From Runella sp. MFBS21 (GTDB lineage Bacteria > Bacteroidota > Bacteroidia > Cytophagales > Spirosomataceae), in contig NZ_JARNTW010000019.1 in NCBI RefSeq assembly GCF_029433105.1, positions 1-64,000 of the forward strand: DNA of 64,000 bases, read 5' to 3'. Under the pieces are notes generated by a model. The model saw nothing but the letters and a program-made list of their open reading frames with translations, was not told the origin of the DNA and searched no databases. Below, piece after piece: positions 1 to 64,000 of this stretch; the first letter of the stretch is position 1; every line of letters starts with the position of its first letter. The translations under genes and the position numbers were made by a program.

Positions 1-47
1 GCTTCTTCCTTGAAGCGCTCGAAATTAAAGGATTCGTCAGTTTTCAT
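1..47 (-). CDS. Transposase, IS256-like, N-terminal fragment (runs off window)
   Basis: An ATG at 47 on the minus strand opens a frame that runs out of the left edge and gives MKTDESFNFERFKEEA. The pattern of a short polar start followed by FNFE-x-FK-x-EA is how many IS256-family transposases of Bacteroidota begin. Only 16 residues are visible, so the DDE catalytic domain cannot be seen. The A+T-rich tract just upstream, ending in a GTGTCACCCC-type sequence, fits an insertion-sequence terminus. The family call is an inference from this short start and from its context next to a truncated gene. Confidence 0.5.
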   Translation of the reverse strand, partial: MKTDESFNFERFKEE

Positions 48-125
48 TGTGTCTATAAGTTAAAACTAAGTTACTTATTTTCCCCCTTTGATTCAATTTG
101 GGGTGACACAGTTTAGTTTACAATC
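48..125 (-). mobile_element. Terminal region of an IS256-like insertion sequence
   Basis: This stretch lies between the presumed transposase start and the point where the neighbouring ATPase frame stops abruptly. On the minus strand it reads AAACTGTGTCACCCC followed by an A-rich leader to the transposase ATG, as expected for an IS end with its inverted repeat outermost. The exact outer end cannot be set, because the other terminus and the target-site duplication lie outside the window; it is probably between 105 and 125. Confidence 0.45.
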
Positions 126-605
126 TCAAATAGACTCTAAAAAAGATTTATTAGGATAAAGGCTTTCTCCTGTTAAATATTCAAAATCACTCTTTAAATG
201 TTCATTATATCCCAAAAAAGCTTCTTCAATTTCTCTTATTTCATGTAAATTTGTAACAAGCTCTTTCACAATATATAATGTCAGGTAGTGCTCGCTCACC
301 AAGTAGGCTTTAAAGTCATTGAGCAACTCATATTCTTGTTTATAAATCAGTGGAGTCTTACAAGGGATATGTATACCAATATTGCGAAAATCAAATTTTT
401 TACTTTCTTTTTGGGCTTTTAAATATTCGATTTTTGCTGAATAATACAATAAAGTCATGGTTTTCCCTGTTCCTCTTTCTCCTGTCAAAAAAATATTCCG
501 AGGAGAAACGATGAAGCGAGAGAAGTTATGATCTTCTATATAATAATCTAATATATCAACACTAGATAGATTATTTGCTGCGTCATATGCGAAAGGGTTA
601 CGCAT
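126..605 (-). pseudogene. ORC-CDC6-like P-loop ATPase, truncated 5' part
   Basis: The 159-residue product has a canonical Walker A motif, GERGTGKT, at about residues 42-49, after a short region with NPFAYDAANNLS and a DYYIEDHNFSRF stretch. That arrangement is typical of the N-terminus of large ORC-CDC6/STAND-like ATPases linked to bacterial conflict systems, which are usually over 500 residues long. Walker B, sensor and effector regions are all missing. The frame ends SFLESI at a TGA right beside the IS terminus, so truncation by insertion is the simplest reading. Its ATG at 605 overlaps the end of the HD gene by 8 bases, showing that it was the last gene of a coupled operon. Probably not functional. 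Confidence 0.6.
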
Positions 606-1596
606 TTTCCAAAGATCGTTGTTCTGAATTTATTTTTGCAATTATTTGGTCAATATCATAATCCCTGAACAGTTCTTGTAATGGTTTATGCGAATCGCCT
701 GGGATTACTAAATCAGTTAAAGTACAATTATCAATTGTTAATTCTCCTTCTCCATGTTCAATATTTATTACCACTTTCGTTTCTTTAAAGACATCACATA
801 TAGTGCTATAATGTCTTGCAAATTTTCTTTCCTGATCAAGTTTATGAATACGCTCGTATGTAAACTCTAAAAGTTCTCTCAAGCTATTATTGTCTTTAAA
901 ATCAATATTATAAGTTAACTTTATGCTATTGCTTCCTCTATCAATATGCACATGCGTAATACTTGCATATTGATGATATATTTTACTTTCTTCATCATAC
1001 AATCCGTTATTCAATTTATAAAGGGATGTTCTATGTGGACCCTCTGACAACTCATCAGCAAATCTCAGTAAAACAGCCATTTCTCTCACTTTTACATCAT
1101 TACCATCTATCCCATCATTTACTGGCAATGGTTGCATAGTGTCTGCATCACGACCTTCTTTTCCACTGCTACTATGTGCAGAGGCTGCGCGCAGAACAAG
1201 TCTTCGTTCTTGTTTATATCTTGCTCTGTCTTCAGTTTGCATAGAATCGTAAATATGCTTAATTCTTGATCGAACATGATGTTCTTTACGACCTTTAATA
1301 ATTCCACTATCATGGAACAGCACAATTAAACCTAAAAAATATAAGTCCATTCCTGTCAAATAACCATATTTATCACCGATCACTCTATGTATACTATTCA
1401 TAACATCAGCTATATGACTGGGGTCATGCCTCGATAAATTAGGAGCAGCAGCAGCATTCTCAGGATAAATATCTTTAATAAGCTTGTTACGAACTTCCTT
1501 ATACCTTACGTAATATTCGTCTCCTTTTATTTCATCAAATTGAGTATAAAGCTTCTCTTTGATTTTTTTTTCAAAGTCATTTTCAATCCAACTCAT
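598..1596 (-). CDS. HD-domain metal-dependent phosphohydrolase-like protein
   Basis: 332 residues. A full HD-type metal site can be traced: H57/H61 in RHDPSHIADV, the H95-D96 pair in LFHDSG, H141 in AHSSSG, and D181 in RFADELSEGPHR. The spacing and the ADELSEGPHR block resemble the HD-CE group of HD proteins found in conflict systems, rather than dGTPases or PDEs. The C-terminal third (about 200-332) has no recognised motif. The start at 1596 overlaps the methyltransferase stop by 4 bases (ATGA), and its end overlaps the ATPase start, so the three genes are translationally coupled. The substrate is unknown; nucleotide hydrolysis would be a guess. Confidence 0.75.
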   Translation of the reverse strand: MSWIENDFEKKIKEKLYTQFDEIKGDEYYVRYKEVRNKLIKDIYPENAAAAPNLSRHDPSHIADVMNSIHRVIGDKYGYLTGMDLYFLGLIVLFHDSGIIKGRKEHHVRSRIKHIYDSMQTEDRARYKQERRLVLRAASAHSSSGKEGRDADTMQPLPVNDGIDGNDVKVREMAVLLRFADELSEGPHRTSLYKLNNGLYDEESKIYHQYASITHVHIDRGSNSIKLTYNIDFKDNNSLRELLEFTYERIHKLDQERKFARHYSTICDVFKETKVVINIEHGEGELTIDNCTLTDLVIPGDSHKPLQELFRDYDIDQIIAKINSEQRSLENA

Positions 1597-2669
1597 TTTA
1601 TATATTCTGTAATTTTTGAAAAAACTGCTTTTGCTAAAAGTGGTGGTACAGCATTGCCTACCTGCTGTTGTTGAAATCCGATACTGCCTTTAAACTCGAA
1701 CCAATCAGGGAAAGATTGTAACCGAGCGGCTTCCCTTACTGATAACCCTCTATCCTGTGTTGGATGAATTAACATATTTTTTCGATAATTACCAATAACA
1801 ATAGAGGGTGTATCTTCACGCAAACGATGATAAATACCTGTATGACAACGAGTAAAGTCTTTGTAGTTATTCATTAGTTCGGCAGGAATGTTTTGCCAAT
1901 TACCTCCCTGTGGGATATACTTATACCTTTTTACTACTAATTCTGAATTTCTGGTAACTTGATGATTAGCAGACTTTTCAAGATTACCTCTTAATTGATT
2001 AGCATAAGGCGAAGAGGGGTCTTTTCGATAGTTTTGCCAATTTTCACTTGCACCTACTTTCAAAATTGGTAAATCATCTAAGGCATCTTTAACTGTGTTA
2101 ATGGTTAAATGTGTCGGTGTTGGAAACTCAAATTCGATTCCATCAATGCTTCCTACTATAAAAAAGCGTGTCCGTTTTTGAGGTACTCCAAAATCAACTG
2201 CATTTAATTTGGCACATGATACTTTATATCCAAGACTTTCTAAGTCGGCGACTACTTTTTCTAAAAAAAGACCACTCTCCGTTTCGGAAAAGCCTTTAAC
2301 ATTTTCAAAGACCACCCATTTTGGGGCAGGCTTTAAAAGTCTAACAATTCTTATAAACTGCTCAAAGAGCCAGTTATTATCATTTTTTAAGTTTCGAGTC
2401 TTTTGATTAGAGGTAGAGAATCCTTGGCAAGGAGGGCCGCCAAATAATACAATGTCTGATTTTGAAGAGATTTTAAGAGGAACCGTATTCAAAGCACGTA
2501 TATCTTTATCGAATACGATTGTCTGGGATAAATTATGACGATAAGTAGTACAAGCGTGTATATCATTTTCAACTGCTAATTTCACGTCAACACCTGCTTC
2601 AAGCGCCCCTAACGACATACCTCCTGCCCCAGAAAACAAGTCAATACCTATAATTTTATTAGCCATCAA
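1593..2669 (-). CDS. DNA (cytosine-5-)-methyltransferase
   Basis: 358 residues with the standard order of C5-methyltransferase motifs: motif I LFSGAGGMSLG (11-21), motif IV GGPPCQGFS with catalytic Cys81, motif VI ENV (122-124), motif VIII QKRTRFFIVG (about 164-173), a target-recognition region at about 190-310, motif IX in SVREAARLQSFPDW and motif X QVGNAVPP near the end. It transfers a methyl group from SAM to cytosine within a recognition site that cannot be predicted here. No restriction endonuclease gene is adjacent; instead an HD protein and an ATPase follow in a coupled operon, so it may mark self DNA for a non-classical system. ATG 2669 is chosen; ATG 2666 is equally possible. Confidence 0.93.
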   Translation of the reverse strand: MMANKIIGIDLFSGAGGMSLGALEAGVDVKLAVENDIHACTTYRHNLSQTIVFDKDIRALNTVPLKISSKSDIVLFGGPPCQGFSTSNQKTRNLKNDNNWLFEQFIRIVRLLKPAPKWVVFENVKGFSETESGLFLEKVVADLESLGYKVSCAKLNAVDFGVPQKRTRFFIVGSIDGIEFEFPTPTHLTINTVKDALDDLPILKVGASENWQNYRKDPSSPYANQLRGNLEKSANHQVTRNSELVVKRYKYIPQGGNWQNIPAELMNNYKDFTRCHTGIYHRLREDTPSIVIGNYRKNMLIHPTQDRGLSVREAARLQSFPDWFEFKGSIGFQQQQVGNAVPPLLAKAVFSKITEYIK

Positions 2670-3073
2670 AGAAAATTTACAACATCATTTCAATGTGCTA
2701 ATTTGGCAAAATCTACTAACAACAAGAATATATTGTTTAAATATTTTCCAAAATACTAAAAATCAAGCATTTACCACAAAATATCTTATAATCACCTCTC
2801 ACAGTTTCCTGCTCCAACCCAACTCATACCTACCATAACCTCCCCTACACGCTACTGGGCAAAACATCTTACCTATCAAAACAAAACCCTGATATACAAT
2901 CAGTTACAAAAACCAACTAAAAATAGCTATCGCCTCCTCAATCTCCCCTACTTCTTAGCCGCTTGATTAGAGGATTATTTGAAGTGGTTTTTGGAGAAAG
3001 AACGTATTTGAATCTAGCCCCAAAGAAGCATTTTATCAAACCTTAGCTAAGATTAAACAACCCACTTAGCTCA

Positions 3074-3116
3074 CAACCATGAAAATTGTAAATTTGACTT
3101 TCAATTTTCATGGTTG
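3074..3116. repeat. Perfect 15-bp inverted repeat
   Basis: CAACCATGAAAATTG at 3074-3088 is matched exactly by CAATTTTCATGGTTG at 3102-3116, with a 13-base spacer. No T-run follows on either strand, so a simple rho-independent terminator is unlikely. It could be a remnant of a mobile-element end or a protein-binding site. Confidence 0.6.
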
Positions 3117-3334
3117 GATAGGTTAGAACGCCAATTAACGCTTCGGCTCATCGGAGATTTTAGGAAAACCAACTCACCTTATCCTTCTAACCACTTCACA
3201 ATCTTTTGATAGTTAGCTTGAGGAAGAGATTTTAGGAATCATTACCTCACCACTCATCACACTTCTACAAGGCGCCGTCACGAAATTACAAGGCACTACC
3301 TTAAAATCACTACTTTCCTTGGGATTAGCCGTCT

Positions 3335-3342
3335 TAACTTTG
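3335..3342 (+). promoter_or_regulatory. Candidate minus-7 box for the nfeD-flotillin operon
   Basis: TAACTTTG matches the Bacteroidota minus-7 consensus TAnnTTTG exactly and lies 58 bases before the ATG at 3400. No well-spaced TTG minus-33 box is seen, so the call rests on one motif. Confidence 0.3.
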
Positions 3343-3399
3343 TATTGTTAATTTTGATCTTATCCTCTAACCTTTAACTACTGCATTAGCAGCTTATTC

Positions 3400-3969
3400 A
3401 TGGATTTTATAGAAAACGCCGAACCTTTCGTAAAGGGGCTTTGGTACATTACTTTGCCCGCTACGCTCATTTTCTTGATTCAAACCATCATGACATTTGT
3501 AGGTAGCGACGCTTCCGATGGCTTGGATGCGGACTTTGACGGCGACTTGTCGCATACAAGCGGACCTTTTCAGCTTTTTACCTTCCGCAATCTCATCCAT
3601 TTTCTATTGGGATTTGGGTGGACGGGGCTGGGCTTTTATGAACTTATTCCCAATAAACCTCTTTTGGTGGTGGTCTCTTGCGGAGTGGGCATAGGCTTAG
3701 TGATACTGTTCTTTTTTATCATCAAACAAATCCGACGTCTCAACCAAGACAATACGATGCGTCTTGATAATGCCATCGGCAAAACAGCACAAGTATATCT
3801 TACCATTCCTGCCCAACAAAAGAGTCATGGCAAAGTGCATATTAGCATCCAAAACACCCTTCGCGAACTGGATGCCGTTACATTGCAAGACTTTGCTATC
3901 CCTACGGGTGCGTCGGTAAAAATCATCGGAACTACTGCGGCTGGAACACTGCTGGTCGAAAAAATTTAA
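3400..3969 (+). CDS. NfeD-like membrane protein, flotillin partner
   Basis: 189 residues. Hydrophobic segments lie at about 14-34 and 85-110 (LLVVVSCGVGIGLVILFFFII), with a more polar stretch between them that includes an Asp-rich DGLDADFDGDL part. The C-terminal 75 residues look like the small beta-barrel (OB-fold) of NfeD/YqiJ/YuaF proteins: a KTAQVYLTIPAQ strand, then GASVKIIGTTAAGTLLVEKI. It is followed after 34 bases by a flotillin gene; this pairing (YuaF-FloT, YqiJ-YqiK) is well known and points to membrane-microdomain organisation. The exact biochemical role is unknown. Confidence 0.75.
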   Translation: MDFIENAEPFVKGLWYITLPATLIFLIQTIMTFVGSDASDGLDADFDGDLSHTSGPFQLFTFRNLIHFLLGFGWTGLGFYELIPNKPLLVVVSCGVGIGLVILFFFIIKQIRRLNQDNTMRLDNAIGKTAQVYLTIPAQQKSHGKVHISIQNTLRELDAVTLQDFAIPTGASVKIIGTTAAGTLLVEKI

Positions 3970-4003
3970 AATTATCTATAAACCCTAAAACTAAGTATTC
4001 CTT

Positions 4004-5527
4004 ATGAGTCCTTTGATTACAATTGCCGTGATTGCGGTGGTGATTTTTGCCACTATCGCTGCGCTTTTGGCACGCTATAAGCGTTGCCCTTCTGACAAAA
4101 TATTGGTCATCTATGGCCGCACTGGTACTGACAAAGACGGTTCGACTTCTTCGGCGCGCTGTATCCACGGGGGTGGAGCTTTTGTATGGCCTGTGATTCA
4201 AGATTATGCTTTTTTGGATTTAAAGCCTATTTCTATCGAAGCCAATTTGACCAATGCCCTCAGCCGCCAAAATATCCGTATCGACGTGCCTTGTCGGTTT
4301 ACGGTGGCGATTTCGACCGAGGCCGACAGCATGAACAATGCCGCCGAGCGCCTCTTAGGTCTCTCGATGCAAGACATCCAAGAACTCGCCAAAGATATTT
4401 TGTTTGGTCAGCTACGTTTGGTGATTGCGACCATGACTATCGAAGAAATCAACTCTGACCGTGATAAGTTTTTGACCAATATCACCCAAAACGTAGAAGC
4501 CGAATTGAAAAAAATAGGCTTAAAACTAATCAACGTCAACGTCACTGACCTTCGCGACGAATCGGGCTACATCGAAGCTTTGGGAAAAGAGGCAGCGGCC
4601 AAAGCCATCAACGAAGCCAAAATCAGCGTAGCAGAGCAAGAAAAAATTGGGGAAATCGGAAAAGCCTCCGCCGACCGTGACCGTGATACGCGCATTGCCG
4701 AAACCCAACGTGAACGCGATATTCAAATCGCCCAAACAAAAAAAGACCGCGAAATCGTAATCGCTGCTACCTTGCGAGACGAGGCTATCGGGAAAGCAGA
4801 GGCCGAAAAAGATACGCGTATCAAAATTTCGGAAGCCAACTCATTGGCCGTTCAGGGTGAAAACGAAGCCAAAATCACCATCGCAAACTCCGAAGCACTC
4901 CGCCGCGAGCGCGAAGCCGAAGCCAACAAACGTGCCAATGCCGCCGAAAAAGTACAGCAAGCGAGGGCACTTGAAGAATCATATTTGGCCGAACAAAAAG
5001 CCGAAGCCGCCCGTGCCGAAAGAGAACGCTCGTCGCAATTGGCCAATACCATTGTACCAGCCGAAGTAGCCAAGCAACGCGCCATCATCGAAGCACAAGC
5101 CGAAGCCGAACGAATCCGCGAAAGAGCCAAAGGGGAAGCCGATGCTATCTATGCCAAAATGGAAGCCGAAGCGAAAGGTTTATACGAAATCCTGACCAAA
5201 CAAGCCGAAGGTTACAAAGACGTAGTACAAGCGGCGGGTGGTGACCCTTCTAAAGCTTTCCAATTGTTGTTGATTGAGAAACTTCCTGAGCTTGTGAAGA
5301 TTCAGGTAGAAGCCGTGAAAAATATCAAGATTGACAAAGTGACCGTTTGGGACAATGCCGGTGGAGGCGCAGATGGCTCTACCACGGCCAATTTTATCTC
5401 AGGGATGATGAAGTCGGTTCCTCCTCTCAACGACCTTTTCAACATGGCGGGCCTTAACTTACCTGAGTACCTCAAAGGCAATGACCCGAACCAGACCCTT
5501 TCGCTGCCCCCTGAAAAAAAATCATAA
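4004..5527 (+). CDS. Flotillin family protein (SPFH domain)
   Basis: 507 residues. One N-terminal membrane segment (3-23), then an SPFH/band-7 domain (about 30-200) with PCRFTVAIST and a VNVTDLRDESGYIEALGKEAAAKA block. A long, strongly charged coiled-coil region follows (about 200-430), rich in EAEA, RERE and QAEAERIRERAKGEADAI repeats typical of flotillins. The C-terminal tail is Gly/Pro-rich with INKVTVWDN-like beta structure. Flotillins oligomerise on the inner membrane and scaffold lipid microdomains. It forms an operon with the upstream NfeD-like gene and ends at a strong bidirectional terminator. Confidence 0.92.
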   Translation: MSPLITIAVIAVVIFATIAALLARYKRCPSDKILVIYGRTGTDKDGSTSSARCIHGGGAFVWPVIQDYAFLDLKPISIEANLTNALSRQNIRIDVPCRFTVAISTEADSMNNAAERLLGLSMQDIQELAKDILFGQLRLVIATMTIEEINSDRDKFLTNITQNVEAELKKIGLKLINVNVTDLRDESGYIEALGKEAAAKAINEAKISVAEQEKIGEIGKASADRDRDTRIAETQRERDIQIAQTKKDREIVIAATLRDEAIGKAEAEKDTRIKISEANSLAVQGENEAKITIANSEALRREREAEANKRANAAEKVQQARALEESYLAEQKAEAARAERERSSQLANTIVPAEVAKQRAIIEAQAEAERIRERAKGEADAIYAKMEAEAKGLYEILTKQAEGYKDVVQAAGGDPSKAFQLLLIEKLPELVKIQVEAVKNIKIDKVTVWDNAGGGADGSTTANFISGMMKSVPPLNDLFNMAGLNLPEYLKGNDPNQTLSLPPEKKS

Positions 5528-5538
5528 CGTCTAAGGTC

Positions 5539-5579
5539 TAACGCGCCAAGACTGTTGGCGCGTTAGTTTTTCTTTTTCT
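5539..5579. terminator. Bidirectional rho-independent terminator
   Basis: TAACGCGCCAA (5539-5549) pairs with TTGGCGCGTTA (5555-5565) around a five-base loop and is followed by GTTTTTCTTTTTC on the plus strand. It sits between the convergent flotillin and beta-propeller genes and overlaps the stop codon of the latter. Confidence 0.85.
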
Positions 5580-6417
5580 TCACCAAGTATACTTTCCCTT
5601 TGCCTTCGTTTGTAATCACAAAATCAGTAGCATTCACAAAAGCCAGAGCCTCGGTTTGGCCTTTCGCCACTTTAATACATAAAAGTGGTTTTTGGAAATT
5701 AACTCCTTCACTTATATCAAACAGTAACACTTTACCATACGTAAGTAAGGCCAACGTTTTTCCATCAGGACTTATATCCGCCGCTGTCACCATCGCTTTG
5801 CTGTAAACGCTATCTCTGGGAGCTATTTCATAGTTTCCTGCTGTGTCAGAAACTGCATAAAGTTTTACAAAACGATTGGTTTTACTACGGTTTTTAGAAA
5901 ACAAGTAAAGGCTACCTTGATGCCAAGTCACGGCTTCACAATCAAAATTACGATCATTGGGCACTGGTGGATAGGTCTTTTGGTCGGCATACTTCAATCG
6001 AATCGTTTCGGTCAATTGAGCGTCTTGCTGATTCACTTTATAAATCTGTAAATCTTGACGTCGATTTTGATTGTTTCCTATATCGGCGATATAAAAATTA
6101 CCTCGGTCGTCTTTGGCCAAATCTTCCCAATCGGTGTTTTTGAGATGAGGCAATTTTAAAGTCGAAATCACTTCTCCTTTTTGAGTAACTTCATATAGTT
6201 CAGGTGGATTACCGCTATCATTATGAGTCCAGAAGGTGTTCGGTGTTTTTCCCAAAACCAATCCTGAAGTTTCTCGAATATGCTCAGGAAGCTGGCCGAG
6301 TTGAGATACTTTATACAAACTTTTTCCTCTTTTAAATCCTTCATTAGCTCTTTCATTATGACAATCGCACAAGGCAATTCGGAGCGTAAAAGCCCACCAC
6401 AAAAGTTGTTGCATCAT
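5563..6417 (-). CDS. Putative secreted beta-propeller protein
   Basis: 284 residues with a hydrophobic start (LLWWAFTLRIAL) that may be a signal peptide; no clean lipobox is seen. The body has repeated blade-like stretches: ETSGLVLGKTPNTFWTHNDSG, DWEDLAKDDRGNFYIADIGNN, DCEAVTWHQGSLYLFSKN and ADISPDGKTLALLTYG. The WEDLA and ADIGNNQNRR motifs are common in Bacteroidota proteins annotated as SdiA-regulated or esterase-like propellers. Function is unknown; an extracytoplasmic binding role is inferred. It converges on the flotillin operon and diverges from the AI-2E transporter gene. Confidence 0.6.
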   Translation of the reverse strand: MMQQLLWWAFTLRIALCDCHNERANEGFKRGKSLYKVSQLGQLPEHIRETSGLVLGKTPNTFWTHNDSGNPPELYEVTQKGEVISTLKLPHLKNTDWEDLAKDDRGNFYIADIGNNQNRRQDLQIYKVNQQDAQLTETIRLKYADQKTYPPVPNDRNFDCEAVTWHQGSLYLFSKNRSKTNRFVKLYAVSDTAGNYEIAPRDSVYSKAMVTAADISPDGKTLALLTYGKVLLFDISEGVNFQKPLLCIKVAKGQTEALAFVNATDFVITNEGKGKVYLVKKKKN

Positions 6418-6494
6418 TTATTTTGATTGTTGTGTTTTTTACCGTTAGTTTTATTTCTAAATTTTCGTGCTATTTGTGAGTTTTCCCTAAATCA

Positions 6495-7586
6495 ATGCAA
6501 AAGTCCTATTCTTTTTCTGTACGATTAGCCGCTTGGCTACTTTCTGCGATTCTTATCGTCTACATTCTGTACATGCTCCGCGAAACATTGGTTCCCTTGA
6601 CTTTCTCGGTCTTGTTTGCGGTGTTGCTGTATCCTATTTGTGCATTTTTAGAGAGTTGGCGTTTTCCGAGGATTTTGGCAATTACGATTGCTCAGGTGCT
6701 TTTCTTTGCGGTATTGATGGGACTTATTTATGTCGCTTCTATCCAAATTATCAGTTTTGGCGAAGAACTTCCTCGGTTAGAGAAAAAAGCGAATTACTGG
6801 ATAGACCAGGGACAAGATTTTTTGTCGGACAATTTTGGAATGAGCCGCCGCAAACAGCTCACCGAAGGTCGTAAATATCTGACCGAAGCTCTCAAAAATA
6901 GCGCCTCTATCCTCACAGGTGCCGTCGCTACTACGACTGGTACCTTGGCGTCTGCGGCGTTGGTGCCTTTGTTTGTATTTTTCTTTTTACTTTATCGAGA
7001 TTTCTTTCGACAGTTTTTTTACAAAGTCTTCGATAGTCGTCACAAAAGGCGGGTCGACCAAGCCATCAAACGGATTTACGCCGTTGTACAAGGATATTTG
7101 GTAGGATTAGTATCGGTGATTTTGATTGTGGGTGTACTCAACTCAGCAGGGTTGTTGCTACTTGGGGTTCCTCATGCCATATTTTTTGGTTTTTTTGCCT
7201 CCTGTTTACTCTTGATTCCCTACATAGGATTGTTGATTGGTTCTTTGCTTCCTGCGCTGATGGCACTCGTAGCGCTTGACTCTCCGATGTATTCGCTGGG
7301 CGTATTGGCTGTGTTTGGGGTTATTCAGGTTTTGGAAGGCAATTTCATTACCCCTTATATCGTAGGATCTAAAGTGAGTGTTAACCCCCTTGCTTCTATG
7401 ATTGTTTTGATTTTGGGGGGTCAACTATGGGGAGTATCTGGATTGATTTTAGCCCTTCCTGCCACGGCTATTGTAAAAGTAATTTTTGATTCTATCGAGC
7501 CACTCAAACCTTTTGGGTATTTGCTTGGAGAAGCGGAAGATGGCAAACCTATCAAAATCAAAATTCCAAATCTGACAGAAGAATAA
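6495..7586 (+). CDS. AI-2E family transporter (PerM/YdiK-like)
   Basis: 363 residues. Paired hydrophobic segments at about 10-60, a segment at about 65-90, an amphipathic extracellular region (about 95-140), and further membrane segments from 145 to 335 make about eight spans. Family marks include PLFVFFFLLYRDFF, the GLLIGSLLPALMAL block and QVLEGNFITPYIVGSKVSVNP. Members export or conduct small solutes; the autoinducer-2 label is historical and not evidence of quorum sensing here. The stop lies only 3 bases from the end of the convergent caspase gene. Confidence 0.9.
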   Translation: MQKSYSFSVRLAAWLLSAILIVYILYMLRETLVPLTFSVLFAVLLYPICAFLESWRFPRILAITIAQVLFFAVLMGLIYVASIQIISFGEELPRLEKKANYWIDQGQDFLSDNFGMSRRKQLTEGRKYLTEALKNSASILTGAVATTTGTLASAALVPLFVFFFLLYRDFFRQFFYKVFDSRHKRRVDQAIKRIYAVVQGYLVGLVSVILIVGVLNSAGLLLLGVPHAIFFGFFASCLLLIPYIGLLIGSLLPALMALVALDSPMYSLGVLAVFGVIQVLEGNFITPYIVGSKVSVNPLASMIVLILGGQLWGVSGLILALPATAIVKVIFDSIEPLKPFGYLLGEAEDGKPIKIKIPNLTEE

Positions 7587-7589
7587 AAA

Positions 7590-8480
7590 CTATTGAGTAG
7601 CTACACTGTAAGAAAATGGCAAGCTATCCGAAAACTTCCCGAAGATAACGGGGGTTTGATAGTCTTTTTCCATTTTTTGCGTCATTTTTGCGCCCGTTAT
7701 GTTCATCACATTGGCTCTCACAAAACTATACAATTCTTTGATGGTCACAACCCCGTTTTTGTCGCTGTCGGCCTCACCTCGCGCACCCTTGTCCAAATAA
7801 TAAGTAAAATACCCATGACCAATCCGTTGGTTTTCGCGCGAGCTTTGATTGGCTTTAGAGGCCATAAAAGCTACTATGTTTTTGTCGGTTGGTGAGGTAT
7901 TGGCAGGACTACCATGCGTATCGCTGTGGACTTTCATACTCCCTGTATTACAAGCATCTGCTATAAAAAACCTGTCCTTAGCACGACATTCCCGAAACGC
8001 TCTTGCAATAGCATTGTATTCCAGAAGACTCGAAGCATCTGAATCCATATCGTGCGGACATAAAACTTGATAAGTACCATGACCTGTAAAATAAAAAATA
8101 ACACGGTCGTTGGGGGTAGACTTGCTAAACAAGCTTCGCATCTGAGCTATTATATTGGCTTTAGTAGCTTGGCTATCTAGCAGTTTGGCGATATTTTCGG
8201 GGGGGACGCTTCCTCCTTGTGGGCTCCTCAAAAAATCATAGAATAGATTGGCGTCGTCGTCGCAATATTCCAAATCATAAGTATTGGGATCGGTGGGTAA
8301 TACTACCGATGGTCTTGAGTTAAAATATTGGTAATCAGATACCCCTACAATTACTGCGTAGGTTTGACCCTCCCCTTTATAAGTTGTATCGCTAGCGATA
8401 GCCGATTTGAGCCCTTTATAGCCTAAGTAAATTCCGCTGGCTACTATTACAAAAATGAAAATGCTTTTCAAGGTGTTCAT
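7590..8480 (-). CDS. Caspase-family (peptidase C14) protease, membrane-anchored
   Basis: 296 residues. A single hydrophobic segment near the start (6-20) suggests an anchor or signal. The caspase fold follows, with TYAVIVGVSDY at 40-50, the catalytic His134 in FYFTGHGT and Cys177 in FIADACNTGS. An EF-hand-like loop, DSDKNGVVTIKE, lies at 238-249 and could bind calcium. Metacaspase-like enzymes of this family cleave after Lys/Arg. It is the last gene of a six-gene operon, 11 bases downstream of the Ser/Thr kinase gene, so phosphorylation-dependent control is plausible but unproven. Confidence 0.88.
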   Translation of the reverse strand: MNTLKSIFIFVIVASGIYLGYKGLKSAIASDTTYKGEGQTYAVIVGVSDYQYFNSRPSVVLPTDPNTYDLEYCDDDANLFYDFLRSPQGGSVPPENIAKLLDSQATKANIIAQMRSLFSKSTPNDRVIFYFTGHGTYQVLCPHDMDSDASSLLEYNAIARAFRECRAKDRFFIADACNTGSMKVHSDTHGSPANTSPTDKNIVAFMASKANQSSRENQRIGHGYFTYYLDKGARGEADSDKNGVVTIKELYSFVRANVMNITGAKMTQKMEKDYQTPVIFGKFSDSLPFSYSVATQ

Positions 8481-8491
8481 GGATTTTGGAT

Positions 8492-10384
8492 TTAACGTTT
8501 TCTCAATAAAGAATTAATAGTATTCCAGCCATCCAAGGCCGCAAACGGTTGTTTTTGAGCGGAGGTTTTGGGTTTATTATAAGAACTATAAGAAGGAGAA
8601 GAAGTAGGTCGGACTCGGGCTAAGGCAGTTCGGGCGTCTGAGATGCCTTGTTTGGCTGCTAATTCATAATAATAAGCCGCTTGGCTAGGGCTTGCCGTAA
8701 CGCCATATCCATGTTCATAGATATAGCCTAAATTATAGTGTCCCCATTTTTCATTTTTACTAGAAGCCGTTTCAAAGTACTTTTTAGCAAGTTTAAAATC
8801 TTTGTGATTACCTTCAAGGTATATCAGACCAAGGAAATTATTGGCAATAACGACCCCATTGTTGGCAGCTAACTCAAAATACTTCTTAGCTTTTTCAGAA
8901 TCTGGCATTTTGTTGCCAAGTCCTTTAAAAAAAATACACCCAATTCTATAATTAGCATCTGGATAGGAGTCATCTACCTTCTCATAAAAATCAATCGCTT
9001 TATCGATATTAGCGATAGCCCCGCCTCTTCCTTCTTCATAGTATAGCCCTAAGGCATAGTTGGTGGTATCGTCCATAAGCCATGTATTGGCGTACTTGTC
9101 CATCCGCAAAAACATTTCTTTATATACCCTGGCTGTGTCTTCGTATCGGATGGTTGAATAAAAAGTTGCTTTTACCCATTTCATGTCTTCTTTGCCAGTG
9201 GTGTACCAATTCCAATAATAGAACCCAATCAGAATGAAGCCTATCACTGCTGTTACAGCCCTATATCGTTTGAAATTATTTTTTTTAAAAGGGAGAGCAG
9301 GAGCCAACAGTTCCGCCCGGCACTTCTCTAGCTTTCTCTTGGCTTCGGTATGTTGGGCATCTATTTTCAGGACTTCTTCGTAGTATTTGACGGCTTCTTT
9401 CAAGGATTGCTCTTTCAAAAAACCAACCATACTCAAGGAGGCTTCAAAATGAGTATTCCCTTTTTCCAACATTTCTTTTATACTCAAATCGTGCTCTACA
9501 CGCTTTGTTTGCTCGTCCTCTACTTTCTCTATTTTTGTCTCTTCATCTAGCAACTTGAGCAGTTCTTCTGCCTTTTGAGGCCGTTTTGCGTTGTCAACGG
9601 TCAAACATTTTTTGATAAGCGTACGATAAGGTTCGGGTACAGTGTTGATTTTAGCGGGAATCTGCCCACTTACAATCAATTTACTGATTTCGATATTCCA
9701 GCTTTCTTGACTTATGGTACGAGAAGCATCAAAGGGCAATTCGCCGACTAACAAATGATAGGCACATACCCCCACTGCCCACAAATCTACGTTGGGACGA
9801 ATGTCGCGGGCTTGTATTTGCTCAGGTGCCGCATAGGCAATCGAAAGCCCAATGGCAGAGTTTTCGATGGAATGAGTATCGGTACCAGAAAGTTTACTCA
9901 ACCCAAAGTCGGTTAGTTTAGGAATCCATCCTTTAGCTTGGCGCTCCATCAGAATATTTTGGGGTTTTAGATCCCGATGGATAATATGGTGCCGATGAAG
10001 ATGCGCCACTCCTTCCAAAATTCCCTTAATAATCTGGTGTTTTTGGGGAAGCGTCAAATTATATTTTTTCAAAACATCGTTGAGATTGCCATCTTCATAA
10101 TATTTCAAGATAGCAAAATCATAACGAAGAGGCATGAACTGAAATCGATAACAGTTGCCATAACGAACAATGTTTTCGTGCGAATCAAGCTCATCTACAA
10201 GTTGTTTTTCGTGTTGTAAATTAAATTTCTCGTGTTTTACCTCAGCTACTTTAATAGCCACATGACGCTTCTGAACCGTATCATACGCTTTATAAACCGA
10301 GGCAAATCCACCTGTTCCCAATAAGGCACGTTTGTCTTGGGTGTCAAATTCGTAGCGTTTTAAAAATGTATCGTAAGTCATCAT
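8492..10384 (-). CDS. Ser/Thr protein kinase (Hanks type) with Sel1 repeats
   Basis: 630 residues. The kinase domain (about 12-280) has the glycine loop LLGTGGFASVYKA, ATP-binding Lys45 in VAIKV, the catalytic H136-R137-D138 in IIHRDLKPQN, D159-F160-G161, and APEQIQ. A charged coiled-coil linker with TPR-like helices (about 300-365) precedes one membrane segment at 375-394. The outer or periplasmic part (470-600) contains Sel1-like repeats such as ALGLYYEEGRGG, NFLGLIYLEGN and NLGYIYEHGYGV. It therefore looks like a receptor kinase with a protein-binding sensor. It lies between a PP2C phosphatase and a caspase gene in one operon. Confidence 0.93.
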   Translation of the reverse strand: MMTYDTFLKRYEFDTQDKRALLGTGGFASVYKAYDTVQKRHVAIKVAEVKHEKFNLQHEKQLVDELDSHENIVRYGNCYRFQFMPLRYDFAILKYYEDGNLNDVLKKYNLTLPQKHQIIKGILEGVAHLHRHHIIHRDLKPQNILMERQAKGWIPKLTDFGLSKLSGTDTHSIENSAIGLSIAYAAPEQIQARDIRPNVDLWAVGVCAYHLLVGELPFDASRTISQESWNIEISKLIVSGQIPAKINTVPEPYRTLIKKCLTVDNAKRPQKAEELLKLLDEETKIEKVEDEQTKRVEHDLSIKEMLEKGNTHFEASLSMVGFLKEQSLKEAVKYYEEVLKIDAQHTEAKRKLEKCRAELLAPALPFKKNNFKRYRAVTAVIGFILIGFYYWNWYTTGKEDMKWVKATFYSTIRYEDTARVYKEMFLRMDKYANTWLMDDTTNYALGLYYEEGRGGAIANIDKAIDFYEKVDDSYPDANYRIGCIFFKGLGNKMPDSEKAKKYFELAANNGVVIANNFLGLIYLEGNHKDFKLAKKYFETASSKNEKWGHYNLGYIYEHGYGVTASPSQAAYYYELAAKQGISDARTALARVRPTSSPSYSSYNKPKTSAQKQPFAALDGWNTINSLLRKR

Positions 10385-10432
10385 GATTTTGTAGGTTTTA
10401 TTTGACTCTTTATCGTTTTCACTCCCCTTAGG

Positions 10433-11425
10433 TCACTCTATTTTTTTGATTTTTTCCTTTATTTTAGGCGGCAGAGGGTTTTCAATCGCTGCAGGGGAAG
10501 ACGTAATCTTAACCTTGTGTGGAGAATTGTTTTTAGACCACAGTAACCAAGCCACAGTCCCCAAAAGCACCAAAGCTGTTATTCCCAAGGCCATTATCCA
10601 TTGTCTGACAAGAGGCTGAGGAGAAGGACGTGGTGGAGGTACTGAAGACAAAAGCTGCACCGCCAAATGCTCAACCGAACGGATAGGGATAAGATAGGCC
10701 GTAAAATTGTCGCGACTATGAACCTGGCATTTTGCTCTAATATGGGCGATTTTTTGAGAGTCGGATTGAGAACTGCCAACAATATCCAAGAGTTCTGCTT
10801 CTGAGAAGGATTCCAAAACTCCGTCTGTACACAACAAAAAATAATCTCCCGCATCAATCTCTTCGATTTGATGTATATCGGGCAACACACTGCTTTGGCT
10901 TCCTTGTAAGGCGCGTGTGATGATATTGCGTTTGGGGTGGTTCTGGGCTTCCCCAGAAGTGATGATACCCAATTTGACAAGCTCGTTGACATAACTATGA
11001 TCTTGGGTCTGCCACAATATCACCCCGTTTCGGATATGATACACTCGGCTATCTCCGATGTGAGCTATGGTAGCTCCAAAATCGGTCAAAAACAATAACG
11101 CCAAAGTAGTAGCCATACCTTGGGTGGAGGGTTCTATTTGTTGGTGAGTTTGAAGCTGGGCTTCTGCATGAGCTACTGCTTCGTATATGATTTGGGGTAA
11201 AGGCGTTAGGGCCTTGTTATTTAAGATATATTTACTTATTGCCTGAGTGACAATAGCACTCGCGATTTCTCCTTGGTCGATGCCGCCAACTCCATCACAC
11301 ACCAAAAAGAGGGTGTCCGAATTCGAAACTTTATCCAACAAAGGGTAAAGATTATCTTCATTGTTGGCGCGTTGGCCTTGTTCATGCAACCCAAATGGAG
11401 GAGCTAATAAAATCTTCATATCCAA
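10433..11425 (-). CDS. PP2C-family Ser/Thr phosphatase
   Basis: 330 residues. PP2C motifs are in order: GQRANNEDNLYPLL, LVCDGVGGID with the metal Asp, MATTLALLFL, AHIGDSRVYHI, and FLLCTDGVLES near residue 200. After the catalytic domain (to about 240) a Pro-rich linker and one membrane segment, WIMALGITALVLLGTVAWLLW, occupy about 277-297, with a short charged tail. It should reverse phosphorylation by the kinase encoded 48 bases downstream. The second in-frame Met, at 11419, is an alternative start. The FHA gene ends 5 bases upstream, so the genes are tightly packed. Confidence 0.92.
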   Translation of the reverse strand: MDMKILLAPPFGLHEQGQRANNEDNLYPLLDKVSNSDTLFLVCDGVGGIDQGEIASAIVTQAISKYILNNKALTPLPQIIYEAVAHAEAQLQTHQQIEPSTQGMATTLALLFLTDFGATIAHIGDSRVYHIRNGVILWQTQDHSYVNELVKLGIITSGEAQNHPKRNIITRALQGSQSSVLPDIHQIEEIDAGDYFLLCTDGVLESFSEAELLDIVGSSQSDSQKIAHIRAKCQVHSRDNFTAYLIPIRSVEHLAVQLLSSVPPPRPSPQPLVRQWIMALGITALVLLGTVAWLLWSKNNSPHKVKITSSPAAIENPLPPKIKEKIKKIE

Positions 11426-11430
11426 AAAAA

Positions 11431-12006
11431 TTAGAATAGAACGGTTTGTAGATAATCAGAATGAGCTACTTCCTCCGTTGCTTTACGGGCATTTTGAGCG
11501 GTACTTAAGGTTTTGAGGACTACTTTGGTTTTACCCAATTGAAGGGTAGCACCGTCAATAATCTCAAGGGTTGTACTTTTTTGGAGGGGGTGGGTATTTA
11601 TAAAAGTAGGATTGGTACAGCTGGGGTGTTCAGAAAGCCAATACTTATAGCTTCCCTCTTTGGTTTTTACAACTTCTATCGTCAGATGTTGACGGCTCAT
11701 ATAACGGTCTTGGGTCTGAATCATGACCTCGCATGGCTTAGAAACCGACGCTCGACCAATGGTCTGAAGCCCTAATGTTAAAGGCAATGTCTGGACTTCG
11801 GTATATTCATCATGTACTATAATCCACCCGACTTCGGTAGGGTGGTGAATCAAGGTCTGCTCCTCAAAATCGGGAGCAGAGCCTGACGGGAGAACGATTG
11901 GAATTAATTCCTGACAACGAACGCACTGAATGGAAGGGTTGTCGGATGATAACGCCTTTTCATTAAAACGCAGTCTCGCATTACACGAAGGGCAAGTGAC
12001 TATCAT
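11431..12006 (-). CDS. Zinc ribbon-FHA domain protein
   Basis: 191 residues. The N-terminus has two CxxC knuckles, VTCPSCNARL and IQCVRCQELI, with RFNEKAL between them, as in MJ0042-type zinc ribbons. The second half (about 75-170) is an FHA domain: TIGRAS, MSRQHLTIEV and the PTFINTHPL loop, which recognises phosphothreonine. It likely reads out phosphorylation by the operon's kinase. Gap to the PP2C gene is 5 bases. Its domain order is the reverse of the other FHA protein in this operon. Confidence 0.85.
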   Translation of the reverse strand: MIVTCPSCNARLRFNEKALSSDNPSIQCVRCQELIPIVLPSGSAPDFEEQTLIHHPTEVGWIIVHDEYTEVQTLPLTLGLQTIGRASVSKPCEVMIQTQDRYMSRQHLTIEVVKTKEGSYKYWLSEHPSCTNPTFINTHPLQKSTTLEIIDGATLQLGKTKVVLKTLSTAQNARKATEEVAHSDYLQTVLF

Positions 12007-12028
12007 GGATATAAATGCTTCGGAGTTG

Positions 12029-12802
12029 CTAGGCCAAATCTTCAGGATTCATAAAATCCTCAATACCGTCATAGTCGTTGTCATATTCATCTTCCGCTAT
12101 TTCTTCGGTATTGTAGACATACTCTTCTGGGGCAGAAGAAGGGACATAACTAGAATCAGGGCTTGACATATCGGTAGGAAGTTCATCGGTTGGGGATTGA
12201 GATATATTCATCACCACAAACTGTCCTTCCGCATCAGGAACAATACCGTTGGGATTGAGGGGTGAATATTCGGCAATCCACAACGCTTGGTGAAGCTGTT
12301 TTACATCAGAAGATAAAGCAGCATATTCGTCGGCATGATAAGTATGATATAGATTTCCTCGCCATTCAAACAAGGCCCCTGCCCCAAAATCTTGACGCGC
12401 TAATTGGAAGGCTTCTCCAAAACTCAAGTGGTCGGGTGCATTGGCCACCGTAATATGGTCTGGGATGAGCGTGACAAGGGTACTTACAGGAGGAGAAGAG
12501 GAGGGTGTGGTAGTGGTGGTACTGTCTGAAGGCGTAGATACTGACTCTTCTACTACAGCGGAGGTATCGGTAGATGTAAGAGGTGTATCATTTTGAGTTT
12601 CTTCCACAGTAGAAGATTCTTCGGCATAGGCGTCAATAGCGACGGCCCCCAAGCCAGTGGCGATAGCTCCGCCTATGACGGTGGCGGTAGGTTTGGTAGG
12701 TTTTGAAGAGGCCGTGTTGATGGCTACGCTGTCTAGGATGTGTGTTTGCTCTGACATGGTTGTAAGGTTTTTAAATTGTTTGGATAAATCACTTTCTGAC
12801 AC
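12029..12802 (-). CDS. Unknown Ser/Thr/Pro-rich acidic protein
   Basis: 257 residues. A hydrophobic Gly/Ala stretch, TVIGGAIATGLGAVAIDAYA, lies at about 40-60 and could be a membrane segment. Then comes a Thr/Ser/Pro-rich low-complexity region (about 62-110), and a folded-looking block at about 115-170 that contains SFGEAFQLARQDFGAGALFEW followed by GNLYHTYHADEYAAL. This block also occurs in other Bacteroidota proteins of unknown function. The tail is strongly acidic. Many Thr residues next to FHA and kinase genes make it a candidate kinase substrate; that is inference. Met at 12757 is an alternative start. Confidence 0.6.
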   Translation of the reverse strand: MSESDLSKQFKNLTTMSEQTHILDSVAINTASSKPTKPTATVIGGAIATGLGAVAIDAYAEESSTVEETQNDTPLTSTDTSAVVEESVSTPSDSTTTTTPSSSPPVSTLVTLIPDHITVANAPDHLSFGEAFQLARQDFGAGALFEWRGNLYHTYHADEYAALSSDVKQLHQALWIAEYSPLNPNGIVPDAEGQFVVMNISQSPTDELPTDMSSPDSSYVPSSAPEEYVYNTEEIAEDEYDNDYDGIEDFMNPEDLA

Positions 12803-12859
12803 TTCTACCTCTTTATCGTATGCTCCTACCGAAGGTCACCCAATTTTTTTTATTTTTTT

Positions 12860-13426
12860 TCAAAACCATTTAGCCTTACACCGAGGACAGTTTTTGAGAC
12901 GTTCGCAGTCATCCCACGACAACCAATCATAATCCCTCAATGGCTGTTGACATTTGGGGCAAACCCATTTACGAAATATATTCTTCAACTTTTCGCGATA
13001 GAGATTGACCTCAAATTGATTTTCAAAGGCTACTACAATCAGCCTCCCCACATAAGGTAAAGCTTGTACCAAATCAGCATTTTTCTGTTTTTGAGCAATC
13101 GTCTTTTTGGTTTGTTCAATTTCTTCCCACACTGGCTTGAGTGCCTCAAACTCAGTCCTAAAATCATCGGCATCTTTATGAAATCGAAAGAGTCTGGCAA
13201 CGTCGAAGTGGACTTTTCCGATGATGATTGCGGACTTGAGATTTATCATCGCTTTTCGGACGCGCAAATCATCTATAAAAGTCCCATTAGTCGAATGATT
13301 ATCTTCTAAGAGCCATTGTCCAGAGGGTTGTAATGTAGCTACAGCATGATACCCACTCACGCTAGGGTCATCAATTACAATATCATTGTCGGGCTTACGG
13401 CCAATCCGAAGCGTTTGAGTTTTCAT
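12860..13426 (-). CDS. FHA-zinc ribbon protein
   Basis: 188 residues. The FHA domain fills residues 1-75: LRIGRKPDNDIVIDD, SVSGYHAVATL and DNHSTNGTFIDDLRV hold the conserved Arg, Ser-x-x-His and Asn-Gly elements for phosphothreonine binding. A helical middle part (85-150) follows, then a C-terminal zinc ribbon with CPKCQQPL and NCPRCKAKWF. It is the first gene of the minus-strand signalling operon, 57 bases ahead of the unknown Ser/Thr-rich protein. Confidence 0.85.
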   Translation of the reverse strand: MKTQTLRIGRKPDNDIVIDDPSVSGYHAVATLQPSGQWLLEDNHSTNGTFIDDLRVRKAMINLKSAIIIGKVHFDVARLFRFHKDADDFRTEFEALKPVWEEIEQTKKTIAQKQKNADLVQALPYVGRLIVVAFENQFEVNLYREKLKNIFRKWVCPKCQQPLRDYDWLSWDDCERLKNCPRCKAKWF

Positions 13427-13528
13427 AAACTATTGGAACGAATGGCAAATATTTTGCCCTGACATACTATCAGCGAAGGTATTGATTATCAGAAAGTAGG
13501 GCAATAGTTACCACTAACTATATTGCTA

Positions 13529-14176
13529 TCATAAAGGTAAGATACTGTCTGTTTTTTGGATAAAATAAGGGCGTTTGTCTATCCACAGCTTATAGCGACG
13601 AGTGTCGTTGTCATATTCCAAACTAATTTGGGGACGTGGTTTAGGAAGAGGGTTCCAGTACAATTCTAAGGTATTCGTAAATCGATAATGAAAGCGGTGC
13701 GTGAGGTCGTTGATGATAACAGTATTTATTTTTGTTTCTTGTTTTTTGATGCGTTTATCATTTTTGGTTTCCCATACCAGCATCGTAATAGCAAACACCT
13801 CAGTTTGGTTACCAGTTCTTATTTCGGTTTTGTCAGAAGGTAAGTTGTTTTCTTTTACTATCAGCCAAGTACTCACAATCGCCAATCCAATAGAAGCAGC
13901 TACTGCCCAATAAGTCCAATCTATTTTTTTGGTTTGCTTCAACTCCTCTCTTTGAGACTGGTTTATTGATTGATGAAAGTCTTCCATAAGGCGTCGTAAT
14001 TCAGCCTTTTCACCTTGCTTATTCAAGTAAGCTCTTATCGCTTTTTGGGCTTCTACTTCGCGGCGCAACTCTTGCTTTTCATTGATAAGTTTTTCAAAAG
14101 TTGCCTTTTCAGCAGGCATCATTTCCTCATCTAAATACCGATCAATCTGCTCTGTTCTATTTTCATCATTTATCAT
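13529..14176 (-). CDS. Anti-sigma factor-like membrane protein
   Basis: 215 residues. The cytoplasmic N-terminus (1-90) begins TEQIDRYLDEEMMPAEKATFE, the short helical motif common to zinc-less anti-sigma factors, followed by a charged helix. One membrane segment at about 93-112 (YWAVAASIGLAIVSTWLIV) leads to a periplasmic C-terminal part that ends with a beta-rich HRFHYRFTNTLELYWNPL region. It lies 6 bases downstream of an ECF sigma gene, the standard arrangement for a sigma/anti-sigma switch. It has no FecR signature. Confidence 0.7.
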   Translation of the reverse strand: MINDENRTEQIDRYLDEEMMPAEKATFEKLINEKQELRREVEAQKAIRAYLNKQGEKAELRRLMEDFHQSINQSQREELKQTKKIDWTYWAVAASIGLAIVSTWLIVKENNLPSDKTEIRTGNQTEVFAITMLVWETKNDKRIKKQETKINTVIINDLTHRFHYRFTNTLELYWNPLPKPRPQISLEYDNDTRRYKLWIDKRPYFIQKTDSILPL

Positions 14177-14182
14177 GGCATT

Positions 14183-14740
14183 TTAGCGATTAAATGTTCT
14201 CAAGATTTCTTTAGCCAACTCGCGAGCTTTGTCCATACATTTGTTTTTCTGGCTTTTGGCCGAATTATCATCTTTAAATCCCAACCGCCACGCAATCTGA
14301 CTCATCGGTAATTTTTCGTAATAAAAAGCGTGTAATAATTCTTGACACTTCTGGCCAACTTGACTCATTACTACTTCCAAGGCTCGTTCGTAAGGTTCTT
14401 CTTCTAATATCACTACCGCTTCTTCCAACTCCCATGTCAGGTCAGCTACCTTGTTTTGTTGGCGTAGTTTATCTATCCATTTATGATGACATACTGCATA
14501 CAAATAAGTAGAAAGTTTGCTCGTTAGGACATCCAGTTTACCAGCCCTTACTTGGGTGATTACTTCTATCATTCCTTCCTGATAGATATCTTTGGCATCT
14601 TCGTTAGTACCATTGTTTTTCAATACTAAATGGGCTATTTTTCCAAAATTTTCACGATAAAACACCCCCAAAGCTTTTTCATCTCCTGCTTTTAGAGCTT
14701 GAATTAGGTTTTTGTCGGAAAATTTTGATCCTGTATTCAT
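14183..14740 (-). CDS. ECF-type RNA polymerase sigma factor
   Basis: About 185 residues from the ATG at 14740; an upstream in-frame ATG at 14776 is possible but gives an A+T-rich extension. Region 2 contains LIQALKAGDEKALGVFY, AKDIYQEGMIEVI and LSTYLYAVCHHKWIDKLRQQ. Region 4 contains ELLHAFYYEKLPMSQIAWRLGF with the helix-turn-helix, then NSAKSQKNKCMDKARELA. It directs RNA polymerase to its own regulon and is probably held by the downstream anti-sigma factor. Its targets cannot be seen here; the divergent penicillin-acylase gene is a possible one. Confidence 0.9.
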   Translation of the reverse strand: MNTGSKFSDKNLIQALKAGDEKALGVFYRENFGKIAHLVLKNNGTNEDAKDIYQEGMIEVITQVRAGKLDVLTSKLSTYLYAVCHHKWIDKLRQQNKVADLTWELEEAVVILEEEPYERALEVVMSQVGQKCQELLHAFYYEKLPMSQIAWRLGFKDDNSAKSQKNKCMDKARELAKEILRTFNR

Positions 14741-14886
14741 TTTTGAATCGAAGAAATAATAAAATGTCACTTCCAATTTAAATAATTTTTTGGGTTCAGA
14801 ATAAAACCCCTTTTAGTTTTATTCTAAATTGCACGCTTTAAAGCCTATTTTTTCGTAATAAAATACTAAAATCCTTTCCTAACTTT

Positions 14887-17337
14887 TTGATGAAATACTT
14901 ACGTGCTTTATTGAGTTTGGCGGTAGTAGCTGGATTACTTTTTGTACTAAATCGCCCCCTAGGTCCTGCACCGGCTTTAGGTCCGTTTTTCAATCCCTTT
15001 TCGGGTTTTTGGCAAAATGCTGAAAGTCACAACAAAAGCGCACCTTCTCAACTCACCCTCACTGGGTTGAAAAATGAGGTTATTGTCAAATATGATGACA
15101 ATGGGGTGCCGCATATTTTTGCCCAAAATGATGAAGATTTATACTTTGCCCAAGGATATGTATTGGCCCAAGATCGACTCTGGCAAATGGATTTTTACAG
15201 CCGAGTGGCAGCCGGACGATTGAGCGAAGTAATGGGGCCTTTGGCCTTGGATTTTGACAAATATAATCGCCGACTACAACTCCCCGAAGGCGCCGAAAAA
15301 ATTGCAGAAGCCCTCATGCATGACCCCACCTCCAAGATGATTGCTGAATCGTATGCAGCTGGGGTAAACGCCTACATCGACCAACTTACTTATAAAGACT
15401 ATGCCATCGAATACAAGATACTGGGCTATAAGCCCGAGGCATGGTCTCCCCTGAAAACGGCTCTTGTGGAGATGGTGATGCGTAAGGATATGAATGCACG
15501 CTCTGACGATTATATGATGTCAAATGCACTTTCGAAATACGGCAAAGCCACTATTGATGATGTATTTCCGGACTATCCCGTAGAAGAGTCGCCTGTGGTT
15601 CCGGTGGGAACTAAATGGGATTTTGTGCCAGTAGCCGTTCCCAAAGTCCCCGAAATGCTCCAAGCTTCAGTAAACACACGGCTTTCTATTGAAGCCGAAA
15701 ACCCCGGCATAGGCTCCAACAACTGGGCGGTTCATGGTTCACGAACCGCTACGGGACTGCCTCTTCTCGCCAACGACCCTCATTTGGGGCTGTCGCTGCC
15801 TTCTATTTGGTATCAGATGCAGCTGGTTTCTCCTAGTGTCAATGTATATGGGGTATGCGTACCGGGTTGGCCGGGTATTGGGATTGGTTTCAACAAAGAT
15901 ATTGCTTGGGGAATGACCAACGTAGGTTCGGATGTCTTTGATTTTTACCAAATTAAATTCAAAGATGCTTCCCGCAAAGAATATCAATACGACGGAGGAT
16001 GGCGCCCCGTTACCGCCAAAATCAATGAATTCAAAGTAAAAGGCTCGGCCAGTATTCTTCACGATACAGTACATTATACGCATCATGGGCCTATCATGTA
16101 TGATGAAGGCCAAAAGCCCTTTTTTAATGATACACCCGTAGGTCATGCGCTTACGTGGGTAGGGCCAGTGGCTCAGGGCAATTCTTTAAAAGCTCTTTAT
16201 CTCATCAATCGTGGCAAAAATTACGAAGATTATCGAGCGATTTTGCCATTTTTGGCTTCGCCTGCTTTTAACGTGGTTTTTGCAAGCAACCAAAACGACA
16301 TAGCGATTACTTCGGCGGGACATTTGCCATTGAAATGGAAAGAGCAAGGCAAATTCATTTTGGATGGTTCTAATCCCCTGCACGATTGGCGGGCGTGGAT
16401 TCCCGTAGAACAAACGCCTTATGTACGTAATCCACAGCGAGGCTTTGTCAGTTCGGCCAATCAGTTTCCTGCCGACCTCACGTATCCTTATTATTTGGGG
16501 TGGAAATTTGCACCTGCCGAGCGTGGTATTCGCATCAACGAAATGCTGGCTTCCATGCAAAAAGCCACCGTCGATAGTCTCCGCTTGATGCAAAACGATA
16601 ACTTCAACGTTGAGGCACGGCGTATTTTGCCAGATTTGTTGAAGATATTGGCTACCGACCCTTCCCTGAAATCCAATAAGGGTTATGAGATACTGGCGAA
16701 ATGGAACCTCAAAAATGACCCTGACCAAATAGGTGCTACGATTTTTGAGCGTTGGGTACGTGAATTGAGACTCGCCATCTGGGAAGATGATTTTCCTTCA
16801 CAAGATCCCAAAAAGCCGATGTTGCTCCCCACACGGGACCGTACTTGGGCTATGCTCCAAAAACAACCTACCGCCAAATGGTTTGACGATAATCGTACGC
16901 CTAATAAAGTAGAAACTGCGAACGAAATTGTGATTACGTCTTTCAAAGCAACGCTTGATTCGTTGGCAGCAAAACACGGCCCTATCAATCCTGCGACTTG
17001 GAATTGGGGCATTGCTAAAAATACTACCATCAAGCATTTAGTGCCTTTGTTTTCGGCATTTTCTCGAACAGGCGTGTACAATGGCGGTGGTGGCAATATT
17101 GTCAATGCTACCAAAGAGGGGCATGGGCCGTCGTGGAGAATGGTGGTGGAACTTGATAAATCATGGCCTAAAGCATATGGACTTTATCCAGGAGGCCAAT
17201 CGGGCAATCCCGGCAGTATTTTCTACGACAATATGATTGACAAGTGGGCTAAGGGAGAGCTGAATGAGCTGGTATTTTTGAAATCAAAAGATGAAAAACA
17301 TCCCAAAATCGTTGCCGAAACTTTATTGAAGAAATAA
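14887..17337 (+). CDS. Penicillin acylase family protein (peptidase S45)
   Basis: 816 residues with an N-terminal hydrophobic segment (5-22). The alpha chain has VKYDDNGVPHIFAQNDEDLYFAQGYV and DRLWQMDFYSRVAAGRLSE. Autocleavage is expected before Ser277, in PGIGSNNWAVHGS, which becomes the N-terminal nucleophile of the beta chain; ANDPHLGLSLPSIWY follows. Members are Ntn hydrolases that cleave amide bonds of acylated compounds, including penicillins and acyl-homoserine lactones. The substrate is unknown. It is divergent from the ECF sigma gene. Confidence 0.93.
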   Translation: MMKYLRALLSLAVVAGLLFVLNRPLGPAPALGPFFNPFSGFWQNAESHNKSAPSQLTLTGLKNEVIVKYDDNGVPHIFAQNDEDLYFAQGYVLAQDRLWQMDFYSRVAAGRLSEVMGPLALDFDKYNRRLQLPEGAEKIAEALMHDPTSKMIAESYAAGVNAYIDQLTYKDYAIEYKILGYKPEAWSPLKTALVEMVMRKDMNARSDDYMMSNALSKYGKATIDDVFPDYPVEESPVVPVGTKWDFVPVAVPKVPEMLQASVNTRLSIEAENPGIGSNNWAVHGSRTATGLPLLANDPHLGLSLPSIWYQMQLVSPSVNVYGVCVPGWPGIGIGFNKDIAWGMTNVGSDVFDFYQIKFKDASRKEYQYDGGWRPVTAKINEFKVKGSASILHDTVHYTHHGPIMYDEGQKPFFNDTPVGHALTWVGPVAQGNSLKALYLINRGKNYEDYRAILPFLASPAFNVVFASNQNDIAITSAGHLPLKWKEQGKFILDGSNPLHDWRAWIPVEQTPYVRNPQRGFVSSANQFPADLTYPYYLGWKFAPAERGIRINEMLASMQKATVDSLRLMQNDNFNVEARRILPDLLKILATDPSLKSNKGYEILAKWNLKNDPDQIGATIFERWVRELRLAIWEDDFPSQDPKKPMLLPTRDRTWAMLQKQPTAKWFDDNRTPNKVETANEIVITSFKATLDSLAAKHGPINPATWNWGIAKNTTIKHLVPLFSAFSRTGVYNGGGGNIVNATKEGHGPSWRMVVELDKSWPKAYGLYPGGQSGNPGSIFYDNMIDKWAKGELNELVFLKSKDEKHPKIVAETLLKK

Positions 17338-17371
17338 ATTACAGTGTCTTAATCCAACCTTGAACAATCCC

Positions 17372-17704
17372 ATGTTATATATTCTCATTATCGTATTAAG
17401 CGCTATTGCTCAGTTTTTTGGGCCTTGGTGGTTGATGGCAATCGTTTGTTTTGCGCTCTGCTTTTGGAAGTCTTCCAAACCAGTGAGTGCATTCGGAGTA
17501 GCTTTTCTCGCTATCACTACCTTATGGATAGGTTTTGCTACCTTTCAAAACATCTCCAATGAGGGCATCATTAGTCAAAAAATCGCTGATATTTTCAAAC
17601 TTCCTAATGCCTTTTTGCTGATTACTGTCACAGGGCTGATTGGGGGAATTGTCGGAGGGTTTTCGGGCTTAGCAGGTTATTATTGCCGAAAAGCTTTGGC
17701 TTAA
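17372..17704 (+). CDS. Small integral membrane protein
   Basis: About 110 residues, almost all hydrophobic. Four membrane segments are likely: LYILIIVLSAIAQFFGPWWLMAIVC, VSAFGVAFLAITTLWIGFA, NAFLLITVTGLIGGIVGGFSGLAGYY and part of the region between. No family is recognised with certainty. ATG 17372 is preferred; a TTG at 17360 gives four more residues. It follows the penicillin-acylase gene by about 35 bases and may be co-transcribed. Confidence 0.7.
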   Translation: MLYILIIVLSAIAQFFGPWWLMAIVCFALCFWKSSKPVSAFGVAFLAITTLWIGFATFQNISNEGIISQKIADIFKLPNAFLLITVTGLIGGIVGGFSGLAGYYCRKALA

Positions 17705-17731
17705 TAGTGAGCCATTCTTAATAATGCCTAA

Positions 17732-17840
17732 TAAAGTCAGAGACTTTATGCCGATTGCGTCCCGACAAGATGTCGGGACGAGCTGTGTGCTTGTCCCAAA
17801 CTATCATTTGGGGCAACAATGGCACTGCGTCTCTGACGCA
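17732..17840. repeat. Array of four short hairpins between convergent genes
   Basis: Four perfect or near-perfect palindromes lie in a row: TAAAGTC-AGA-GACTTTA (17732-17748), CGTCCCGACA-AGA-TGTCGGGACG (17758-17780), TTGTCCCAAA-CTATCA-TTTGGGGCAA (17791-17816, one G-T pair) and TGCGTC-TCT-GACGCA (17826-17840). Alternatively GTCAGAGAC (17736-17744) pairs with GTCTCTGAC (17829-17837), and TGCCGATTG with CAATGGCA, giving a three-way junction. It may terminate both convergent genes or be a REP/MITE-like element. Confidence 0.7.
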
Positions 17841-17866
17841 AAACATATAAACAAGTACGCTCTTTT

Positions 17867-18694
17867 TTATACACTAGCCTCCATCCAGCCTAAAGTGTAG
17901 TTAAAGACTGCCAGTTGCTGAGGCTCATTGTGTATTTCATGATACATCCCTTCCCATTTTTTGTAGGTGACTTTACCTTTTAGTCGGTGTGCCAATGCCT
18001 CACTAGCAGGCTGAGAAGTAATCAAGTCATCTTCACCATGCATGATAAGTAAGGGCACGGGCACTTCACCTTCGTAAGTATTCAAAAAAGAAGCTGCTTC
18101 CAATAAGCCCAAACTCGCCGCCGCCGAAATATTTCCATGTACAAGAGTGTCTTGTTTATAAGCTTCTACTACTTTAGGGTCTTTGGAAATGTGTTCTTGC
18201 TGAAGACCACTGTTTTGGGTAAAAGTAGGCACAATCGAGCGCATCAACTTACCAATAGTGACCAAAATCGGCTTAGGTTCAAAAGCCAATTGTATCCAAG
18301 GCCCCGTCACAATCACACCTTTGACGGCAGGCTTACGACGAAAGAGATAGTTGAGAACCAAATTTCCCCCCATCGAATGCCCATAGAGATAGATTTCCGT
18401 GTTTTTGTTTTGGGTATGAACATAGTCCAAAAATACCTCAATGTCGTCCAGATACGCCTCATATTTGGGAGTATGCCCACGTTTACCTTCACTTTTGCCA
18501 TGTCCCCGATTATCAAGTGCATAGACCGAATAGCCGTTTTTATTAAAAAAATCAGCAAGGTGAGCATAGCGGCCACTGTGTTCACCAAATCCATGAACCA
18601 ACACAATAGCGGCTTTTGGATTTTCTATTTTCCATGCCCTAGTAAAAAGCGGAAGTTTGTCTTTTGCGGTAAGGGTTTGATTAATTTCGGTCAT
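17867..18694 (-). CDS. Alpha/beta hydrolase, monoacylglycerol lipase-like
   Basis: 275 residues without a signal peptide. The oxyanion region VLVHGFGEHSGRY (32-43), DNRGHGKSEG (61-70) and the nucleophile elbow GHSMGG with Ser107 are those of the serine aminopeptidase S33/monoacylglycerol lipase group. The acid is probably in LIMHGEDDLIT and the base His in MYHEIHNE near the C-terminus. It is expected to hydrolyse monoglycerides or related lysophospholipids in the cytoplasm. It is separated from the thioredoxin-like gene by about 60 bases. Confidence 0.9.
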   Translation of the reverse strand: MTEINQTLTAKDKLPLFTRAWKIENPKAAIVLVHGFGEHSGRYAHLADFFNKNGYSVYALDNRGHGKSEGKRGHTPKYEAYLDDIEVFLDYVHTQNKNTEIYLYGHSMGGNLVLNYLFRRKPAVKGVIVTGPWIQLAFEPKPILVTIGKLMRSIVPTFTQNSGLQQEHISKDPKVVEAYKQDTLVHGNISAAASLGLLEAASFLNTYEGEVPVPLLIMHGEDDLITSQPASEALAHRLKGKVTYKKWEGMYHEIHNEPQQLAVFNYTLGWMEASV

Positions 18695-18753
18695 AGGAGT
18701 TATGAATTATCAATCACCAAAGTACCTAAAAATCAATAAAAAACCTCCTTTGA

Positions 18754-19398
18754 TTATTTTATTATTGTATCTACTACCTCGGGAATATTTGCATGGATGA
18801 GGGTTTCAAATTCGGCCTGAATTGACTGCGTTTTGTCGGCATTATACCAACGCTGAATTTGCTCCGCTACTTCGGCAGAAGAAACTCCTTGGGCTTTTAA
18901 ATCAATCATCAACGCTTGTACTTCTTGAGGGCGAGGTCCCCACGTAAACAATTCTTCCAAAGTATCGGCTTTTAAACAAATCAACTTCGGAATAGAACGG
19001 CCTCCATTGGTCAGGTACGCATCCATGACATCCAGATTTTTGTCTCTCAACAAAACCTTCAATTCGATATGAGGCTGATATTCGGCCATTTTGACCAAAA
19101 CTGGAATACTTTGGGCGGCATCTCCACACCATGACTCTGTCAGTACAAGCCATACGTATTTTTCTTGAATTTTATCAAGCGTTGTTTTTAGGGTATCTGT
19201 CAACTGTATCGTTTTTTCCAAACGCTTGCTACGTTGCAGATTCATTTTAGTATAGTTGAGATATGCTTCTGTATTGAGTTTAGGGGAGTCGGCAGTAGTT
19301 CGTCCTTCCGAAAAGAGAGTTTCAGACAGTGCCTTGTAGGTCTCGTATGTGTACGCTTCTTTGATGTGCTGTGGGGTAATCGTATGTTGGGTATTCAT
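18754..19398 (-). CDS. Thioredoxin-like protein with a single active-site Cys
   Basis: 214 residues. The central thioredoxin-like fold has YVWLVLTESWCGDAAQSIPV, where Cys91 is kept but the second Cys of CxxC is replaced by Ala (C-G-D-A). LKVLLRDKNLDVMDAYLTNGGRSIPKLICL follows, with the usual cis-Pro. This pattern is typical of the thioredoxin family group annotated in Bacteroidota and Firmicutes as YtpP/TrxA-like. It likely lacks disulfide reductase activity of the classical type. Divergent from the DUF1549 gene. Confidence 0.85.
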   Translation of the reverse strand: MNTQHTITPQHIKEAYTYETYKALSETLFSEGRTTADSPKLNTEAYLNYTKMNLQRSKRLEKTIQLTDTLKTTLDKIQEKYVWLVLTESWCGDAAQSIPVLVKMAEYQPHIELKVLLRDKNLDVMDAYLTNGGRSIPKLICLKADTLEELFTWGPRPQEVQALMIDLKAQGVSSAEVAEQIQRWYNADKTQSIQAEFETLIHANIPEVVDTIIK

Positions 19399-19543
19399 GC
19401 TAAAATAAAAGAATTGTGTTGTCTAAAATACCAACAAGAATTACCAACAAGCCGTTCGTTTAGTTTCTTAAAGAAAAGGGTAAGAAAACCGTACCTTCTG
19501 TCTTTATAATAAGTTGAATCACATTAAAGAATTATTTAGATAA

Positions 19544-22312
19544 ATGGGAATGAAATCAAAATGGATGCTAACGGGAGCAGCAGCGATTGTGCTACTGAGT
19601 TCATTTTCGTTTTTAGGTATCTTTGAGCATAAAGTTGACTTCAATACCGAAGTGAAGCCCATTCTCAACAAGCATTGCATGGCTTGTCATGGAGGAGTAA
19701 AAAAGGCGGGAGGCGTTAGTTTTTTGTTTGAGAAAGATATGTATCAGCCTGCCAAATCGGGCAAACCTCCCGTAGTAGCAGGAGATGCCGACGAAAGCGA
19801 AATGATGCGACGTATCTTACTTCCCGAAGGGCACGAAGAAAAAATGCCTAAAGAAGCTCCCCCGCTTAGTGAAGAAGAAGTACAAACTCTCACCCAATGG
19901 ATAGATCAAGGCGCTACTTGGGGGAATCATTGGGCTTACAATAAGGTCGAGCGCCCTGAGGTTCCTGCAATTGGTAGTTTTTGGGCGAGGCTAGGATTGG
20001 TAAAGGATGAAGAAACAAGCTGGGTAAAAAACGAAATTGACCATTTTGTGTTGGAAAAACTTCGTGAACAAAAACTCACACCTGCACCCGAAGCCGACCG
20101 CGCCACGCTGATTAGGCGCTTGAGTTTAGACCTTACGGGCTTGCCTCCTACCGATGAGCAAGTCAAACAATTTCTGGCAGATTCTTCCCCCAAAGCTTAC
20201 GAAAATCTGGTTGATTCGCTTTTGGCTTCTCCTGCTTATGGCGAACGTTGGGCGGGTACTTGGCTCGACCTCGCCCGCTACGCTGATACCAAAGGCTACG
20301 AACGCGACCCTGGCCGCAATATCTGGCGATACCGAGATTGGCTCATCAAGGCGTTTAATGAAGATAAGCCGTATGATAAATTTGTGGTAGAACAACTAGC
20401 CGGTGACTTACTTCCCAACGCTACCGACGATAATCTAATCGCGACGGGTTTTCACCGCAATACCATGACCAACGACGAAGGAGGAACCCAAGACGAAGAG
20501 TTTAGGGTAGCGGCGGTCATCGACCGGGTCAATACGACTTGGGATGTGTTTCAGGGTACGACTTTTAGCTGTATTCAATGCCATAGTCATCCTTATGACC
20601 CCTTTACCCACGAAGAATACTATAAATATTTAGCCTTTTTCAACAATACCCGTGATGAAGATGTCACAAGCGAGACGCCTACTTTGCGGTTTTACAAAAC
20701 CGAAGATTCGCTGCGTATTGTCAAAGTAGAAAATTGGATTAAAAACCACTCTGCTTCTTCGTCCAAGGCCATGAGCTTAGAGGACTTTAGGCTTTTTGTG
20801 AGAATCGTAGAACCCAAAGTCAATTCGCACGATTTTGACCAACATGTCAATGCTTCTCTACTGGATGCCAAGTACTTTGGAATGCAAGACAATGGTTCGG
20901 CACGCTGGCCTAATGTCACCTTGACCGATAAGAACCGTCTCTTGATAGCCATTGGAACCAATGCCGAAAACGCCGTTGTGGAGCTACATCAAGATAGCCT
21001 TCATGGTAAGGTTTTGGCAAAATTGGACGTACCCCAAACAGGCGGCGCAGGTCGTGATACAGTGGTGATTTTGCCGGTAAGTCCCGACGCAGGCAAACAT
21101 CACCTTTACTGGACTCTCAAAAGCCCTAAAACTCCTAAAGATTGGGTACAAATCAAGTGGGCTGCTTTTCAGCAAGCCTTACCGGGAAGTAATCAACCGG
21201 GTTTTGTAGAAATCGAAAAACTCTACGCCCAAATCTTAACGGGCAACGTAGAAGGAACTCCTATCATGTACGACGGTCACGGTGATTTGAGTCGCGCTAC
21301 CCATGTATTTGTAAGAGGGAATTGGACTGTAAAAGGTACAAAAGTGGCGCCTAGCGTTCCTCATATTTTCAAAGCCAAAACTTCTTTCAAAAATCGTCTT
21401 GATTTGGCGCATTGGATGACCTCCCGAGAGCATCCGCTCACGGCACGGGTGGCCGTCAATCGCTTGTGGGAGCAATTGTTTGGTATAGGGATTGTCGAAA
21501 CGGTCGAAGATTTTGGTTCTCAGGGCATCGCACCTACGCACCAAGCATTGCTTGATTGGCTATCAGTGGAGCTAATGGAAAATCATCAATGGAGCCTTAA
21601 AAAATTGCTTAAGCAAATGGTTTTATCGGCTACTTACCGACAAAACTCTGCCACTACACCCGAAAAATTAGCCAAAGACCCTTATAATAAATGGCTGTCG
21701 CGAGGAGCACGAGTGAGGCTTTCTGCCGAACAAGTTCGCGACCAAATGTTGGCAGTCAGTGGTTTATTATCTTCCAAAATGTATGGTCCAAGTGTAATGC
21801 CTCTGCAACCCGATAATATTTGGCTATCACCTTATGATGGAGCTAAATGGCGACTTAGCGGTGGCGAAGACCGCTATCGCCGCGCACTTTATATTTATTG
21901 GAAACGAACGGCTCCTTATCCTTCGATGGTCACCTTCGATGTGCCAAGTCGGGAATTTTGTCAGGTGAGACGTATCCGTACCAACACTCCCTTGCAAGCT
22001 TTGGTAACACTCAATGACCCAGCTTATTTAGAGGCGGCACATTGCCTTTCCGAAAATATAGCCTCCCAATTCAAAACCCCACAACAACAAATCAGCGAAG
22101 CTTATCGACGATTGACTTATCGTTCAATCTCTCCCAAAAAGCTACAAGTGTTGTTGAAACTATATCACAATTCACTGATTGAATATCGCAAAGACCCAAC
22201 AGCTACTCAAAAACTACTGGCCCATGATGGCAACGCTACTCCCGAACTTGCTGCGCTTACCACTACTGCCAACGCCATGCTCAACCTAGATGAGGTGGTT
22301 ACGAAAGAATAA
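19544..22312 (+). CDS. PSD1 and cytochrome c domain protein (DUF1549/DUF1553)
   Basis: 922 residues with an N-terminal hydrophobic segment (9-27). A haem-binding CMACH lies at C45-C48-H49 and a second CxxCH at about C343-C346-H347. DUF1549 is marked by [30 protein letters not shown], and the DUF1553 C-terminal half by [28 protein letters not shown] and [10 protein letters not shown]. Such proteins are common in Planctomycetes and in some Bacteroidota; they are usually followed by a DUF1501 gene, which is absent here. They are thought to act in sulfated or complex polysaccharide use. The gene ends before two hairpins. Confidence 0.92.
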
Positions 22313-22314
22313 CA

Positions 22315-22347
22315 AACCTTGGCAACGTTTGGAATGTTGCCAAGGTT
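22315..22347. repeat. Perfect 12-bp stem palindrome
   Basis: AACCTTGGCAAC (22315-22326) is matched by GTTGCCAAGGTT (22336-22347) around a nine-base loop, right after the stop of the DUF1549 gene. The GGCAAC/GTTGCC core recurs at 33755-33766 and, in changed form, in the adjacent terminator. Confidence 0.7.
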
Positions 22348-22354
22348 GAGCGAA

Positions 22355-22397
22355 TTAACGCCGCCAACATTTAAAACGTTGGCAGCGTTAATTTTTT
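22355..22397 (+). terminator. Rho-independent terminator
   Basis: TTAACGCCGCCAAC pairs with GTTGGCAGCGTTAA (one mismatch) and a T-run (ATTTTTT) follows on the plus strand. It would end transcription from the DUF1549/DUF1553 gene. Confidence 0.8.
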
Positions 22398-22444
22398 AGT
22401 TCAGAAATTTTAGTATAATTGGGTCATAAACGATTCCAAACCAG

Positions 22445-23842
22445 ATGAAAATACAATTCTTCGGAGCGGCTCGCCGCGTGACCGGCACCAAGCACCTCAT
22501 TACGACCGAAAAAGGCACCAAGATATTGCTAGATTGTGGGATGTTTCAGGGTATCAATACCCAAGACCTCAACCAAAATTTAGGCTTTTCAGCCAAAGAT
22601 ATTGATTTTGTGATTCTGTCTCATGCCCACATCGACCATTCGGGATTACTGCCACGATTGGTTCGAAAGGGCTTTAGAGGGCCTATTTACTGCACACCTC
22701 CCACTGCTGATTTGTGTGGTATTATGCTTTTGGACAGTGCTTTTATCCAACAAAAAGACCTAGAACGCATCAACGAACGTCGGCGCCGAAGAGGCGATGA
22801 AGAATTAGAATTACTTTACAATGAAGATGATGTTCGTCAAACCTTAGATTTGATGGTGCCAGTAGACTATCATCAAGATTTCTGGCTCAATCGTGATGAA
22901 GTCAAAGTGCGATTTACTGATACGGGTCATATCTTAGGAAGTGCGGCGATTCATCTCACTATCAAAGACCAAGGTATCGAAAAGCAGGTTACTTTTAGCG
23001 GGGACGTGGGTCGCCCCGACGACAAAATACTGCGAAGCCCCGAGCCGTTTCCGCAAGCGCAAATCATCATTTGTGAATCTACCTACGGCGACCGCAAGCA
23101 TGAGCCTGAGCCAGACGTGAAAACTCATTTGCTGCGTATTGTACGTGATACCTGCGTTACGCGGGGGGGCAAGCTTATCATTCCTGCTTTTGCCATCGAC
23201 CGTACCCAAGAGCTTATTTATGCCCTCGATCAGCTTGCCAATGAGGGTTCATTGCCACGTCTAAAGGTGTTTATTGATAGTCCGTTGGCGATTAAAGCTA
23301 CTTCCATCATGCGTAAACATGACGAATATTTCAATCCTGACATTTTGGAATACATCGAAAAAGACGGGGATGCTTTCAACTTTCCTAATTTGTATTATGT
23401 ATCGGATGTCAATCAGTCCAAAGCGATCAACGACCTCAAAGAGCCATGTATCATTATCTCAGCTTCGGGTATGGCCGAGGCGGGTCGTATCAAACATCAC
23501 ATCAAAAACAATATTCTCGATACCAACAATACTATCTTGATGGTGGGCTACTGCTCTCCCGATAGTCTAGGAGGCGCTCTCAAACGCGGCGATGCAGAAG
23601 TCAAAATCTTTGGAGAAACCTACCCTGTAAGGGCACGCGTGGAAGTAATGGACTCCTTTTCAGGTCATGCCGACTATACCGAACTCATTCAGTTTTTGAA
23701 ATGCCAAGACCCCACCCAAGTAAAGACGTTGTTTTTGGTACATGGGGACTACGAAAGCCAAATTGCCTTCAAAGAAAAACTCCAAGCGGAAGGATTCCGT
23801 AATATCGAAATCCCAGTTCAAAATGAGGGGTATTTTATGTAG
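22445..23842 (+). CDS. MBL-fold beta-CASP RNA metallohydrolase
   Basis: 465 residues. The metal-binding motif HAHIDH lies at 60-65, followed by FTDTGHILGSAAI and FSGDVGRPDDKILRSP. The beta-CASP part contains PAFAIDRTQELIYAL, DSPLAIKATSIMRKH and ISASGMAEAGRIKHHI, then MDSFSGHADYTELI at the end. This matches the CPSF73/Ysh1-like group of bacterial nucleases thought to process or degrade RNA. It is followed by a degenerate tRNA-Leu about 55 bases downstream. Confidence 0.93.
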   Translation: MKIQFFGAARRVTGTKHLITTEKGTKILLDCGMFQGINTQDLNQNLGFSAKDIDFVILSHAHIDHSGLLPRLVRKGFRGPIYCTPPTADLCGIMLLDSAFIQQKDLERINERRRRRGDEELELLYNEDDVRQTLDLMVPVDYHQDFWLNRDEVKVRFTDTGHILGSAAIHLTIKDQGIEKQVTFSGDVGRPDDKILRSPEPFPQAQIIICESTYGDRKHEPEPDVKTHLLRIVRDTCVTRGGKLIIPAFAIDRTQELIYALDQLANEGSLPRLKVFIDSPLAIKATSIMRKHDEYFNPDILEYIEKDGDAFNFPNLYYVSDVNQSKAINDLKEPCIIISASGMAEAGRIKHHIKNNILDTNNTILMVGYCSPDSLGGALKRGDAEVKIFGETYPVRARVEVMDSFSGHADYTELIQFLKCQDPTQVKTLFLVHGDYESQIAFKEKLQAEGFRNIEIPVQNEGYFM

Positions 23843-23897
23843 AGAATAAAACACATCATTGTAGAACTCACCAAATACGGTTTGCTTTGAGAGCCTT

Positions 23898-23981
23898 GCC
23901 GAAGTGGTGGAATTGGTAGACACGCTACTTTGAGAAATTAGCGAGCTTTATCCTGTAAGAGTTCGAGTCTCTTCTTCGTCA
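23898..23981 (+). tRNA. tRNA-Leu (GAG), degenerate or pseudo
   Basis: The stretch begins GCCGAAGTGGTGGAATTGGTAG, a classical class II Leu D-arm, and ends with a good T-arm, AAGAG-TTCGAGT-CTCTT, then CTTCGTC and discriminator A. The anticodon loop TTGAGAA gives anticodon GAG. Mismatches occur at acceptor pair 2-71 (C-U) and in one anticodon-stem pair (C-U), and the variable arm does not form a clear stem. No CCA is encoded. It may be a decaying copy. Confidence 0.6.
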
Positions 23982-24346
23982 AAATAATCTCGAAGACCGG
24001 AAAGCCTAGCACTTAGATGTCCGATAGAACGAAGAAACTCAAAATTTATAGTCAAAAAGGTTTAAGTTTGACTTCTCCGAAGTCCTGAGTCTGAATACGA
24101 AAACCTCGTACTACAAAGATTAAGCTTCTCCGAAGCTATTCTTTCACAACAGTATTCTGCCTCGGAGAGGCGTAAGGTTTGTAGCTAACAGGCCCACCAA
24201 CAAAAACAAACGACTTCGGAGAAGTCAAATATAAAATTGCTTGAAGAAAGAATTAAAGAACAGTTTAAAAAGGATAGCTACCACAAATTAGAAGTTTTTT
24301 AGGAATCATCTAAATTCTCAATGACTCATATTTGCTTTGCCATTTA
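23982..24346. other. 365-base gap with palindromes, no gene seen
   Basis: No open frame of note. It holds four short palindromes between 24070 and 24226 and A+T-rich flanks. It may be debris from insertion events next to the tRNA. Confidence 0.5.
24070..24226. repeat. Cluster of four palindromes with 3-base loops
   Basis: GACTTC-TCC-GAAGTC (24070-24084), AGCTTC-TCC-GAAGCT (24123-24137), GCCTC-GGA-GAGGC (24159-24171) and GACTTC-GGA-GAAGTC (24212-24226). The fourth is the exact reverse complement of the first. All have 5-6 bp perfect stems and a TCC or GGA loop. Confidence 0.8.
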
Positions 24347-25567
24347 TTACCTCTTCAGCACCTTCCTCCAAAAAAACGTGAGGACTTTGCTCAAAAAATT
24401 CAGATAGGGCATATGATCGGGAAAAGTGAAGAGGCGTGGCTCTTCTAGCAAGTTGGGTGTAGCATAAAAGCGGAGGTAATTTTTAAAGTATTTCAACTTA
24501 CTAAAGCCTGCGTCTTGCTGGCTCAATATAAGTCGAGTATGCCGCCATTTGGGTCCTAATTGACTCCAAAACACTTCACTTTTTTCCCAATAAAGAACCA
24601 CTTCTTCAGCGCGATAGCTGCTTTTATCGTGGGACCAATGATTTGAGAATACCGCTGGAACAGGATACCCTAGGAAATGCTCTACTAGCCATGTTCCCCC
24701 CAACAATATTCGTTTCATCTTGGCTTTTTCGGCAGTCTGCAATAATTGTTGCCAATCCATGTAATTTTGATGAGTTTTAAAAAACATCAACAAATCACAA
24801 AGACTTTTCAGTTGTAACCATGCCTCTCTGCCTCCATGATGTACAAGCATCATTAAAAATATATTTTCGTCGGAGGGAATATCAACTTCTGTCTGATGAA
24901 TTTTTAGGGTTTGGGTATGCTGAAAAAGGGTGTTGTCCTTGATTGTATACCAATAAAAAGCCTCAGACAATCGCCAATGAAAATCTATGTAAAAAGTAAT
25001 CCCTTGTTGACTTTGTTTTTTCAAAGCTACCTCGTGCCATCCATAAATTGACAATACGTCTTTGATGAGCTGTGGCGTAGAGATGTTTGGGGGCAGTGTC
25101 CCTTTAAATTCAAACTCATAGCCATCTTCCAACAAAACCTCTAAACCTGCTTGTGCTTCTTCTCTAGGCAAATACAAATCAATGTCGCCCACCTCTCGTA
25201 AGCCATTGTTTTGGTAGATTTTATGACTCAACAGGCTTCCTTTATAGGGTAAAACACGTACTTGTTTTTTTTTCAGTAAATTTAAAAGCCGTGCCGTTTC
25301 TTGATCCATGAGCAGATTGTGCATGGAATGTTGCAAAGCGCGATGCTGATATTGCTCTAGATAAGAAACTGGAATTTTGTGAGGGGAGCATTTTTTGAAG
25401 GCAGCGTAAACAATAGGTCTAACCTTATGGTAAGCTGCCATTTGAGTGAGCCGCTTCCAATGGACGGACGGATGGCTTACCAACTCCTCCAAAACATCAG
25501 GTTTGACATCTAATAAGCTTATTTTACAGGCTTCAATCAGTATTTGAAGTTCGGTAGATAAACGCAT
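24347..25567 (-). CDS. Nucleotidyltransferase family protein of lasso-type cluster
   Basis: 406 residues. A nucleotidyltransferase core is seen in LPYKGSLLSHKIY (KGS at 109-111) and LREVGDIDLYLP with metal Asp128 and Asp130; MMLVHHGGREAWLQLKSLCDL lies further on, as in PF14907 proteins. Relatives are found in lasso-peptide clusters beside an HprK-like kinase, where the pair modifies the phosphorylated C-terminus of the peptide. It is the last gene of the cluster, 3 bases downstream of the kinase gene. Confidence 0.82.
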   Translation of the reverse strand: MRLSTELQILIEACKISLLDVKPDVLEELVSHPSVHWKRLTQMAAYHKVRPIVYAAFKKCSPHKIPVSYLEQYQHRALQHSMHNLLMDQETARLLNLLKKKQVRVLPYKGSLLSHKIYQNNGLREVGDIDLYLPREEAQAGLEVLLEDGYEFEFKGTLPPNISTPQLIKDVLSIYGWHEVALKKQSQQGITFYIDFHWRLSEAFYWYTIKDNTLFQHTQTLKIHQTEVDIPSDENIFLMMLVHHGGREAWLQLKSLCDLLMFFKTHQNYMDWQQLLQTAEKAKMKRILLGGTWLVEHFLGYPVPAVFSNHWSHDKSSYRAEEVVLYWEKSEVFWSQLGPKWRHTRLILSQQDAGFSKLKYFKNYLRFYATPNLLEEPRLFTFPDHMPYLNFLSKVLTFFWRKVLKR

Positions 25568-25570
25568 CGG

Positions 25571-26461
25571 CTAACAGGTGAAGTCAAGAATCCACTTTTG
25601 AAGAGCTTTAAAAGTTTTGGGGCGGGCTACTTTTTCTATCGCTACTTTGCTAGCAATAGAGAGAGAATTTTGGAAATGTTTTTTTAGCCAATCGCCTTTT
25701 AACAAATGACTTGGCAAAGGAAAATGCTGTGTAAACTCCAGTGGACTTTCGGTGAATTTCACCGTCCCTGTTTTGCTTGAATACGGTCTTTGAAGAATAA
25801 TCACTTTTTTTAACGGAACAGGCTCTGTAGGAAAAAGCGAGAGGGGCTGCTGATACAAGAATTTGTTGTGTCCTTCAAAAGCTGGTTGGAGAGATTTTTT
25901 GTCAAACCCTAGATTGTCAACGCTATTTTCCCAAATCTTAACTTGTGGAAACCCCGGTAACACACAAGGTTGACCTGTAGCATTAAACGCAATAGCCGTC
26001 AAATCGTCACTCAAAATAGGGTGATTATGTTGGGCAAATGCCGCCAAGGTGGTTGATTTGCCCGCCCCAGGACGTCCCAAAAACACCAGGGCTTGCTCCT
26101 TTACTTTTACGGCACTTCCGTGTAATAAAAAAAGTCCTTTTTGAAGGAGCAGTAACCCAATGGCTTCACTCAACACAAAAAGTCGAAATACATCGTCATC
26201 ATCCCCGAGCCTTTTATAGCCTAAATGATTGGGGGATAGTACCTGAAAGGTCGCGATGTCTTCCCAGTGCAATACAGGCAATGAATAGTCATGACCTACT
26301 TGTGCTTGCACCCCCTTGCGATACACATTGGCGTAGGTTAATTTGGGTACTGACAAGGGTGTAGATGATATATAAAAATCAGGTATACCCTGAACTTCAG
26401 GGAGCTGCAAGTCGAAATCTGACTCAATGATGTAGCTATAAGCACGAAAAAGCATTAACAA
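25571..26461 (-). CDS. HprK-like serine kinase of lasso-type cluster
   Basis: 296 residues. The P-loop GRPGAGKST lies at 129-137, preceded by LFLLHGSAVKVKEQALVFL and followed by HPILSDDLTAIAF with Asp152-Asp153, as in HPr kinase-like enzymes. Known relatives (ThcoK, PadeK) phosphorylate the C-terminal Ser of a lasso precursor. Here the precursor ends in Met, so the target must be another residue or another molecule. The gene lies 64 bases after the B2 peptidase gene. Confidence 0.85.
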   Translation of the reverse strand: MLMLFRAYSYIIESDFDLQLPEVQGIPDFYISSTPLSVPKLTYANVYRKGVQAQVGHDYSLPVLHWEDIATFQVLSPNHLGYKRLGDDDDVFRLFVLSEAIGLLLLQKGLFLLHGSAVKVKEQALVFLGRPGAGKSTTLAAFAQHNHPILSDDLTAIAFNATGQPCVLPGFPQVKIWENSVDNLGFDKKSLQPAFEGHNKFLYQQPLSLFPTEPVPLKKVIILQRPYSSKTGTVKFTESPLEFTQHFPLPSHLLKGDWLKKHFQNSLSIASKVAIEKVARPKTFKALQKWILDFTC

Positions 26462-26525
26462 TCATTTATCTATGAGCCTATGGAAGAAGCTAAATATCTG
26501 GTGTGAGTTCAATAAAACACCACCA

Positions 26526-26960
26526 CTATTCCCAAATCCAAATAGGAACATATGCAGTTAGAGGAGTATCTCCTATAATAATTTGCTGTTGTTTTTCTAC
26601 CCAAGCATGAGCTCTAAAACTTTGATTTTCAGTATTGACTCCAATGGTTAATTTATACATGAAATCTCCACGTAGTAAATATTTAGTAGCCAATGCTTGG
26701 GGAAGGCATAATATTGAAAAAGGGAGGTTGTAGCTTACGGCTTTTACGGCCCATACTACTTTCTCAACATACGCATCAGAATAAGTTTTTGGTGAAACAC
26801 CTATAAAAAGTTGATTGAACCAATGCCTAAATTTATGAAAAGGCAAGAAGACTAATCCTAATTTAATAAGACAGATATAAAAAAAAATTCTAATGATTAG
26901 ATATTTATCTGACCACGTTAGAATACGAAATTTTTTATACCTTTTCCACCAATTTTTCAT
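26526..26960 (-). CDS. Lasso peptide biosynthesis B2 protein (leader peptidase)
   Basis: 144 residues. Transglutaminase-like Cys protease with the triad Cys85 (SILCLPQALA), His118 (AHAWVE) and Asp131 (IIIGD), which matches the B2 family. A hydrophobic stretch at about 20-40 may associate it with the membrane. It removes the leader from the RiPP precursor, guided by the B1 protein. Its start overlaps the end of the B1 gene by 26 bases, which suggests translational coupling. Confidence 0.9.
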   Translation of the reverse strand: MKNWWKRYKKFRILTWSDKYLIIRIFFYICLIKLGLVFLPFHKFRHWFNQLFIGVSPKTYSDAYVEKVVWAVKAVSYNLPFSILCLPQALATKYLLRGDFMYKLTIGVNTENQSFRAHAWVEKQQQIIIGDTPLTAYVPIWIWE

Positions 26961-27216
26961 CTAAAAGCCTTTTTAGAAGAAGTGAAATGTCGTGGGTGCA
27001 AGTAGGCTCATCAATCTCAAAAACCTGCATTATGGCATCGGTTAATTCTACAACAGTCATAGGTTTTTGCTGAAGCTCTTCCCATACTAAAGTCCCTACT
27101 TCATCAAGCCCATAATAAACTCCCGCATTGGAATTTAGAATGATAGTTTCATTGTCAAGACTTGATGATACAGAATGATTAGAAATTTTAAAGTATTGTG
27201 TTAATTCAAAGTCCAT
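26935..27216 (-). CDS. PqqD-family RRE protein (lasso B1)
   Basis: 93 residues. The PqqD pattern is clear: ETIILNSNAGVYYGLDEVGTLVWEEL, then a helical part with DAIMQVFEIDEPTCTHDISLLLKRLLDEKLVEK. It binds the leader of the precursor peptide and presents it to the B2 peptidase encoded directly downstream with a 26-base overlap. Small size and position match lasso B1 proteins. Confidence 0.9.
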   Translation of the reverse strand: MDFELTQYFKISNHSVSSSLDNETIILNSNAGVYYGLDEVGTLVWEELQQKPMTVVELTDAIMQVFEIDEPTCTHDISLLLKRLLDEKLVEKV

Positions 27217-27232
27217 GAGAAATTATTTTCTT

Positions 27233-28297
27233 TTAAATCGCAATTAGAACATCTGCTTGAAGCAATGGTTTTAGATATTGAATTTCAAACTCTAGCCCTA
27301 GCGGTTTAATATTCTGGCATATTGACTCAGTGGATTTGGTACCATCAAATTTTTTAAGAATTCGTACTACCATTTCATCGACAATAAAATTTACTTTATC
27401 TGTTGATACGTGATAGTCGCCATTTTCCAGAGGTTTAAGAACAAAATTGGAATTGAATTTCAAATATTCAGGAAAACTAGGATGTGTAAACGTATATTGA
27501 GTAGCTAATACTCGTTTTTTTAAGATTGCTTGGTTGACCCCTGTAATATTCTCAAATTGTTCAGCCGTTAGAGCATTGACGATACGGTAAGTCTCCTTAT
27601 AAAATTCGATTTCTCGCCCGTACCACTCTCCCCACATTTGTTTATAATTGTTTTCTATCACTTCTCCTACTGCATTTTCAAATCTCAGTGATTCGGCCGT
27701 AGGTGTTTCTAGGGGGATTTGACTCGCATCCCATCCCATTTGAAGCATCGCATACTTAGAAAGTGAATACTCTACATACTTAAGATAATCGTCGAATGCT
27801 GTCCAAAAGTTATTACCTTCTTGCCCTCCTACAGATACACAAAAATGAGTGACACAGCAGTGTTCTCGGTATTTCCACACCGAACAGTGGCCTTTATCAT
27901 AATAAGGGCATCTAAGAGAAGACACCTCATTGGCACTCCACAAATCTGTGGGGCGTTGGGCAGAATCCCTAATTCTTTTGTCGAGCAACTCATAATTGAG
28001 TGGATTAAGCACCCCAAAAGGCGTAACCCCTCGTTTGCTAGCAATAATAGCTTCCACACGCTTTTGGCCTTCCAAAAGCGTGTGGTCATTGTCACTTAGA
28101 AGTCCACCGATTAGATAATTGGTCAAGAAGGGATAATACGTACAGCATTTAGTACCGACAAAAGTACTATCTCTAGGCTGACACAATACACAATCATGAC
28201 AAGTCGCTAAGGTTTCCTGAGGGATAGGCTTAGCGACTAAATCAACGAATAAATGATGGTAAACAGGAGGAAGTTTGTCTTGAATAGAAATGAGCAT
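27233..28297 (-). CDS. Cysteine-rich protein with PqqD-like C-terminus
   Basis: 354 residues of no recognised enzyme family. Ten cysteines cluster in the first 153 residues: C33, C36, C39 (CHDCVLC), C51-C52, C130, C138, C147-C148 and C153. This recalls Fe-S or zinc cluster proteins of the YkgJ kind. The last 80 residues (about 275-354) look like a PqqD-like leader-recognition fold, with YHVSTDKVNFIVDEM, VRILKKFDGTKSTESICQNI and LKPLLQADVLIAI. It lies 12 bases after the precursor gene and 16 before B1, so it is probably a cluster-specific modification or recognition protein. Confidence 0.7.
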   Translation of the reverse strand: MLISIQDKLPPVYHHLFVDLVAKPIPQETLATCHDCVLCQPRDSTFVGTKCCTYYPFLTNYLIGGLLSDNDHTLLEGQKRVEAIIASKRGVTPFGVLNPLNYELLDKRIRDSAQRPTDLWSANEVSSLRCPYYDKGHCSVWKYREHCCVTHFCVSVGGQEGNNFWTAFDDYLKYVEYSLSKYAMLQMGWDASQIPLETPTAESLRFENAVGEVIENNYKQMWGEWYGREIEFYKETYRIVNALTAEQFENITGVNQAILKKRVLATQYTFTHPSFPEYLKFNSNFVLKPLENGDYHVSTDKVNFIVDEMVVRILKKFDGTKSTESICQNIKPLGLEFEIQYLKPLLQADVLIAI

Positions 28298-28309
28298 AGA
28301 TATTTAGAC

Positions 28310-28459
28310 TTACATCATTGCCATCCCCATCAAGCCATTCACATCCGCGGTATCGCTTCCTGCGTCTAGTGTTAGATTTTTTACTTGCCCAAATACCTTT
28401 ACTTCAGGTTGTGAGTACGTTTTTTTGGCGTTTTGAGGAGTAGTAGTCAAGTTTTTCAT
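28310..28459 (-). CDS. Lasso-type RiPP precursor peptide
   Basis: 49 residues, too short for ordinary gene calling. The leader part contains YSQPEVKVFGQVKNLT, which fits the lasso leader rule Y-x-x-P-x-(L/V)-x-x-x-G-x5-T (Y15, P18, V20, G24, T30). With Thr at position minus 2 the core would start at Asp32 and read DAGSDTADVNGLMGMAMM; Asp at position 8 could close an eight-residue macrolactam. The true core start could instead be Ala33 or Gly34. The tail is Met-rich and lacks a C-terminal Ser. It lies directly upstream of the Cys-rich protein and downstream of the cyclase gene. Confidence 0.85.
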   Translation of the reverse strand: MKNLTTTPQNAKKTYSQPEVKVFGQVKNLTLDAGSDTADVNGLMGMAMM

Positions 28460-28492
28460 AAAAGTAAGGAGATATTTATTTTATTACTTACA

Positions 28493-28500
28493 CAAAAGTA
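28493..28500 (-). promoter_or_regulatory. Minus-7 box for the precursor gene
   Basis: On the minus strand TACTTTTG is an exact TAnnTTTG match, 34 bases before the precursor ATG. The upstream tract is T-rich with no clear TTG box. A separate promoter here would raise precursor levels above those of the cyclase. Confidence 0.5.
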
Positions 28501-28551
28501 GAAAAAAATAAAATAAAAAAAATAGAGTCGGTTTCTTTTTAGTTAAAAATC

Positions 28552-30516
28552 TTAATTTTTGTTTAACCAATCATTTAAGTAAATTACCCTCAATACCCCT
28601 AAAGCTTCTTGGGACGCAACTTCATTTTGTATTTTACTTAAAAAGTGAAAATATTTTTGCTGATTAATCCAGTCTATAAGTACGTCTTTTTGGGGATGCT
28701 TGGTATAGGGAGAGAGAGAACGAATAAGTGCTACCTGATGCCCTGAAAAACTTATTTTAGTTTTTCTACTTACAATTTCAGGGGGTAAATAATCTTTTAA
28801 CCCTTGCCGGATAGTTCCTCTAAGGGCTCCATTGTCGAAGTTGATTTCAGTAGGAATAACTGCACAAAGCTCAATCAGACGCTTATCTAAAAAAGGGTGA
28901 GTATATATAAAACCCTTTCGAGTGCTCACGTTATTAAAGCTTTCGTTTTGTTCGATGATACTTCCTGCATAGACTTCTTTGATGGCCGGATGCATATCGG
29001 TTGGCCATTGAAATTGTTGTAAAAATAAATCTGATTGATAGAGAGAATTAGCTTTTTCTTTACTCAGGCAAGAATGTAGAGGTAGTGAAGCTTGAGGGGT
29101 TTCTGTAAAAAATAATCGTTTTATGCCCTTGTTTAATTCCTCTAATGAAGGAATATAATTTAAATTTTGGTAAGCACTTATTATCAAGCTAAATAAGGCT
29201 CGGTTTTTTTTTTGATGGAGATATTCTTTAAGTAGATATCCTACGTATTCGTGAGTATATTGCTTATAAAATAACTCTCTTTCAGGGCCTTTTTTATCAA
29301 AAATATCCACTACGCTGCTCACCGCTATTTTAAATGCTTGCCATTGTCTCTGCCTCAGCACTTCCATAATCCAACTTTTGCCATGCCCTACTATGGTATC
29401 ACCTTCGTGGCCTGTAAGGGCTACTCTACTTCCATTGTTTGCTATAGCATCGGCTATAGCAAGGTGATTCATCGCGGGTACCACGCTGCTATCGGGCGTA
29501 TCGTTGGCTTGCATTAACCACCGAGAACTTTCTTCAAAAGAATTCTTGGCCGTGACCCATTCATGGGAAATCCCCCCCCCGTTTACCACGCTTTGAGCGT
29601 ATGCTTTCTCATCGGCTTCTGGATGTTGTACATCCATATATACAGTATGTAAAGTTTGGTTCCGTTTTTTTAAAATATCTCTTGCTACGACACTCACCGA
29701 CGAAGAGTCAAGCCCACCGCTCAAATGAGAGCTTATTCCAAAGGGGGTACGAATACGGCATCTAACAGCCTCGATAAAAGTTTCTTTAAAAGCTTCTAAA
29801 AAATCATTTTCTGTGGTGAGATGAGCGTATTTTTGGGGATTAAAATGCCATATAAACTTTTTGTGAAGATGATTTTGAGTGATTAGAAGCCGATGCGCCG
29901 GCTCTAAGGAATAAATATGATTGTAGTAGGTTTCATTAGAATACATTCGAAAGTCAGACAACCAACATAAATACAGAGCTATTTTGGGTTCGTTAAGTTC
30001 ATTTGGAACAAACGATAATCGTAGGAGTGCACCTACCTCTGACGCAAATGCCAAACAATGCCCTTGCTTATAATAATAGAACAAAGGACGAACGCCCATG
30101 TGGTCGCGCAATAAAAAGAGCTTCTGGTCTTGAGGATTCCATATCACAATAGCAAAATCTCCTATCAAATACTCACCGCAAGATTCTCCCCAATATTCAT
30201 AAGCTGCTAAAATCAACTCCGAATCAGTGATACCTTCATTTTGAGGGGATTTTAGATTGAGTGTGGTAATCAGCTCTGCGCGATTATCAATGCGGGCATC
30301 AGCTATACATATACACCCTGAACGTCCTACAATAGGTTGTTTTTCATAGAATGATTCGTAGGTAATATGCCGCATCAAATGCGCCAATCCTACATGAGCT
30401 TCTTTAAAAATTCCTACTCCATCGCTACCGCGATGTGCTAGGGCTCCTATCATAATATCTATTTCATTTTCTACTGGTTTTTTATCAAAATAAATGATAC
30501 CGCAAATGCCGCTCAT
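28552..30516 (-). CDS. Asparagine synthase-like lasso cyclase (protein C)
   Basis: 654 residues from the ATG at 30516, chosen so that MSGIC places Cys5 near the N-terminus as in class II glutaminase domains; an upstream ATG at 30546 adds ten unlikely residues. Glutamine amidotransferase half: AHRGSDGVGIF, DARIDNRAELI, IGDFAIVIW. Synthetase half: SGGLDSS pyrophosphate loop at 266-272, and later RKTKISFSGHQ. In lasso clusters this enzyme adenylates an Asp/Glu side chain and closes the macrolactam. First gene of the cluster, 92 bases before the precursor. Confidence 0.9.
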   Translation of the reverse strand: MSGICGIIYFDKKPVENEIDIMIGALAHRGSDGVGIFKEAHVGLAHLMRHITYESFYEKQPIVGRSGCICIADARIDNRAELITTLNLKSPQNEGITDSELILAAYEYWGESCGEYLIGDFAIVIWNPQDQKLFLLRDHMGVRPLFYYYKQGHCLAFASEVGALLRLSFVPNELNEPKIALYLCWLSDFRMYSNETYYNHIYSLEPAHRLLITQNHLHKKFIWHFNPQKYAHLTTENDFLEAFKETFIEAVRCRIRTPFGISSHLSGGLDSSSVSVVARDILKKRNQTLHTVYMDVQHPEADEKAYAQSVVNGGGISHEWVTAKNSFEESSRWLMQANDTPDSSVVPAMNHLAIADAIANNGSRVALTGHEGDTIVGHGKSWIMEVLRQRQWQAFKIAVSSVVDIFDKKGPERELFYKQYTHEYVGYLLKEYLHQKKNRALFSLIISAYQNLNYIPSLEELNKGIKRLFFTETPQASLPLHSCLSKEKANSLYQSDLFLQQFQWPTDMHPAIKEVYAGSIIEQNESFNNVSTRKGFIYTHPFLDKRLIELCAVIPTEINFDNGALRGTIRQGLKDYLPPEIVSRKTKISFSGHQVALIRSLSPYTKHPQKDVLIDWINQQKYFHFLSKIQNEVASQEALGVLRVIYLNDWLNKN

Positions 30517-30704
30517 AACGAAGTTCCCGTTGAATGTGGGTCGCAAATTTAATTTGTATCCCTCATAAGTTTAAATGATGCTCAAAATATAGTTCAAATC
30601 TTTCCAAACTCCTTTTGATTCTAGGGTAAATGCGTCTTTTTCATTACTTTAAAAAGTAGGTTTTATGCCAAACCACTTCTATTTTCACTAAAACAATCTT
30701 TCAT

Positions 30705-31817
30705 ATGAAAAGAGCCTGCCTGCTCCTGATTGGCTTTTTATCCCTGATGAGCACTACAACATACGGTCAAAGCAACGACCTCTACTTATTTGTGGGTACT
30801 TATACCACCAAAACTAGTGAAGGAATTTATGTCTATAAATTTAATACTAACACGGGCGATTTTACCCCAATCAGTGTGGCCACGGGCATCAAAAACCCGT
30901 CGTTTTTGGCATTATCACCTGATAAGCGCTATTTGTATTCGGTAGCCGAAATGAGCGGAGGCGCCGTCAGTTCTTTTTCGTTCGACCAAAAATCAGGTTA
31001 TTTGACTATGCTCAATACCCAATCGGCGGGAGGAGATGGGCCTTGTCATGTGGCAGTTGATAAAACGGGCAAATGGGTCATTGTGGGGAATTATCGCGGG
31101 GGAAGTTTGAGTATTTTGCCCGTACAAGTCGATGGGTCGTTGGGCAAAGCCACCCAAACGATTCAGCATGAAGGGAGTAGTGTCAACAAAGAGCGACAAG
31201 AAAAAGCACACGTTCACTCTATCAATATTGCGCCTAACAATGAAGATATCTTTGTGCCAGATTTGGGAACCGACAAAATCATGACCTATCAGCTCAACAC
31301 TCAAACAGGGCAGCTTACGCCCGGCACGCCCGCTTTTACGGCGGCTACTCCAGGAGCAGGGCCTCGGCATTTTACGTTTCATCCCAATGGTAAGTTTGCT
31401 TATGTCATTCAAGAATTAGACGGTACCGTTACTGGTTTTAATTATAAAAAAGGGCAACTAGCTCCTTTTCAGACGATTTCGACCGTGCCAGACGACTACA
31501 AAGGACGTAAGTGGTGCGCCGATATTCATATCTCGCCCGACGGCAAATTTTTGTATGGTTCCAATCGCGCCCACGAGAGCTTGGTGATTTATAGCATCAA
31601 TCAAAAAAATGGACAACTGACGTATGTAGGACATCAAGATGTTTTAGGAAAAACTCCCCGTAATTTTATGATTGACCCCACTGGTAAATGGGTACTCGTG
31701 GCCAATCAAGATACCGACAATATCGTGATTTTTGGTCGTGACAAAAAAACGGGAAAACTTACCCCTACTGGCAAAGAAATCAAGGTGTCGATGCCAGTAT
31801 GTTTGATAACACTGTAA
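30705..31817 (+). CDS. Lactonase family protein (6-phosphogluconolactonase-like)
   Basis: 370 residues with a signal peptide (KRACLLLIGFLSLMSTTTYG). The seven-bladed propeller shows LYLFVGTYTTKTSEGIYVY, NPSFLALSPDKRYLYSVAE, PRHFTFHPNGKFAYVIQEL and DIHISPDGKFLYGSNRAH, all typical of YbhE/Pgl-like lactonases. An extracytoplasmic location makes a sugar-lactone role beside pectin genes more likely than the pentose phosphate pathway. The next gene starts 3 bases downstream. Confidence 0.9.
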   Translation: MKRACLLLIGFLSLMSTTTYGQSNDLYLFVGTYTTKTSEGIYVYKFNTNTGDFTPISVATGIKNPSFLALSPDKRYLYSVAEMSGGAVSSFSFDQKSGYLTMLNTQSAGGDGPCHVAVDKTGKWVIVGNYRGGSLSILPVQVDGSLGKATQTIQHEGSSVNKERQEKAHVHSINIAPNNEDIFVPDLGTDKIMTYQLNTQTGQLTPGTPAFTAATPGAGPRHFTFHPNGKFAYVIQELDGTVTGFNYKKGQLAPFQTISTVPDDYKGRKWCADIHISPDGKFLYGSNRAHESLVIYSINQKNGQLTYVGHQDVLGKTPRNFMIDPTGKWVLVANQDTDNIVIFGRDKKTGKLTPTGKEIKVSMPVCLITL

Positions 31818-31820
31818 ACA

Positions 31821-33080
31821 ATGAATCGTCGTCATTTTATTCAAAAAAACGCTTTTTGGGGCTTTGGTACGTTGAGCCTATCGCTACCGACTTCTCAGCT
31901 CAAAGCTGATACTCCTCGACTTTATTGGGCCAAGTTACTGTATAAAATCGCTTGGCCAGTTTTGAAAAATTTAGGAGATGAGACTTTAGTCAAAAATTGG
32001 AAAGTAGAATACAGCCCCAATTGGGATAATCGCAACCCTCAAGTGGCTTATTTGGAAGCTTATGGACGTACTATGGTAGGAGTAGCACCTTGGCTGGGTT
32101 TGCCCGATGAAGCTACAGAAGAAGGACAACTCCGCAAGCAACTCCGCGAAGCCGCACTCAAAAGCATCAAAAACAGCGTCAATCCCTCCTCTCCTGACTA
32201 TATGCTTTGGCGCAAAGAAGGCCAAACGCTGGTAGATGCAGCCTTTTTGGCACAAGCCTTTCTGAAAGCACCTCATGCCTTATGGGAACCTCTCGACGAT
32301 ATTACCAAAAAACGGGTGATTGAGGAGTTTACTTTGCTCAGAAGGGTAGTGCCACCCAACAACAATTGGGTGCTCTTTGCAGCTATTGTAGAAGCATTTT
32401 TACTGTTGATTGGCGAAAATGCCGACCGCTACCGTATCGAATTTGGAGTACGCAAAATAGAGGAATGGTACGTAGGTGATGGTTGGTTTAAAGACGGTGA
32501 GGTATTTCATACCGACTATTATAACTCATTTGTGATTCAGCCTATGCTCGTAGATGTGTTGAAAACATGGCTAGATGTCAGCAAACGACAATCCCCTAAT
32601 GGCTCTCATCGAGCATTACAAGAACGCTATGAGCGGGCCGTGAAACGAATGCAGCGTCATGCTGATTTTCTCGAACGGCTCATTTCTCCTGAAGGCACAT
32701 TCCCAGCTTTTGGGCGAAGTGTAACTTATCGGTTGGCTGCTTTTCAATCACTCACTCACGCCGCACTTATTCATCAGCTACCCGAGGGCGTAAGTCCTGC
32801 GCAAGTACGCTGCGCCCTCACAACAGTAATGAAAAGGATGTTTGCCCAAGCAGGAATTTTTGACAAAGAAGGCTGGCTCACGCTTGGATTTGCTGGACAT
32901 CAGCCTAATATTGCAGATTATTATTCCAATGCTGGAAGTATGTATTTGACCACACTCGGTTTTTTGCCACTTGGTCTGCCCGCCAATGACCCTTTCTGGA
33001 CGGAGGCAGATGCCGAATGGACGCAACAAAAAGCGTGGTCGGGCAAACCTTTCAAAAAAGACGGTGCCGTCAATTATTAG
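31821..33080 (+). CDS. DUF2264 domain-containing protein
   Basis: 419 residues. The N-terminus MNRRHFIQKNAFWGFGTLSL with an Arg pair suggests a Tat-like export signal. The body is DUF2264: YLEAYGRTMVGVAPWLGLPD, VLFAAIVEAFLLLIG, EWYVGDGWFKDGEVFHTDYYNSFVIQPML and ERLISPEGTFPAFGRSVTYR, the last of which resembles glycoside hydrolase-like (alpha/alpha toroid) enzymes. Function is not established; position beside lactonase and pectinase genes suggests carbohydrate degradation. Confidence 0.9.
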   Translation: MNRRHFIQKNAFWGFGTLSLSLPTSQLKADTPRLYWAKLLYKIAWPVLKNLGDETLVKNWKVEYSPNWDNRNPQVAYLEAYGRTMVGVAPWLGLPDEATEEGQLRKQLREAALKSIKNSVNPSSPDYMLWRKEGQTLVDAAFLAQAFLKAPHALWEPLDDITKKRVIEEFTLLRRVVPPNNNWVLFAAIVEAFLLLIGENADRYRIEFGVRKIEEWYVGDGWFKDGEVFHTDYYNSFVIQPMLVDVLKTWLDVSKRQSPNGSHRALQERYERAVKRMQRHADFLERLISPEGTFPAFGRSVTYRLAAFQSLTHAALIHQLPEGVSPAQVRCALTTVMKRMFAQAGIFDKEGWLTLGFAGHQPNIADYYSNAGSMYLTTLGFLPLGLPANDPFWTEADAEWTQQKAWSGKPFKKDGAVNY

Positions 33081-33115
33081 ATTTTATGCCATTCCTTCCT
33101 CTATTATTTTTAATC

Positions 33116-33748
33116 ATGTCACATAACCTTCCTGAGATTGTTTTGCCCCAAAACCAATGGATTACTCTTCCAAATAAACACTTCAGTTTTGCTACCAATG
33201 GCAAAGAAGCTTCTCAAAATACAATTGTAAAACTCAAAGCGGATGACGAGTATTTGGAGGTAGAATTTGAGTGTCAACAGAATCCTTATTGGAAACAAAA
33301 CACTTATCAACAACACAATACTGAAATGTGGAATCAGGAGGTGTTTGAAGTGTTTATTGCCGAAGGTTCAGAAACCCCCGTTCGCTATCTTGAACTAGAA
33401 ATCAATCCAAACAACGCCCTTTTCGTAGGTTGGATTGACAATCCTACCAAAGAAGCCCCTCAAAATCTAACTTTTGTTCCTTACGAAAAAGCGGGTATCA
33501 AACACGAAGTAAAAGCTTCTGGCGAAACATGGACCGGCAAGATGCTCATTCCGTGGGCTTTGATTGGGGGCAAGAAAGAGGTATATCGTCTCAATTTTTT
33601 CCGCATTGTTTCTCTTCAATCCCAAGCTGACCCCGACTGGAAATGCACCCCTTCCAACTGCGACTTTACGTGTTGGAGTGCTACGATGAGCGGCGCTACC
33701 CCTCGCTTTCACCGCCCCGATGCTTTTGGAGTATTGAGATTAAAATAA
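33116..33748 (+). CDS. Carbohydrate-binding family 9-like protein
   Basis: About 211 residues from ATG 33116; in-frame ATGs at 33086 and 33017 exist, but 33017 lies within the preceding gene. Beta-rich sequence with DEYLEVEFECQQNPYWKQNT, MWNQEVFEVFIAEG, RYLELEINPNNALFVGWI and GETWTGKMLIPWALIGG matches CBM9-like modules common in Bacteroidota. No signal peptide is obvious with the chosen start. It follows the DUF2264 gene closely. Confidence 0.8.
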   Translation: MSHNLPEIVLPQNQWITLPNKHFSFATNGKEASQNTIVKLKADDEYLEVEFECQQNPYWKQNTYQQHNTEMWNQEVFEVFIAEGSETPVRYLELEINPNNALFVGWIDNPTKEAPQNLTFVPYEKAGIKHEVKASGETWTGKMLIPWALIGGKKEVYRLNFFRIVSLQSQADPDWKCTPSNCDFTCWSATMSGATPRFHRPDAFGVLRLK

Positions 33749-33754
33749 GTTTTT

Positions 33755-33766
33755 GGCAACGTTGCC
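33755..33766. repeat. Perfect 12-bp palindrome GGCAACGTTGCC
   Basis: Lies 7 bases after the stop of the CBM9-like gene. The arms are the same as those in the hairpin at 22315-22347, so it belongs to the same small family. Confidence 0.6.
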
Positions 33767-33862
33767 GACAACGATTGCATAAAAAAATCCAATAAATGAG
33801 TTGTTTTGTTATACTTTAAGGGCTAATCTCGTACAGATTTGTCGTATCCATAACCCAAACTC

Positions 33863-36205
33863 ATGAAATCACTCCTACGGATTTTGTTTTTGGTGGCAAT
33901 GACGGCTTTCCGTCCTGCCACCAATCAACTCACCATTTTTTTATGTGGCGACTCTACCCTTGCTGATAAACTTCCTGCCAATTTTCCCGAAAAAGGCTGG
34001 GGGATGGTTTTCCCAAGCTATTTCAACGAAGCCGTTCAGGTTCAAAATCATGCAGTCAATGGACGTAGTACCAAAAGCTTTATTACGGAAGGCCGTTGGC
34101 AAAAGGTAATTTCACAAGTTAAAAAAGGAGACTGGGTTTTGATTCAGTTTGGCCACAATGACCAAAAAGTAGCTGATACTACCCGCTCTGCTCCTGCGCA
34201 AACGCTTTATCGCCAAAACCTCATCAAATTTGTCAACGAAACGCGCGCCAAAGGTGGCAACCCCCTTTTGATTACGCCCGTGATGCGCCGTAAATTTGAT
34301 GAGAATGGGGTTTTTGTAGACCAACATGGTGATTATCCTCAAGTAGTCAAAGAAGTGGCCAAAGAGCTGAAAGTCCCCATAATTGACCTACACACCAAAA
34401 GCCAAAAAGCCATTGAAAAGCATGGAGTAGAGGGTTCAAAGCTATTGTTTTTACATTATCCCAAAGGAGTTTTTCCAAGATCTCCCGAAGGGATTGAAGA
34501 CAATACTCATTTCTCAGGCTATGGTGCGGCGGTAATGGCAAGTTTAGTTTTGGAAGGTATTATGGAACTACCGATTGATTTGAAGAGCTTTGTAAAAAAA
34601 TCCATTTTTACTAACAAATACGAGTACGAATTACCCAAATATGCCACCCCGTATTTTCGTAAAGATACCTTCAATATCGCTCGCTATGGTGCCAAAGCCG
34701 ACGGCATTACTGTCAATACCAAAGCTATCCAGCAAACGATAGATGTGTGTCATGCCGCTGGAGGTGGCACGGTAATGATTCCAACGGGTCTGTGGCTTAC
34801 GGGGCCTATTGTCCTCAAAAACAATGTCAATCTGCATATTGCCAAAAACGCACTTTTGCAATTTAGCCGCAACCACGACGACTACCCTATCGTAATCACT
34901 ACTTGGGAAGGGCAAGAATCTTACCGTTGTCAAGCACCTATTTGGGGAGTAGATTTGACCAATATTGCGATAACCGGAGAGGGTGTACTAGACGGTGGTG
35001 GAGAAGTGTGGCGTGCCATCAAACGCGACAAACAAACCAATGCTCAATGGGCCGCGCTCGTCAAATCGGGCGGAGTAGTAAGCGAAAAAGGCGATATGTG
35101 GTATCCGTCTGAGCAATCCAAAAAAGGTAATAACACACCCAATGCAGGACGTATTTTGAATGGAGTACATCCAAGTCAGGAAGAACTTGCCTCTTACAAA
35201 GATTTTCTCCGTCCCAATATGGTCAGTCTGACTCGTTGTAAAAACGTCCTCATTGAGGGTGTTACGTTTCAAAACTCACCCGCTTGGACCCTTCATCCGC
35301 TACTCTGCGAGCACTTAAGCGTCCGAAATGTAAATGTCAAAAATCATTGGTATGCCCAAAACAGCGACGCCATTGACCTCGAATCATGCCGTAATGGTAT
35401 ATTGGAAGGCTGTACTTTTGATACAGGCGACGACGGCATCACTATCAAGTCGGGGCGTGACGAACAAGGCCGTAAGCGAGGCATACCTACCGAAAACTTC
35501 ATCATTCGTGACTGTAAAGTCTATCATGCACACGGAGGTTTTGTGATTGGTTCAGAAATGTCGGGAGGAGTTCGTAATTTGTTTGTGTCCAATTGTACTT
35601 TCATGGGCTCGGACGTCGGGCTTCGGTTCAAAACCGCCCGTGGTCGTGGGGGAGTCGTGGAAAATATCTACGTAACAGATGTGAACATGACCGAAATCCC
35701 CGGCGAAGCAGTACTTTTTGATATGTATTATGCTGCCAAAGATCCCGTACCTCTTGAAGGAGAATTCAACGAACTTCCTACCATAAAAGCCGAGCCACTC
35801 GGTGAAGGTACGCCACAATTCAAGGATTTTTACATCAAAAATATCGTATGTAAAGGGGCTGAAACGGCGATTTTGGTACGTGGTCTGCCCGAGATGAGCA
35901 TCAAAAATATCAATATCGAGAATGCAATGATTGAAGCCAACAAAGGGCTTGTATGTGTAGAAGGGGAAAATATTAACCTCAAAAATGTAACGCTACTTAC
36001 CAAAGATAAAACCGTAATGCAAGTCCAAAACAGCAAAAATGTCACTCTCGATGGTATCAAATATGGTACTGAAAAAGATGTTTTGCTTAAAGTAATGGGC
36101 AATCGTTCCGAAAATGTGCGCTTGCTTCATACAGATGCTACGCAAGCAAAAAAAGAGATCGAGCTGGGAGTAGGGGTAAAAAACAAAACTGTAAGTAAGA
36201 AGTAA
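33863..36205 (+). CDS. Rhamnogalacturonan acetylesterase (CE12)-polygalacturonase (GH28) fusion
   Basis: 780 residues with a signal peptide (1-17). The first domain (about 22-245) is an SGNH esterase: LCGDSTLAD with the Ser nucleophile, GHNDQ, and DNTHFSGYGA with Asp/His. The second (about 260-760) is a GH28 right-handed beta-helix: NIARYGAKADGI, NSDAIDLESC, FDTGDDGITIKSG with the catalytic Asp pair, HGGFVIGSEMSGG and RFKTARGRGG. It would deacetylate and cleave pectin. Domain fusion of these two activities is sensible for rhamnogalacturonan. No T9SS tail is seen. Confidence 0.93.
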   Translation: MKSLLRILFLVAMTAFRPATNQLTIFLCGDSTLADKLPANFPEKGWGMVFPSYFNEAVQVQNHAVNGRSTKSFITEGRWQKVISQVKKGDWVLIQFGHNDQKVADTTRSAPAQTLYRQNLIKFVNETRAKGGNPLLITPVMRRKFDENGVFVDQHGDYPQVVKEVAKELKVPIIDLHTKSQKAIEKHGVEGSKLLFLHYPKGVFPRSPEGIEDNTHFSGYGAAVMASLVLEGIMELPIDLKSFVKKSIFTNKYEYELPKYATPYFRKDTFNIARYGAKADGITVNTKAIQQTIDVCHAAGGGTVMIPTGLWLTGPIVLKNNVNLHIAKNALLQFSRNHDDYPIVITTWEGQESYRCQAPIWGVDLTNIAITGEGVLDGGGEVWRAIKRDKQTNAQWAALVKSGGVVSEKGDMWYPSEQSKKGNNTPNAGRILNGVHPSQEELASYKDFLRPNMVSLTRCKNVLIEGVTFQNSPAWTLHPLLCEHLSVRNVNVKNHWYAQNSDAIDLESCRNGILEGCTFDTGDDGITIKSGRDEQGRKRGIPTENFIIRDCKVYHAHGGFVIGSEMSGGVRNLFVSNCTFMGSDVGLRFKTARGRGGVVENIYVTDVNMTEIPGEAVLFDMYYAAKDPVPLEGEFNELPTIKAEPLGEGTPQFKDFYIKNIVCKGAETAILVRGLPEMSIKNINIENAMIEANKGLVCVEGENINLKNVTLLTKDKTVMQVQNSKNVTLDGIKYGTEKDVLLKVMGNRSENVRLLHTDATQAKKEIELGVGVKNKTVSKK

Positions 36206-36914
36206 TGCTCTGTGGTGTACACATCTTGAAAAAATGGCGGGTCATTTGGTGAAATTACCCGTATGGAGATGTGTACACTTTACTCGTTTATCAATCAGTT
36301 TTTGACCATTCAAAAATAGTAGCGGCACTCTCCCCGTCAACCAACACCGAACCTTTAACTCCTTTCAACTTAAAAACAACTTCCAAAGCCCAAGCCAGCG
36401 ACTTGGCTGTTTTTTGCTATTTTGGACATAGATTTTTAATCATAAAAAACTGAGCGTCGTGGGAAATCACAGTCCAATTATACCCTTTACACGCCTCTGA
36501 TTGAGGAAGTTGCACAGGGTTGAGTTATCTGAGAAGCACTGACACACTTTCTTCCAGATACCCCCGCTTCATACATCGCCAATACCGCCTACCCAAATGC
36601 CTCTGGTGCTACAGGAGGCATAAAGCCCGAAATCATGCGGGTAAGTTTCAAATTCTCTTCGACTCACTTTTACCTCTTCGCTATAATTATCTACGCTTCT
36701 GAAGTAGCTCACTATAGTATTTCTTCTAATAATCTATAAGGGTCTCAAAACACAAATTTTGAGAAAAATACGGTCATCAAAAGGGGATTTTTCACATTGG
36801 CTGTGGGGAAGGCTTTATCTTAAGTTTGCATGGTGCAATTGCCCACTTTTAAGCAGATAGAATACAGTGCCTTACGATAATCAACTCATTTTTTACTTAA
36901 AGAATACCATTATC
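36206..36914. other. 709-base gap with decayed coding stretches
   Basis: No intact gene is supported. On the minus strand a start-less frame (about 36291-36413) encodes AKSLAWALEVVFKLKG and a GSVLVDGESAATIFEW segment. On the plus strand, about 36535-36740, another start-less stretch contains HFLPDTPASYIANTAY. Both may be remnants of lost genes. A hairpin with AGCCCAAG/CTTGGCT arms and a T-run lies at 36387-36415. The last 150 bases lead to the lipoprotein gene. Confidence 0.4.
36215..36278. repeat. 12-bp inverted repeat downstream of the CE12-GH28 gene
   Basis: GTGTACACATCT (36215-36226) is exactly complementary to AGATGTGTACAC (36267-36278). An inner CGGGT/ACCCG pair sits within the 40-base loop. 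It may form a large hairpin that terminates or protects the upstream transcript. Confidence 0.6.
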
Positions 36915-37796
36915 ATGAAAATTTTACCAATCCGTTTGTTTAAGTATGCCCTTTTAGGGGGATTGTTCTTATACTCTACAATCTCCTGTAACAAAGGTGG
37001 CGATACTCCTCCTTTAATAGACCCTTCAGATGCTGTCAATGTAGGCAAAGCCCTTATTTTGCCTGACGGTACCGAAACCAAAGAAGGTACACCTCCTGCG
37101 CCCAGTACCAATACTCAAGCTCCTAAAGTAACTCCCGTAGTAACCGAACAACCTACCAACAACGGAAGCACAGAGACAGTACCTATTCGGTATTCTAATC
37201 TTAACAACGGTATTGGAGGCGTATATGCCCAAGTAGAAGGTGCTACCAATTATTATAACATTCCGCTTTCGGGAGGAGGCAATAGCACTTCAGGTACTAT
37301 CAATGTCCCTATTGGTATCCCCGAAAATTTTGGAAGTGGCACTTTTGTACTTGTTTACTGTATCTATGACAGAAGCGGACGAGTTAGCAATATACTTCGT
37401 ATTAGATTTACTATTACCCGGACCGAACCTCTCAAAAGCGGAGAAGGTCGTGCTACAGTAAATGGCCGAACAGTAAAAGCAACTGCCGTATGTGACCTCG
37501 ACTTTGGCCCTTATGGACGCGGATACGGAATCCAAATCAATGACAATCAAATCATTATATTTTATAATATGCGCCAAGGAAATGTTCAATTAGGAGACTT
37601 AGAAGCCTTGATTGACAACAGTATAACTGGCGATATCACCGCACCTTTTGCATGGTATTTTGATGGTTCTTCTATATACTGGTCTGTTTCGGGCTCAGCT
37701 ACTGTAAGCGGAAAGAAGATTTCGAGTTCGGCTACTTTCAGAGAAGCTTTTGGGTCACGAACTATTTCCATTACTGCTTCAGGAAATTGTCAATAG
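36915..37796 (+). CDS. Putative lipoprotein of unknown function
   Basis: 293 residues from ATG 36915; an upstream in-frame ATG at 36867 would bury the signal. The signal peptide ends in the lipobox STISC with Cys25. The mature part has a Thr/Pro-rich stretch (PPAPSTNTQAPKVTPVVTEQPT), then beta-rich regions with IRYSNLNNGIGGVYAQVEG and GTFVLVYCIYDRSGRVSNILRIRF. No family is recognised. The next gene starts 26 bases on. Confidence 0.7.
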   Translation: MKILPIRLFKYALLGGLFLYSTISCNKGGDTPPLIDPSDAVNVGKALILPDGTETKEGTPPAPSTNTQAPKVTPVVTEQPTNNGSTETVPIRYSNLNNGIGGVYAQVEGATNYYNIPLSGGGNSTSGTINVPIGIPENFGSGTFVLVYCIYDRSGRVSNILRIRFTITRTEPLKSGEGRATVNGRTVKATAVCDLDFGPYGRGYGIQINDNQIIIFYNMRQGNVQLGDLEALIDNSITGDITAPFAWYFDGSSIYWSVSGSATVSGKKISSSATFREAFGSRTISITASGNCQ

Positions 37797-37821
37797 TCTG
37801 GTAGTTTACCTCTCAATCACC

Positions 37822-38535
37822 ATGACTATGAAAAACTTTGGTTTCATTTTAGGCCTTTGGTCTTTACTGCCCCTTAGTATATGGGGGCAGGGCTTTACCA
37901 CTAAGCTCTCGACTTCCGATACAAAAGAATACCTGAAAATAGACGCTTACGATTCGGATGAAAATAGAGGAAAAGTTTATTTTGGGGGATTTCTTGGCTA
38001 CAATTATAGCACCATTTCGGTACCATCAGGTAGCGAAAAGCCCGATTGGTTTAGCAATGCCAATCTCGGGCTTACTTTTGGTTACGCCAAAAGAATCAAT
38101 ATTCAATTGGACGCCTTTCTAGTAACTACTGGTTTTAAGACCACCGACTACACCAATATCATCGCAAATGGAGGAGTAGTAAAAACCCAAACCTACGTCA
38201 ATCGAATACTGGCACCCTTACAATTAGGGATTCATATTGGCCAAAGTAAGTCTTGGTATGTACAAGGTGGAGGGTTTGGGTCGTATTTATTAAATGGTCG
38301 GCAAACCGTTGAAAAAGGGAATATTACTCGAAAACAAGATCTTGATTTTTCGGGTAGCGAAGGGAGAATAGAATATGGGGCTGTGGGCGGGTTAGGATTT
38401 GTGAGCTATGGCGATAAGCGCAACAGGAAGTTTATAGAAGCAAGGTGGTATCATGGATTAGGAAATGATACTGGTCTGAGTTCGAGTAGCGGTTTCTTGC
38501 GCATGATAGCCTTCCATGTAGGTACTACTTTTTAA
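37822..38535 (+). CDS. Outer-membrane beta-barrel protein (PorT-like)
   Basis: About 237 residues from ATG 37822 (or 37828). Signal peptide FGFILGLWSLLPLSIWGQ. Alternating beta-strand sequence with Gly/aromatic residues, such as YFGGFLGYNYST, LGLTFGYAKRINIQLDAFLVTTGF, LQLGIHIGQSKSWYVQGG and an end in FHVGTTF with a terminal Phe, is typical of small outer-membrane barrels (OMP_b-brl_2). Likely co-transcribed with the lipoprotein gene. Confidence 0.75.
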   Translation: MTMKNFGFILGLWSLLPLSIWGQGFTTKLSTSDTKEYLKIDAYDSDENRGKVYFGGFLGYNYSTISVPSGSEKPDWFSNANLGLTFGYAKRINIQLDAFLVTTGFKTTDYTNIIANGGVVKTQTYVNRILAPLQLGIHIGQSKSWYVQGGGFGSYLLNGRQTVEKGNITRKQDLDFSGSEGRIEYGAVGGLGFVSYGDKRNRKFIEARWYHGLGNDTGLSSSSGFLRMIAFHVGTTF

Positions 38536-38556
38536 AGATAGTTCCCACTCATTTAG

Positions 38557-39297
38557 CTAATATTTCTTCAAAAACCGTAACCGTTTTCTTACTTGCTTTA
38601 GCCATTCGCGAGCCATCAGTTCGTGGGCAAAAACGGTAGGATGAATCCCGTCCCAAATCCAATACTCGGCGGGAGTTTGATGCATTGCTTTGTCTAATAC
38701 AGCAGGATAATCCACCACTACTGCATCAAACTCCCCCGCTAACTTTCGCACTACTTCTTGGCGTGCTTGGGTAAGGTCACGCCATTGTTCCCAATTTTCG
38801 GCGCGCTTGCCTACTCCATACACAAACGGAATACCCAATACAAACAAAATCTCAGGATTAGCACGGCGGCAATCCTCAAGCAAAGTACGATAAATACCCT
38901 GAAATGTTTCTAAGGATGTAGCTTCAGGGGCATTATTGATAATCGCATTGACATCATTGATACCAATCAACACACTCAACACATCAGGCTTTAAGGCGAG
39001 GGTATCACTTTCCCAACGTTTCTGCAAATCTGTGATTTTGTTACCGCTGATACCCCTATTATAAAACGTAAAACCTCTGTCTGGAAAATCAGCTCCTATC
39101 CTACTCGCCACCGAATACGCATATCCGTGTCCCATGATGTGGTTAGGGTCAAGGTTTCGACCGCGATTTCCGTCGGTGATCGAATCCCCCTGAAATAAAA
39201 ATACCAGTGATTTTGGGGATAATAAGGCTTGAGATTCATTGACTAAACTCAGGCCCGTAGCCCCTCCTAGCGATTGGATAAACTTACGTCGCTGCAT
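38557..39297 (-). CDS. SGNH/GDSL hydrolase
   Basis: 246 residues. The N-terminus MQRRKFIQSLGGATGLSLV resembles a Tat signal. SGNH blocks: FLFQGDSITDGNRG with the nucleophile Ser, GINDVN with Gly/Asn and DGIHPTVFAHELMA with Asp/His. Family members de-esterify polysaccharides, for example rhamnogalacturonan or xylan acetyl groups. It ends a minus-strand group that begins with the haem-binding gene and the two OM receptors. Confidence 0.9.
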   Translation of the reverse strand: MQRRKFIQSLGGATGLSLVNESQALLSPKSLVFLFQGDSITDGNRGRNLDPNHIMGHGYAYSVASRIGADFPDRGFTFYNRGISGNKITDLQKRWESDTLALKPDVLSVLIGINDVNAIINNAPEATSLETFQGIYRTLLEDCRRANPEILFVLGIPFVYGVGKRAENWEQWRDLTQARQEVVRKLAGEFDAVVVDYPAVLDKAMHQTPAEYWIWDGIHPTVFAHELMAREWLKQVRKRLRFLKKY

Positions 39298-39315
39298 CTA
39301 TTTTTAGAAATAAAA

Positions 39316-41781
39316 TTACATTTCTCCGTCATCGTCACCATCTTTTTTCTTGCCTGATAGTTTTGTCTGACGAAGTCGATAGCTGAGAGTCAAATTGATT
39401 TGGCGTAAACGTCCTTGAAAATTCCCTTCCGTGTAGAAATTAGCGCCTGAGGTGGTAGAACGAAACTTCCTCGAATTGAATACATCGGTCACATTGAGCG
39501 TAATGGTACCGTTGTTTTTAAAAATATCACGACTAATCGCCAAATCTAAAGTAGCAATCTCTCGGCGTGTTCCTTGGGTAGTTTGTTGAGGAGCTTCATA
39601 GTTTCCTCTTACTTGCACATCCGTTGATTTCAAAATAGTGATTCGAGAAGTCAAACGTGCAAACCACGTATAGGTATCACTTTTATAGCGGGCGTCGAGA
39701 TTGCTACCATCTGTGATGGCCCGATAAAAGTTAAAATTGCCATCGATTTTCCACCAATCAAAAGGGTTATAAGAACTTGTCAACTCTAAACCGTAAGCAT
39801 TTTCGGTAGCAAGGTTTTCGGGGCGAGTGATAGAATTGCCCTGCGCATCTACGCGTCGGATACGCTCCACTTCGCCCGTGGTATAGCGATAATACAACGA
39901 CGATGTAAACGAGCCCTTCTCTACGTATTTGATATGCCCAATCTCAAAGGCATCCGTAAATTCGGGATTGAGGTCGGGATTGCCGCTGTAAAAATTTCGG
40001 CTATCGCTAAAAGTCATAAAAGGGCTCAGGTCATTGTAACGAGGCCGACGCGTACGGCGACTATAGCTCACTTGCAAGGCATTTTGCTTAGGCAGCTCAT
40101 AAGTAAAGTGGGCACTAGGAAAAAGATTAAAATAATTTCGGGGATTGACTTCGTTGGTTTGTTTGAGGGTGGTTTTCACGTCTGTCAATTCTCCTCTCAG
40201 CCCAAACTGGTAAGAAAACTTATTGACTTTATTGCCCAAAATACCATAAAGGGCGTGGATGTTTTCTTCATATACGAAGTTGTTGGTCAACCCTGGTAAA
40301 GGCACATATACGCCTTGCTCGTTTTGTTCTCGTACCCAATAGTCGTTGGTCATAGTCCGCAAACTGCTTCGCAGACCCACTTCAAACTTGCCGTCTTTTC
40401 GGAAAGGATGTACATAATCTATCTGAAAGAGCCACTGTTTTTCGGTTTCATCGTTGACCGACCGCTGCAAGATATTCCGCGAGATACGCGTAATTTCATC
40501 AGGCAAGAAAGTATTTTGGGTAAAGATTTGGTCGGAGTTTTCCCAGTTGTTCAAAAACCGAACGTCAGCGGTAAGTTCGTGGCCTTCGCGGGCAAATGTC
40601 TTTTTATAATTGAGCGAATACTCCGAGTTAGGTTCCGTCTCAGTTTCGTCTTGGGTCCGCTTCGTGATGCTTTGTTGATTGTTGAGATTGGATACATAGT
40701 CCCGATAATTGATAGTAGTATAGCGTTTGCCTTTACTTGTACGCCAAGTGTAAGAAGCCGTCAGAATATTTTTAGGGTTGAAGAAATAATCAAATCCAGC
40801 CCGGGCACTGTTGTTCATTCCTTGGATTTTATTATCAGAATTTTGTCGAGTCAAAAAAGTAGAATCATTTCGATATACTTCTTGGTACTGAGAGCCGCGC
40901 CCCGGAGTATCGCGGTAGGAAAGCGTATAATTAACGAAGAAATTAAGGTTTTTTCGACGATAATTCACATTAGCAGCTACGCCATAATTGGTAGGATGCC
41001 CTAAAATCACATCAAAAGACCCATTAAATCCTTGTTGACGGTCTTTTTTGAGAATAATATTAATGATACCCCCCATGCCTTCTGCTTCGTATCTTGCCGA
41101 GGGATTGGTAATGACCTCAATGCGCTCAATCATACTACCCTGCAATTGTTGCAAGCCAGCCCCGCCTTTAAAACTCACCAAACCCGACGGCCTTCCATCA
41201 ATCAGAATACGCACGCTGCCGCTTCCTCGCAAGCTTACATTGCCTTCTACGTCTACTGCCACAGATGGGACATTGGTCAGGATGTCAATGGCTGTTCCAC
41301 CCGAATTAGCCAAATCTTTCCCTACATTGAAGACCTTTTTGTCGAGGGTAAGTTCCATAGAGCTTTTTTCGGCTCTGATTTCTACTTCATCAAGCACATT
41401 GGCCGATGGCGTCATCTTTATCACACCCAGGTCGAGAGGAGAATTGTCTTTGGCAAGTTGGATATGGGTTATTTTGTAAGACTTGTAGCCCATAAATTCC
41501 AATACCCCCGAATATACCCCCGCCGCCGCATCTACGCTAAACATACCTGCTTCGTCGGTAATAGCGCCTGTTACAAAAGCACTGTCTGTTTTGGTAAACA
41601 GCCGAATACTTGCATAACTCAAAGGTGCAGTGGTTTGAGCATCAATTGCCTTGCCAGTAATTTTTAATTTGCCCGTATTTTGAGCCAATCCCTTTCCCAA
41701 AAAACTTACTCCTATAATGATAACACTGAGGAAAATTTTTGAAGAAAATGGTTTACAAAAGGTGTAGATAGAAATATTCAT
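39316..41781 (-). CDS. TonB-dependent receptor-like OM beta-barrel protein, copy 1
   Basis: 821 residues from ATG 41781 (an ATG at 41805 adds eight). After a signal peptide comes a carboxypeptidase-regulatory-like domain (GKAIDAQTTAPLSYASIRL), a plug with VEIRAEKSSMELTLDKKVFN and GSGSVRILIDGRPSGL, and a long beta-barrel (PF14905 type) with YELPKQNALQVSYSRRTRRPRYNDLSPF and GNPDLNPEFTDAFEIGHIKY. It has no clear TonB box. It is a close paralogue of the gene upstream. The ligand is unknown. Confidence 0.9.
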   Translation of the reverse strand: MNISIYTFCKPFSSKIFLSVIIIGVSFLGKGLAQNTGKLKITGKAIDAQTTAPLSYASIRLFTKTDSAFVTGAITDEAGMFSVDAAAGVYSGVLEFMGYKSYKITHIQLAKDNSPLDLGVIKMTPSANVLDEVEIRAEKSSMELTLDKKVFNVGKDLANSGGTAIDILTNVPSVAVDVEGNVSLRGSGSVRILIDGRPSGLVSFKGGAGLQQLQGSMIERIEVITNPSARYEAEGMGGIINIILKKDRQQGFNGSFDVILGHPTNYGVAANVNYRRKNLNFFVNYTLSYRDTPGRGSQYQEVYRNDSTFLTRQNSDNKIQGMNNSARAGFDYFFNPKNILTASYTWRTSKGKRYTTINYRDYVSNLNNQQSITKRTQDETETEPNSEYSLNYKKTFAREGHELTADVRFLNNWENSDQIFTQNTFLPDEITRISRNILQRSVNDETEKQWLFQIDYVHPFRKDGKFEVGLRSSLRTMTNDYWVREQNEQGVYVPLPGLTNNFVYEENIHALYGILGNKVNKFSYQFGLRGELTDVKTTLKQTNEVNPRNYFNLFPSAHFTYELPKQNALQVSYSRRTRRPRYNDLSPFMTFSDSRNFYSGNPDLNPEFTDAFEIGHIKYVEKGSFTSSLYYRYTTGEVERIRRVDAQGNSITRPENLATENAYGLELTSSYNPFDWWKIDGNFNFYRAITDGSNLDARYKSDTYTWFARLTSRITILKSTDVQVRGNYEAPQQTTQGTRREIATLDLAISRDIFKNNGTITLNVTDVFNSRKFRSTTSGANFYTEGNFQGRLRQINLTLSYRLRQTKLSGKKKDGDDDGEM

Positions 41782-41874
41782 TAGATGTAGAAAATAGGAT
41801 AACACAACCCGTCTATTAGAAAACCTTATTTTAAAAAGGCAGGGGCGCTTACTATTTACTAAAAAAAATGAGCG

Positions 41875-44328
41875 TTATCCTTCTTCACCGCTAATCAAAC
41901 TCTTTTGTTTTTTAGCGCCAGAAGCTTGGTTGAGGCGATACATTACGGTCAGGTTGATTTGGCGAGCGCGCATACCCATCGTGGCATCGGTATAAAAATT
42001 AAGTCCTTCCGTAACTGTCCTCATATAACGTGAGTTGAATAAATCTATCACGTTGAAAGTAAGGGTTCCTTTGCCCTTCAAAATTTCTTTACTAAAAGCC
42101 AAATCCACAAAGGTACGCGACTTGCGGCGGCCCTGTGGAAGCTGCTGAGGTGCTTCGTAATTGGCGCGAATTTGTAAGTCTGTACCTTGGGCAAGATTAA
42201 AACGCGACGTTTGACGGGCAAACCAGCTATAAGTATCGGCTTTAAAAGTAGCATCAAGATTTTGACCATCGGTAATAGCTCGGAAAAAGTTGAAGTTAAA
42301 ATCAAGCTTCCACCACTTAAAGGGCGTATAAGTACTTGTAAACTCTGCTCCAAAGGCATCTTCGGTAGCCAAGTTTTCGGGGCGAGTATTAGAAAACCCT
42401 TCTGCGTCTACTCGCCTAATACGTAGTACTTTACCGTTGGTATGACGATAATATAACGAGGAAGTAAACGAGCCTTTCTCAAAATATTTGATGTGCCCTA
42501 AATCAAACGAATTTGTAAATTCTGGGTTAAGGTCGGGATTGCCAGAGAAGAAATTTCTCTGATCCGAAAAAGTTACATAAGGGCTCAAATCATTGTAAGT
42601 AGGCCGCCGCACCCGACGACTATAGCTCAACTGAAAAGCATTTTCTTGGTTGATATTATACGTAAAATGCGCGCTTGGGAAAAGATTAGCGTACTGGCGC
42701 GGATTGGATTGGTTTGTCTCTTGGAGGATGGTTTTGACGTCCGTCATTTCGGCTCTCAAACCAGCTTGGTAGCTAAACTTCTTGGTTTTGTTGCCGATGA
42801 TGCCATACACTCCGTGGATATTTTCTTTGTAAATAAAATAATTGTCCAAGCCAGGCAAGGGCTCAAAAACCCCTTGTTCGTTGCGTTGGGTCACGATATA
42901 GTCATTGACCATATCCCTAAAGCTACTTCTTAGCCCTGTTTCAAACTTACCATCCTTCCCAATCGGCTGTACATAATCCAACTGTGCAATCAACTGATTT
43001 TCGTATTCATCGTTCAGTGATTTTTGAAGCAAATCCCCTTTTTTATTCGGGCTTCCATTGGCAAAAACACTACTTTGGGTAAAGGTTTGATCAGAGCGCT
43101 CCCAATAAGTCAAGTAGCGTACATCAGCAATGAGTTCCTGTCCCTTTTTATTGTAAGTCTTTTTATAAGTGATAGCATACTCCGAATAAGGCTCTGCTTC
43201 TGTTTCGCGTTGTTGGCGGTCAGTAATCGTGTTTAAGTTTGAGAGTGTATTGATATAGTCTTTGTATTGATTGTTGGTAATACGAAGTACATCTGTGCGA
43301 CGAAATTGATAAGAAGCTGTCAGGATATTTTTGTCGTTAAAGAAATAATCCAACCCCCCACGGATGGTATTGGCTACGGTTCTTACTTCACCATTGTTGG
43401 TTTGTTGCAAAATCGCCGTTGTATCTTTTCCGTATACTTCCTGATATATCCTCCCTGCACTGATAGGTATCCGATACGCAATACCATAATTGAGGAAAAA
43501 ATTGAGCTTGTTTTTGCGATAATTCACATTGGCTGCCACCCCAAAATTGGGTCGAAAGCCCGTTACTACTTCAAAAGAGCCATTAAAACCCTGCTTTCTT
43601 TCTTTTTTTAGTACAATATTGATAATCCCCGACATCCCCTCCGCTTCGTAGCGAGCCGAAGGATTGGTGATGATTTCGACGCGTTCGATTTGATTTCCCT
43701 GTAATTGCTGCAAACCTGCACCTCCTTTGAAACTCACCAAACCCGACGGCTTTCCGTCAATCAAAATGCGCACACCATCGCTGCCTCTTAGCTTTACATT
43801 ACCTTCGGTATCGACCGACACCGAAGGGACATTGCTCAAAATATCGATGGCAGTTCCTCCAGCATTTGCCAAATCTTTCCCCACATTGAAGATTCTTTTA
43901 TCAAGAGACAGCTCCATAGAGCTTTTTTCGGCCTGCACTACTACCTCATCCAAAGTACGCGACGATGTCTCAATCTTGAGTACTCCCAAATCATGCGCAG
44001 CTTGTTCTTTAGACAATTCAAAGGCCGCACTTTTCAAAGATTTATAACCAATAAACTCCACCACTGTATAATATTGACCATAAGGCACTTCTACCAAAAA
44101 TTGACCTTTATCATCAGAAATAGCCCCCGACACCAATGAGCTATCGGTGGTTTTGTGTACCCGAATCGTCGCATAGCCCAGCGGTGCGCTGGTTTGAGTA
44201 TCTACTATTTTACCTTTAATGGTGGCTTTTTTGGCATTTTGAGCTTCTAGTTGAAGACTACCAACCAAAAGAAGAGTCAAAAATCCGAGCGATTGGAGAA
44301 TTGAAAAGAGCGGTGTAATGGTTTTCAT
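41875..44328 (-). CDS. TonB-dependent receptor-like OM beta-barrel protein, copy 2
   Basis: 817 residues from ATG 44328. Signal peptide, regulatory-like domain (GKIVDTQTSAPLGYATIRV), plug with VVQAEKSSMELSLDKRIFN and DGVRILIDGKPSGL, barrel with SYSRRVRRPTYNDLSPYVTFSDQRNFF. It aligns along its whole length with the downstream gene, with identical blocks such as SARYEAEGM and GNPDLNPEFT, so tandem duplication is clear. The gap to copy 1 is about 93 bases. Confidence 0.9.
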   Translation of the reverse strand: MKTITPLFSILQSLGFLTLLLVGSLQLEAQNAKKATIKGKIVDTQTSAPLGYATIRVHKTTDSSLVSGAISDDKGQFLVEVPYGQYYTVVEFIGYKSLKSAAFELSKEQAAHDLGVLKIETSSRTLDEVVVQAEKSSMELSLDKRIFNVGKDLANAGGTAIDILSNVPSVSVDTEGNVKLRGSDGVRILIDGKPSGLVSFKGGAGLQQLQGNQIERVEIITNPSARYEAEGMSGIINIVLKKERKQGFNGSFEVVTGFRPNFGVAANVNYRKNKLNFFLNYGIAYRIPISAGRIYQEVYGKDTTAILQQTNNGEVRTVANTIRGGLDYFFNDKNILTASYQFRRTDVLRITNNQYKDYINTLSNLNTITDRQQRETEAEPYSEYAITYKKTYNKKGQELIADVRYLTYWERSDQTFTQSSVFANGSPNKKGDLLQKSLNDEYENQLIAQLDYVQPIGKDGKFETGLRSSFRDMVNDYIVTQRNEQGVFEPLPGLDNYFIYKENIHGVYGIIGNKTKKFSYQAGLRAEMTDVKTILQETNQSNPRQYANLFPSAHFTYNINQENAFQLSYSRRVRRPTYNDLSPYVTFSDQRNFFSGNPDLNPEFTNSFDLGHIKYFEKGSFTSSLYYRHTNGKVLRIRRVDAEGFSNTRPENLATEDAFGAEFTSTYTPFKWWKLDFNFNFFRAITDGQNLDATFKADTYSWFARQTSRFNLAQGTDLQIRANYEAPQQLPQGRRKSRTFVDLAFSKEILKGKGTLTFNVIDLFNSRYMRTVTEGLNFYTDATMGMRARQINLTVMYRLNQASGAKKQKSLISGEEG

Positions 44329-44391
44329 AATTTCTATAAAGAAACAGATAAGCGAGATGTACTCACCCAATCAAGGAAAAATGAGTAGTCG

Positions 44392-44883
44392 CTACTTTCG
44401 ACGCATCACCAAGCTATCGGCAGGATATTGAGCCTTCAGCGAATCCATGTTGGCTTGCGCCCAATTGAGAAGACTTTGCTTTTGTAGTTCAGTAAGATTA
44501 GCCCCCGCATGAAGACCCAAATAGGTATAAGAAGCCAGAGGCATTTCTCCTTCTTTGACCATTTCGATGGTTTCTTCAAACTTATGGTTTTGATAGGCTA
44601 CTGAACGCGAAGTAAAGTTGGAAAAATTGAGGTGACGCTTGCCGTCAGTTACGTGATGGTCCAAAAACCACGCTACAGGTTGTATGTTGGCATACCAAGG
44701 ATACTCCGTTTTGTTGCTGTGGCAGTCGTTGCAGGCCACGGCTAAAATCTGCTTGACATCTTCAGGAACGGCATACTTGGTTGAGACATCATACGTGCGG
44801 TCGTCGGAAAGATTTCTTTCGGGACGAATCAATTGTATTGCTACCAATACAACGCCTAAGCCTATTAAGATTTTTTTCAACAT
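44392..44883 (-). CDS. Haem-binding domain protein (single CxxCH)
   Basis: 163 residues. One N-terminal membrane segment (4-18), then the haem site C51-N-D-C54-H55 in VACNDCHSNKTEYPWY, and AWFLDHHVTDGKRHLNFSNF further on, as in PF14376 haem-binding proteins. Likely periplasmic, anchored, of unknown redox partner. It lies 63 bases upstream of the two OM receptor genes. Confidence 0.85.
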   Translation of the reverse strand: MLKKILIGLGVVLVAIQLIRPERNLSDDRTYDVSTKYAVPEDVKQILAVACNDCHSNKTEYPWYANIQPVAWFLDHHVTDGKRHLNFSNFTSRSVAYQNHKFEETIEMVKEGEMPLASYTYLGLHAGANLTELQKQSLLNWAQANMDSLKAQYPADSLVMRRK

Positions 44884-45044
44884 GATTTTGGAAGAAATTT
44901 AGGTATAAAAAAAAAATTTTCTTCAACAAAGATACTGTTCTTGAATACCCCAAAAAATGATTTTTATCCATAATCGGCGGAGGTCGCTTTTTCACCGACA
45001 GCCTCCTAAAAAAGACTGATGGTCAACCATTTTACACTAAAATA

Positions 45045-45089
45045 AAAGCACCTGACCTAGCCTTTTTGATAGACTTTGTCAGGTGCTTT
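45045..45089 (-). terminator. rnr: Rho-independent terminator of rnr
   Basis: AAAGCACCTGAC (45045-45056) and GTCAGGTGCTTT (45078-45089) are perfectly complementary, and on the minus strand the hairpin is followed by TATTTTAG. It lies 26 bases after the rnr stop. Confidence 0.75.
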
Positions 45090-45114
45090 GCGAAGGCCAA
45101 CAACCTCCTAAAAA

Positions 45115-47478
45115 CTATTTTCGCTTACGTTCAGTGCTGCGTTTACTAGCGGTTTTTCGTTGAAAAGTACGTTCTTTTTTACCCGATGAAGCCGAACGAA
45201 CAGGCGTAGCATCAGCCAAAATCAAATCCATACTTCGGCGCGAGATATTGGTTTCTTTGACTTTAACTTTCACGGCATCCCCAAAAGTATAGAATCGCTT
45301 CGAGCGTTGCCCCACAAGTCGATAATTCTCTTTGTCTAATTCGTAATAATCGTCGGTGAGATCGTTCATCCGAATGAGTCCTTCGGAGGCCGTTTCGGTG
45401 ATTTCTACAAAAATCCCAAATTCCGTAACCCCCGTAATGATACCATCCCAGATGCGGTTGGGTTCCATAGAAGCCATAAACTCCACTTGTTTGTATTTGA
45501 TACTGGCTCGCTCGGCGTTGGCGGCGAGCTGCTCACGGGCCGACGAATGCTTGCAAGCAGGCTCATATTCTGCCCGTTCGGGCGAGGGCTTTTGATCTAA
45601 ATAATGCTGCAAAAGGCGATGCGCTATCATATCGGGATACCGCCGAATGGGCGACGTAAAATGCGAATATCGCCGAAACGCCAACCCAAAATGCCCCACG
45701 TCTTCGGTGCTATATCGCGCTTTGGCCATGGTTCGAATCGCCAATTGCTCCAAAGCGTTTTGTTCGGGTTTGCCTTCCAAATCAGCCATGAGTTGGTTGA
45801 GCGATTGAGCGGCAAGTTTTTCGTTTTCTACCTTCAACTTGTACCCCAATCTCCCCGCAAAAGCCGCAAACACCCGAAGTTTTTCCATATCAGGTTCTTC
45901 GTGAATACGATAAATCATGGTGTTGGGCGCGGCTTTGTCTTTCGATTGACGATAGATAAACTCTGGCACCCGCTTATTGGCCAGCAACATAAACTCTTCG
46001 ATGAGCTTGTGAGCATCTTTTCTTACTTTGGTATAAATCCCCAAAGGTTTGCCGTTTTCATCCAATTTGAATTTAACCTCGGTTGTTTCAAAATTGATAG
46101 CGCCTTTGGCAAAACGAGCATCGCGAAGTTTATGAGCCAAGGCATTGAGCATGGTCAAAGCAGGCATATATCCCAACGCTTCTTCGCTCGGCTCTGTAAG
46201 CGGCGGGGCTGTATCGGCTGCTTCACCTTCAGGGCGAGTCGCCCATTCGAGTACTTCTTGTGCTTCTTCGTACGTAAATCGCTTGTCGGAGTGAATCACT
46301 GTACGGCCAAACCACTCGTTTACGATTTTTGCCTCGGCATTCATTTCTAGCACTACCGAAAACGTAAGCTTATCTTCGTGAGGACGGAGTGAGCATAAAT
46401 TGTTAGAAAGCTTTTCGGGCAGCATCGGAATCGTTCTATCTACCAAATACACTGACGTAGCCCGTGCATAAGCTTCACGTTCTAAGGCAGTATCAGGACG
46501 CACATAGTGTGTCACATCGGCAATGTGAACGCCGATTTCATAGTTGCCATTTTCGAGAAGTTGCACCGAAAGGGCATCATCAAAATCTTTGGCATCAGCG
46601 GGGTCTATGGTAAAAGTAAGGACTTTGCGCATGTCTCTCCGACGGGCGATTTCGTCGGCAGTGATGGCTTCCGAAATCGCTTCCGACTCCGCATTGACTT
46701 CTTCCGGAAAATGGTAAGGTAGCCCAAACTCCGCCAAAATGGCGTGCATTTCGGTTTCGTGGGTACCTGCTTTTCCGAGGACCTCTAGTACTTCGCCTTC
46801 CATTCGGCGCGAACGCGTGGGATATTGCGTAATCCGCAGCAAAACCTTATCACCGTCTTGGGCATTTTTAAGTTTTGCTTCTGGAATGTACACATCTTCA
46901 TAGATACGGCGATTGTCGATAGTTACGATGCCGTATTTGGGCCAAAGCTCCACTTCTCCCACAAACTCCGTACGACCACGCTCGATGATTTCTTCTACAC
47001 GCCCTTCTCTGCGGCGGCCACTCCGATAATCGCTAAATAGCGTAATACGCACTGTATCGCCATCGATAGCACCACGTAAGTCGTCGGTATCTACCCATAC
47101 ATCCGTATTTTCGGACAAGGGTGTTTTTTCGGAAGGTGACGTATCTAAGACGACAAAAGCGTAATTTTTGTTGACATGCTCTACTTTTCCAATCAACACA
47201 TTGGCGCTTACATTGGTAGCATACAGCCCCTCTTCGGTACGTTTTACACGGCCTTCTTCAATAAGTTCTTCCAACAATCCATTGAAAATCAGACGCAATT
47301 TATGGTCATCAGCGTCAAAATGAGTGTGAAGTTGATGAAGTTCGAAGGGTTGTTCGTTATTGATTTCAAAAAAAGTAGCAATTTCTGATTTGAATTCATC
47401 CAAAAAAGAAACAATCTGTTTTTGGGGGCGGGTCTTTTTCGTTTTTTTAGGCCCGCGCGTATTTTGTTTTTTCTTCAT
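45115..47478 (-). CDS. rnr: Ribonuclease R
   Basis: 787 residues from ATG 47478 (MKKKQNTRGPKK); an ATG at 47517 adds 13. Order: basic N-terminus, winged helix, cold-shock domains (about 80-230), the RNB exonuclease core with TIDPADAKDFDDAL and its metal Asp cluster, SVYLVDRTIPMLPEKLSNNLCSL, AFRRYSHFTSPIRRYPDMIAHRLL, and an S1 domain near the end (RIWDGIITGVTEFGIFVEI), then a Lys/Arg-rich tail. It degrades structured RNA from the 3' end. Confidence 0.96.
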   Translation of the reverse strand: MKKKQNTRGPKKTKKTRPQKQIVSFLDEFKSEIATFFEINNEQPFELHQLHTHFDADDHKLRLIFNGLLEELIEEGRVKRTEEGLYATNVSANVLIGKVEHVNKNYAFVVLDTSPSEKTPLSENTDVWVDTDDLRGAIDGDTVRITLFSDYRSGRRREGRVEEIIERGRTEFVGEVELWPKYGIVTIDNRRIYEDVYIPEAKLKNAQDGDKVLLRITQYPTRSRRMEGEVLEVLGKAGTHETEMHAILAEFGLPYHFPEEVNAESEAISEAITADEIARRRDMRKVLTFTIDPADAKDFDDALSVQLLENGNYEIGVHIADVTHYVRPDTALEREAYARATSVYLVDRTIPMLPEKLSNNLCSLRPHEDKLTFSVVLEMNAEAKIVNEWFGRTVIHSDKRFTYEEAQEVLEWATRPEGEAADTAPPLTEPSEEALGYMPALTMLNALAHKLRDARFAKGAINFETTEVKFKLDENGKPLGIYTKVRKDAHKLIEEFMLLANKRVPEFIYRQSKDKAAPNTMIYRIHEEPDMEKLRVFAAFAGRLGYKLKVENEKLAAQSLNQLMADLEGKPEQNALEQLAIRTMAKARYSTEDVGHFGLAFRRYSHFTSPIRRYPDMIAHRLLQHYLDQKPSPERAEYEPACKHSSAREQLAANAERASIKYKQVEFMASMEPNRIWDGIITGVTEFGIFVEITETASEGLIRMNDLTDDYYELDKENYRLVGQRSKRFYTFGDAVKVKVKETNISRRSMDLILADATPVRSASSGKKERTFQRKTASKRSTERKRK

Positions 47479-47525
47479 AAATGCTGGCGACCCAAAGCCG
47501 CCACTACGGTTAATCACTAATGTAT

Positions 47526-47560
47526 TTACTAAAGAGCGCTTCTAAGGCGTTCCTTAGTAA
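47526..47560. repeat. Imperfect inverted repeat upstream of rnr
   Basis: TTACTAAAGAGCGC and GCGTTCCTTAGTAA pair with two mismatches. It lies in the 5' leader or promoter of rnr and may be an operator or leader hairpin. Confidence 0.35.
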
Positions 47561-47753
47561 TATACGAATTTATTTCTTAAATAAACCAATTTTTTCAAAA
47601 AATCATTACAACTGAGGGATTTTTGAGTCTGTGCATTTCCCATCAAGATAGACTAAATGCAAAAATTATAGTAAGCTTTTTCCGAACAATATCCTGATTT
47701 CTGTCGTATATATGCAATAGATTTTATTCATTCACTTTTACACCCCTCACTTT

Positions 47754-48089
47754 ATGCAATCCTACTATAATTCCGAAGACCTCAAAAAATTTGGAAGCAT
47801 TGGCTCGTTTGGAGCTAAAGATTTGGCCAATGATTTTTTTAAGTATTACGGCGACGTATTTGCCGAAGGTGCTCTTACTTCGCGCGAGAAATCGCTGATT
47901 GCGCTCGCAGTAGCTCATGTGCTCAAATGTCCTTACTGTATCGACGCCTATACCACCGATACCCTCGAAAAAGGCTGCTCCGAAGATGAAATGATGGAAG
48001 CCGTACACGTGGGAGCCGTCATGGCCGCTGGTATCACCCTGGTACATAGTACTCAAATGATTAATAAAGCCAAAGAGCTTACCATGTAA
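47754..48089 (+). CDS. Arsenosugar biosynthesis-associated peroxidase-like protein
   Basis: 111 residues of the carboxymuconolactone decarboxylase/AhpD fold. The core AVAHVLKCPYCIDAYTTDTLEKG has the redox pair C59-x-x-C62 and His55. Its size and the closely following ArsS gene (45 bases downstream) fit the AhpD-like protein that is regularly linked with ArsS. Peroxidase or thiol chemistry is inferred from the CxxC. Confidence 0.88.
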   Translation: MQSYYNSEDLKKFGSIGSFGAKDLANDFFKYYGDVFAEGALTSREKSLIALAVAHVLKCPYCIDAYTTDTLEKGCSEDEMMEAVHVGAVMAAGITLVHSTQMINKAKELTM

Positions 48090-48133
48090 AGGCGCTTGGT
48101 TGTTTGATTTTTCTCGCTCATCAACATTCTGTC

Positions 48134-49195
48134 ATGAATCCTGTCAAATCGCTCAAAGCTCAAAAACATCAACTTGGAGATACGGCATTTCAGCTTCGCG
48201 TCTTAAACGACGACGAAAAACTGGGGCAACATTTGCCTCTTTTTCACGAACAATTAAAACCCATTGGGCTTTTTCCGCTTACTCCTACTCAGCTTGATAT
48301 TTTTCAAATCAATGTGGGTAAAATGTGCAATCAAGTATGCAAGCACTGTCATGTAGATGCTGGGCCTGACCGCAAAGAAATCATGGCCCAAGAAACGCTT
48401 CAACTGTGTTTGGATATTTTACAAAAACACTCCTTCAAAACCATTGATTTGACAGGCGGTGCTCCCGAAATGAACCCTCATTTCCGGTGGTTTATTGAGC
48501 AAATCAGAGCCGTAAGCCCAAGTATTAACATCATTGTTAGATGTAATTTGACCATTATTTTGGCCAATAAAAAATACCACGACTTACCTGATTTTTTCAA
48601 AAAACACCGTATTGAAGTAGTTTCTTCTTTGCCTTTTTACACGGCTTCTCGCACCGACTCTCAGCGGGGCGATGGCGTATTTGAGGATTCTATCAAAGCC
48701 CTTCAAATGCTCAATGCCGTAGGCTATGGCCAAGAAGGCTCTGGCTTAGTACTCAACTTAGTGTATAATCCGGCAGGAGCGTTTTTGCCAAGCGGACAAG
48801 CAGGGCTTGAAAAAGAGTTTAAACGGGTTCTCAAAGCCAAATACAGTATCGCTTTCAATCATCTTTTTTGTATTACTAACATTCCCATTAGTCGCTTTTT
48901 AGATTATCTGTTGGTGAGCGGAAATTATAGCTCTTACATGGAGAAGTTGGTCAATTCTTTCAACCCTGTAGCTGCTGCCAATGTCATGTGTCGCAATACC
49001 CTCTCGGTGGGGTGGGAGGGGTATTTGTATGATTGTGATTTCAATCAAATGCTTGATTTGAAAGTAAATGGCTCCGCCAAACATTTACGAGATTTTAACC
49101 TTCAAGTCCTCACCAATCGCCCTATCGTCCTCAATCAGCATTGTTATGGATGCACTGCCGGCGCGGGTAGCTCATGCGGTGGCGAAGTAGCCTAA
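48134..49195 (+). CDS. arsS: Arsenosugar biosynthesis radical SAM protein ArsS
   Basis: 353 residues from ATG 48134. The radical SAM motif is C65-x3-C69-x2-C72 in MCNQVCKHCHVDAGPDRKE. ETLQLCLDIL, IDLTGGAPEMNPHFRW and the C-terminal Cys-rich tail CYGCTAGAGSSCGG match ArsS, in the non-selenocysteine form. ArsS moves the adenosyl group of SAM to dimethylarsinous acid, giving the arsenosugar precursor. The usual ArsM methyltransferase gene is not in the window. Confidence 0.92.
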   Translation: MNPVKSLKAQKHQLGDTAFQLRVLNDDEKLGQHLPLFHEQLKPIGLFPLTPTQLDIFQINVGKMCNQVCKHCHVDAGPDRKEIMAQETLQLCLDILQKHSFKTIDLTGGAPEMNPHFRWFIEQIRAVSPSINIIVRCNLTIILANKKYHDLPDFFKKHRIEVVSSLPFYTASRTDSQRGDGVFEDSIKALQMLNAVGYGQEGSGLVLNLVYNPAGAFLPSGQAGLEKEFKRVLKAKYSIAFNHLFCITNIPISRFLDYLLVSGNYSSYMEKLVNSFNPVAAANVMCRNTLSVGWEGYLYDCDFNQMLDLKVNGSAKHLRDFNLQVLTNRPIVLNQHCYGCTAGAGSSCGGEVA

Positions 49196-49245
49196 CGAAA
49201 GAAAAATTGCCTTTTTCTTTCGCTAGGATTGATGTTGTTTTTTCT

Positions 49246-49253
49246 TACTTTTG
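49246..49253 (+). promoter_or_regulatory. Candidate minus-7 box upstream of the sterol desaturase-like gene
   Basis: TACTTTTG is an exact TAnnTTTG match, 36 bases before the preferred ATG at 49289. No well-spaced minus-33 box was found. Confidence 0.4.
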
Positions 49254-49288
49254 TACAAAAGTATGCAAGCATAATACTGTTTGTACAA

Positions 49289-50575
49289 ATGGAAACTTAC
49301 GGCAAAATTCTCCTAATCGCCATGCCCATTTTTTTGGGCTTGGTGCTCCTCGAAAAATGGTACGGATGGGCAGTAAAAAAACACCCCTTTCGTACGATGG
49401 ATACGCTCTCAAGCATGAGCTCAGGCTATACCAACATCATCAAAGATGTACTAGGGATAAGCATTTCAATCCTAACCTACGGCTGGATGGTAGAACACTT
49501 GGCCATTTACAAAATTGAGTCGAGCGTGTGGGCGTATGTAGTAGCTTTTATCGCCCTCGATTTTTCTGGCTATTGGGTACACCGCTTGAGTCACGAAATC
49601 AATTTCTTTTGGAACAAACACGCCATCCACCACAGCAGCGAAGAATTTGATTTGGCCTGTGCCTTACGTCAAAGCATTTCTTCGTTTGTGAATTTGTTCA
49701 CTATTTTTCTATTACCAGCGGCTTTGCTCGGAGTTGACCCTCAAGTTATAGCAGTAGTAGCACCTCTTCATTTGTTTGCCCAATTTTGGTATCATACCAT
49801 TTATATTGGCAAAATGGGCATCTTGGAGCATATTATCGTTACGCCTTCGCATCACCGCGTTCATCATGCGCTCAACCCCGAATATCTCGACAAAAACCAC
49901 TCTCAGATTTTTATCATTTGGGACAAGCTATTTGGTACTTTTCAAGAAGAATTGCCCGATGTGCCTCCCGTGTATGGTATCACTCGTCCAGCCAATACTT
50001 GGAATCCCATCAAAATCAATTTTCAGCACTTGTGGCTGCTTATTCAAGATGCTTATCGCACCCAAAGCTGGCGCGACAAACTCAGGATTTGGTGGATGCC
50101 TACGGGTTGGCGCCCTGCTGATGTGATGGAGAAGTATCCCGTCGCTAAAATCGAAGACCCTTATCACTTTCAAAAATATGCCCCTCCTGCTTCCAAAAAA
50201 CTGCTGGTGTGGACTTGGTTTCAGTTCTTATTCACTTTTGCCCTTATCAATTATTTTTTCCTCAATATCGCCCAAATCGGCTCCCCGTTGATTTTTGTGT
50301 ATGGTGGGTTTATTTTTTTGAGTGTATTTGCCTATACAGAGCTTATGGATCGTAATCCTTATGCCTGGATGTGGGAGGGTGCCAAGAATGCCATTGGGCT
50401 TTGGCTCATTTACCAAACAGATTGGTTTGGTATGAGTACCAGCCTACCTTGGGTTACTTTTGTCTTGGCAGGGTATTTTTTGGCTTCTACGCTTATTGTA
50501 TGGATGTTGAGCAAGCCAGAAATAGAGAAAGAAACAGACACTCACTATCAAGAAGAGTCTGTTCTTTCTCACTGA
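49289..50575 (+). CDS. Sterol desaturase/fatty acid hydroxylase family protein
   Basis: 428 residues from ATG 49289 (METYGK); an ATG at 49229 would put 20 residues over the promoter. Membrane segments alternate with the His boxes HRLSHE, HAIHHSSEEFD and HHRVHHALN that bind the di-iron site. The last 130 residues add further hydrophobic segments, giving an integral-membrane oxygenase. The family acts on lipids such as sterols, ether lipids or carotenoids; the substrate is unknown. Confidence 0.9.
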   Translation: METYGKILLIAMPIFLGLVLLEKWYGWAVKKHPFRTMDTLSSMSSGYTNIIKDVLGISISILTYGWMVEHLAIYKIESSVWAYVVAFIALDFSGYWVHRLSHEINFFWNKHAIHHSSEEFDLACALRQSISSFVNLFTIFLLPAALLGVDPQVIAVVAPLHLFAQFWYHTIYIGKMGILEHIIVTPSHHRVHHALNPEYLDKNHSQIFIIWDKLFGTFQEELPDVPPVYGITRPANTWNPIKINFQHLWLLIQDAYRTQSWRDKLRIWWMPTGWRPADVMEKYPVAKIEDPYHFQKYAPPASKKLLVWTWFQFLFTFALINYFFLNIAQIGSPLIFVYGGFIFLSVFAYTELMDRNPYAWMWEGAKNAIGLWLIYQTDWFGMSTSLPWVTFVLAGYFLASTLIVWMLSKPEIEKETDTHYQEESVLSH

Positions 50576-50579
50576 TTTT

Positions 50580-51533
50580 TTACTCATCCCAAAGGTTTTG
50601 GAGGGTATAATCACTACCCTCTAAGCACCAAAAATTGCCTTTGATATATCGATATTGCAGGTCTAGTTGTTTGATTTTAGCCATTTCCACGTCGGTCAAG
50701 TCTATGTCAGCCGCTGCCAGATTTTCCTGAAGACGGTGAGGGTTAACGGACTTAGGAATGACAGAAGTCTGCCGATTTACGGCCCACGCCAGCATCAATT
50801 GCGCCGTAGTACAGCCTTTGGCAAGGGCTAATTGTTGCAAGGTTTGATTTTCAAACAACTTTGGCTCTCCTTCCAAAATGCGATTTGCAGGCCTATCAGC
50901 CGAGCCTAACGGGCAATAGCCTGTCAAGTGAATCCCTTTGGTTTTACAAAACTCCACCAAGGGCCATTGTTGCAAAAAGGGGTGTAATTCTACTTGGTTT
51001 ACTTCCGGGTACTGTCCAGTAGCACTCGCAATTTCTTCTATTTTTTTGATGCTAAAATTAGAAACACCAATGTGCTTGGCAAGCCCTTTTTCTTTCAACT
51101 CTATCATTCCTTGCCATGTTTCTGACAAAGGCACATCCTCCAAACTCACCATATCGGCACCCACTTGCGGAAAAGATACTTCATGTTTTAGAGCCACAGG
51201 CCAATGAATTAAATATAAGTCTAAATAATCGAGCTGTAAGTCGTGGAGCGTGGTCTGAATAGCGGACAAAATGTACTTTTGCTCGTGGCTATTGTTCCAA
51301 AGTTTGGAAGTAATCCACAAATCTTCTCTTTTCACTACCCCCTCTCCGATAGAATCGTGGAGTGCCTCCCCGATTTCTTTTTCGTTGCCATAAAGCATAG
51401 CACAATCAAAGTGCCGATAGCCTAGCTCTATGGCCGTTTTTACAGCTTTATACACTTCTCCTTTGGACGATTTCCAAGTGCCTAAGCCCAACAAAGGCAT
51501 CTTATCACCATTTTGGTATTCAAAATATTTCAT
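50580..51533 (-). CDS. Aldo/keto reductase
   Basis: 317 residues. The catalytic tetrad is complete: Asp43 and Tyr48 (FDCAMLYGNEKE), Lys77 (TSKLWNN) and His110 (YLIHWP). NADPH-binding parts are seen as GVSNFSIKKI, HPFLQQWPLV and SVIPKSVNPHRLQENL. The length and GLGTWKSSKGE start fit aldose reductase-like AKR enzymes that reduce sugar or aliphatic aldehydes. The end is only 4 bases from the convergent sterol-desaturase stop. Confidence 0.93.
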   Translation of the reverse strand: MKYFEYQNGDKMPLLGLGTWKSSKGEVYKAVKTAIELGYRHFDCAMLYGNEKEIGEALHDSIGEGVVKREDLWITSKLWNNSHEQKYILSAIQTTLHDLQLDYLDLYLIHWPVALKHEVSFPQVGADMVSLEDVPLSETWQGMIELKEKGLAKHIGVSNFSIKKIEEIASATGQYPEVNQVELHPFLQQWPLVEFCKTKGIHLTGYCPLGSADRPANRILEGEPKLFENQTLQQLALAKGCTTAQLMLAWAVNRQTSVIPKSVNPHRLQENLAAADIDLTDVEMAKIKQLDLQYRYIKGNFWCLEGSDYTLQNLWDE

Positions 51534-51605
51534 ATGAGTTAGTGGATTAATTTCTCAAACCTTTTGCCATTATAAAAAGTTAAAAAAGACAAAAGTATAT
51601 TTCTA

Positions 51606-52313
51606 ATGTCGTTTCAAGGAAAAAACATTTTAATCATTGGTGCAAGTTCAGGCATCGGCCATGCCCTCGCCCAGACACTTCAAGCAGAAGAAGCTCATTT
51701 ATTCACGGCTTCGCGCCGTCCTGTAGAAGGGATTTTAAGTCAGCATTTTACATGGGATGTATCACAGCCTCTTCCTGACGGGCTATTTGATACGCTTCCT
51801 CAACCCCTTCATGGGTTAGTGTATTGTCCTGGCACGATTCAGTTAAAGCCTTTTCAACGGTTTTCGAATGAAGATTTCAAGAACGATTTTCAAATCAATG
51901 TGTTGGGAGCTATCAATGCGATTCAGGCTACTCTTGGGCGACTAAGAAAAGCAAACGGCGCCTCAATCGTGCTTTTTAGTACCGTAGCCGTGCAGACTGG
52001 AATGGGATTTCATGCTTCTATTGCTGCTTCTAAAGGAGCCATAGAGGGGCTAACACGCTCCCTAGCAGCAGAGTTGGCACCTGCCAAAATTAGATGCAAT
52101 GCGCTTGCACCCTCACTCACAGATACACCCTTAGCGGCGTCTTTGCTATCTAATGAAGAAAAAAGAGAAGCTTCGGCCAAGCGTCACCCTTTGGGAAGAG
52201 TAGGAACACCCCAAGAACTAGCAAGTGCTGCCAAATGGCTTTTGTCAGAAGAAGGGAGTTGGATTACAGGGCAGATTATTGGAATAGACGGCGGCATTGG
52301 AAAGTTGAAATAA
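51606..52313 (+). CDS. SDR family oxidoreductase with altered active site
   Basis: 235 residues. Rossmann motif IGASSGIGHA (11-20) and the NAG-like LVYCPG segment are in place. The catalytic Ser125 and Lys143 remain, but the Tyr expected four residues before the Lys is Ile139 (in HASIAASKGA). The C-terminal part NALAPSLTDTPLA and ITGQIIGIDGG are standard. Classical dehydrogenase activity is therefore doubtful. The family with this altered block is known in Bacteroidota. Confidence 0.85.
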   Translation: MSFQGKNILIIGASSGIGHALAQTLQAEEAHLFTASRRPVEGILSQHFTWDVSQPLPDGLFDTLPQPLHGLVYCPGTIQLKPFQRFSNEDFKNDFQINVLGAINAIQATLGRLRKANGASIVLFSTVAVQTGMGFHASIAASKGAIEGLTRSLAAELAPAKIRCNALAPSLTDTPLAASLLSNEEKREASAKRHPLGRVGTPQELASAAKWLLSEEGSWITGQIIGIDGGIGKLK

Positions 52314-52331
52314 CTTCCAATACCGCCGTCT
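52286..52331 (+). terminator. Hairpin spanning the SDR stop codon
   Basis: AGACGGCGGCATTGGAAAGTT (52286-52306) is nearly complementary to AACTTCCAATACCGCCGTCT (52312-52331), with the stop codon in the loop. No long T-run follows. Probably part of a terminator shared with the convergent lolA gene. Confidence 0.55.
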
Positions 52332-52354
52332 GCTTTAGGAAATATCCTGTTCTG

Positions 52355-52990
52355 CTAGCGTAAGTCGATTACCTCTACGCCCTTGTACTGTGAGGCATCA
52401 AAGGCAAAGAATTTATCTTCTACGCTGACATTAGGAGTAAATTTATCTACTCTAAATACCACGCGCTGTCCATTGCGCTGAGTAATTTTCCAGCTTTTTA
52501 CGGACTTGTCTTTTTTGTCAACTTTGATTTGGACTTTTGCCACCTTGCTTTCTTTCTTCTCGGGCGAAAGCTCCACTACTTCATACACTCTTCCGCTCTC
52601 GGTTACTTCTTCGATAAAAACATACTTATACCCTTTTTTGTAAATGGTATATACTTTGGTGGGGTCGATATCTCCTACTTCTTTAGGGTCGTAGTTGTTG
52701 ACAGTAGCTTCATTACTTTCCTTGATGTAAGTGGTCATGGTTTTACCATCATTGAAAATCTCCTGACCTGCCATTTTTAAGCGAAACTTAGTACCTTTTA
52801 CCGTAGCGTCACCTTTCAAGGTTTCTTTGGGGCCGGTTCCTTCGCTAGTATAAGTAAATGCCACCTTAAAAGTTGTCATTGACTTGTACTTGTTACTCAT
52901 AGCGTCCAAAATGGCCGCCGCTCGTTTATCAGTTTGAGCATGAAGGAGTTGACTTATACCCAATGCTATTACTACCAAAATTTTTCTCAT
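52355..52990 (-). CDS. lolA: LolA-like outer-membrane lipoprotein carrier
   Basis: 211 residues. Signal peptide RKILVVIALGISQLLHA, then the LolA-like half-barrel: TFKVAFTYTSEGTGPKETLKG, TKFRLKMAGQEIFNDGKTMTTYI, VQIKVDKKDKSVKSWKITQRNG and VSVEDKFFAFDASQYKGVEVIDLR. It shuttles lipoproteins from the inner to the outer membrane. It follows ftsK by about 175 bases, a common Bacteroidota order. Confidence 0.85.
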   Translation of the reverse strand: MRKILVVIALGISQLLHAQTDKRAAAILDAMSNKYKSMTTFKVAFTYTSEGTGPKETLKGDATVKGTKFRLKMAGQEIFNDGKTMTTYIKESNEATVNNYDPKEVGDIDPTKVYTIYKKGYKYVFIEEVTESGRVYEVVELSPEKKESKVAKVQIKVDKKDKSVKSWKITQRNGQRVVFRVDKFTPNVSVEDKFFAFDASQYKGVEVIDLR

Positions 52991-53165
52991 TGTCGTTGGT
53001 TTAATTACTCATTATAGACAGCTTTTAAAAACAAAAGTTTAAAAACTGTACCATTATAAACGAAAAACAGCCCACAAAGTTAAGACAAGTGTAGAGTTGA
53101 TGGCTTATAAATCGACGAAACCTTATTAATACTCTACCACTTCCAATACTATAAGGTTGATTTAT

Positions 53166-55706
53166 TTACTTTAAATTTTTCAATAATGCGTCTAAAGACA
53201 CCATATCACCTATAAGTACTTCGCGCGCTTTACTGCCTTCAAATGCCCCTACTACCCCAGCTGCTTCTAGCTGATCCATGATACGGCCGGCTCGATTGTA
53301 ACCAAGTTTGAGTTTTCGTTGGATAAGCGATGTACTTCCTTGCTGACTAATCACTATCACCCGCGCGGCTTCATCAAACATGGGGTCGCGGTCGGCCAAA
53401 TCTACGCTTTCACGCTCATTGTCATCTTCATCTCCACTAAACTCAGGCAAGTGATAAGCAGAAGGATAGCCACGTTGATTTCCAATAAAATCACAGACTT
53501 CGTCGATTTCGTCGGTATCGGCAAAAGCACATTGCAGACGAATCATATCCGACCCCATCGAAAGCAGCATATCTCCCATACCTACAAGCTGCTCCGCACC
53601 TCCCGTATCTAGGATAGTACGCGAGTCGATTTTGGATGTAACCCTGAATGACAATCGCGCCGGAAAGTTTGCTTTAATCAAACCGGTGATGACATTGACC
53701 GAAGGGCGCTGCGTAGCCACCACTAAGTGAATCCCAATCGCTCGTGCCAACTGCGCCAAACGCGCAATAGGCTGCTCTACTTCCTTACCAGCAGTCATCA
53801 TCAAATCGGCCAACTCATCTATTACCAACACAATATAAGGCAAAAAGCGGTGTCCGCGTTCAGGATTCAACTGTCGCTGAATAAACTTAGCGTTGTATTC
53901 TTTGATATTTCTTACGCCTCCGTCTTTGAGCAAATCGTAGCGATTGTCCATCTCAATACAAAGTGAATTGAGGGTGTAAACCACTTTTTTGGTATCGGTA
54001 ATAATCGCCTCTTCACTGTTGGGAAGCTTGGCCAAGAAGTGTCGTTCTATTTTGTTGAACAAAGTCAACTCCACCTTTTTGGGGTCTACCAACACAAATT
54101 TGAGCAGAGCGGGGTGTTTTTTATAAATCAAAGAAGCCAACAACACATTCAATCCCACCGACTTCCCTTGTCCTGTAGCTCCGGCCATAAGTAAGTGAGG
54201 CATCTTGGCTAAATCAGTAATAAACAATTCGTTGGAAATTGTTTTTCCTAAAGCAATCGGCAGCTCAAAGGTACTATCTTGGAATTTTTTACTTGCCAAA
54301 ACCGACCGAATCGAAACCATCTCGCGGTTTTTGTTGGGTAGCTCTATTCCGATGGTTCCCTTACCCGGCATAGGCGCAATAATCCGAATACCCAAAGCGG
54401 CCAAATTAAGCGCAATATCATCTTCTAATCCCTTGATTTTGGAAATACGTACCCCTACATCTGGTACAATTTCATACAACGTAACCGTGGGGCCAATCGT
54501 AGCTTTGATACTTGCAATCCCGATTCCGAAATGCCCCAAAGTTTCGACGATTCTATCTTTGTTGGATTCCAGCTCTTCGGCGGTTACTTTAGAATTACTT
54601 TCGCCTCGATTGTGCAACAAATCAATAGTAGGATATTGATAATTGCCCAACTCAAGGGTAGGGTCATAAGGCCCATGAAGCGCCAATAGCTCGTTGGCAG
54701 CTTGCTCGGCATCCACAAACGGAACTACCGGGATTTTGGTCGTTGTTCCTGAAATAGGGGGAATATTTATTTCTTCTTCGGCAGAGGCTTTTATTTCTTC
54801 GGCATTTTCTACAATCAGCGTCAAATTGGGTGCTTGCGGCTTCGGAGCAGGCTTTACACTAGTATTGCTATTCAATTCCACCGTTTTGGCATTATTTTCT
54901 TCTGCCTCAAGTGCTTTTTCTTTTACCGAATTTTCAACGGATGTTTTTACTTTAGAAGAAGGTTCTTCGGTAGTTTCTTGTTTGTCTTCTTCCAATACCA
55001 CCTCTATATCTGGTGGAGCCACTTTCCTTTTAATAGGATTATTGAAATACTGGCCCAATTCTTCTAAAGAATCAACCCCATGAACATACACCAAAATCAC
55101 CGCTAGGAGTCCAATCACCACAAAAATCCCTCCCCAACCAATGTAATGGTCAAACATAAGATTGATTTCATAGCCGATTCCCCCGCACAAATAGCTGAGG
55201 GAACGAGCCAAATCAGCTTGTACTACAAAAAAGCCAAAAAACATCCCCAGCCAAGCGATGTAAACTAGTGTGATTTGAGTAGTACGTTTTAGTGGCAATA
55301 TTTCGTAATTGAGAGCAATCTTCCACCCAATCAGAAAAAGTAAAAAAGGAAATCCAAGGGCCGCAATGCCAAACCATCGAAAAATGAAATAATGGGAAAG
55401 CACTAATCCAAAAAAGCCCATGATGTTTTGGGTTTCGCGGACTGGGACTCTGAGTTTAGTAGTAAAAGCCGAATCTACTACGCTTTGGTCAGCAGCCCCC
55501 GTAAACAAATACCATATAAAAGCCCCCATCATATAAAGAGACAACATTACTAATACCCATCCCCACATTTTGCGATTACGCGGATCAGAGGAGAATCCAC
55601 CGAGAGGATTTTTTTCCGGTCTGGAATCGGAGGTATTGCTAGTCGCATTGGTATTTTTACGCTCGCGCTTGGAAGAGGGCGTTGACGGAATAACATTTCT
55701 AGCCAT
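53166..55706 (-). CDS. ftsK: DNA translocase FtsK
   Basis: 846 residues. Four membrane segments in the first 220 residues, a charged linker rich in Glu (about 240-320), then the motor: LLMAGATGQGKSVGLNV (Walker A), YIVLVIDELADLMM (Walker B), VVATQRPSVNVITGLIKANFPARLSFRV and the gamma winged helix at the end (QRKLKLGYNRAGRIMDQLEAAGVVG). It pumps chromosome DNA at the septum and activates XerCD. Confidence 0.97.
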   Translation of the reverse strand: MARNVIPSTPSSKRERKNTNATSNTSDSRPEKNPLGGFSSDPRNRKMWGWVLVMLSLYMMGAFIWYLFTGAADQSVVDSAFTTKLRVPVRETQNIMGFFGLVLSHYFIFRWFGIAALGFPFLLFLIGWKIALNYEILPLKRTTQITLVYIAWLGMFFGFFVVQADLARSLSYLCGGIGYEINLMFDHYIGWGGIFVVIGLLAVILVYVHGVDSLEELGQYFNNPIKRKVAPPDIEVVLEEDKQETTEEPSSKVKTSVENSVKEKALEAEENNAKTVELNSNTSVKPAPKPQAPNLTLIVENAEEIKASAEEEINIPPISGTTTKIPVVPFVDAEQAANELLALHGPYDPTLELGNYQYPTIDLLHNRGESNSKVTAEELESNKDRIVETLGHFGIGIASIKATIGPTVTLYEIVPDVGVRISKIKGLEDDIALNLAALGIRIIAPMPGKGTIGIELPNKNREMVSIRSVLASKKFQDSTFELPIALGKTISNELFITDLAKMPHLLMAGATGQGKSVGLNVLLASLIYKKHPALLKFVLVDPKKVELTLFNKIERHFLAKLPNSEEAIITDTKKVVYTLNSLCIEMDNRYDLLKDGGVRNIKEYNAKFIQRQLNPERGHRFLPYIVLVIDELADLMMTAGKEVEQPIARLAQLARAIGIHLVVATQRPSVNVITGLIKANFPARLSFRVTSKIDSRTILDTGGAEQLVGMGDMLLSMGSDMIRLQCAFADTDEIDEVCDFIGNQRGYPSAYHLPEFSGDEDDNERESVDLADRDPMFDEAARVIVISQQGSTSLIQRKLKLGYNRAGRIMDQLEAAGVVGAFEGSKAREVLIGDMVSLDALLKNLK

Positions 55707-55868
55707 CGTTTAATCGTTATCGGTTGTTAATAGGCTGAGGAAAAGGCATTTTACTCATGAGCGTTTCATGGATAAAACACATAAGATTACTTTCTTCTTT
55801 TTCACAAAAGAGAAAGATACTTAAATATAGGATGTGCGAATGCACTTTTATGGGGTAAAAATGAAGCG

Positions 55869-56918
55869 CTATACTAAAGTTTTGCAAATCCGCTTTGCCA
55901 ATGCTGGGCCTTCATATATAAAACCTGTATATATCTGAACCAAACTAGCACCGGCTTCAAGTTTTTCGCGAGCTTCTTGGGGGGAAGAAATGCCACCCAC
56001 CCCAATCACAGGAAAAGCTCGACCAGACTTTTTGCAAATATAACGAATAACTTCCGTTGAACGATGCGTAAGTGGAGCTCCACTTAATCCACCCGCCCCA
56101 ATTTTTTTCACATAATCGCCGTCAGTCTGTAAGCCGTCGCGGCTAATTGTGGTATTTGTCGCAATTACGCCTGCGATTTGGGTGGTAGTCACAATCTCAA
56201 TAATATCGTCTAATTGGCTATTGGTGAGGTCGGGGGCAATCTTCAATAAAATAGGCTTGGGAGTAGCCGCCCCCATTTTCGCGGCCCATGCTTCGGCTCG
56301 TAGTTTGAGTGCCGCCAAAATTTTCATTAGTGGCTCTTTTTCCTGCAAGTCGCGTAAGCCAGGCGTATTGGGCGAACTTACATTGACTACAAAATAATCT
56401 ACCTCTTCATACAAAGCATCCAAGCTTTTGAGGTAATCGTCAAGGGCATTTTCGTTGGGAGTTAGTTTGTTTTTTCCAATATTCCCTCCAATCAAAATAT
56501 TGGTTTTGCGTTTGCGTAGGCGTTCTGCTGCAGCGGCAGCGCCTTTATTATTAAAGCCCATGCGATTGATAATCGCTCGGTCGGGTTTGAGGCGAAACAA
56601 GCGAGGCTTTTCGTTTCCGTCTTGAGGCAGAGGAGTGACCGTTCCGATTTCCACAAATCCAAAACCCAAAGCCGCCAATTCATCCACCAACTCGGCATTT
56701 TTATCAAAACCCGCTGCTAAGCCTACCGGGTTTTTAAATTTTAAGCCAAACACTTCCCGTTCTAAAGAGGGATGTTCATAGTTAAAAAGTTGTTGAGCTA
56801 AAAACGAAACGCCAGGAATCCTGAACAAAAACTTGAGGGTTCCGCATATGAAATGATGCACCTGCTCGGCATCAAAACGGAACAAAATCGGGAGGATGAG
56901 CCACTTATACATGGCCAC
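55869..56918 (-). CDS. pyrD: Dihydroorotate dehydrogenase (quinone), class 2
   Basis: 349 residues. N-terminal helices bind the membrane and quinone ([20 protein letters not shown]). FMN barrel: [61 protein letters not shown] with catalytic Ser, [24 protein letters not shown] and [30 protein letters not shown]. It oxidises dihydroorotate to orotate in pyrimidine synthesis. Met at 56912 is an alternative start. Confidence 0.96.
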
Positions 56919-56941
56919 AAAAGTAACAATAAAATGCCCTC

Positions 56942-58642
56942 TTAAAAAATTTGTTGACGATATGGAATATTGAATCTTATGCCAAAAGTAGCAGAAGTGG
57001 TATTCATATTTAAAGGTTCATAAGTACTTTCTTGGCGACGCACAAAGAAACGACCGTCAATAAATAGGTTGTGTTTGAGCATATACGACATCCGTAAATC
57101 GGCAAAGGTAGTTTCGACAGGGGTACCTTGCCCGATAAAATTACCGGTATCTCGTGGGCGATTATCTTCATAACTTCTCCAAATATTAGCTCCCCAATTG
57201 CGCCCATCGACGTCAAGCCCTTTTTTAGCTTTCACCAATGTCCCATAGACCGTCAGGCGCCGAGTAGGCTGATAGCGCGCAATACCTACCACCTCCCAAA
57301 AGTTGGCCGCCAAAGGATGCGCCAAAGGAAGATCAAAATGTACATAGTTGTTGAAGCCTGACTTGTGAGAATAAGTATAAGGGCGTGCGAGGTTGAGTTC
57401 GGTTTGTAAGTCTAAGTTTTTGACACCAAAGGCATCCACGTATTTGAGTCCCGCCTGAAACCCAAATTTTTTACCCCACGACCCTTTTTTGCCAAAGTAT
57501 TCGGAAGTTTTGAATTCATCCAACATAAATTGGCTATAAAACCCAAAGCGTTTGAGAAAATTCCAGCGGACATCAAAGCCTAGCATGGCATTGTCGGCAC
57601 TGCCTAGATAGGTTTCGAGATAGCGGTAAAAAATAATAGGATTGAGATAGTTTAGGTCAAATCCACCATTTTCACGACCAAATATTTCTGCCTCAAAAAT
57701 CCCTAAACTAAAGTTTTTGCCTAGGTTCATGCTTAAATGATGGATAGCGGCATACTTTTTATTGATGGGCTCATCGGGCGAACGACCAGGCTGATTGTAG
57801 AGCATATTCGCCCACAAATTGGTATATTGAAAACGCCCTAACTGCGTAGTCATTTTCAAAAATAAGTAAGGCGAACTCCAATCCGACAATAGCATAGAGC
57901 GGAATCCACTCCCTATAAAATTTCTATCGTGTCCAAATTGGATATTGATTTGTTTGATGGGATTAAACGTAATATACCCACGTGCCGAAATAAAATCGAC
58001 CCCATAAGTTCGTACACTTTTAACGAGACTTTCGCCAGGTACGACATAGAGTGGATAATTAAGGTATATCTCACGTACGTTGAGAGTATAGTCGCGCACA
58101 TACTTCCCAAACATCCCCTGTGTATCAGTCACATAAGTATAAAACCCCAATTTCTTACCAATCAATCCTCTTAATTCGACGCCACGGGCTGTGAGCCATA
58201 AATAATCTTTGGAACTATTTTCAGTGCCCAAAATAAGGTGTGTTACTGGGCTAAGATGAAGGTCAAAGTTTTTGTTTTGGACATAATAAAAATCCGATGG
58301 TTTTTGATAAAAACGTTTCAGTAATCGCTTCTGACTCATCGGCGTTCGGTCGGCTGACCACTCCCAACTATCTTGACGGAGGTATTCGATGTTGAAAAAG
58401 TCGGTATCATTGAGTGGCATCGTGCGGTCGGCCATGATACTATCCAACAAACCAATGATTGCTTTACGCTCAAATGGTTTTACGCCAATGTGAAAATCTT
58501 CGCTAAGCTTTCCGCGACGAATTTCCAAACGATCTATTAAGTGATAATAATCATCATTGAGTGGGGCATATTGCGACTGTCCTACCGCACTTTGCAGCAC
58601 CACAAAACAATATATAAGGGTAACGTAAAGTCTAAATTGCAT
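56942..58642 (-). CDS. RemB/Wzi-like outer-membrane protein
   Basis: 566 residues from ATG 58642; an ATG at 58666 adds eight. Signal peptide [20 protein letters not shown]. The rest is a beta-barrel pattern with [32 protein letters not shown] and [19 protein letters not shown], seen in capsule-assembly Wzi and gliding-motility RemB proteins. The end [12 protein letters not shown] is a terminal aromatic. Capsule handling or surface adhesion is inferred. Confidence 0.65.
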
Positions 58643-58756
58643 AGTATTTATATATGACTTGAGCAAATTAAGCTAATTTTGTCAATCAAAATGGTTTATG
58701 GTAATACCGTTTGGTCTGGCAAAATTGTCAACACTCTAATAAAATAGATTATTCTC

Positions 58757-59914
58757 TTGAGTAAGTCTTCCAACACAGTTTATTTTCCTAACCTCAATGG
58801 CGTGCGTTTTATTGCGGCCTTCTCGGTTTTGATTCATCACATTGAGCAAGTAAAAGAGGTGTTCAAAATTCCGCATTTTTATGATAACCACCTCATAAAA
58901 AGTATGGGAAAATTAGGGGTGGATTTATTTTTCGTTTTAAGTGGGTTTTTGATTACCTATCTTTTACTTCACGAAAAGGGGCGGTTTGGGAAGATTAACA
59001 CCCGCGATTTTTATATCAGGCGCATCCTCAGAATATGGCCGCTGTACTTCCTAATCGTATTGCTTGCCTTTTTTGTGTTTCCTCATATTCCCTTTTTTGT
59101 ACCACCAAACAACGAGATTTCGTTTATGTCCGAAAACTTCTATCGGCGACTATCACTTTTCTTGTTGGTACTACCCAATATTGGTTTTATTCTCTACAAT
59201 TCACCCTATCTAGCCGCTCAAACCTGGTCTATCGGCGTCGAAGAGCAGTTTTATTACCTTTGGCCGTGGATTATCAAAAACTTCAGCTGGAAGCGACTCA
59301 TCATCACAGTTACCATTTTTTGCCTCGGCACTTTCTTTGTTTTTTATGTTTATTATGAGTGGATAGGTAACACCTACTATGCAAACAACGTGCCTGAAAT
59401 TGTGCGTTTCTTTTTTAGTCAGTTTCGTATCATTACGCTTATGACAGGAGGCGCGTGTGCGATGCTGGTTTATTACGATAAAAAGAAAGTATTAAACATC
59501 CTCTTCCGCAAAGATGTGCAGATGGTAGTCTATGCTGTGCTAGTGATTTGTTTGGCAACTGGCTTTCATATCAACCACATCAACCTAGAGTTTTATGGCT
59601 TATTTTTTGGATTTTTTATCCTGAATGTCTCCAGCAACCCACGCTCTATTGTCAATCTTGAATACCCGTGGATTTCGTATTTGGGTAAAATTTCGTACGG
59701 GGTTTATATCTATCAAACCGCCTTTATTGTATTTGGTGTGCATTTGATTCAGTGGGTATTTGGCAAAGATTTGTCCACTTGGAGTTTCAATCTGCTGCTT
59801 TATCCGTTGGCTACCGGGCTTACTATTTTGGTAGCGGGGCTTTCTTATCGGTATTTTGAAAAACCATTTCTTGACTTCAAAAATCGTTTTAGTCGCCATT
59901 CAACGGGTCGATGA
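58757..59914 (+). CDS. Acyltransferase family 3 protein (OafA/YrhL-like)
   Basis: 385 residues beginning at a TTG (SKSSNTVYFPN); no ATG is close enough to serve. About ten membrane segments. Family marks: LNGVRFIAAFSVLIHHIEQV with the catalytic-type His, KLGVDLFFVLSGFLITYLLL, RIWPLYFLIVLLA, QTWSIGVEEQFYYLWPW and SYLGKISYGVYIYQ. Such enzymes acetylate surface polysaccharides or lipids. The polysaccharide deacetylase gene overlaps its end by 15 bases on the other strand. Confidence 0.9.
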   Translation: MSKSSNTVYFPNLNGVRFIAAFSVLIHHIEQVKEVFKIPHFYDNHLIKSMGKLGVDLFFVLSGFLITYLLLHEKGRFGKINTRDFYIRRILRIWPLYFLIVLLAFFVFPHIPFFVPPNNEISFMSENFYRRLSLFLLVLPNIGFILYNSPYLAAQTWSIGVEEQFYYLWPWIIKNFSWKRLIITVTIFCLGTFFVFYVYYEWIGNTYYANNVPEIVRFFFSQFRIITLMTGGACAMLVYYDKKKVLNILFRKDVQMVVYAVLVICLATGFHINHINLEFYGLFFGFFILNVSSNPRSIVNLEYPWISYLGKISYGVYIYQTAFIVFGVHLIQWVFGKDLSTWSFNLLLYPLATGLTILVAGLSYRYFEKPFLDFKNRFSRHSTGR

Positions 59915-60709
59915 TAAACGTACCAACTCAGCCATCGTATAGGTTTTAAGCCCCAACTTACGGCTCTCGGCCAGTATATATTCTAATTTTTTGACATCAA
60001 AACCATAAGGCTCATCTGAAGCGTCAAACAAAGGGCGATGCCCCATCAACATGAGTACGGTATTGGTATTTTTGGCCCGAATCAGGCCATCACGTAGCTG
60101 TGCGTCGGTGATATGAGTCAATTGGTCAATCAAGAGCGAATGCACCGTAGGGTCGGGTTGGTCAAAATGATAGTAAATTTCATCCATTGCAAACACACTC
60201 CTTTTGAGCGTAAAATAAGGAAGCACGCGCTCTGTCATGGATACATCCCGTAGAAGTATGAAATAATCACGCAGCAACCGCTGATCGGTAAACCAAGTTT
60301 GCTGCCCGCCCACGTGTGCAAAAGTGACGGGTCGAAATCCCGCTTTTTGCATCGAAACTACCTCTGCCTCTACTTCATTTTTAAAAAAAGCATCCAACGA
60401 GCCGCTCCCTCGCCAATAATCCAACACTCGGATATGCGCTGCTCCGTGCGCTCCTATCTCGTGCCCGTCGCTTTCCAGCTCATGAAGCCACTGAATTTCT
60501 TGGGGCGACAAGCTATCAAACTGAGTCACATAAAAGGTAACATGAGCGTCGTATTTTTTGAGCAAGGGCCGTAGCTGCATCCATTCTTTGAGGTAGCGGT
60601 CGTCTAACGAAAATGCAATTCCAGCAGGATGCTTCTCTCCTTTTTTTTGGCAACCTATTGTTCCCAAAAACCCAATTAACAGTAAAAGGATAATGTTTTT
60701 GTTTTTCAA
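59900..60709 (-). CDS. Polysaccharide deacetylase (NodB-like) lipoprotein
   Basis: 269 residues. Signal with lipobox FLGTIGC, Cys20. The NodB-like fold shows AFSLDDRYLKEWMQLRPLLKKYDAHVTFYVTQF, in which the usual metal Asp is at the SLDD site, HELESDGHEIGAHGAAHI with the metal His pair, and FAHVGG. It removes acyl groups from a polysaccharide or peptidoglycan in the periplasm. It is convergent with the acyltransferase gene and divergent from upp. Confidence 0.85.
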   Translation of the reverse strand: MKNKNIILLLLIGFLGTIGCQKKGEKHPAGIAFSLDDRYLKEWMQLRPLLKKYDAHVTFYVTQFDSLSPQEIQWLHELESDGHEIGAHGAAHIRVLDYWRGSGSLDAFFKNEVEAEVVSMQKAGFRPVTFAHVGGQQTWFTDQRLLRDYFILLRDVSMTERVLPYFTLKRSVFAMDEIYYHFDQPDPTVHSLLIDQLTHITDAQLRDGLIRAKNTNTVLMLMGHRPLFDASDEPYGFDVKKLEYILAESRKLGLKTYTMAELVRLSSTR

Positions 60710-60735
60710 AGAATGAGTTCGTATTATCGTTGCTA

Positions 60736-60743
60736 CAAATGTA
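60736..60743 (-). promoter_or_regulatory. Candidate minus-7 box for the deacetylase gene
   Basis: On the minus strand TACATTTG matches TAnnTTTG, 27 bases before the ATG. A TTTG 12 bases upstream is too close for a standard minus-33 box. Confidence 0.35.
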
Positions 60744-60773
60744 ACGTCCTAAACGCAAACTACCCACTTTCTT

Positions 60774-61418
60774 ATGTTTGTCCTTACTCAACAAGCTTCT
60801 ATTGCTAATCATTTTTTGGCCGAACTCCGCGACGTCAACATCCAACAAGACAGAATGCGGTTTCGTCGTAATTTAGAAAGAGTGGGAGAACTATTGGCGT
60901 ACGAAATCTCCAAATCTTTGCCTTATCGCCCGGCAAGTGTCACCACACCCCTCGGAAAATCAGACACACGCCTCTTGCGTCAACCTCCCGTATTGGCTAC
61001 TATTCTGAGAGCGAGCTTGCCTTTTCACCAAGGTTTCTTACATTTTTTTGACCATGCGGATAGCGCTTTCATCGGCGCTTATCGAGGACACCATATTGGA
61101 GATGACGATTTTGAGGTTGAAATGGACTACATTACCGCCCCCGACCTCCACGAACGAACCTTGATTTTGATGGACCCCATGCTTGCCACAGGTCGTTCAA
61201 TTGAGAAAGTTTATCATGCTTTGTTACGATTTGGCATTCCGGCCCAAACCCACATCGCTGCCGTTATTGCAAGTCCTGAAGGTGTAGGTTATCTCCAAAA
61301 ACGTATGCCCGAATGTCGCTTATGGATAGGAGCAGTAGACGAAAAGCTCGACCCACACTACTATATTGTCCCTGGACTGGGCGACGCCGGTGACTTATCG
61401 TTTGGAGCTAAGTTGTAG
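60774..61418 (+). CDS. upp: Uracil phosphoribosyltransferase
   Basis: 214 residues. PRPP loop LILMDPMLATGRS (130-142), with RDVNIQQDRMRFRRNLERVGELLAYE, PVLATILRASLPFHQGFLHFF, and GLGDAGDLSFGAKL at the end, all typical of UPRTase. It makes UMP from uracil and PRPP for pyrimidine salvage, and sits about 4 kb from pyrD. The sensor kinase gene starts 21 bases downstream. Confidence 0.93.
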   Translation: MFVLTQQASIANHFLAELRDVNIQQDRMRFRRNLERVGELLAYEISKSLPYRPASVTTPLGKSDTRLLRQPPVLATILRASLPFHQGFLHFFDHADSAFIGAYRGHHIGDDDFEVEMDYITAPDLHERTLILMDPMLATGRSIEKVYHALLRFGIPAQTHIAAVIASPEGVGYLQKRMPECRLWIGAVDEKLDPHYYIVPGLGDAGDLSFGAKL

Positions 61419-61439
61419 AAATGCCCAACCAACCTTCTA

Positions 61440-64000
61440 ATGAAAGCACTGTTACCACTGCTATGTTGTATGATAGGGCTTTGGCCTTTGGTATATGCCC
61501 AACAGCAGTGGTACTTTGACAACTATACCCAACGTGATGGCCTCGCCTCTGATATTACCCTCCATGCCCTCAAAGACAAACGGGGTTTTGTGTGGTTTGC
61601 TACCCGTCATGGCCTGAGCCGCTATGATGGGCTTCATTTTAAGAACTACCCATACAATCCTAGCGATACCAACGGCATCCGAGGGCGTAGGCTTTACAAT
61701 ATCGTAGCCGACCCGCAAGGGCGTATTTGGATTAGCATGGAAACAGGCGTGTGCTATTATGATGAAGCCCACGACAATTTTCACTATGTTTATTTCAAAG
61801 AAACAAATGGCCGTTGGGTATTCATGCCTATCTTGGCCGAAGGTCATAATATCTGGATTGCAGCCAATGGGCTAGGCTTGGTCAGATACGACCAACGCAC
61901 TAAAAAAATATATCCTACGCCGCTTACCGAACGGAAAACCAATTTTTTTATCACTCTCTACAAAAGCCGAGCAGGTGAAATATGGGCAGGCACGATTCAC
62001 AGTGGCTTGTTTAGGTATTTTCCCAAAAACAATCATTATGAAGAATACGCCCACCAAGACCCTACCATAGAATACACCGAAAAAAACCACATCAACTCCA
62101 TCACCGAAGACAAACACGGTAATCTGTGGCTTGGAAGCGAAGGTGGTGGTCTACAATATTTAGATTTAAAAAGCCGCACCTTTCAGCTCTTTTACCCAGA
62201 CCAGAAGAATCTCAAAAAACCCTTTGCCGTCATCAAGCACACGGCTTTTTTACCTTCTCTCACGGGCGACTCTGTACTATGGTGTGGTACGTTTGGGCGG
62301 GGAATGTACACCTTCCATCTCCGTACCCGTACTTTTTCCCAAGCCCTTCGCAATCCTCCGCTCGAAAAAGGTCTGGTCAGTCCTTTTGTCAATTATTTCT
62401 TTTTAGACAATCAAGGTATTCTCTGGATAATGACCCACCTTGGTGTCAGCAAAGCACTTTTTGGCGCTCATCAAATCCACTCGCTCAAGCTGCCTTTTTT
62501 GCAAGAGTTAGGAAACCCTTATTCCGACAACAGTATTTTTGAAATCAAGCCCGATGTGCGCGATTCCTCGATTTTGTGGATGGCTTCTTGGGGTGGCGGG
62601 GTGCTCAAATATGACTTTCAAAACCAAAAACTACTAGCTTCTTATCTCAACCAAAGCCCCGATGTTCACCATTGGAATGTTCGTTCGGTATGTTTTGACA
62701 AAAAAAAGCGATTATGGGCTGGTACCGAAAATGGATTATTTTATTTTGACATCTCTTCTGATACTTTTCGGGAGTTTAAGCTACCCTCTTTTCCACAACG
62801 CGCCGAAAAAGTAATTTATGATATCGTAGCCGATTCCCAAAACAACCTGTGGGTAGCTTCTAGCAGTGGATTGCTACGCATTGATGCCACTACGCAGCAA
62901 GTCAGACAATTCAGTATGAAAGAAGGCTTGCTTGATTTTGTGGTCAATCGGCTTTTGCTCGACGCCTCGCAAAAACTTTGGGTAGCCACCCGCAAAGGAC
63001 TGCATCATTTTGACACTCAAACCTACAAAATCGACTACTATCGGCATCCTTCCACGGCCAACAACGACCTCAATGTAGGATTAGGGATGGCATTCGACCA
63101 CAAAGGACAACTATGGATTGCGGCCCGAGGAGGTCTTTCAGTACTGGATGTAAAACGTAAAAGGTTTAGAAATTTTGGCGAAAAACAAGGATTCAATGCC
63201 TCCCAATGCAATGATTTGTACATCGACGATGCCCAAAATGTATGGATAAGCACCCAAGGGGACTTATTTGTGTATGACACTAAGAATCATAGTTTCCGCT
63301 CTTTTTCGGTCAAAGACGGCCTTTTTGGGAGTTTTATGTACGACCGCATCAGTGTAGTCAAACCCAACGTTTTTGTCAATTTTATCGGAGCCGTTAGTTA
63401 TTTCACCCCCCAAAATCTCTTATCTCCTACCGAAGATGCCCCTTTGGCATTTACAAGTTTTAAGGTGATTGACCAAGAAATGCCTTTTGACCGCGACCAA
63501 ACCGCCACGCGACCTTTCCGTATCAAATACCAACAAAATGTTTTGACCTTCGAATTTTCGACCCTTGATTTTCTCAATCCCGAAAAAGCTCGTTATAGCT
63601 ATAAACTTGAAGGATTTGACCCGAATTGGTCGGCTCTTTCTCCCAAACACACCGTGACTTATACCAATCTTGACGGGGGAGAATATACTTTTTGGGTACG
63701 AACGCTCAACAAAATGGGCCAATGGAATCGTCCGATTGCCTTCAAAATCTTGATAGAACCTCCCTTCTGGAAAACATGGTGGTTTAGAGCGCTTGCGGTT
63801 GCGGTATTGTTGGGGGTTTTATACATAGTGTATCGCTCCAAACTCCAACAAGAACGCCAAGAAGCCGCTTTTCGTCAGCAACGTACCGAAGCCGAAACCA
63901 AGGCCCTTCGTGCGCAAATGAACCCTCATTTTGTGTTCAATTGCATGAATACCATTGAGTATTATATCCTTAGTAATCAATCACACAAAGCTTCTATTTT
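61440..64000 (+). CDS. Two-component sensor with propeller, Y_Y_Y and LytS-type kinase domain, partial
   Basis: The gene opens at ATG 61440 and is still open at the window end (853 residues visible). Signal peptide KALLPLLCCMIGLWPLVYA. Fourteen or so propeller blades follow, with repeats such as GFVWFATRHGLSRYDGLHF, GRIWISMETGVCYYD, NLWLGSEGGGLQYLD and NLWVASSSGLLRID. A Y_Y_Y domain (about 690-760; ARYSYKLEGFDPNWS) and a membrane segment (about 783-800) precede a LytS/YehU-type histidine kinase with MNPHFVFNCMNTIEYYIL, His830 being the phosphoacceptor candidate. The partner regulator lies beyond the edge. Confidence 0.92.
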   Translation, partial: MKALLPLLCCMIGLWPLVYAQQQWYFDNYTQRDGLASDITLHALKDKRGFVWFATRHGLSRYDGLHFKNYPYNPSDTNGIRGRRLYNIVADPQGRIWISMETGVCYYDEAHDNFHYVYFKETNGRWVFMPILAEGHNIWIAANGLGLVRYDQRTKKIYPTPLTERKTNFFITLYKSRAGEIWAGTIHSGLFRYFPKNNHYEEYAHQDPTIEYTEKNHINSITEDKHGNLWLGSEGGGLQYLDLKSRTFQLFYPDQKNLKKPFAVIKHTAFLPSLTGDSVLWCGTFGRGMYTFHLRTRTFSQALRNPPLEKGLVSPFVNYFFLDNQGILWIMTHLGVSKALFGAHQIHSLKLPFLQELGNPYSDNSIFEIKPDVRDSSILWMASWGGGVLKYDFQNQKLLASYLNQSPDVHHWNVRSVCFDKKKRLWAGTENGLFYFDISSDTFREFKLPSFPQRAEKVIYDIVADSQNNLWVASSSGLLRIDATTQQVRQFSMKEGLLDFVVNRLLLDASQKLWVATRKGLHHFDTQTYKIDYYRHPSTANNDLNVGLGMAFDHKGQLWIAARGGLSVLDVKRKRFRNFGEKQGFNASQCNDLYIDDAQNVWISTQGDLFVYDTKNHSFRSFSVKDGLFGSFMYDRISVVKPNVFVNFIGAVSYFTPQNLLSPTEDAPLAFTSFKVIDQEMPFDRDQTATRPFRIKYQQNVLTFEFSTLDFLNPEKARYSYKLEGFDPNWSALSPKHTVTYTNLDGGEYTFWVRTLNKMGQWNRPIAFKILIEPPFWKTWWFRALAVAVLLGVLYIVYRSKLQQERQEAAFRQQRTEAETKALRAQMNPHFVFNCMNTIEYYILSNQSHKASI

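Follow-up and report, generated by a model that had tools for sequence, protein, structure and literature searches.

What does a caspase-fold protease do in an operon with a protein kinase, a phosphatase and two phospho-readers? This question is raised by the 64,000-nucleotide stretch of Runella sp. MFBS21 DNA analysed here (the window; positions 1 to 64,000 of contig NZ_JARNTW010000019.1), since such a protease is tied to these partners by operon, by gene fusion and by co-inheritance. We know of no native trigger or substrate for most bacterial caspase homologues. Our best reading of the kind of system is a threonine-phosphorylation switch of the type VI secretion (T6SS) type whose wiring now leads to an envelope caspase and to an ECF sigma factor; that the operon is a transmembrane Ser/Thr-phosphorylation switch of the T6SS-gating kind, with an envelope-anchored caspase-like protease and the sigma factor as its new partners, we rate at an even chance.

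The first-pass annotation had described six tightly spaced genes (7590 to 13426) as a complete write-read-erase circuit with a protease output. All six open reading frames lie on the minus strand where it had placed them and were correctly named, with intergenic gaps of 11-102 bp when ATG starts are taken for two of them, and the catalytic residues of the encoded proteins are intact. The operon thus includes these six genes, but it is not complete with them, because a sigma factor gene and an anti-sigma-like gene just upstream had been left out. Judged by synteny, the unit comprises eight genes on the minus strand, from 14776 to 7590, in the order sigma, anti-sigma, FHA1, a protein of 242 residues that matches no family, FHA2, PP2C, kinase and caspase, the sigma and caspase genes being its ends (all coordinates below are on the minus strand). 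Within the window's clade the eight genes are collinear in 7/7 other loci, of which six belong to another genus (33-69% identity) and one to the same genus (93-97%); three flanking genes were found only in the same-genus locus and not in the other six.

In a wider set of 82 further loci, 73 have FHA1, the 242-residue protein, FHA2 and PP2C in this order on a single strand. Poor conservation of gene order, named in the annotation as refuting, is therefore not what was found; the writer-reader-eraser set is conserved, and the caspase stands beside it. A caspase gene lies near 58 of the 82 modules and the other 24 have none near by, which indicates that the caspase is not obligatory. These counts come from a custom ORF picker and nine profiles for which 10-20 sequences were taken from the loci being counted. 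The caspase was the query that found L031-L048, and the 242-residue protein found L074-L139 after the first set had been set aside, so the second set (64 loci, caspase near 40) under-counts caspases. The fair set for the caspase share is the loci found by the 242-residue protein in the family, of which 80 were fetched and 57 have a caspase near by; the window and four loci (G002:C741, G028:C32, G637:C438 and G628:C1 near 8.68 Mb) lie outside this set, and the profile of the 242-residue protein was itself built from caspase-linked loci and public proteins. The tables use 82 of 84 labelled loci, L078 and L079 having been dropped as repeats of parts of the L048 contig. With the window added there were 83 rows, and the tree holds the 78 in which two or more of three genes were present.

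The writer is a Hanks Ser/Thr kinase (8492..10384; PF00069, 169.3 bits) that carries Sel1 repeats in three stretches (PF08238, 90.7 bits), both scores being over the curated cut-offs. Its predicted layout is a cytoplasmic kinase domain, one membrane segment near residue 376 and C-terminal Sel1 repeats, a topology drawn from hydropathy, as are all membrane calls in this work. The eraser is a PP2C phosphatase (10433..11419; PF13672, PP2C_2, 57.9 bits, over its cut-off) with a putative C-terminal membrane segment at residues 277-295 (hydropathy 2.34); the ATG at 11419 was taken as its start in place of the TTG at 11425 given in the ORF list. Among the other PP2Cs listed, 9/15 have no membrane segment at the threshold. 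In loci L036 and L041 the PP2C and the caspase form a single open reading frame with a hydrophobic segment between them, which is probably one fusion event in two sister genomes.

The two readers differ in layout. FHA1 (12860..13426) has an N-terminal FHA domain over the curated cut-off (PF00498, 61.8 bits) and a C-terminal, zinc-ribbon-like end with four cysteines that are retained in 80-81 of 82 proteins. FHA2 (11431..12006) has an N-terminal zinc ribbon (PF13717, 30.7 bits, cut-off 30.3) followed by an FHA domain (PF00498, 36.0 bits), both over their cut-offs. Near its C-terminus lies Thr188 (LQ-T-VLF; 11443..11445), the second of two candidate phospho-threonines in the operon; position 188 is Thr in 73/74 FHA2 proteins, and a Thr falls within the last eight residues in 76/78 FHA2 proteins vs 235/640 other proteins. 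The window's FHA domains hold both R85 of FHA2, which we take to be the ligand-binding arginine, and N47 of FHA1. Across the family, position 85 is Arg in 40/74 and Thr in 26/74 proteins, and position 47 of FHA1 is Asn in 56/82; because both positions vary, phospho-threonine binding need not extend to all FHA domains of the family.

The 242-residue protein is encoded at 12029..12757. The ATG at 12757, as in a 97% identical public protein, is a more plausible start than the GTG at 12802. From this start the protein is predicted to have a short N-tail, a membrane segment, a Thr-rich linker, a folded ectodomain and an acidic end. It had no match in Pfam (E 0.05), NCBIfam (E 0.05) or PADLOC (E 0.01), and homologues are present in the module family. 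Its structure model is mostly disordered and is confident only at residues 101-160 (12278..12457; pLDDT block means 83-97), the putative ectodomain, in which F113, A116, G125, F130, T139 and E144 are invariant in 40 rows. A fold search with this model found nothing at E of 0.001 or below, and a profile search of solved structures gave nothing better than E 0.049. The annotation had proposed the Thr-rich protein as the kinase substrate. However, the Thr-rich half follows the predicted membrane segment and is probably outside the cytoplasm, so we dropped the linker as phospho-acceptor; the threonines that the kinase and the FHA proteins could reach sit in the N-tail. Likelier acceptors, to judge from sequence, are an N-tail threonine of this protein and the C-terminal Thr188 of FHA2. 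The N-tail candidate, and candidate FHA ligand, is Thr5 (MSEQT-HIL; 12743..12745), which is nearly invariant (90% or more) in alignments A1 (20 rows) and A3 (40 rows); in a second tail alignment, the window's Thr5 falls outside the main Thr column. A T-x-hydrophobic motif occurs in 46/80 N-tails vs a shuffle mean of 7.6 and a maximum of 15 in 500 shuffles; the pattern was picked after the tails had been seen, and some tails were trimmed too short, which lowered the observed count.

The caspase-fold protease (C14/C13; 7590..8480), whose gene lies 11 bp from the kinase gene, scores 59.2 bits against PF00656 (cut-off 21.4). The annotation's second refuting condition, a separate promoter for the caspase, is judged here by that short 11-bp spacing. 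Its structure model (pLDDT 85.2, pTM 0.81) matches legumain, metacaspase and caspase folds, including caspase-8, with E down to 6.6e-12. The catalytic residues His134 (8079..8081) and Cys177 (7950..7952) are present in 59/59 module caspases, and by fold and His-Cys dyad the protein falls in the caspase clan (C14, metacaspase-like) as a predicted protease. The 17 best non-self matches to it among 99 genomes, all of at least 143 bits, sit in modules. As for the EF-hand-like loop noted in the annotation (D238 to E249; 7734..7769), Pfam EF-hand_1 gives 14 bits, below its cut-off of 25.4, while the acidic end residues are conserved (D238 in 58/59 and E249 in 59/59 module caspases). The N-terminus of the window protein carries a putative membrane anchor or signal segment, and a hydrophobic segment ahead of the caspase domain is found in 57/59 proteins at a threshold of 1.3 and in 49/59 at 1.6, counted up to the domain border, which suggests an envelope location; a stricter 19-residue membrane test was passed by 10/17 other caspases. 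The caspase is therefore probably outside the cytoplasm, and because of these segments and of the one within the PP2C-caspase fusion, a cytoplasmic caspase was dropped. The claimed protease output is a putative one, as signals between PP2C and caspase could run in either direction.

Taken together, these features could work as follows. The kinase would sense an envelope signal through extracytoplasmic Sel1 repeats and, inside the cell, would phosphorylate the N-tail threonine of the single-pass 242-residue protein and the C-terminal threonine of FHA2. FHA1 and FHA2 would dock on these phospho-threonines to form a membrane complex, from which PP2C would remove the phosphates. Through the membrane, the state of the complex might reach the caspase, which would sit at the outer face of the inner membrane and cut an envelope substrate, perhaps with Ca2+, and the sigma and anti-sigma pair would form a transcriptional branch. 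Gene order, domains, catalytic residues, conserved threonines, hydrophobic segments, the PP2C-caspase fusion and the T6SS-linked sister modules are read from sequence, while topology, each phosphorylation and docking event, signal direction, substrate and the part played by the sigma pair are proposals. A precedent for the docking step is found in T6SS, where TssL, a protein of the inner membrane, is phosphorylated by PpkA on Thr14 and bound by Fha (PMC3953482). For this family of Bacteroidota as a whole, the idea that a T6SS-type switch has become a general membrane device, in which phospho-Thr docking inside gates the caspase-fold protease outside, which in turn feeds back on the ECF sigma factor, is put forward tentatively, well short of an even chance. 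Bacteria would then have a kinase-to-caspase pathway that crosses a membrane and serves the homeostasis of the envelope or the remodelling of the surface, not cell death. For a study of how the caspase is controlled, the residues named here are Thr5, Thr188, H134 and C177.

The sigma and anti-sigma-like genes raise an alternative, in which the caspase acts upstream like a site-1 protease: an envelope signal would lead it to cut the periplasmic part of a membrane anti-sigma, thereby freeing the ECF sigma factor, and the kinase, PP2C and FHA proteins would set the threshold. These are the first genes of the operon. The sigma factor (14183..14776, probable ATG start near 14740) exceeds the NCBIfam sigma70-ECF cut-off (TIGR02937; 54.1 bits, cut-off 42.9), and the anti-sigma-like gene (13529..14176) lies 6 bp from it. 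The latter reaches 22.3 bits against the anti-sigma model NF052375, below the cut-off of 100, and its position and membrane segment (residues 89-107, hydropathy 1.85, with about 108 C-terminal residues that are probably periplasmic) fit an anti-sigma factor. Such a segment is found in 23/41 others at a strict threshold, with 13 more at 1.09-1.47. A sigma gene lies near 42/58 caspase modules vs 1/24 caspase-less modules, which speaks for the re-wired switch as well; one sigma family accompanies the module, in three different positions, and with a single sigma query from each of two other module clades, the window's sigma was the best own-genome match. Myxobacterial metacaspase operons resemble the operon described here in that caspase-family and sigma-70 genes share a predicted operon, and they differ in that the available part of the report mentions no set of FHA, PP2C or kinase genes for them (PMC3501461). 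Against this alternative, the anti-sigma-like proteins of the four loci L110-L113 have no membrane segment despite the presence of a caspase, 16/58 caspase modules have no sigma gene within 10 kb (some of these stretches end early), and a phylogeny-aware test of caspase with sigma did not reach significance (median p 0.5, with few informative pairs), so that Fisher values overstate independence. We regard this alternative as rather unlikely. The L110-L113 proteins and the test also count against the re-wired switch. Alignments of the DNA ahead of the sigma and FHA1 genes from the window's clade gave no clear motif by eye (in the sigma alignment, three stretches come from another sigma label and not from upstream of the window-type gene). 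Promoter-like sites numbered 24 vs 17.1 (sd 3.7) in shuffles and terminator-like sites 6 vs 7.3 (sd 2.9), and in the Rfam search only tRNA exceeded the gathering score.

The likeness to the T6SS threonine-phosphorylation pathway (PpkA, PppA, Fha/TagH) lies in the combination of a membrane Hanks kinase and a PP2C with FHA readers, in an inner-membrane protein whose predicted cytoplasmic N-tail holds a candidate phospho-Thr, and in the sister modules near T6SS genes. In total, 21/82 modules have the T6SS gene tssC no more than 50 kb away, one of them being a sister module without a caspase in the window's own genome. Broken contigs make this an undercount; in L119, a near relative of the T6SS-linked L074, module and tssC are on separate contigs. 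The annotation's statement that the operon is unlike T6SS kinase loci thus does not extend to the family. As for the window operon itself, the one tssC match of this genome (TssC PF17541; VipB PF05943 had no match) lies on another contig, C6. Moreover, the window's FHA proteins, at 26.0 and 30.5 bits, are far below the TagH cut-off (TIGR03354, 120.25 bits), and for these two reasons a strict T6SS kinase locus was dropped; the operon also differs in adding the ectodomain protein, the caspase and the sigma pair. It could be proposed that the module still regulates T6SS in trans, from this second locus, with the caspase serving the quality control or maturation of some T6SS or surface component. 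tssC is present in 54/66 genomes with the 242-residue protein vs 27/156 without it, the window's own genome has tssC, and six of the 21 T6SS-linked modules have a caspase. However, this genome already has a T6SS-linked sister module, the co-occurrence may reflect shared ancestry, and sigma genes occur in 0/21 T6SS-linked modules vs 43/61 others, that is, sigma-bearing modules are T6SS-linked in 0/43. Regulation in trans is therefore improbable. As the sister modules adjoin a well-studied secretion machine, the re-wired switch that we prefer bears on whether one phospho-switch has two outputs per cell.

An intracellular programmed-death or abortive-infection switch, as the annotation had suggested, is very unlikely. 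In its favour are the caspase fold and PADLOC domain matches of the kinase (mad6, 192 bits; PD-T4-6, 150 bits), the caspase ('caspase', 62.3 bits) and PP2C (PDC-M21C, 54.8 bits), hints that any further proteins from such large domain families would give as well. The curated NCBIfam scores are far below cut-off (MAD6 148.4 of 460 bits; caspase_w_EACC1 74.5 of 140), for which reason an EACC1 caspase system was dropped, and the hydrophobic segments ahead of the caspase domains and in the fusion also argue against a death switch. The Pfam matches of the eight proteins, one of them matchless, include no NTPase or nucleotide-sensor domain and no gasdermin name. Caspase-containing conflict systems have caspase domains in multi-gene signalling loci, as here, with FHA and kinase domains sometimes as effectors (PMC7159879, PMC8195603); unlike them, the eight proteins of this operon gave no Pfam match to a MoxR, vWA, STAND or GTPase domain, and its caspase stands alone with an N-terminal hydrophobic segment.

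A chance neighbourhood deserves practically no credence: signalling genes are common in such genomes, but the collinearity within the clade, the core order across the 82 loci and the PP2C-caspase fusion contradict it. The TerY-P triad combines a PP2C, a kinase and a vWA protein (TerY); the first two are shared with the operon, and the triad was dropped because no vWA domain was matched by Pfam among the eight proteins. Elsewhere in the family, a vWA protein adjoins the module in L037.

The six minus-strand genes running from 13426 to 7590 were confirmed to encode FHA1, an unannotated protein, FHA2, PP2C, a kinase and a caspase, the kinds that the first-pass annotation had named. FHA2 combines a zinc ribbon with an FHA domain, PP2C has a membrane segment at its C-terminal side, the Hanks kinase has a membrane segment with Sel1 repeats behind it, and the caspase-fold protease has a membrane segment at its N-terminal side. 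Directly upstream of FHA1, the minus strand also encodes an ECF sigma factor and an anti-sigma-like protein with one membrane pass; these two genes are separated by 6 bp, and the pair lies 102 bp from FHA1. In a tblastn search, the order sigma, anti-sigma, FHA1, unannotated protein, FHA2, PP2C, kinase, caspase was kept in 7/7 other loci of the same clade, with 33-69% identity to the window proteins in six loci from another genus and 93-97% in one locus (L031) from the same genus. Because all eight genes are collinear in the seven loci and the three genes flanking them were found only in L031 in the same search, the unit in the window is, judging from gene order, one of eight genes (14776-7590). 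Judging from the names on related public proteins (Runella, Persicitalea, Salmonirosea and Rhabdobacter), the host is probably a Runella or close to it.

The unannotated protein (242 aa, 12029-12757, minus strand) was found with the A1 profile in 66 of the 222 genomes of the host's family and in 5 of 395 genomes sampled across the phylum; the wider A3 profile found it in 33 of 390 genomes sampled across the order, 28 of them in the host's family. In 82 loci other than the window's, open frames of the surrounding DNA were labelled with nine home-made profiles, and genes located within 10 kb of the unannotated gene encoded FHA1 (81 loci), FHA2 (81), PP2C (76), the kinase (75), the caspase (58) and the sigma factor (43). 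Conservation of gene order in other Bacteroidota, the check proposed by the first-pass annotation, extends from the eight genes within the clade to FHA1-unannotated-FHA2-PP2C on a single strand in 73 of the 82 loci. A caspase was near in 57 of the 80 fetched loci found via the unannotated protein in the family. The commonest larger order, judged by eye, is FHA1-unannotated-FHA2-PP2C-caspase-kinase with a TPR protein and a convergent sigma/anti-sigma pair, and, in loci scanned for domains, a PKD-, lectin- or propeller-domain protein. The window order, with the kinase before the caspase and the sigma factor upstream, is a feature of its own clade. In two modules (L037:14405-16003 and L038:1-1454), a PKD and vWA protein adjoins FHA1, as identified by Pfam in the former and by similarity of the pieces in the latter. 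In a module from another family of the order (L048:12440-18379), the kinase has WD40 repeats and is followed by two more WD40-repeat proteins, and therefore the sensor parts of the kinase vary among modules.

The caspase is part of the module. Among 99 genomes, the 17 top-scoring non-self caspase matches (at least 143 bits each) were all within modules, and among the next 11 caspase neighbourhoods (L048-L058, at most 134 bits) only L048 contained a module. Furthermore, PP2C and the caspase form one continuous frame in L036 (521 aa) and L041 (534 aa); the stretch joining their domains contains a hydrophobic segment, whose 15-residue means reach 1.41 and 1.71, respectively. In 57 of 59 caspases, including the window and both fusions, a hydrophobic segment lies ahead of the caspase domain, although only 10 of 17 pass a stricter 19-residue test. 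The fusions would therefore place the caspase outside the cytoplasm, provided that the contacts of PP2C with the FHA proteins and the kinase are cytoplasmic. H134 and C177 were kept in 59/59, as was E249 of an EF-hand-like loop, with D238 in 58/59; the strict loop pattern was found in 44 of 59 module caspases versus 6 of 20 other caspases. Since the loop of the window caspase scores below the Pfam cut-off, binding of Ca2+ is only a hypothesis.

The modules also differ in their association with type VI secretion (T6SS). The assertion that the set is unlike T6SS kinase loci did not hold for the family, as 21 of the 82 modules are located within 50 kb of tssC (positions from 222 genomes), one of them in the window's own genome. 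This sister module, on contig C6, encodes FHA1, two proteins of the unannotated family, FHA2, PP2C and a divergent kinase, and has no caspase; it lies approximately 24 kb from tssC. Large proteins come next, one of them carrying a T9SS sorting tail (PF18962), and after them tssC and T6SS-like genes (L074:5053-11288 and L153:12282-19887), with ClpV-, Hcp- and PAAR-like genes beside tssC recognized by eye only. In five of five modules (L114-L118), tssC is within 6 kb, and neighbours in L114 encode TssC (487 bits), TssB (27.6 bits, cut-off 24), Hcp/TssD, VgrG-like and Clp-ATPase proteins. In raw counts that ignore kinship, tssC was present in 54 of 66 genomes with the unannotated protein versus 27 of 156 without it.

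Among the 21 T6SS-linked modules, none had the sigma factor and 6 had a caspase; among the 61 modules without this link, 43 had the sigma factor and 52 a caspase. The sigma factor was near 42 of 58 caspase modules versus 1 of 24 caspase-less modules; a tree-based pair test of this association had too few informative independent changes to reach significance (median p 0.5). In a tree of FHA1, FHA2 and PP2C (78 rows, built by a quick method, with long branches flagged), sigma/caspase modules fall mainly in three clades, and the pair has three placements: convergent downstream, same-strand upstream, as in the window, and same-strand downstream. A single sigma family seems to track the module through rearrangement, since sigma queries from the other two of these clades, one each, both had the window's sigma as best match in its genome (65.8 versus 42.5 bits and 70.6 versus 31.5 bits for the runner-up).

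The best-supported model is a transmembrane switch like the T6SS threonine-phosphorylation pathway, whose steps beyond the anatomy we infer. The kinase would write on the N-tail of the single-pass unannotated protein and on FHA2, the FHA domains would read these phospho-marks, PP2C would erase them, and the state of the complex would be relayed to the envelope caspase, with the sigma/anti-sigma pair as an added branch. The caspase may be either the output or, by cutting the anti-sigma factor, an input. The unannotated protein is predicted to consist of a short N-tail, a membrane segment (hydropathy >1.0 in 80/83), a Thr-rich linker, a folded ectodomain of approximately 60 residues, which is the confident part of its structure model, and an acidic end; many relatives have Asp-rich repeats. 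This plan would therefore put the Thr-rich part behind the membrane segment. On the N-terminal side of this segment, T5 hardly varies in 20-row and 40-row alignments, with contexts such as THIL, TQII, TQIF, TDVF and TDAY, and the tested Thr pattern was found in 46 of 80 tails versus a shuffle mean of 7.6. We are unsure of the positional homology of T5 across the whole family, because a different tail alignment places the window's T5 outside the main Thr column. The C-terminal Thr of FHA2 (T188 in the window, LQTVLF) was kept in 73/74, and its site presumably resembles the T-S-V-F site of GarA/OdhI. At what we take to be the FHA ligand-binding positions, all present in the window, FHA1 kept R10 in 74, S24 in 76, H27 in 81 and N47 in 56 of 82, and FHA2 kept R85 in 40 and S104 in 68 of 74, and R105, H107 and N132 in 74/74. 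In many relatives, Thr occupies the R85 position, so that phospho-Thr binding by FHA2 is less likely to be a family-wide rule.

The nearest experimental parallel is Agrobacterium, in which TssL, an inner-membrane protein, is phosphorylated at Thr14 by PpkA and bound by Fha (PMC3953482). Among the matches listed in open-licence literature (titles and beginnings of abstracts), no description of an FHA-PP2C-kinase-caspase operon was found, which is weak evidence. Nearest in print are myxobacterial metacaspase operons, which contain sigma-70 genes (PMC3501461), and caspase-bearing conflict systems (PMC7159879, PMC8195603). The window unit is best read as a known type of phospho-switch with an unusual partner. 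The observation in the first-pass annotation was right, with stronger conservation than could be foreseen, and its interpretation was half right: the conserved write-read-erase circuit with an adjoining caspase is supported, programmed death is not.

A large caspase-family array is located on contig C21 of the same genome (L150:4361 to L152:8035), a contig with 13 of the 17 PF00656 matches in this genome, and the C-terminal sequence of many array ORFs presumably resembles formylglycine-generating-enzyme-like domains. The array contains the ECF sigma factor that was runner-up to the module sigma (L151:7312-7992) and, by eye, an anti-sigma-like gene (L151:8068-8946), with a kinase-like gene nearby (L150:10693-12726, by eye). 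At the window edge (126-2669, minus strand), a cytosine DNA methyltransferase (PADLOC MTase_II, 371.8 bits) is adjoined by two proteins that weakly match defence ATPases, making this region a possible defence locus. Adjacent ORFs at 3400-5527 (plus strand) resemble, by eye, an NfeD-type membrane protein and a flotillin-like protein.
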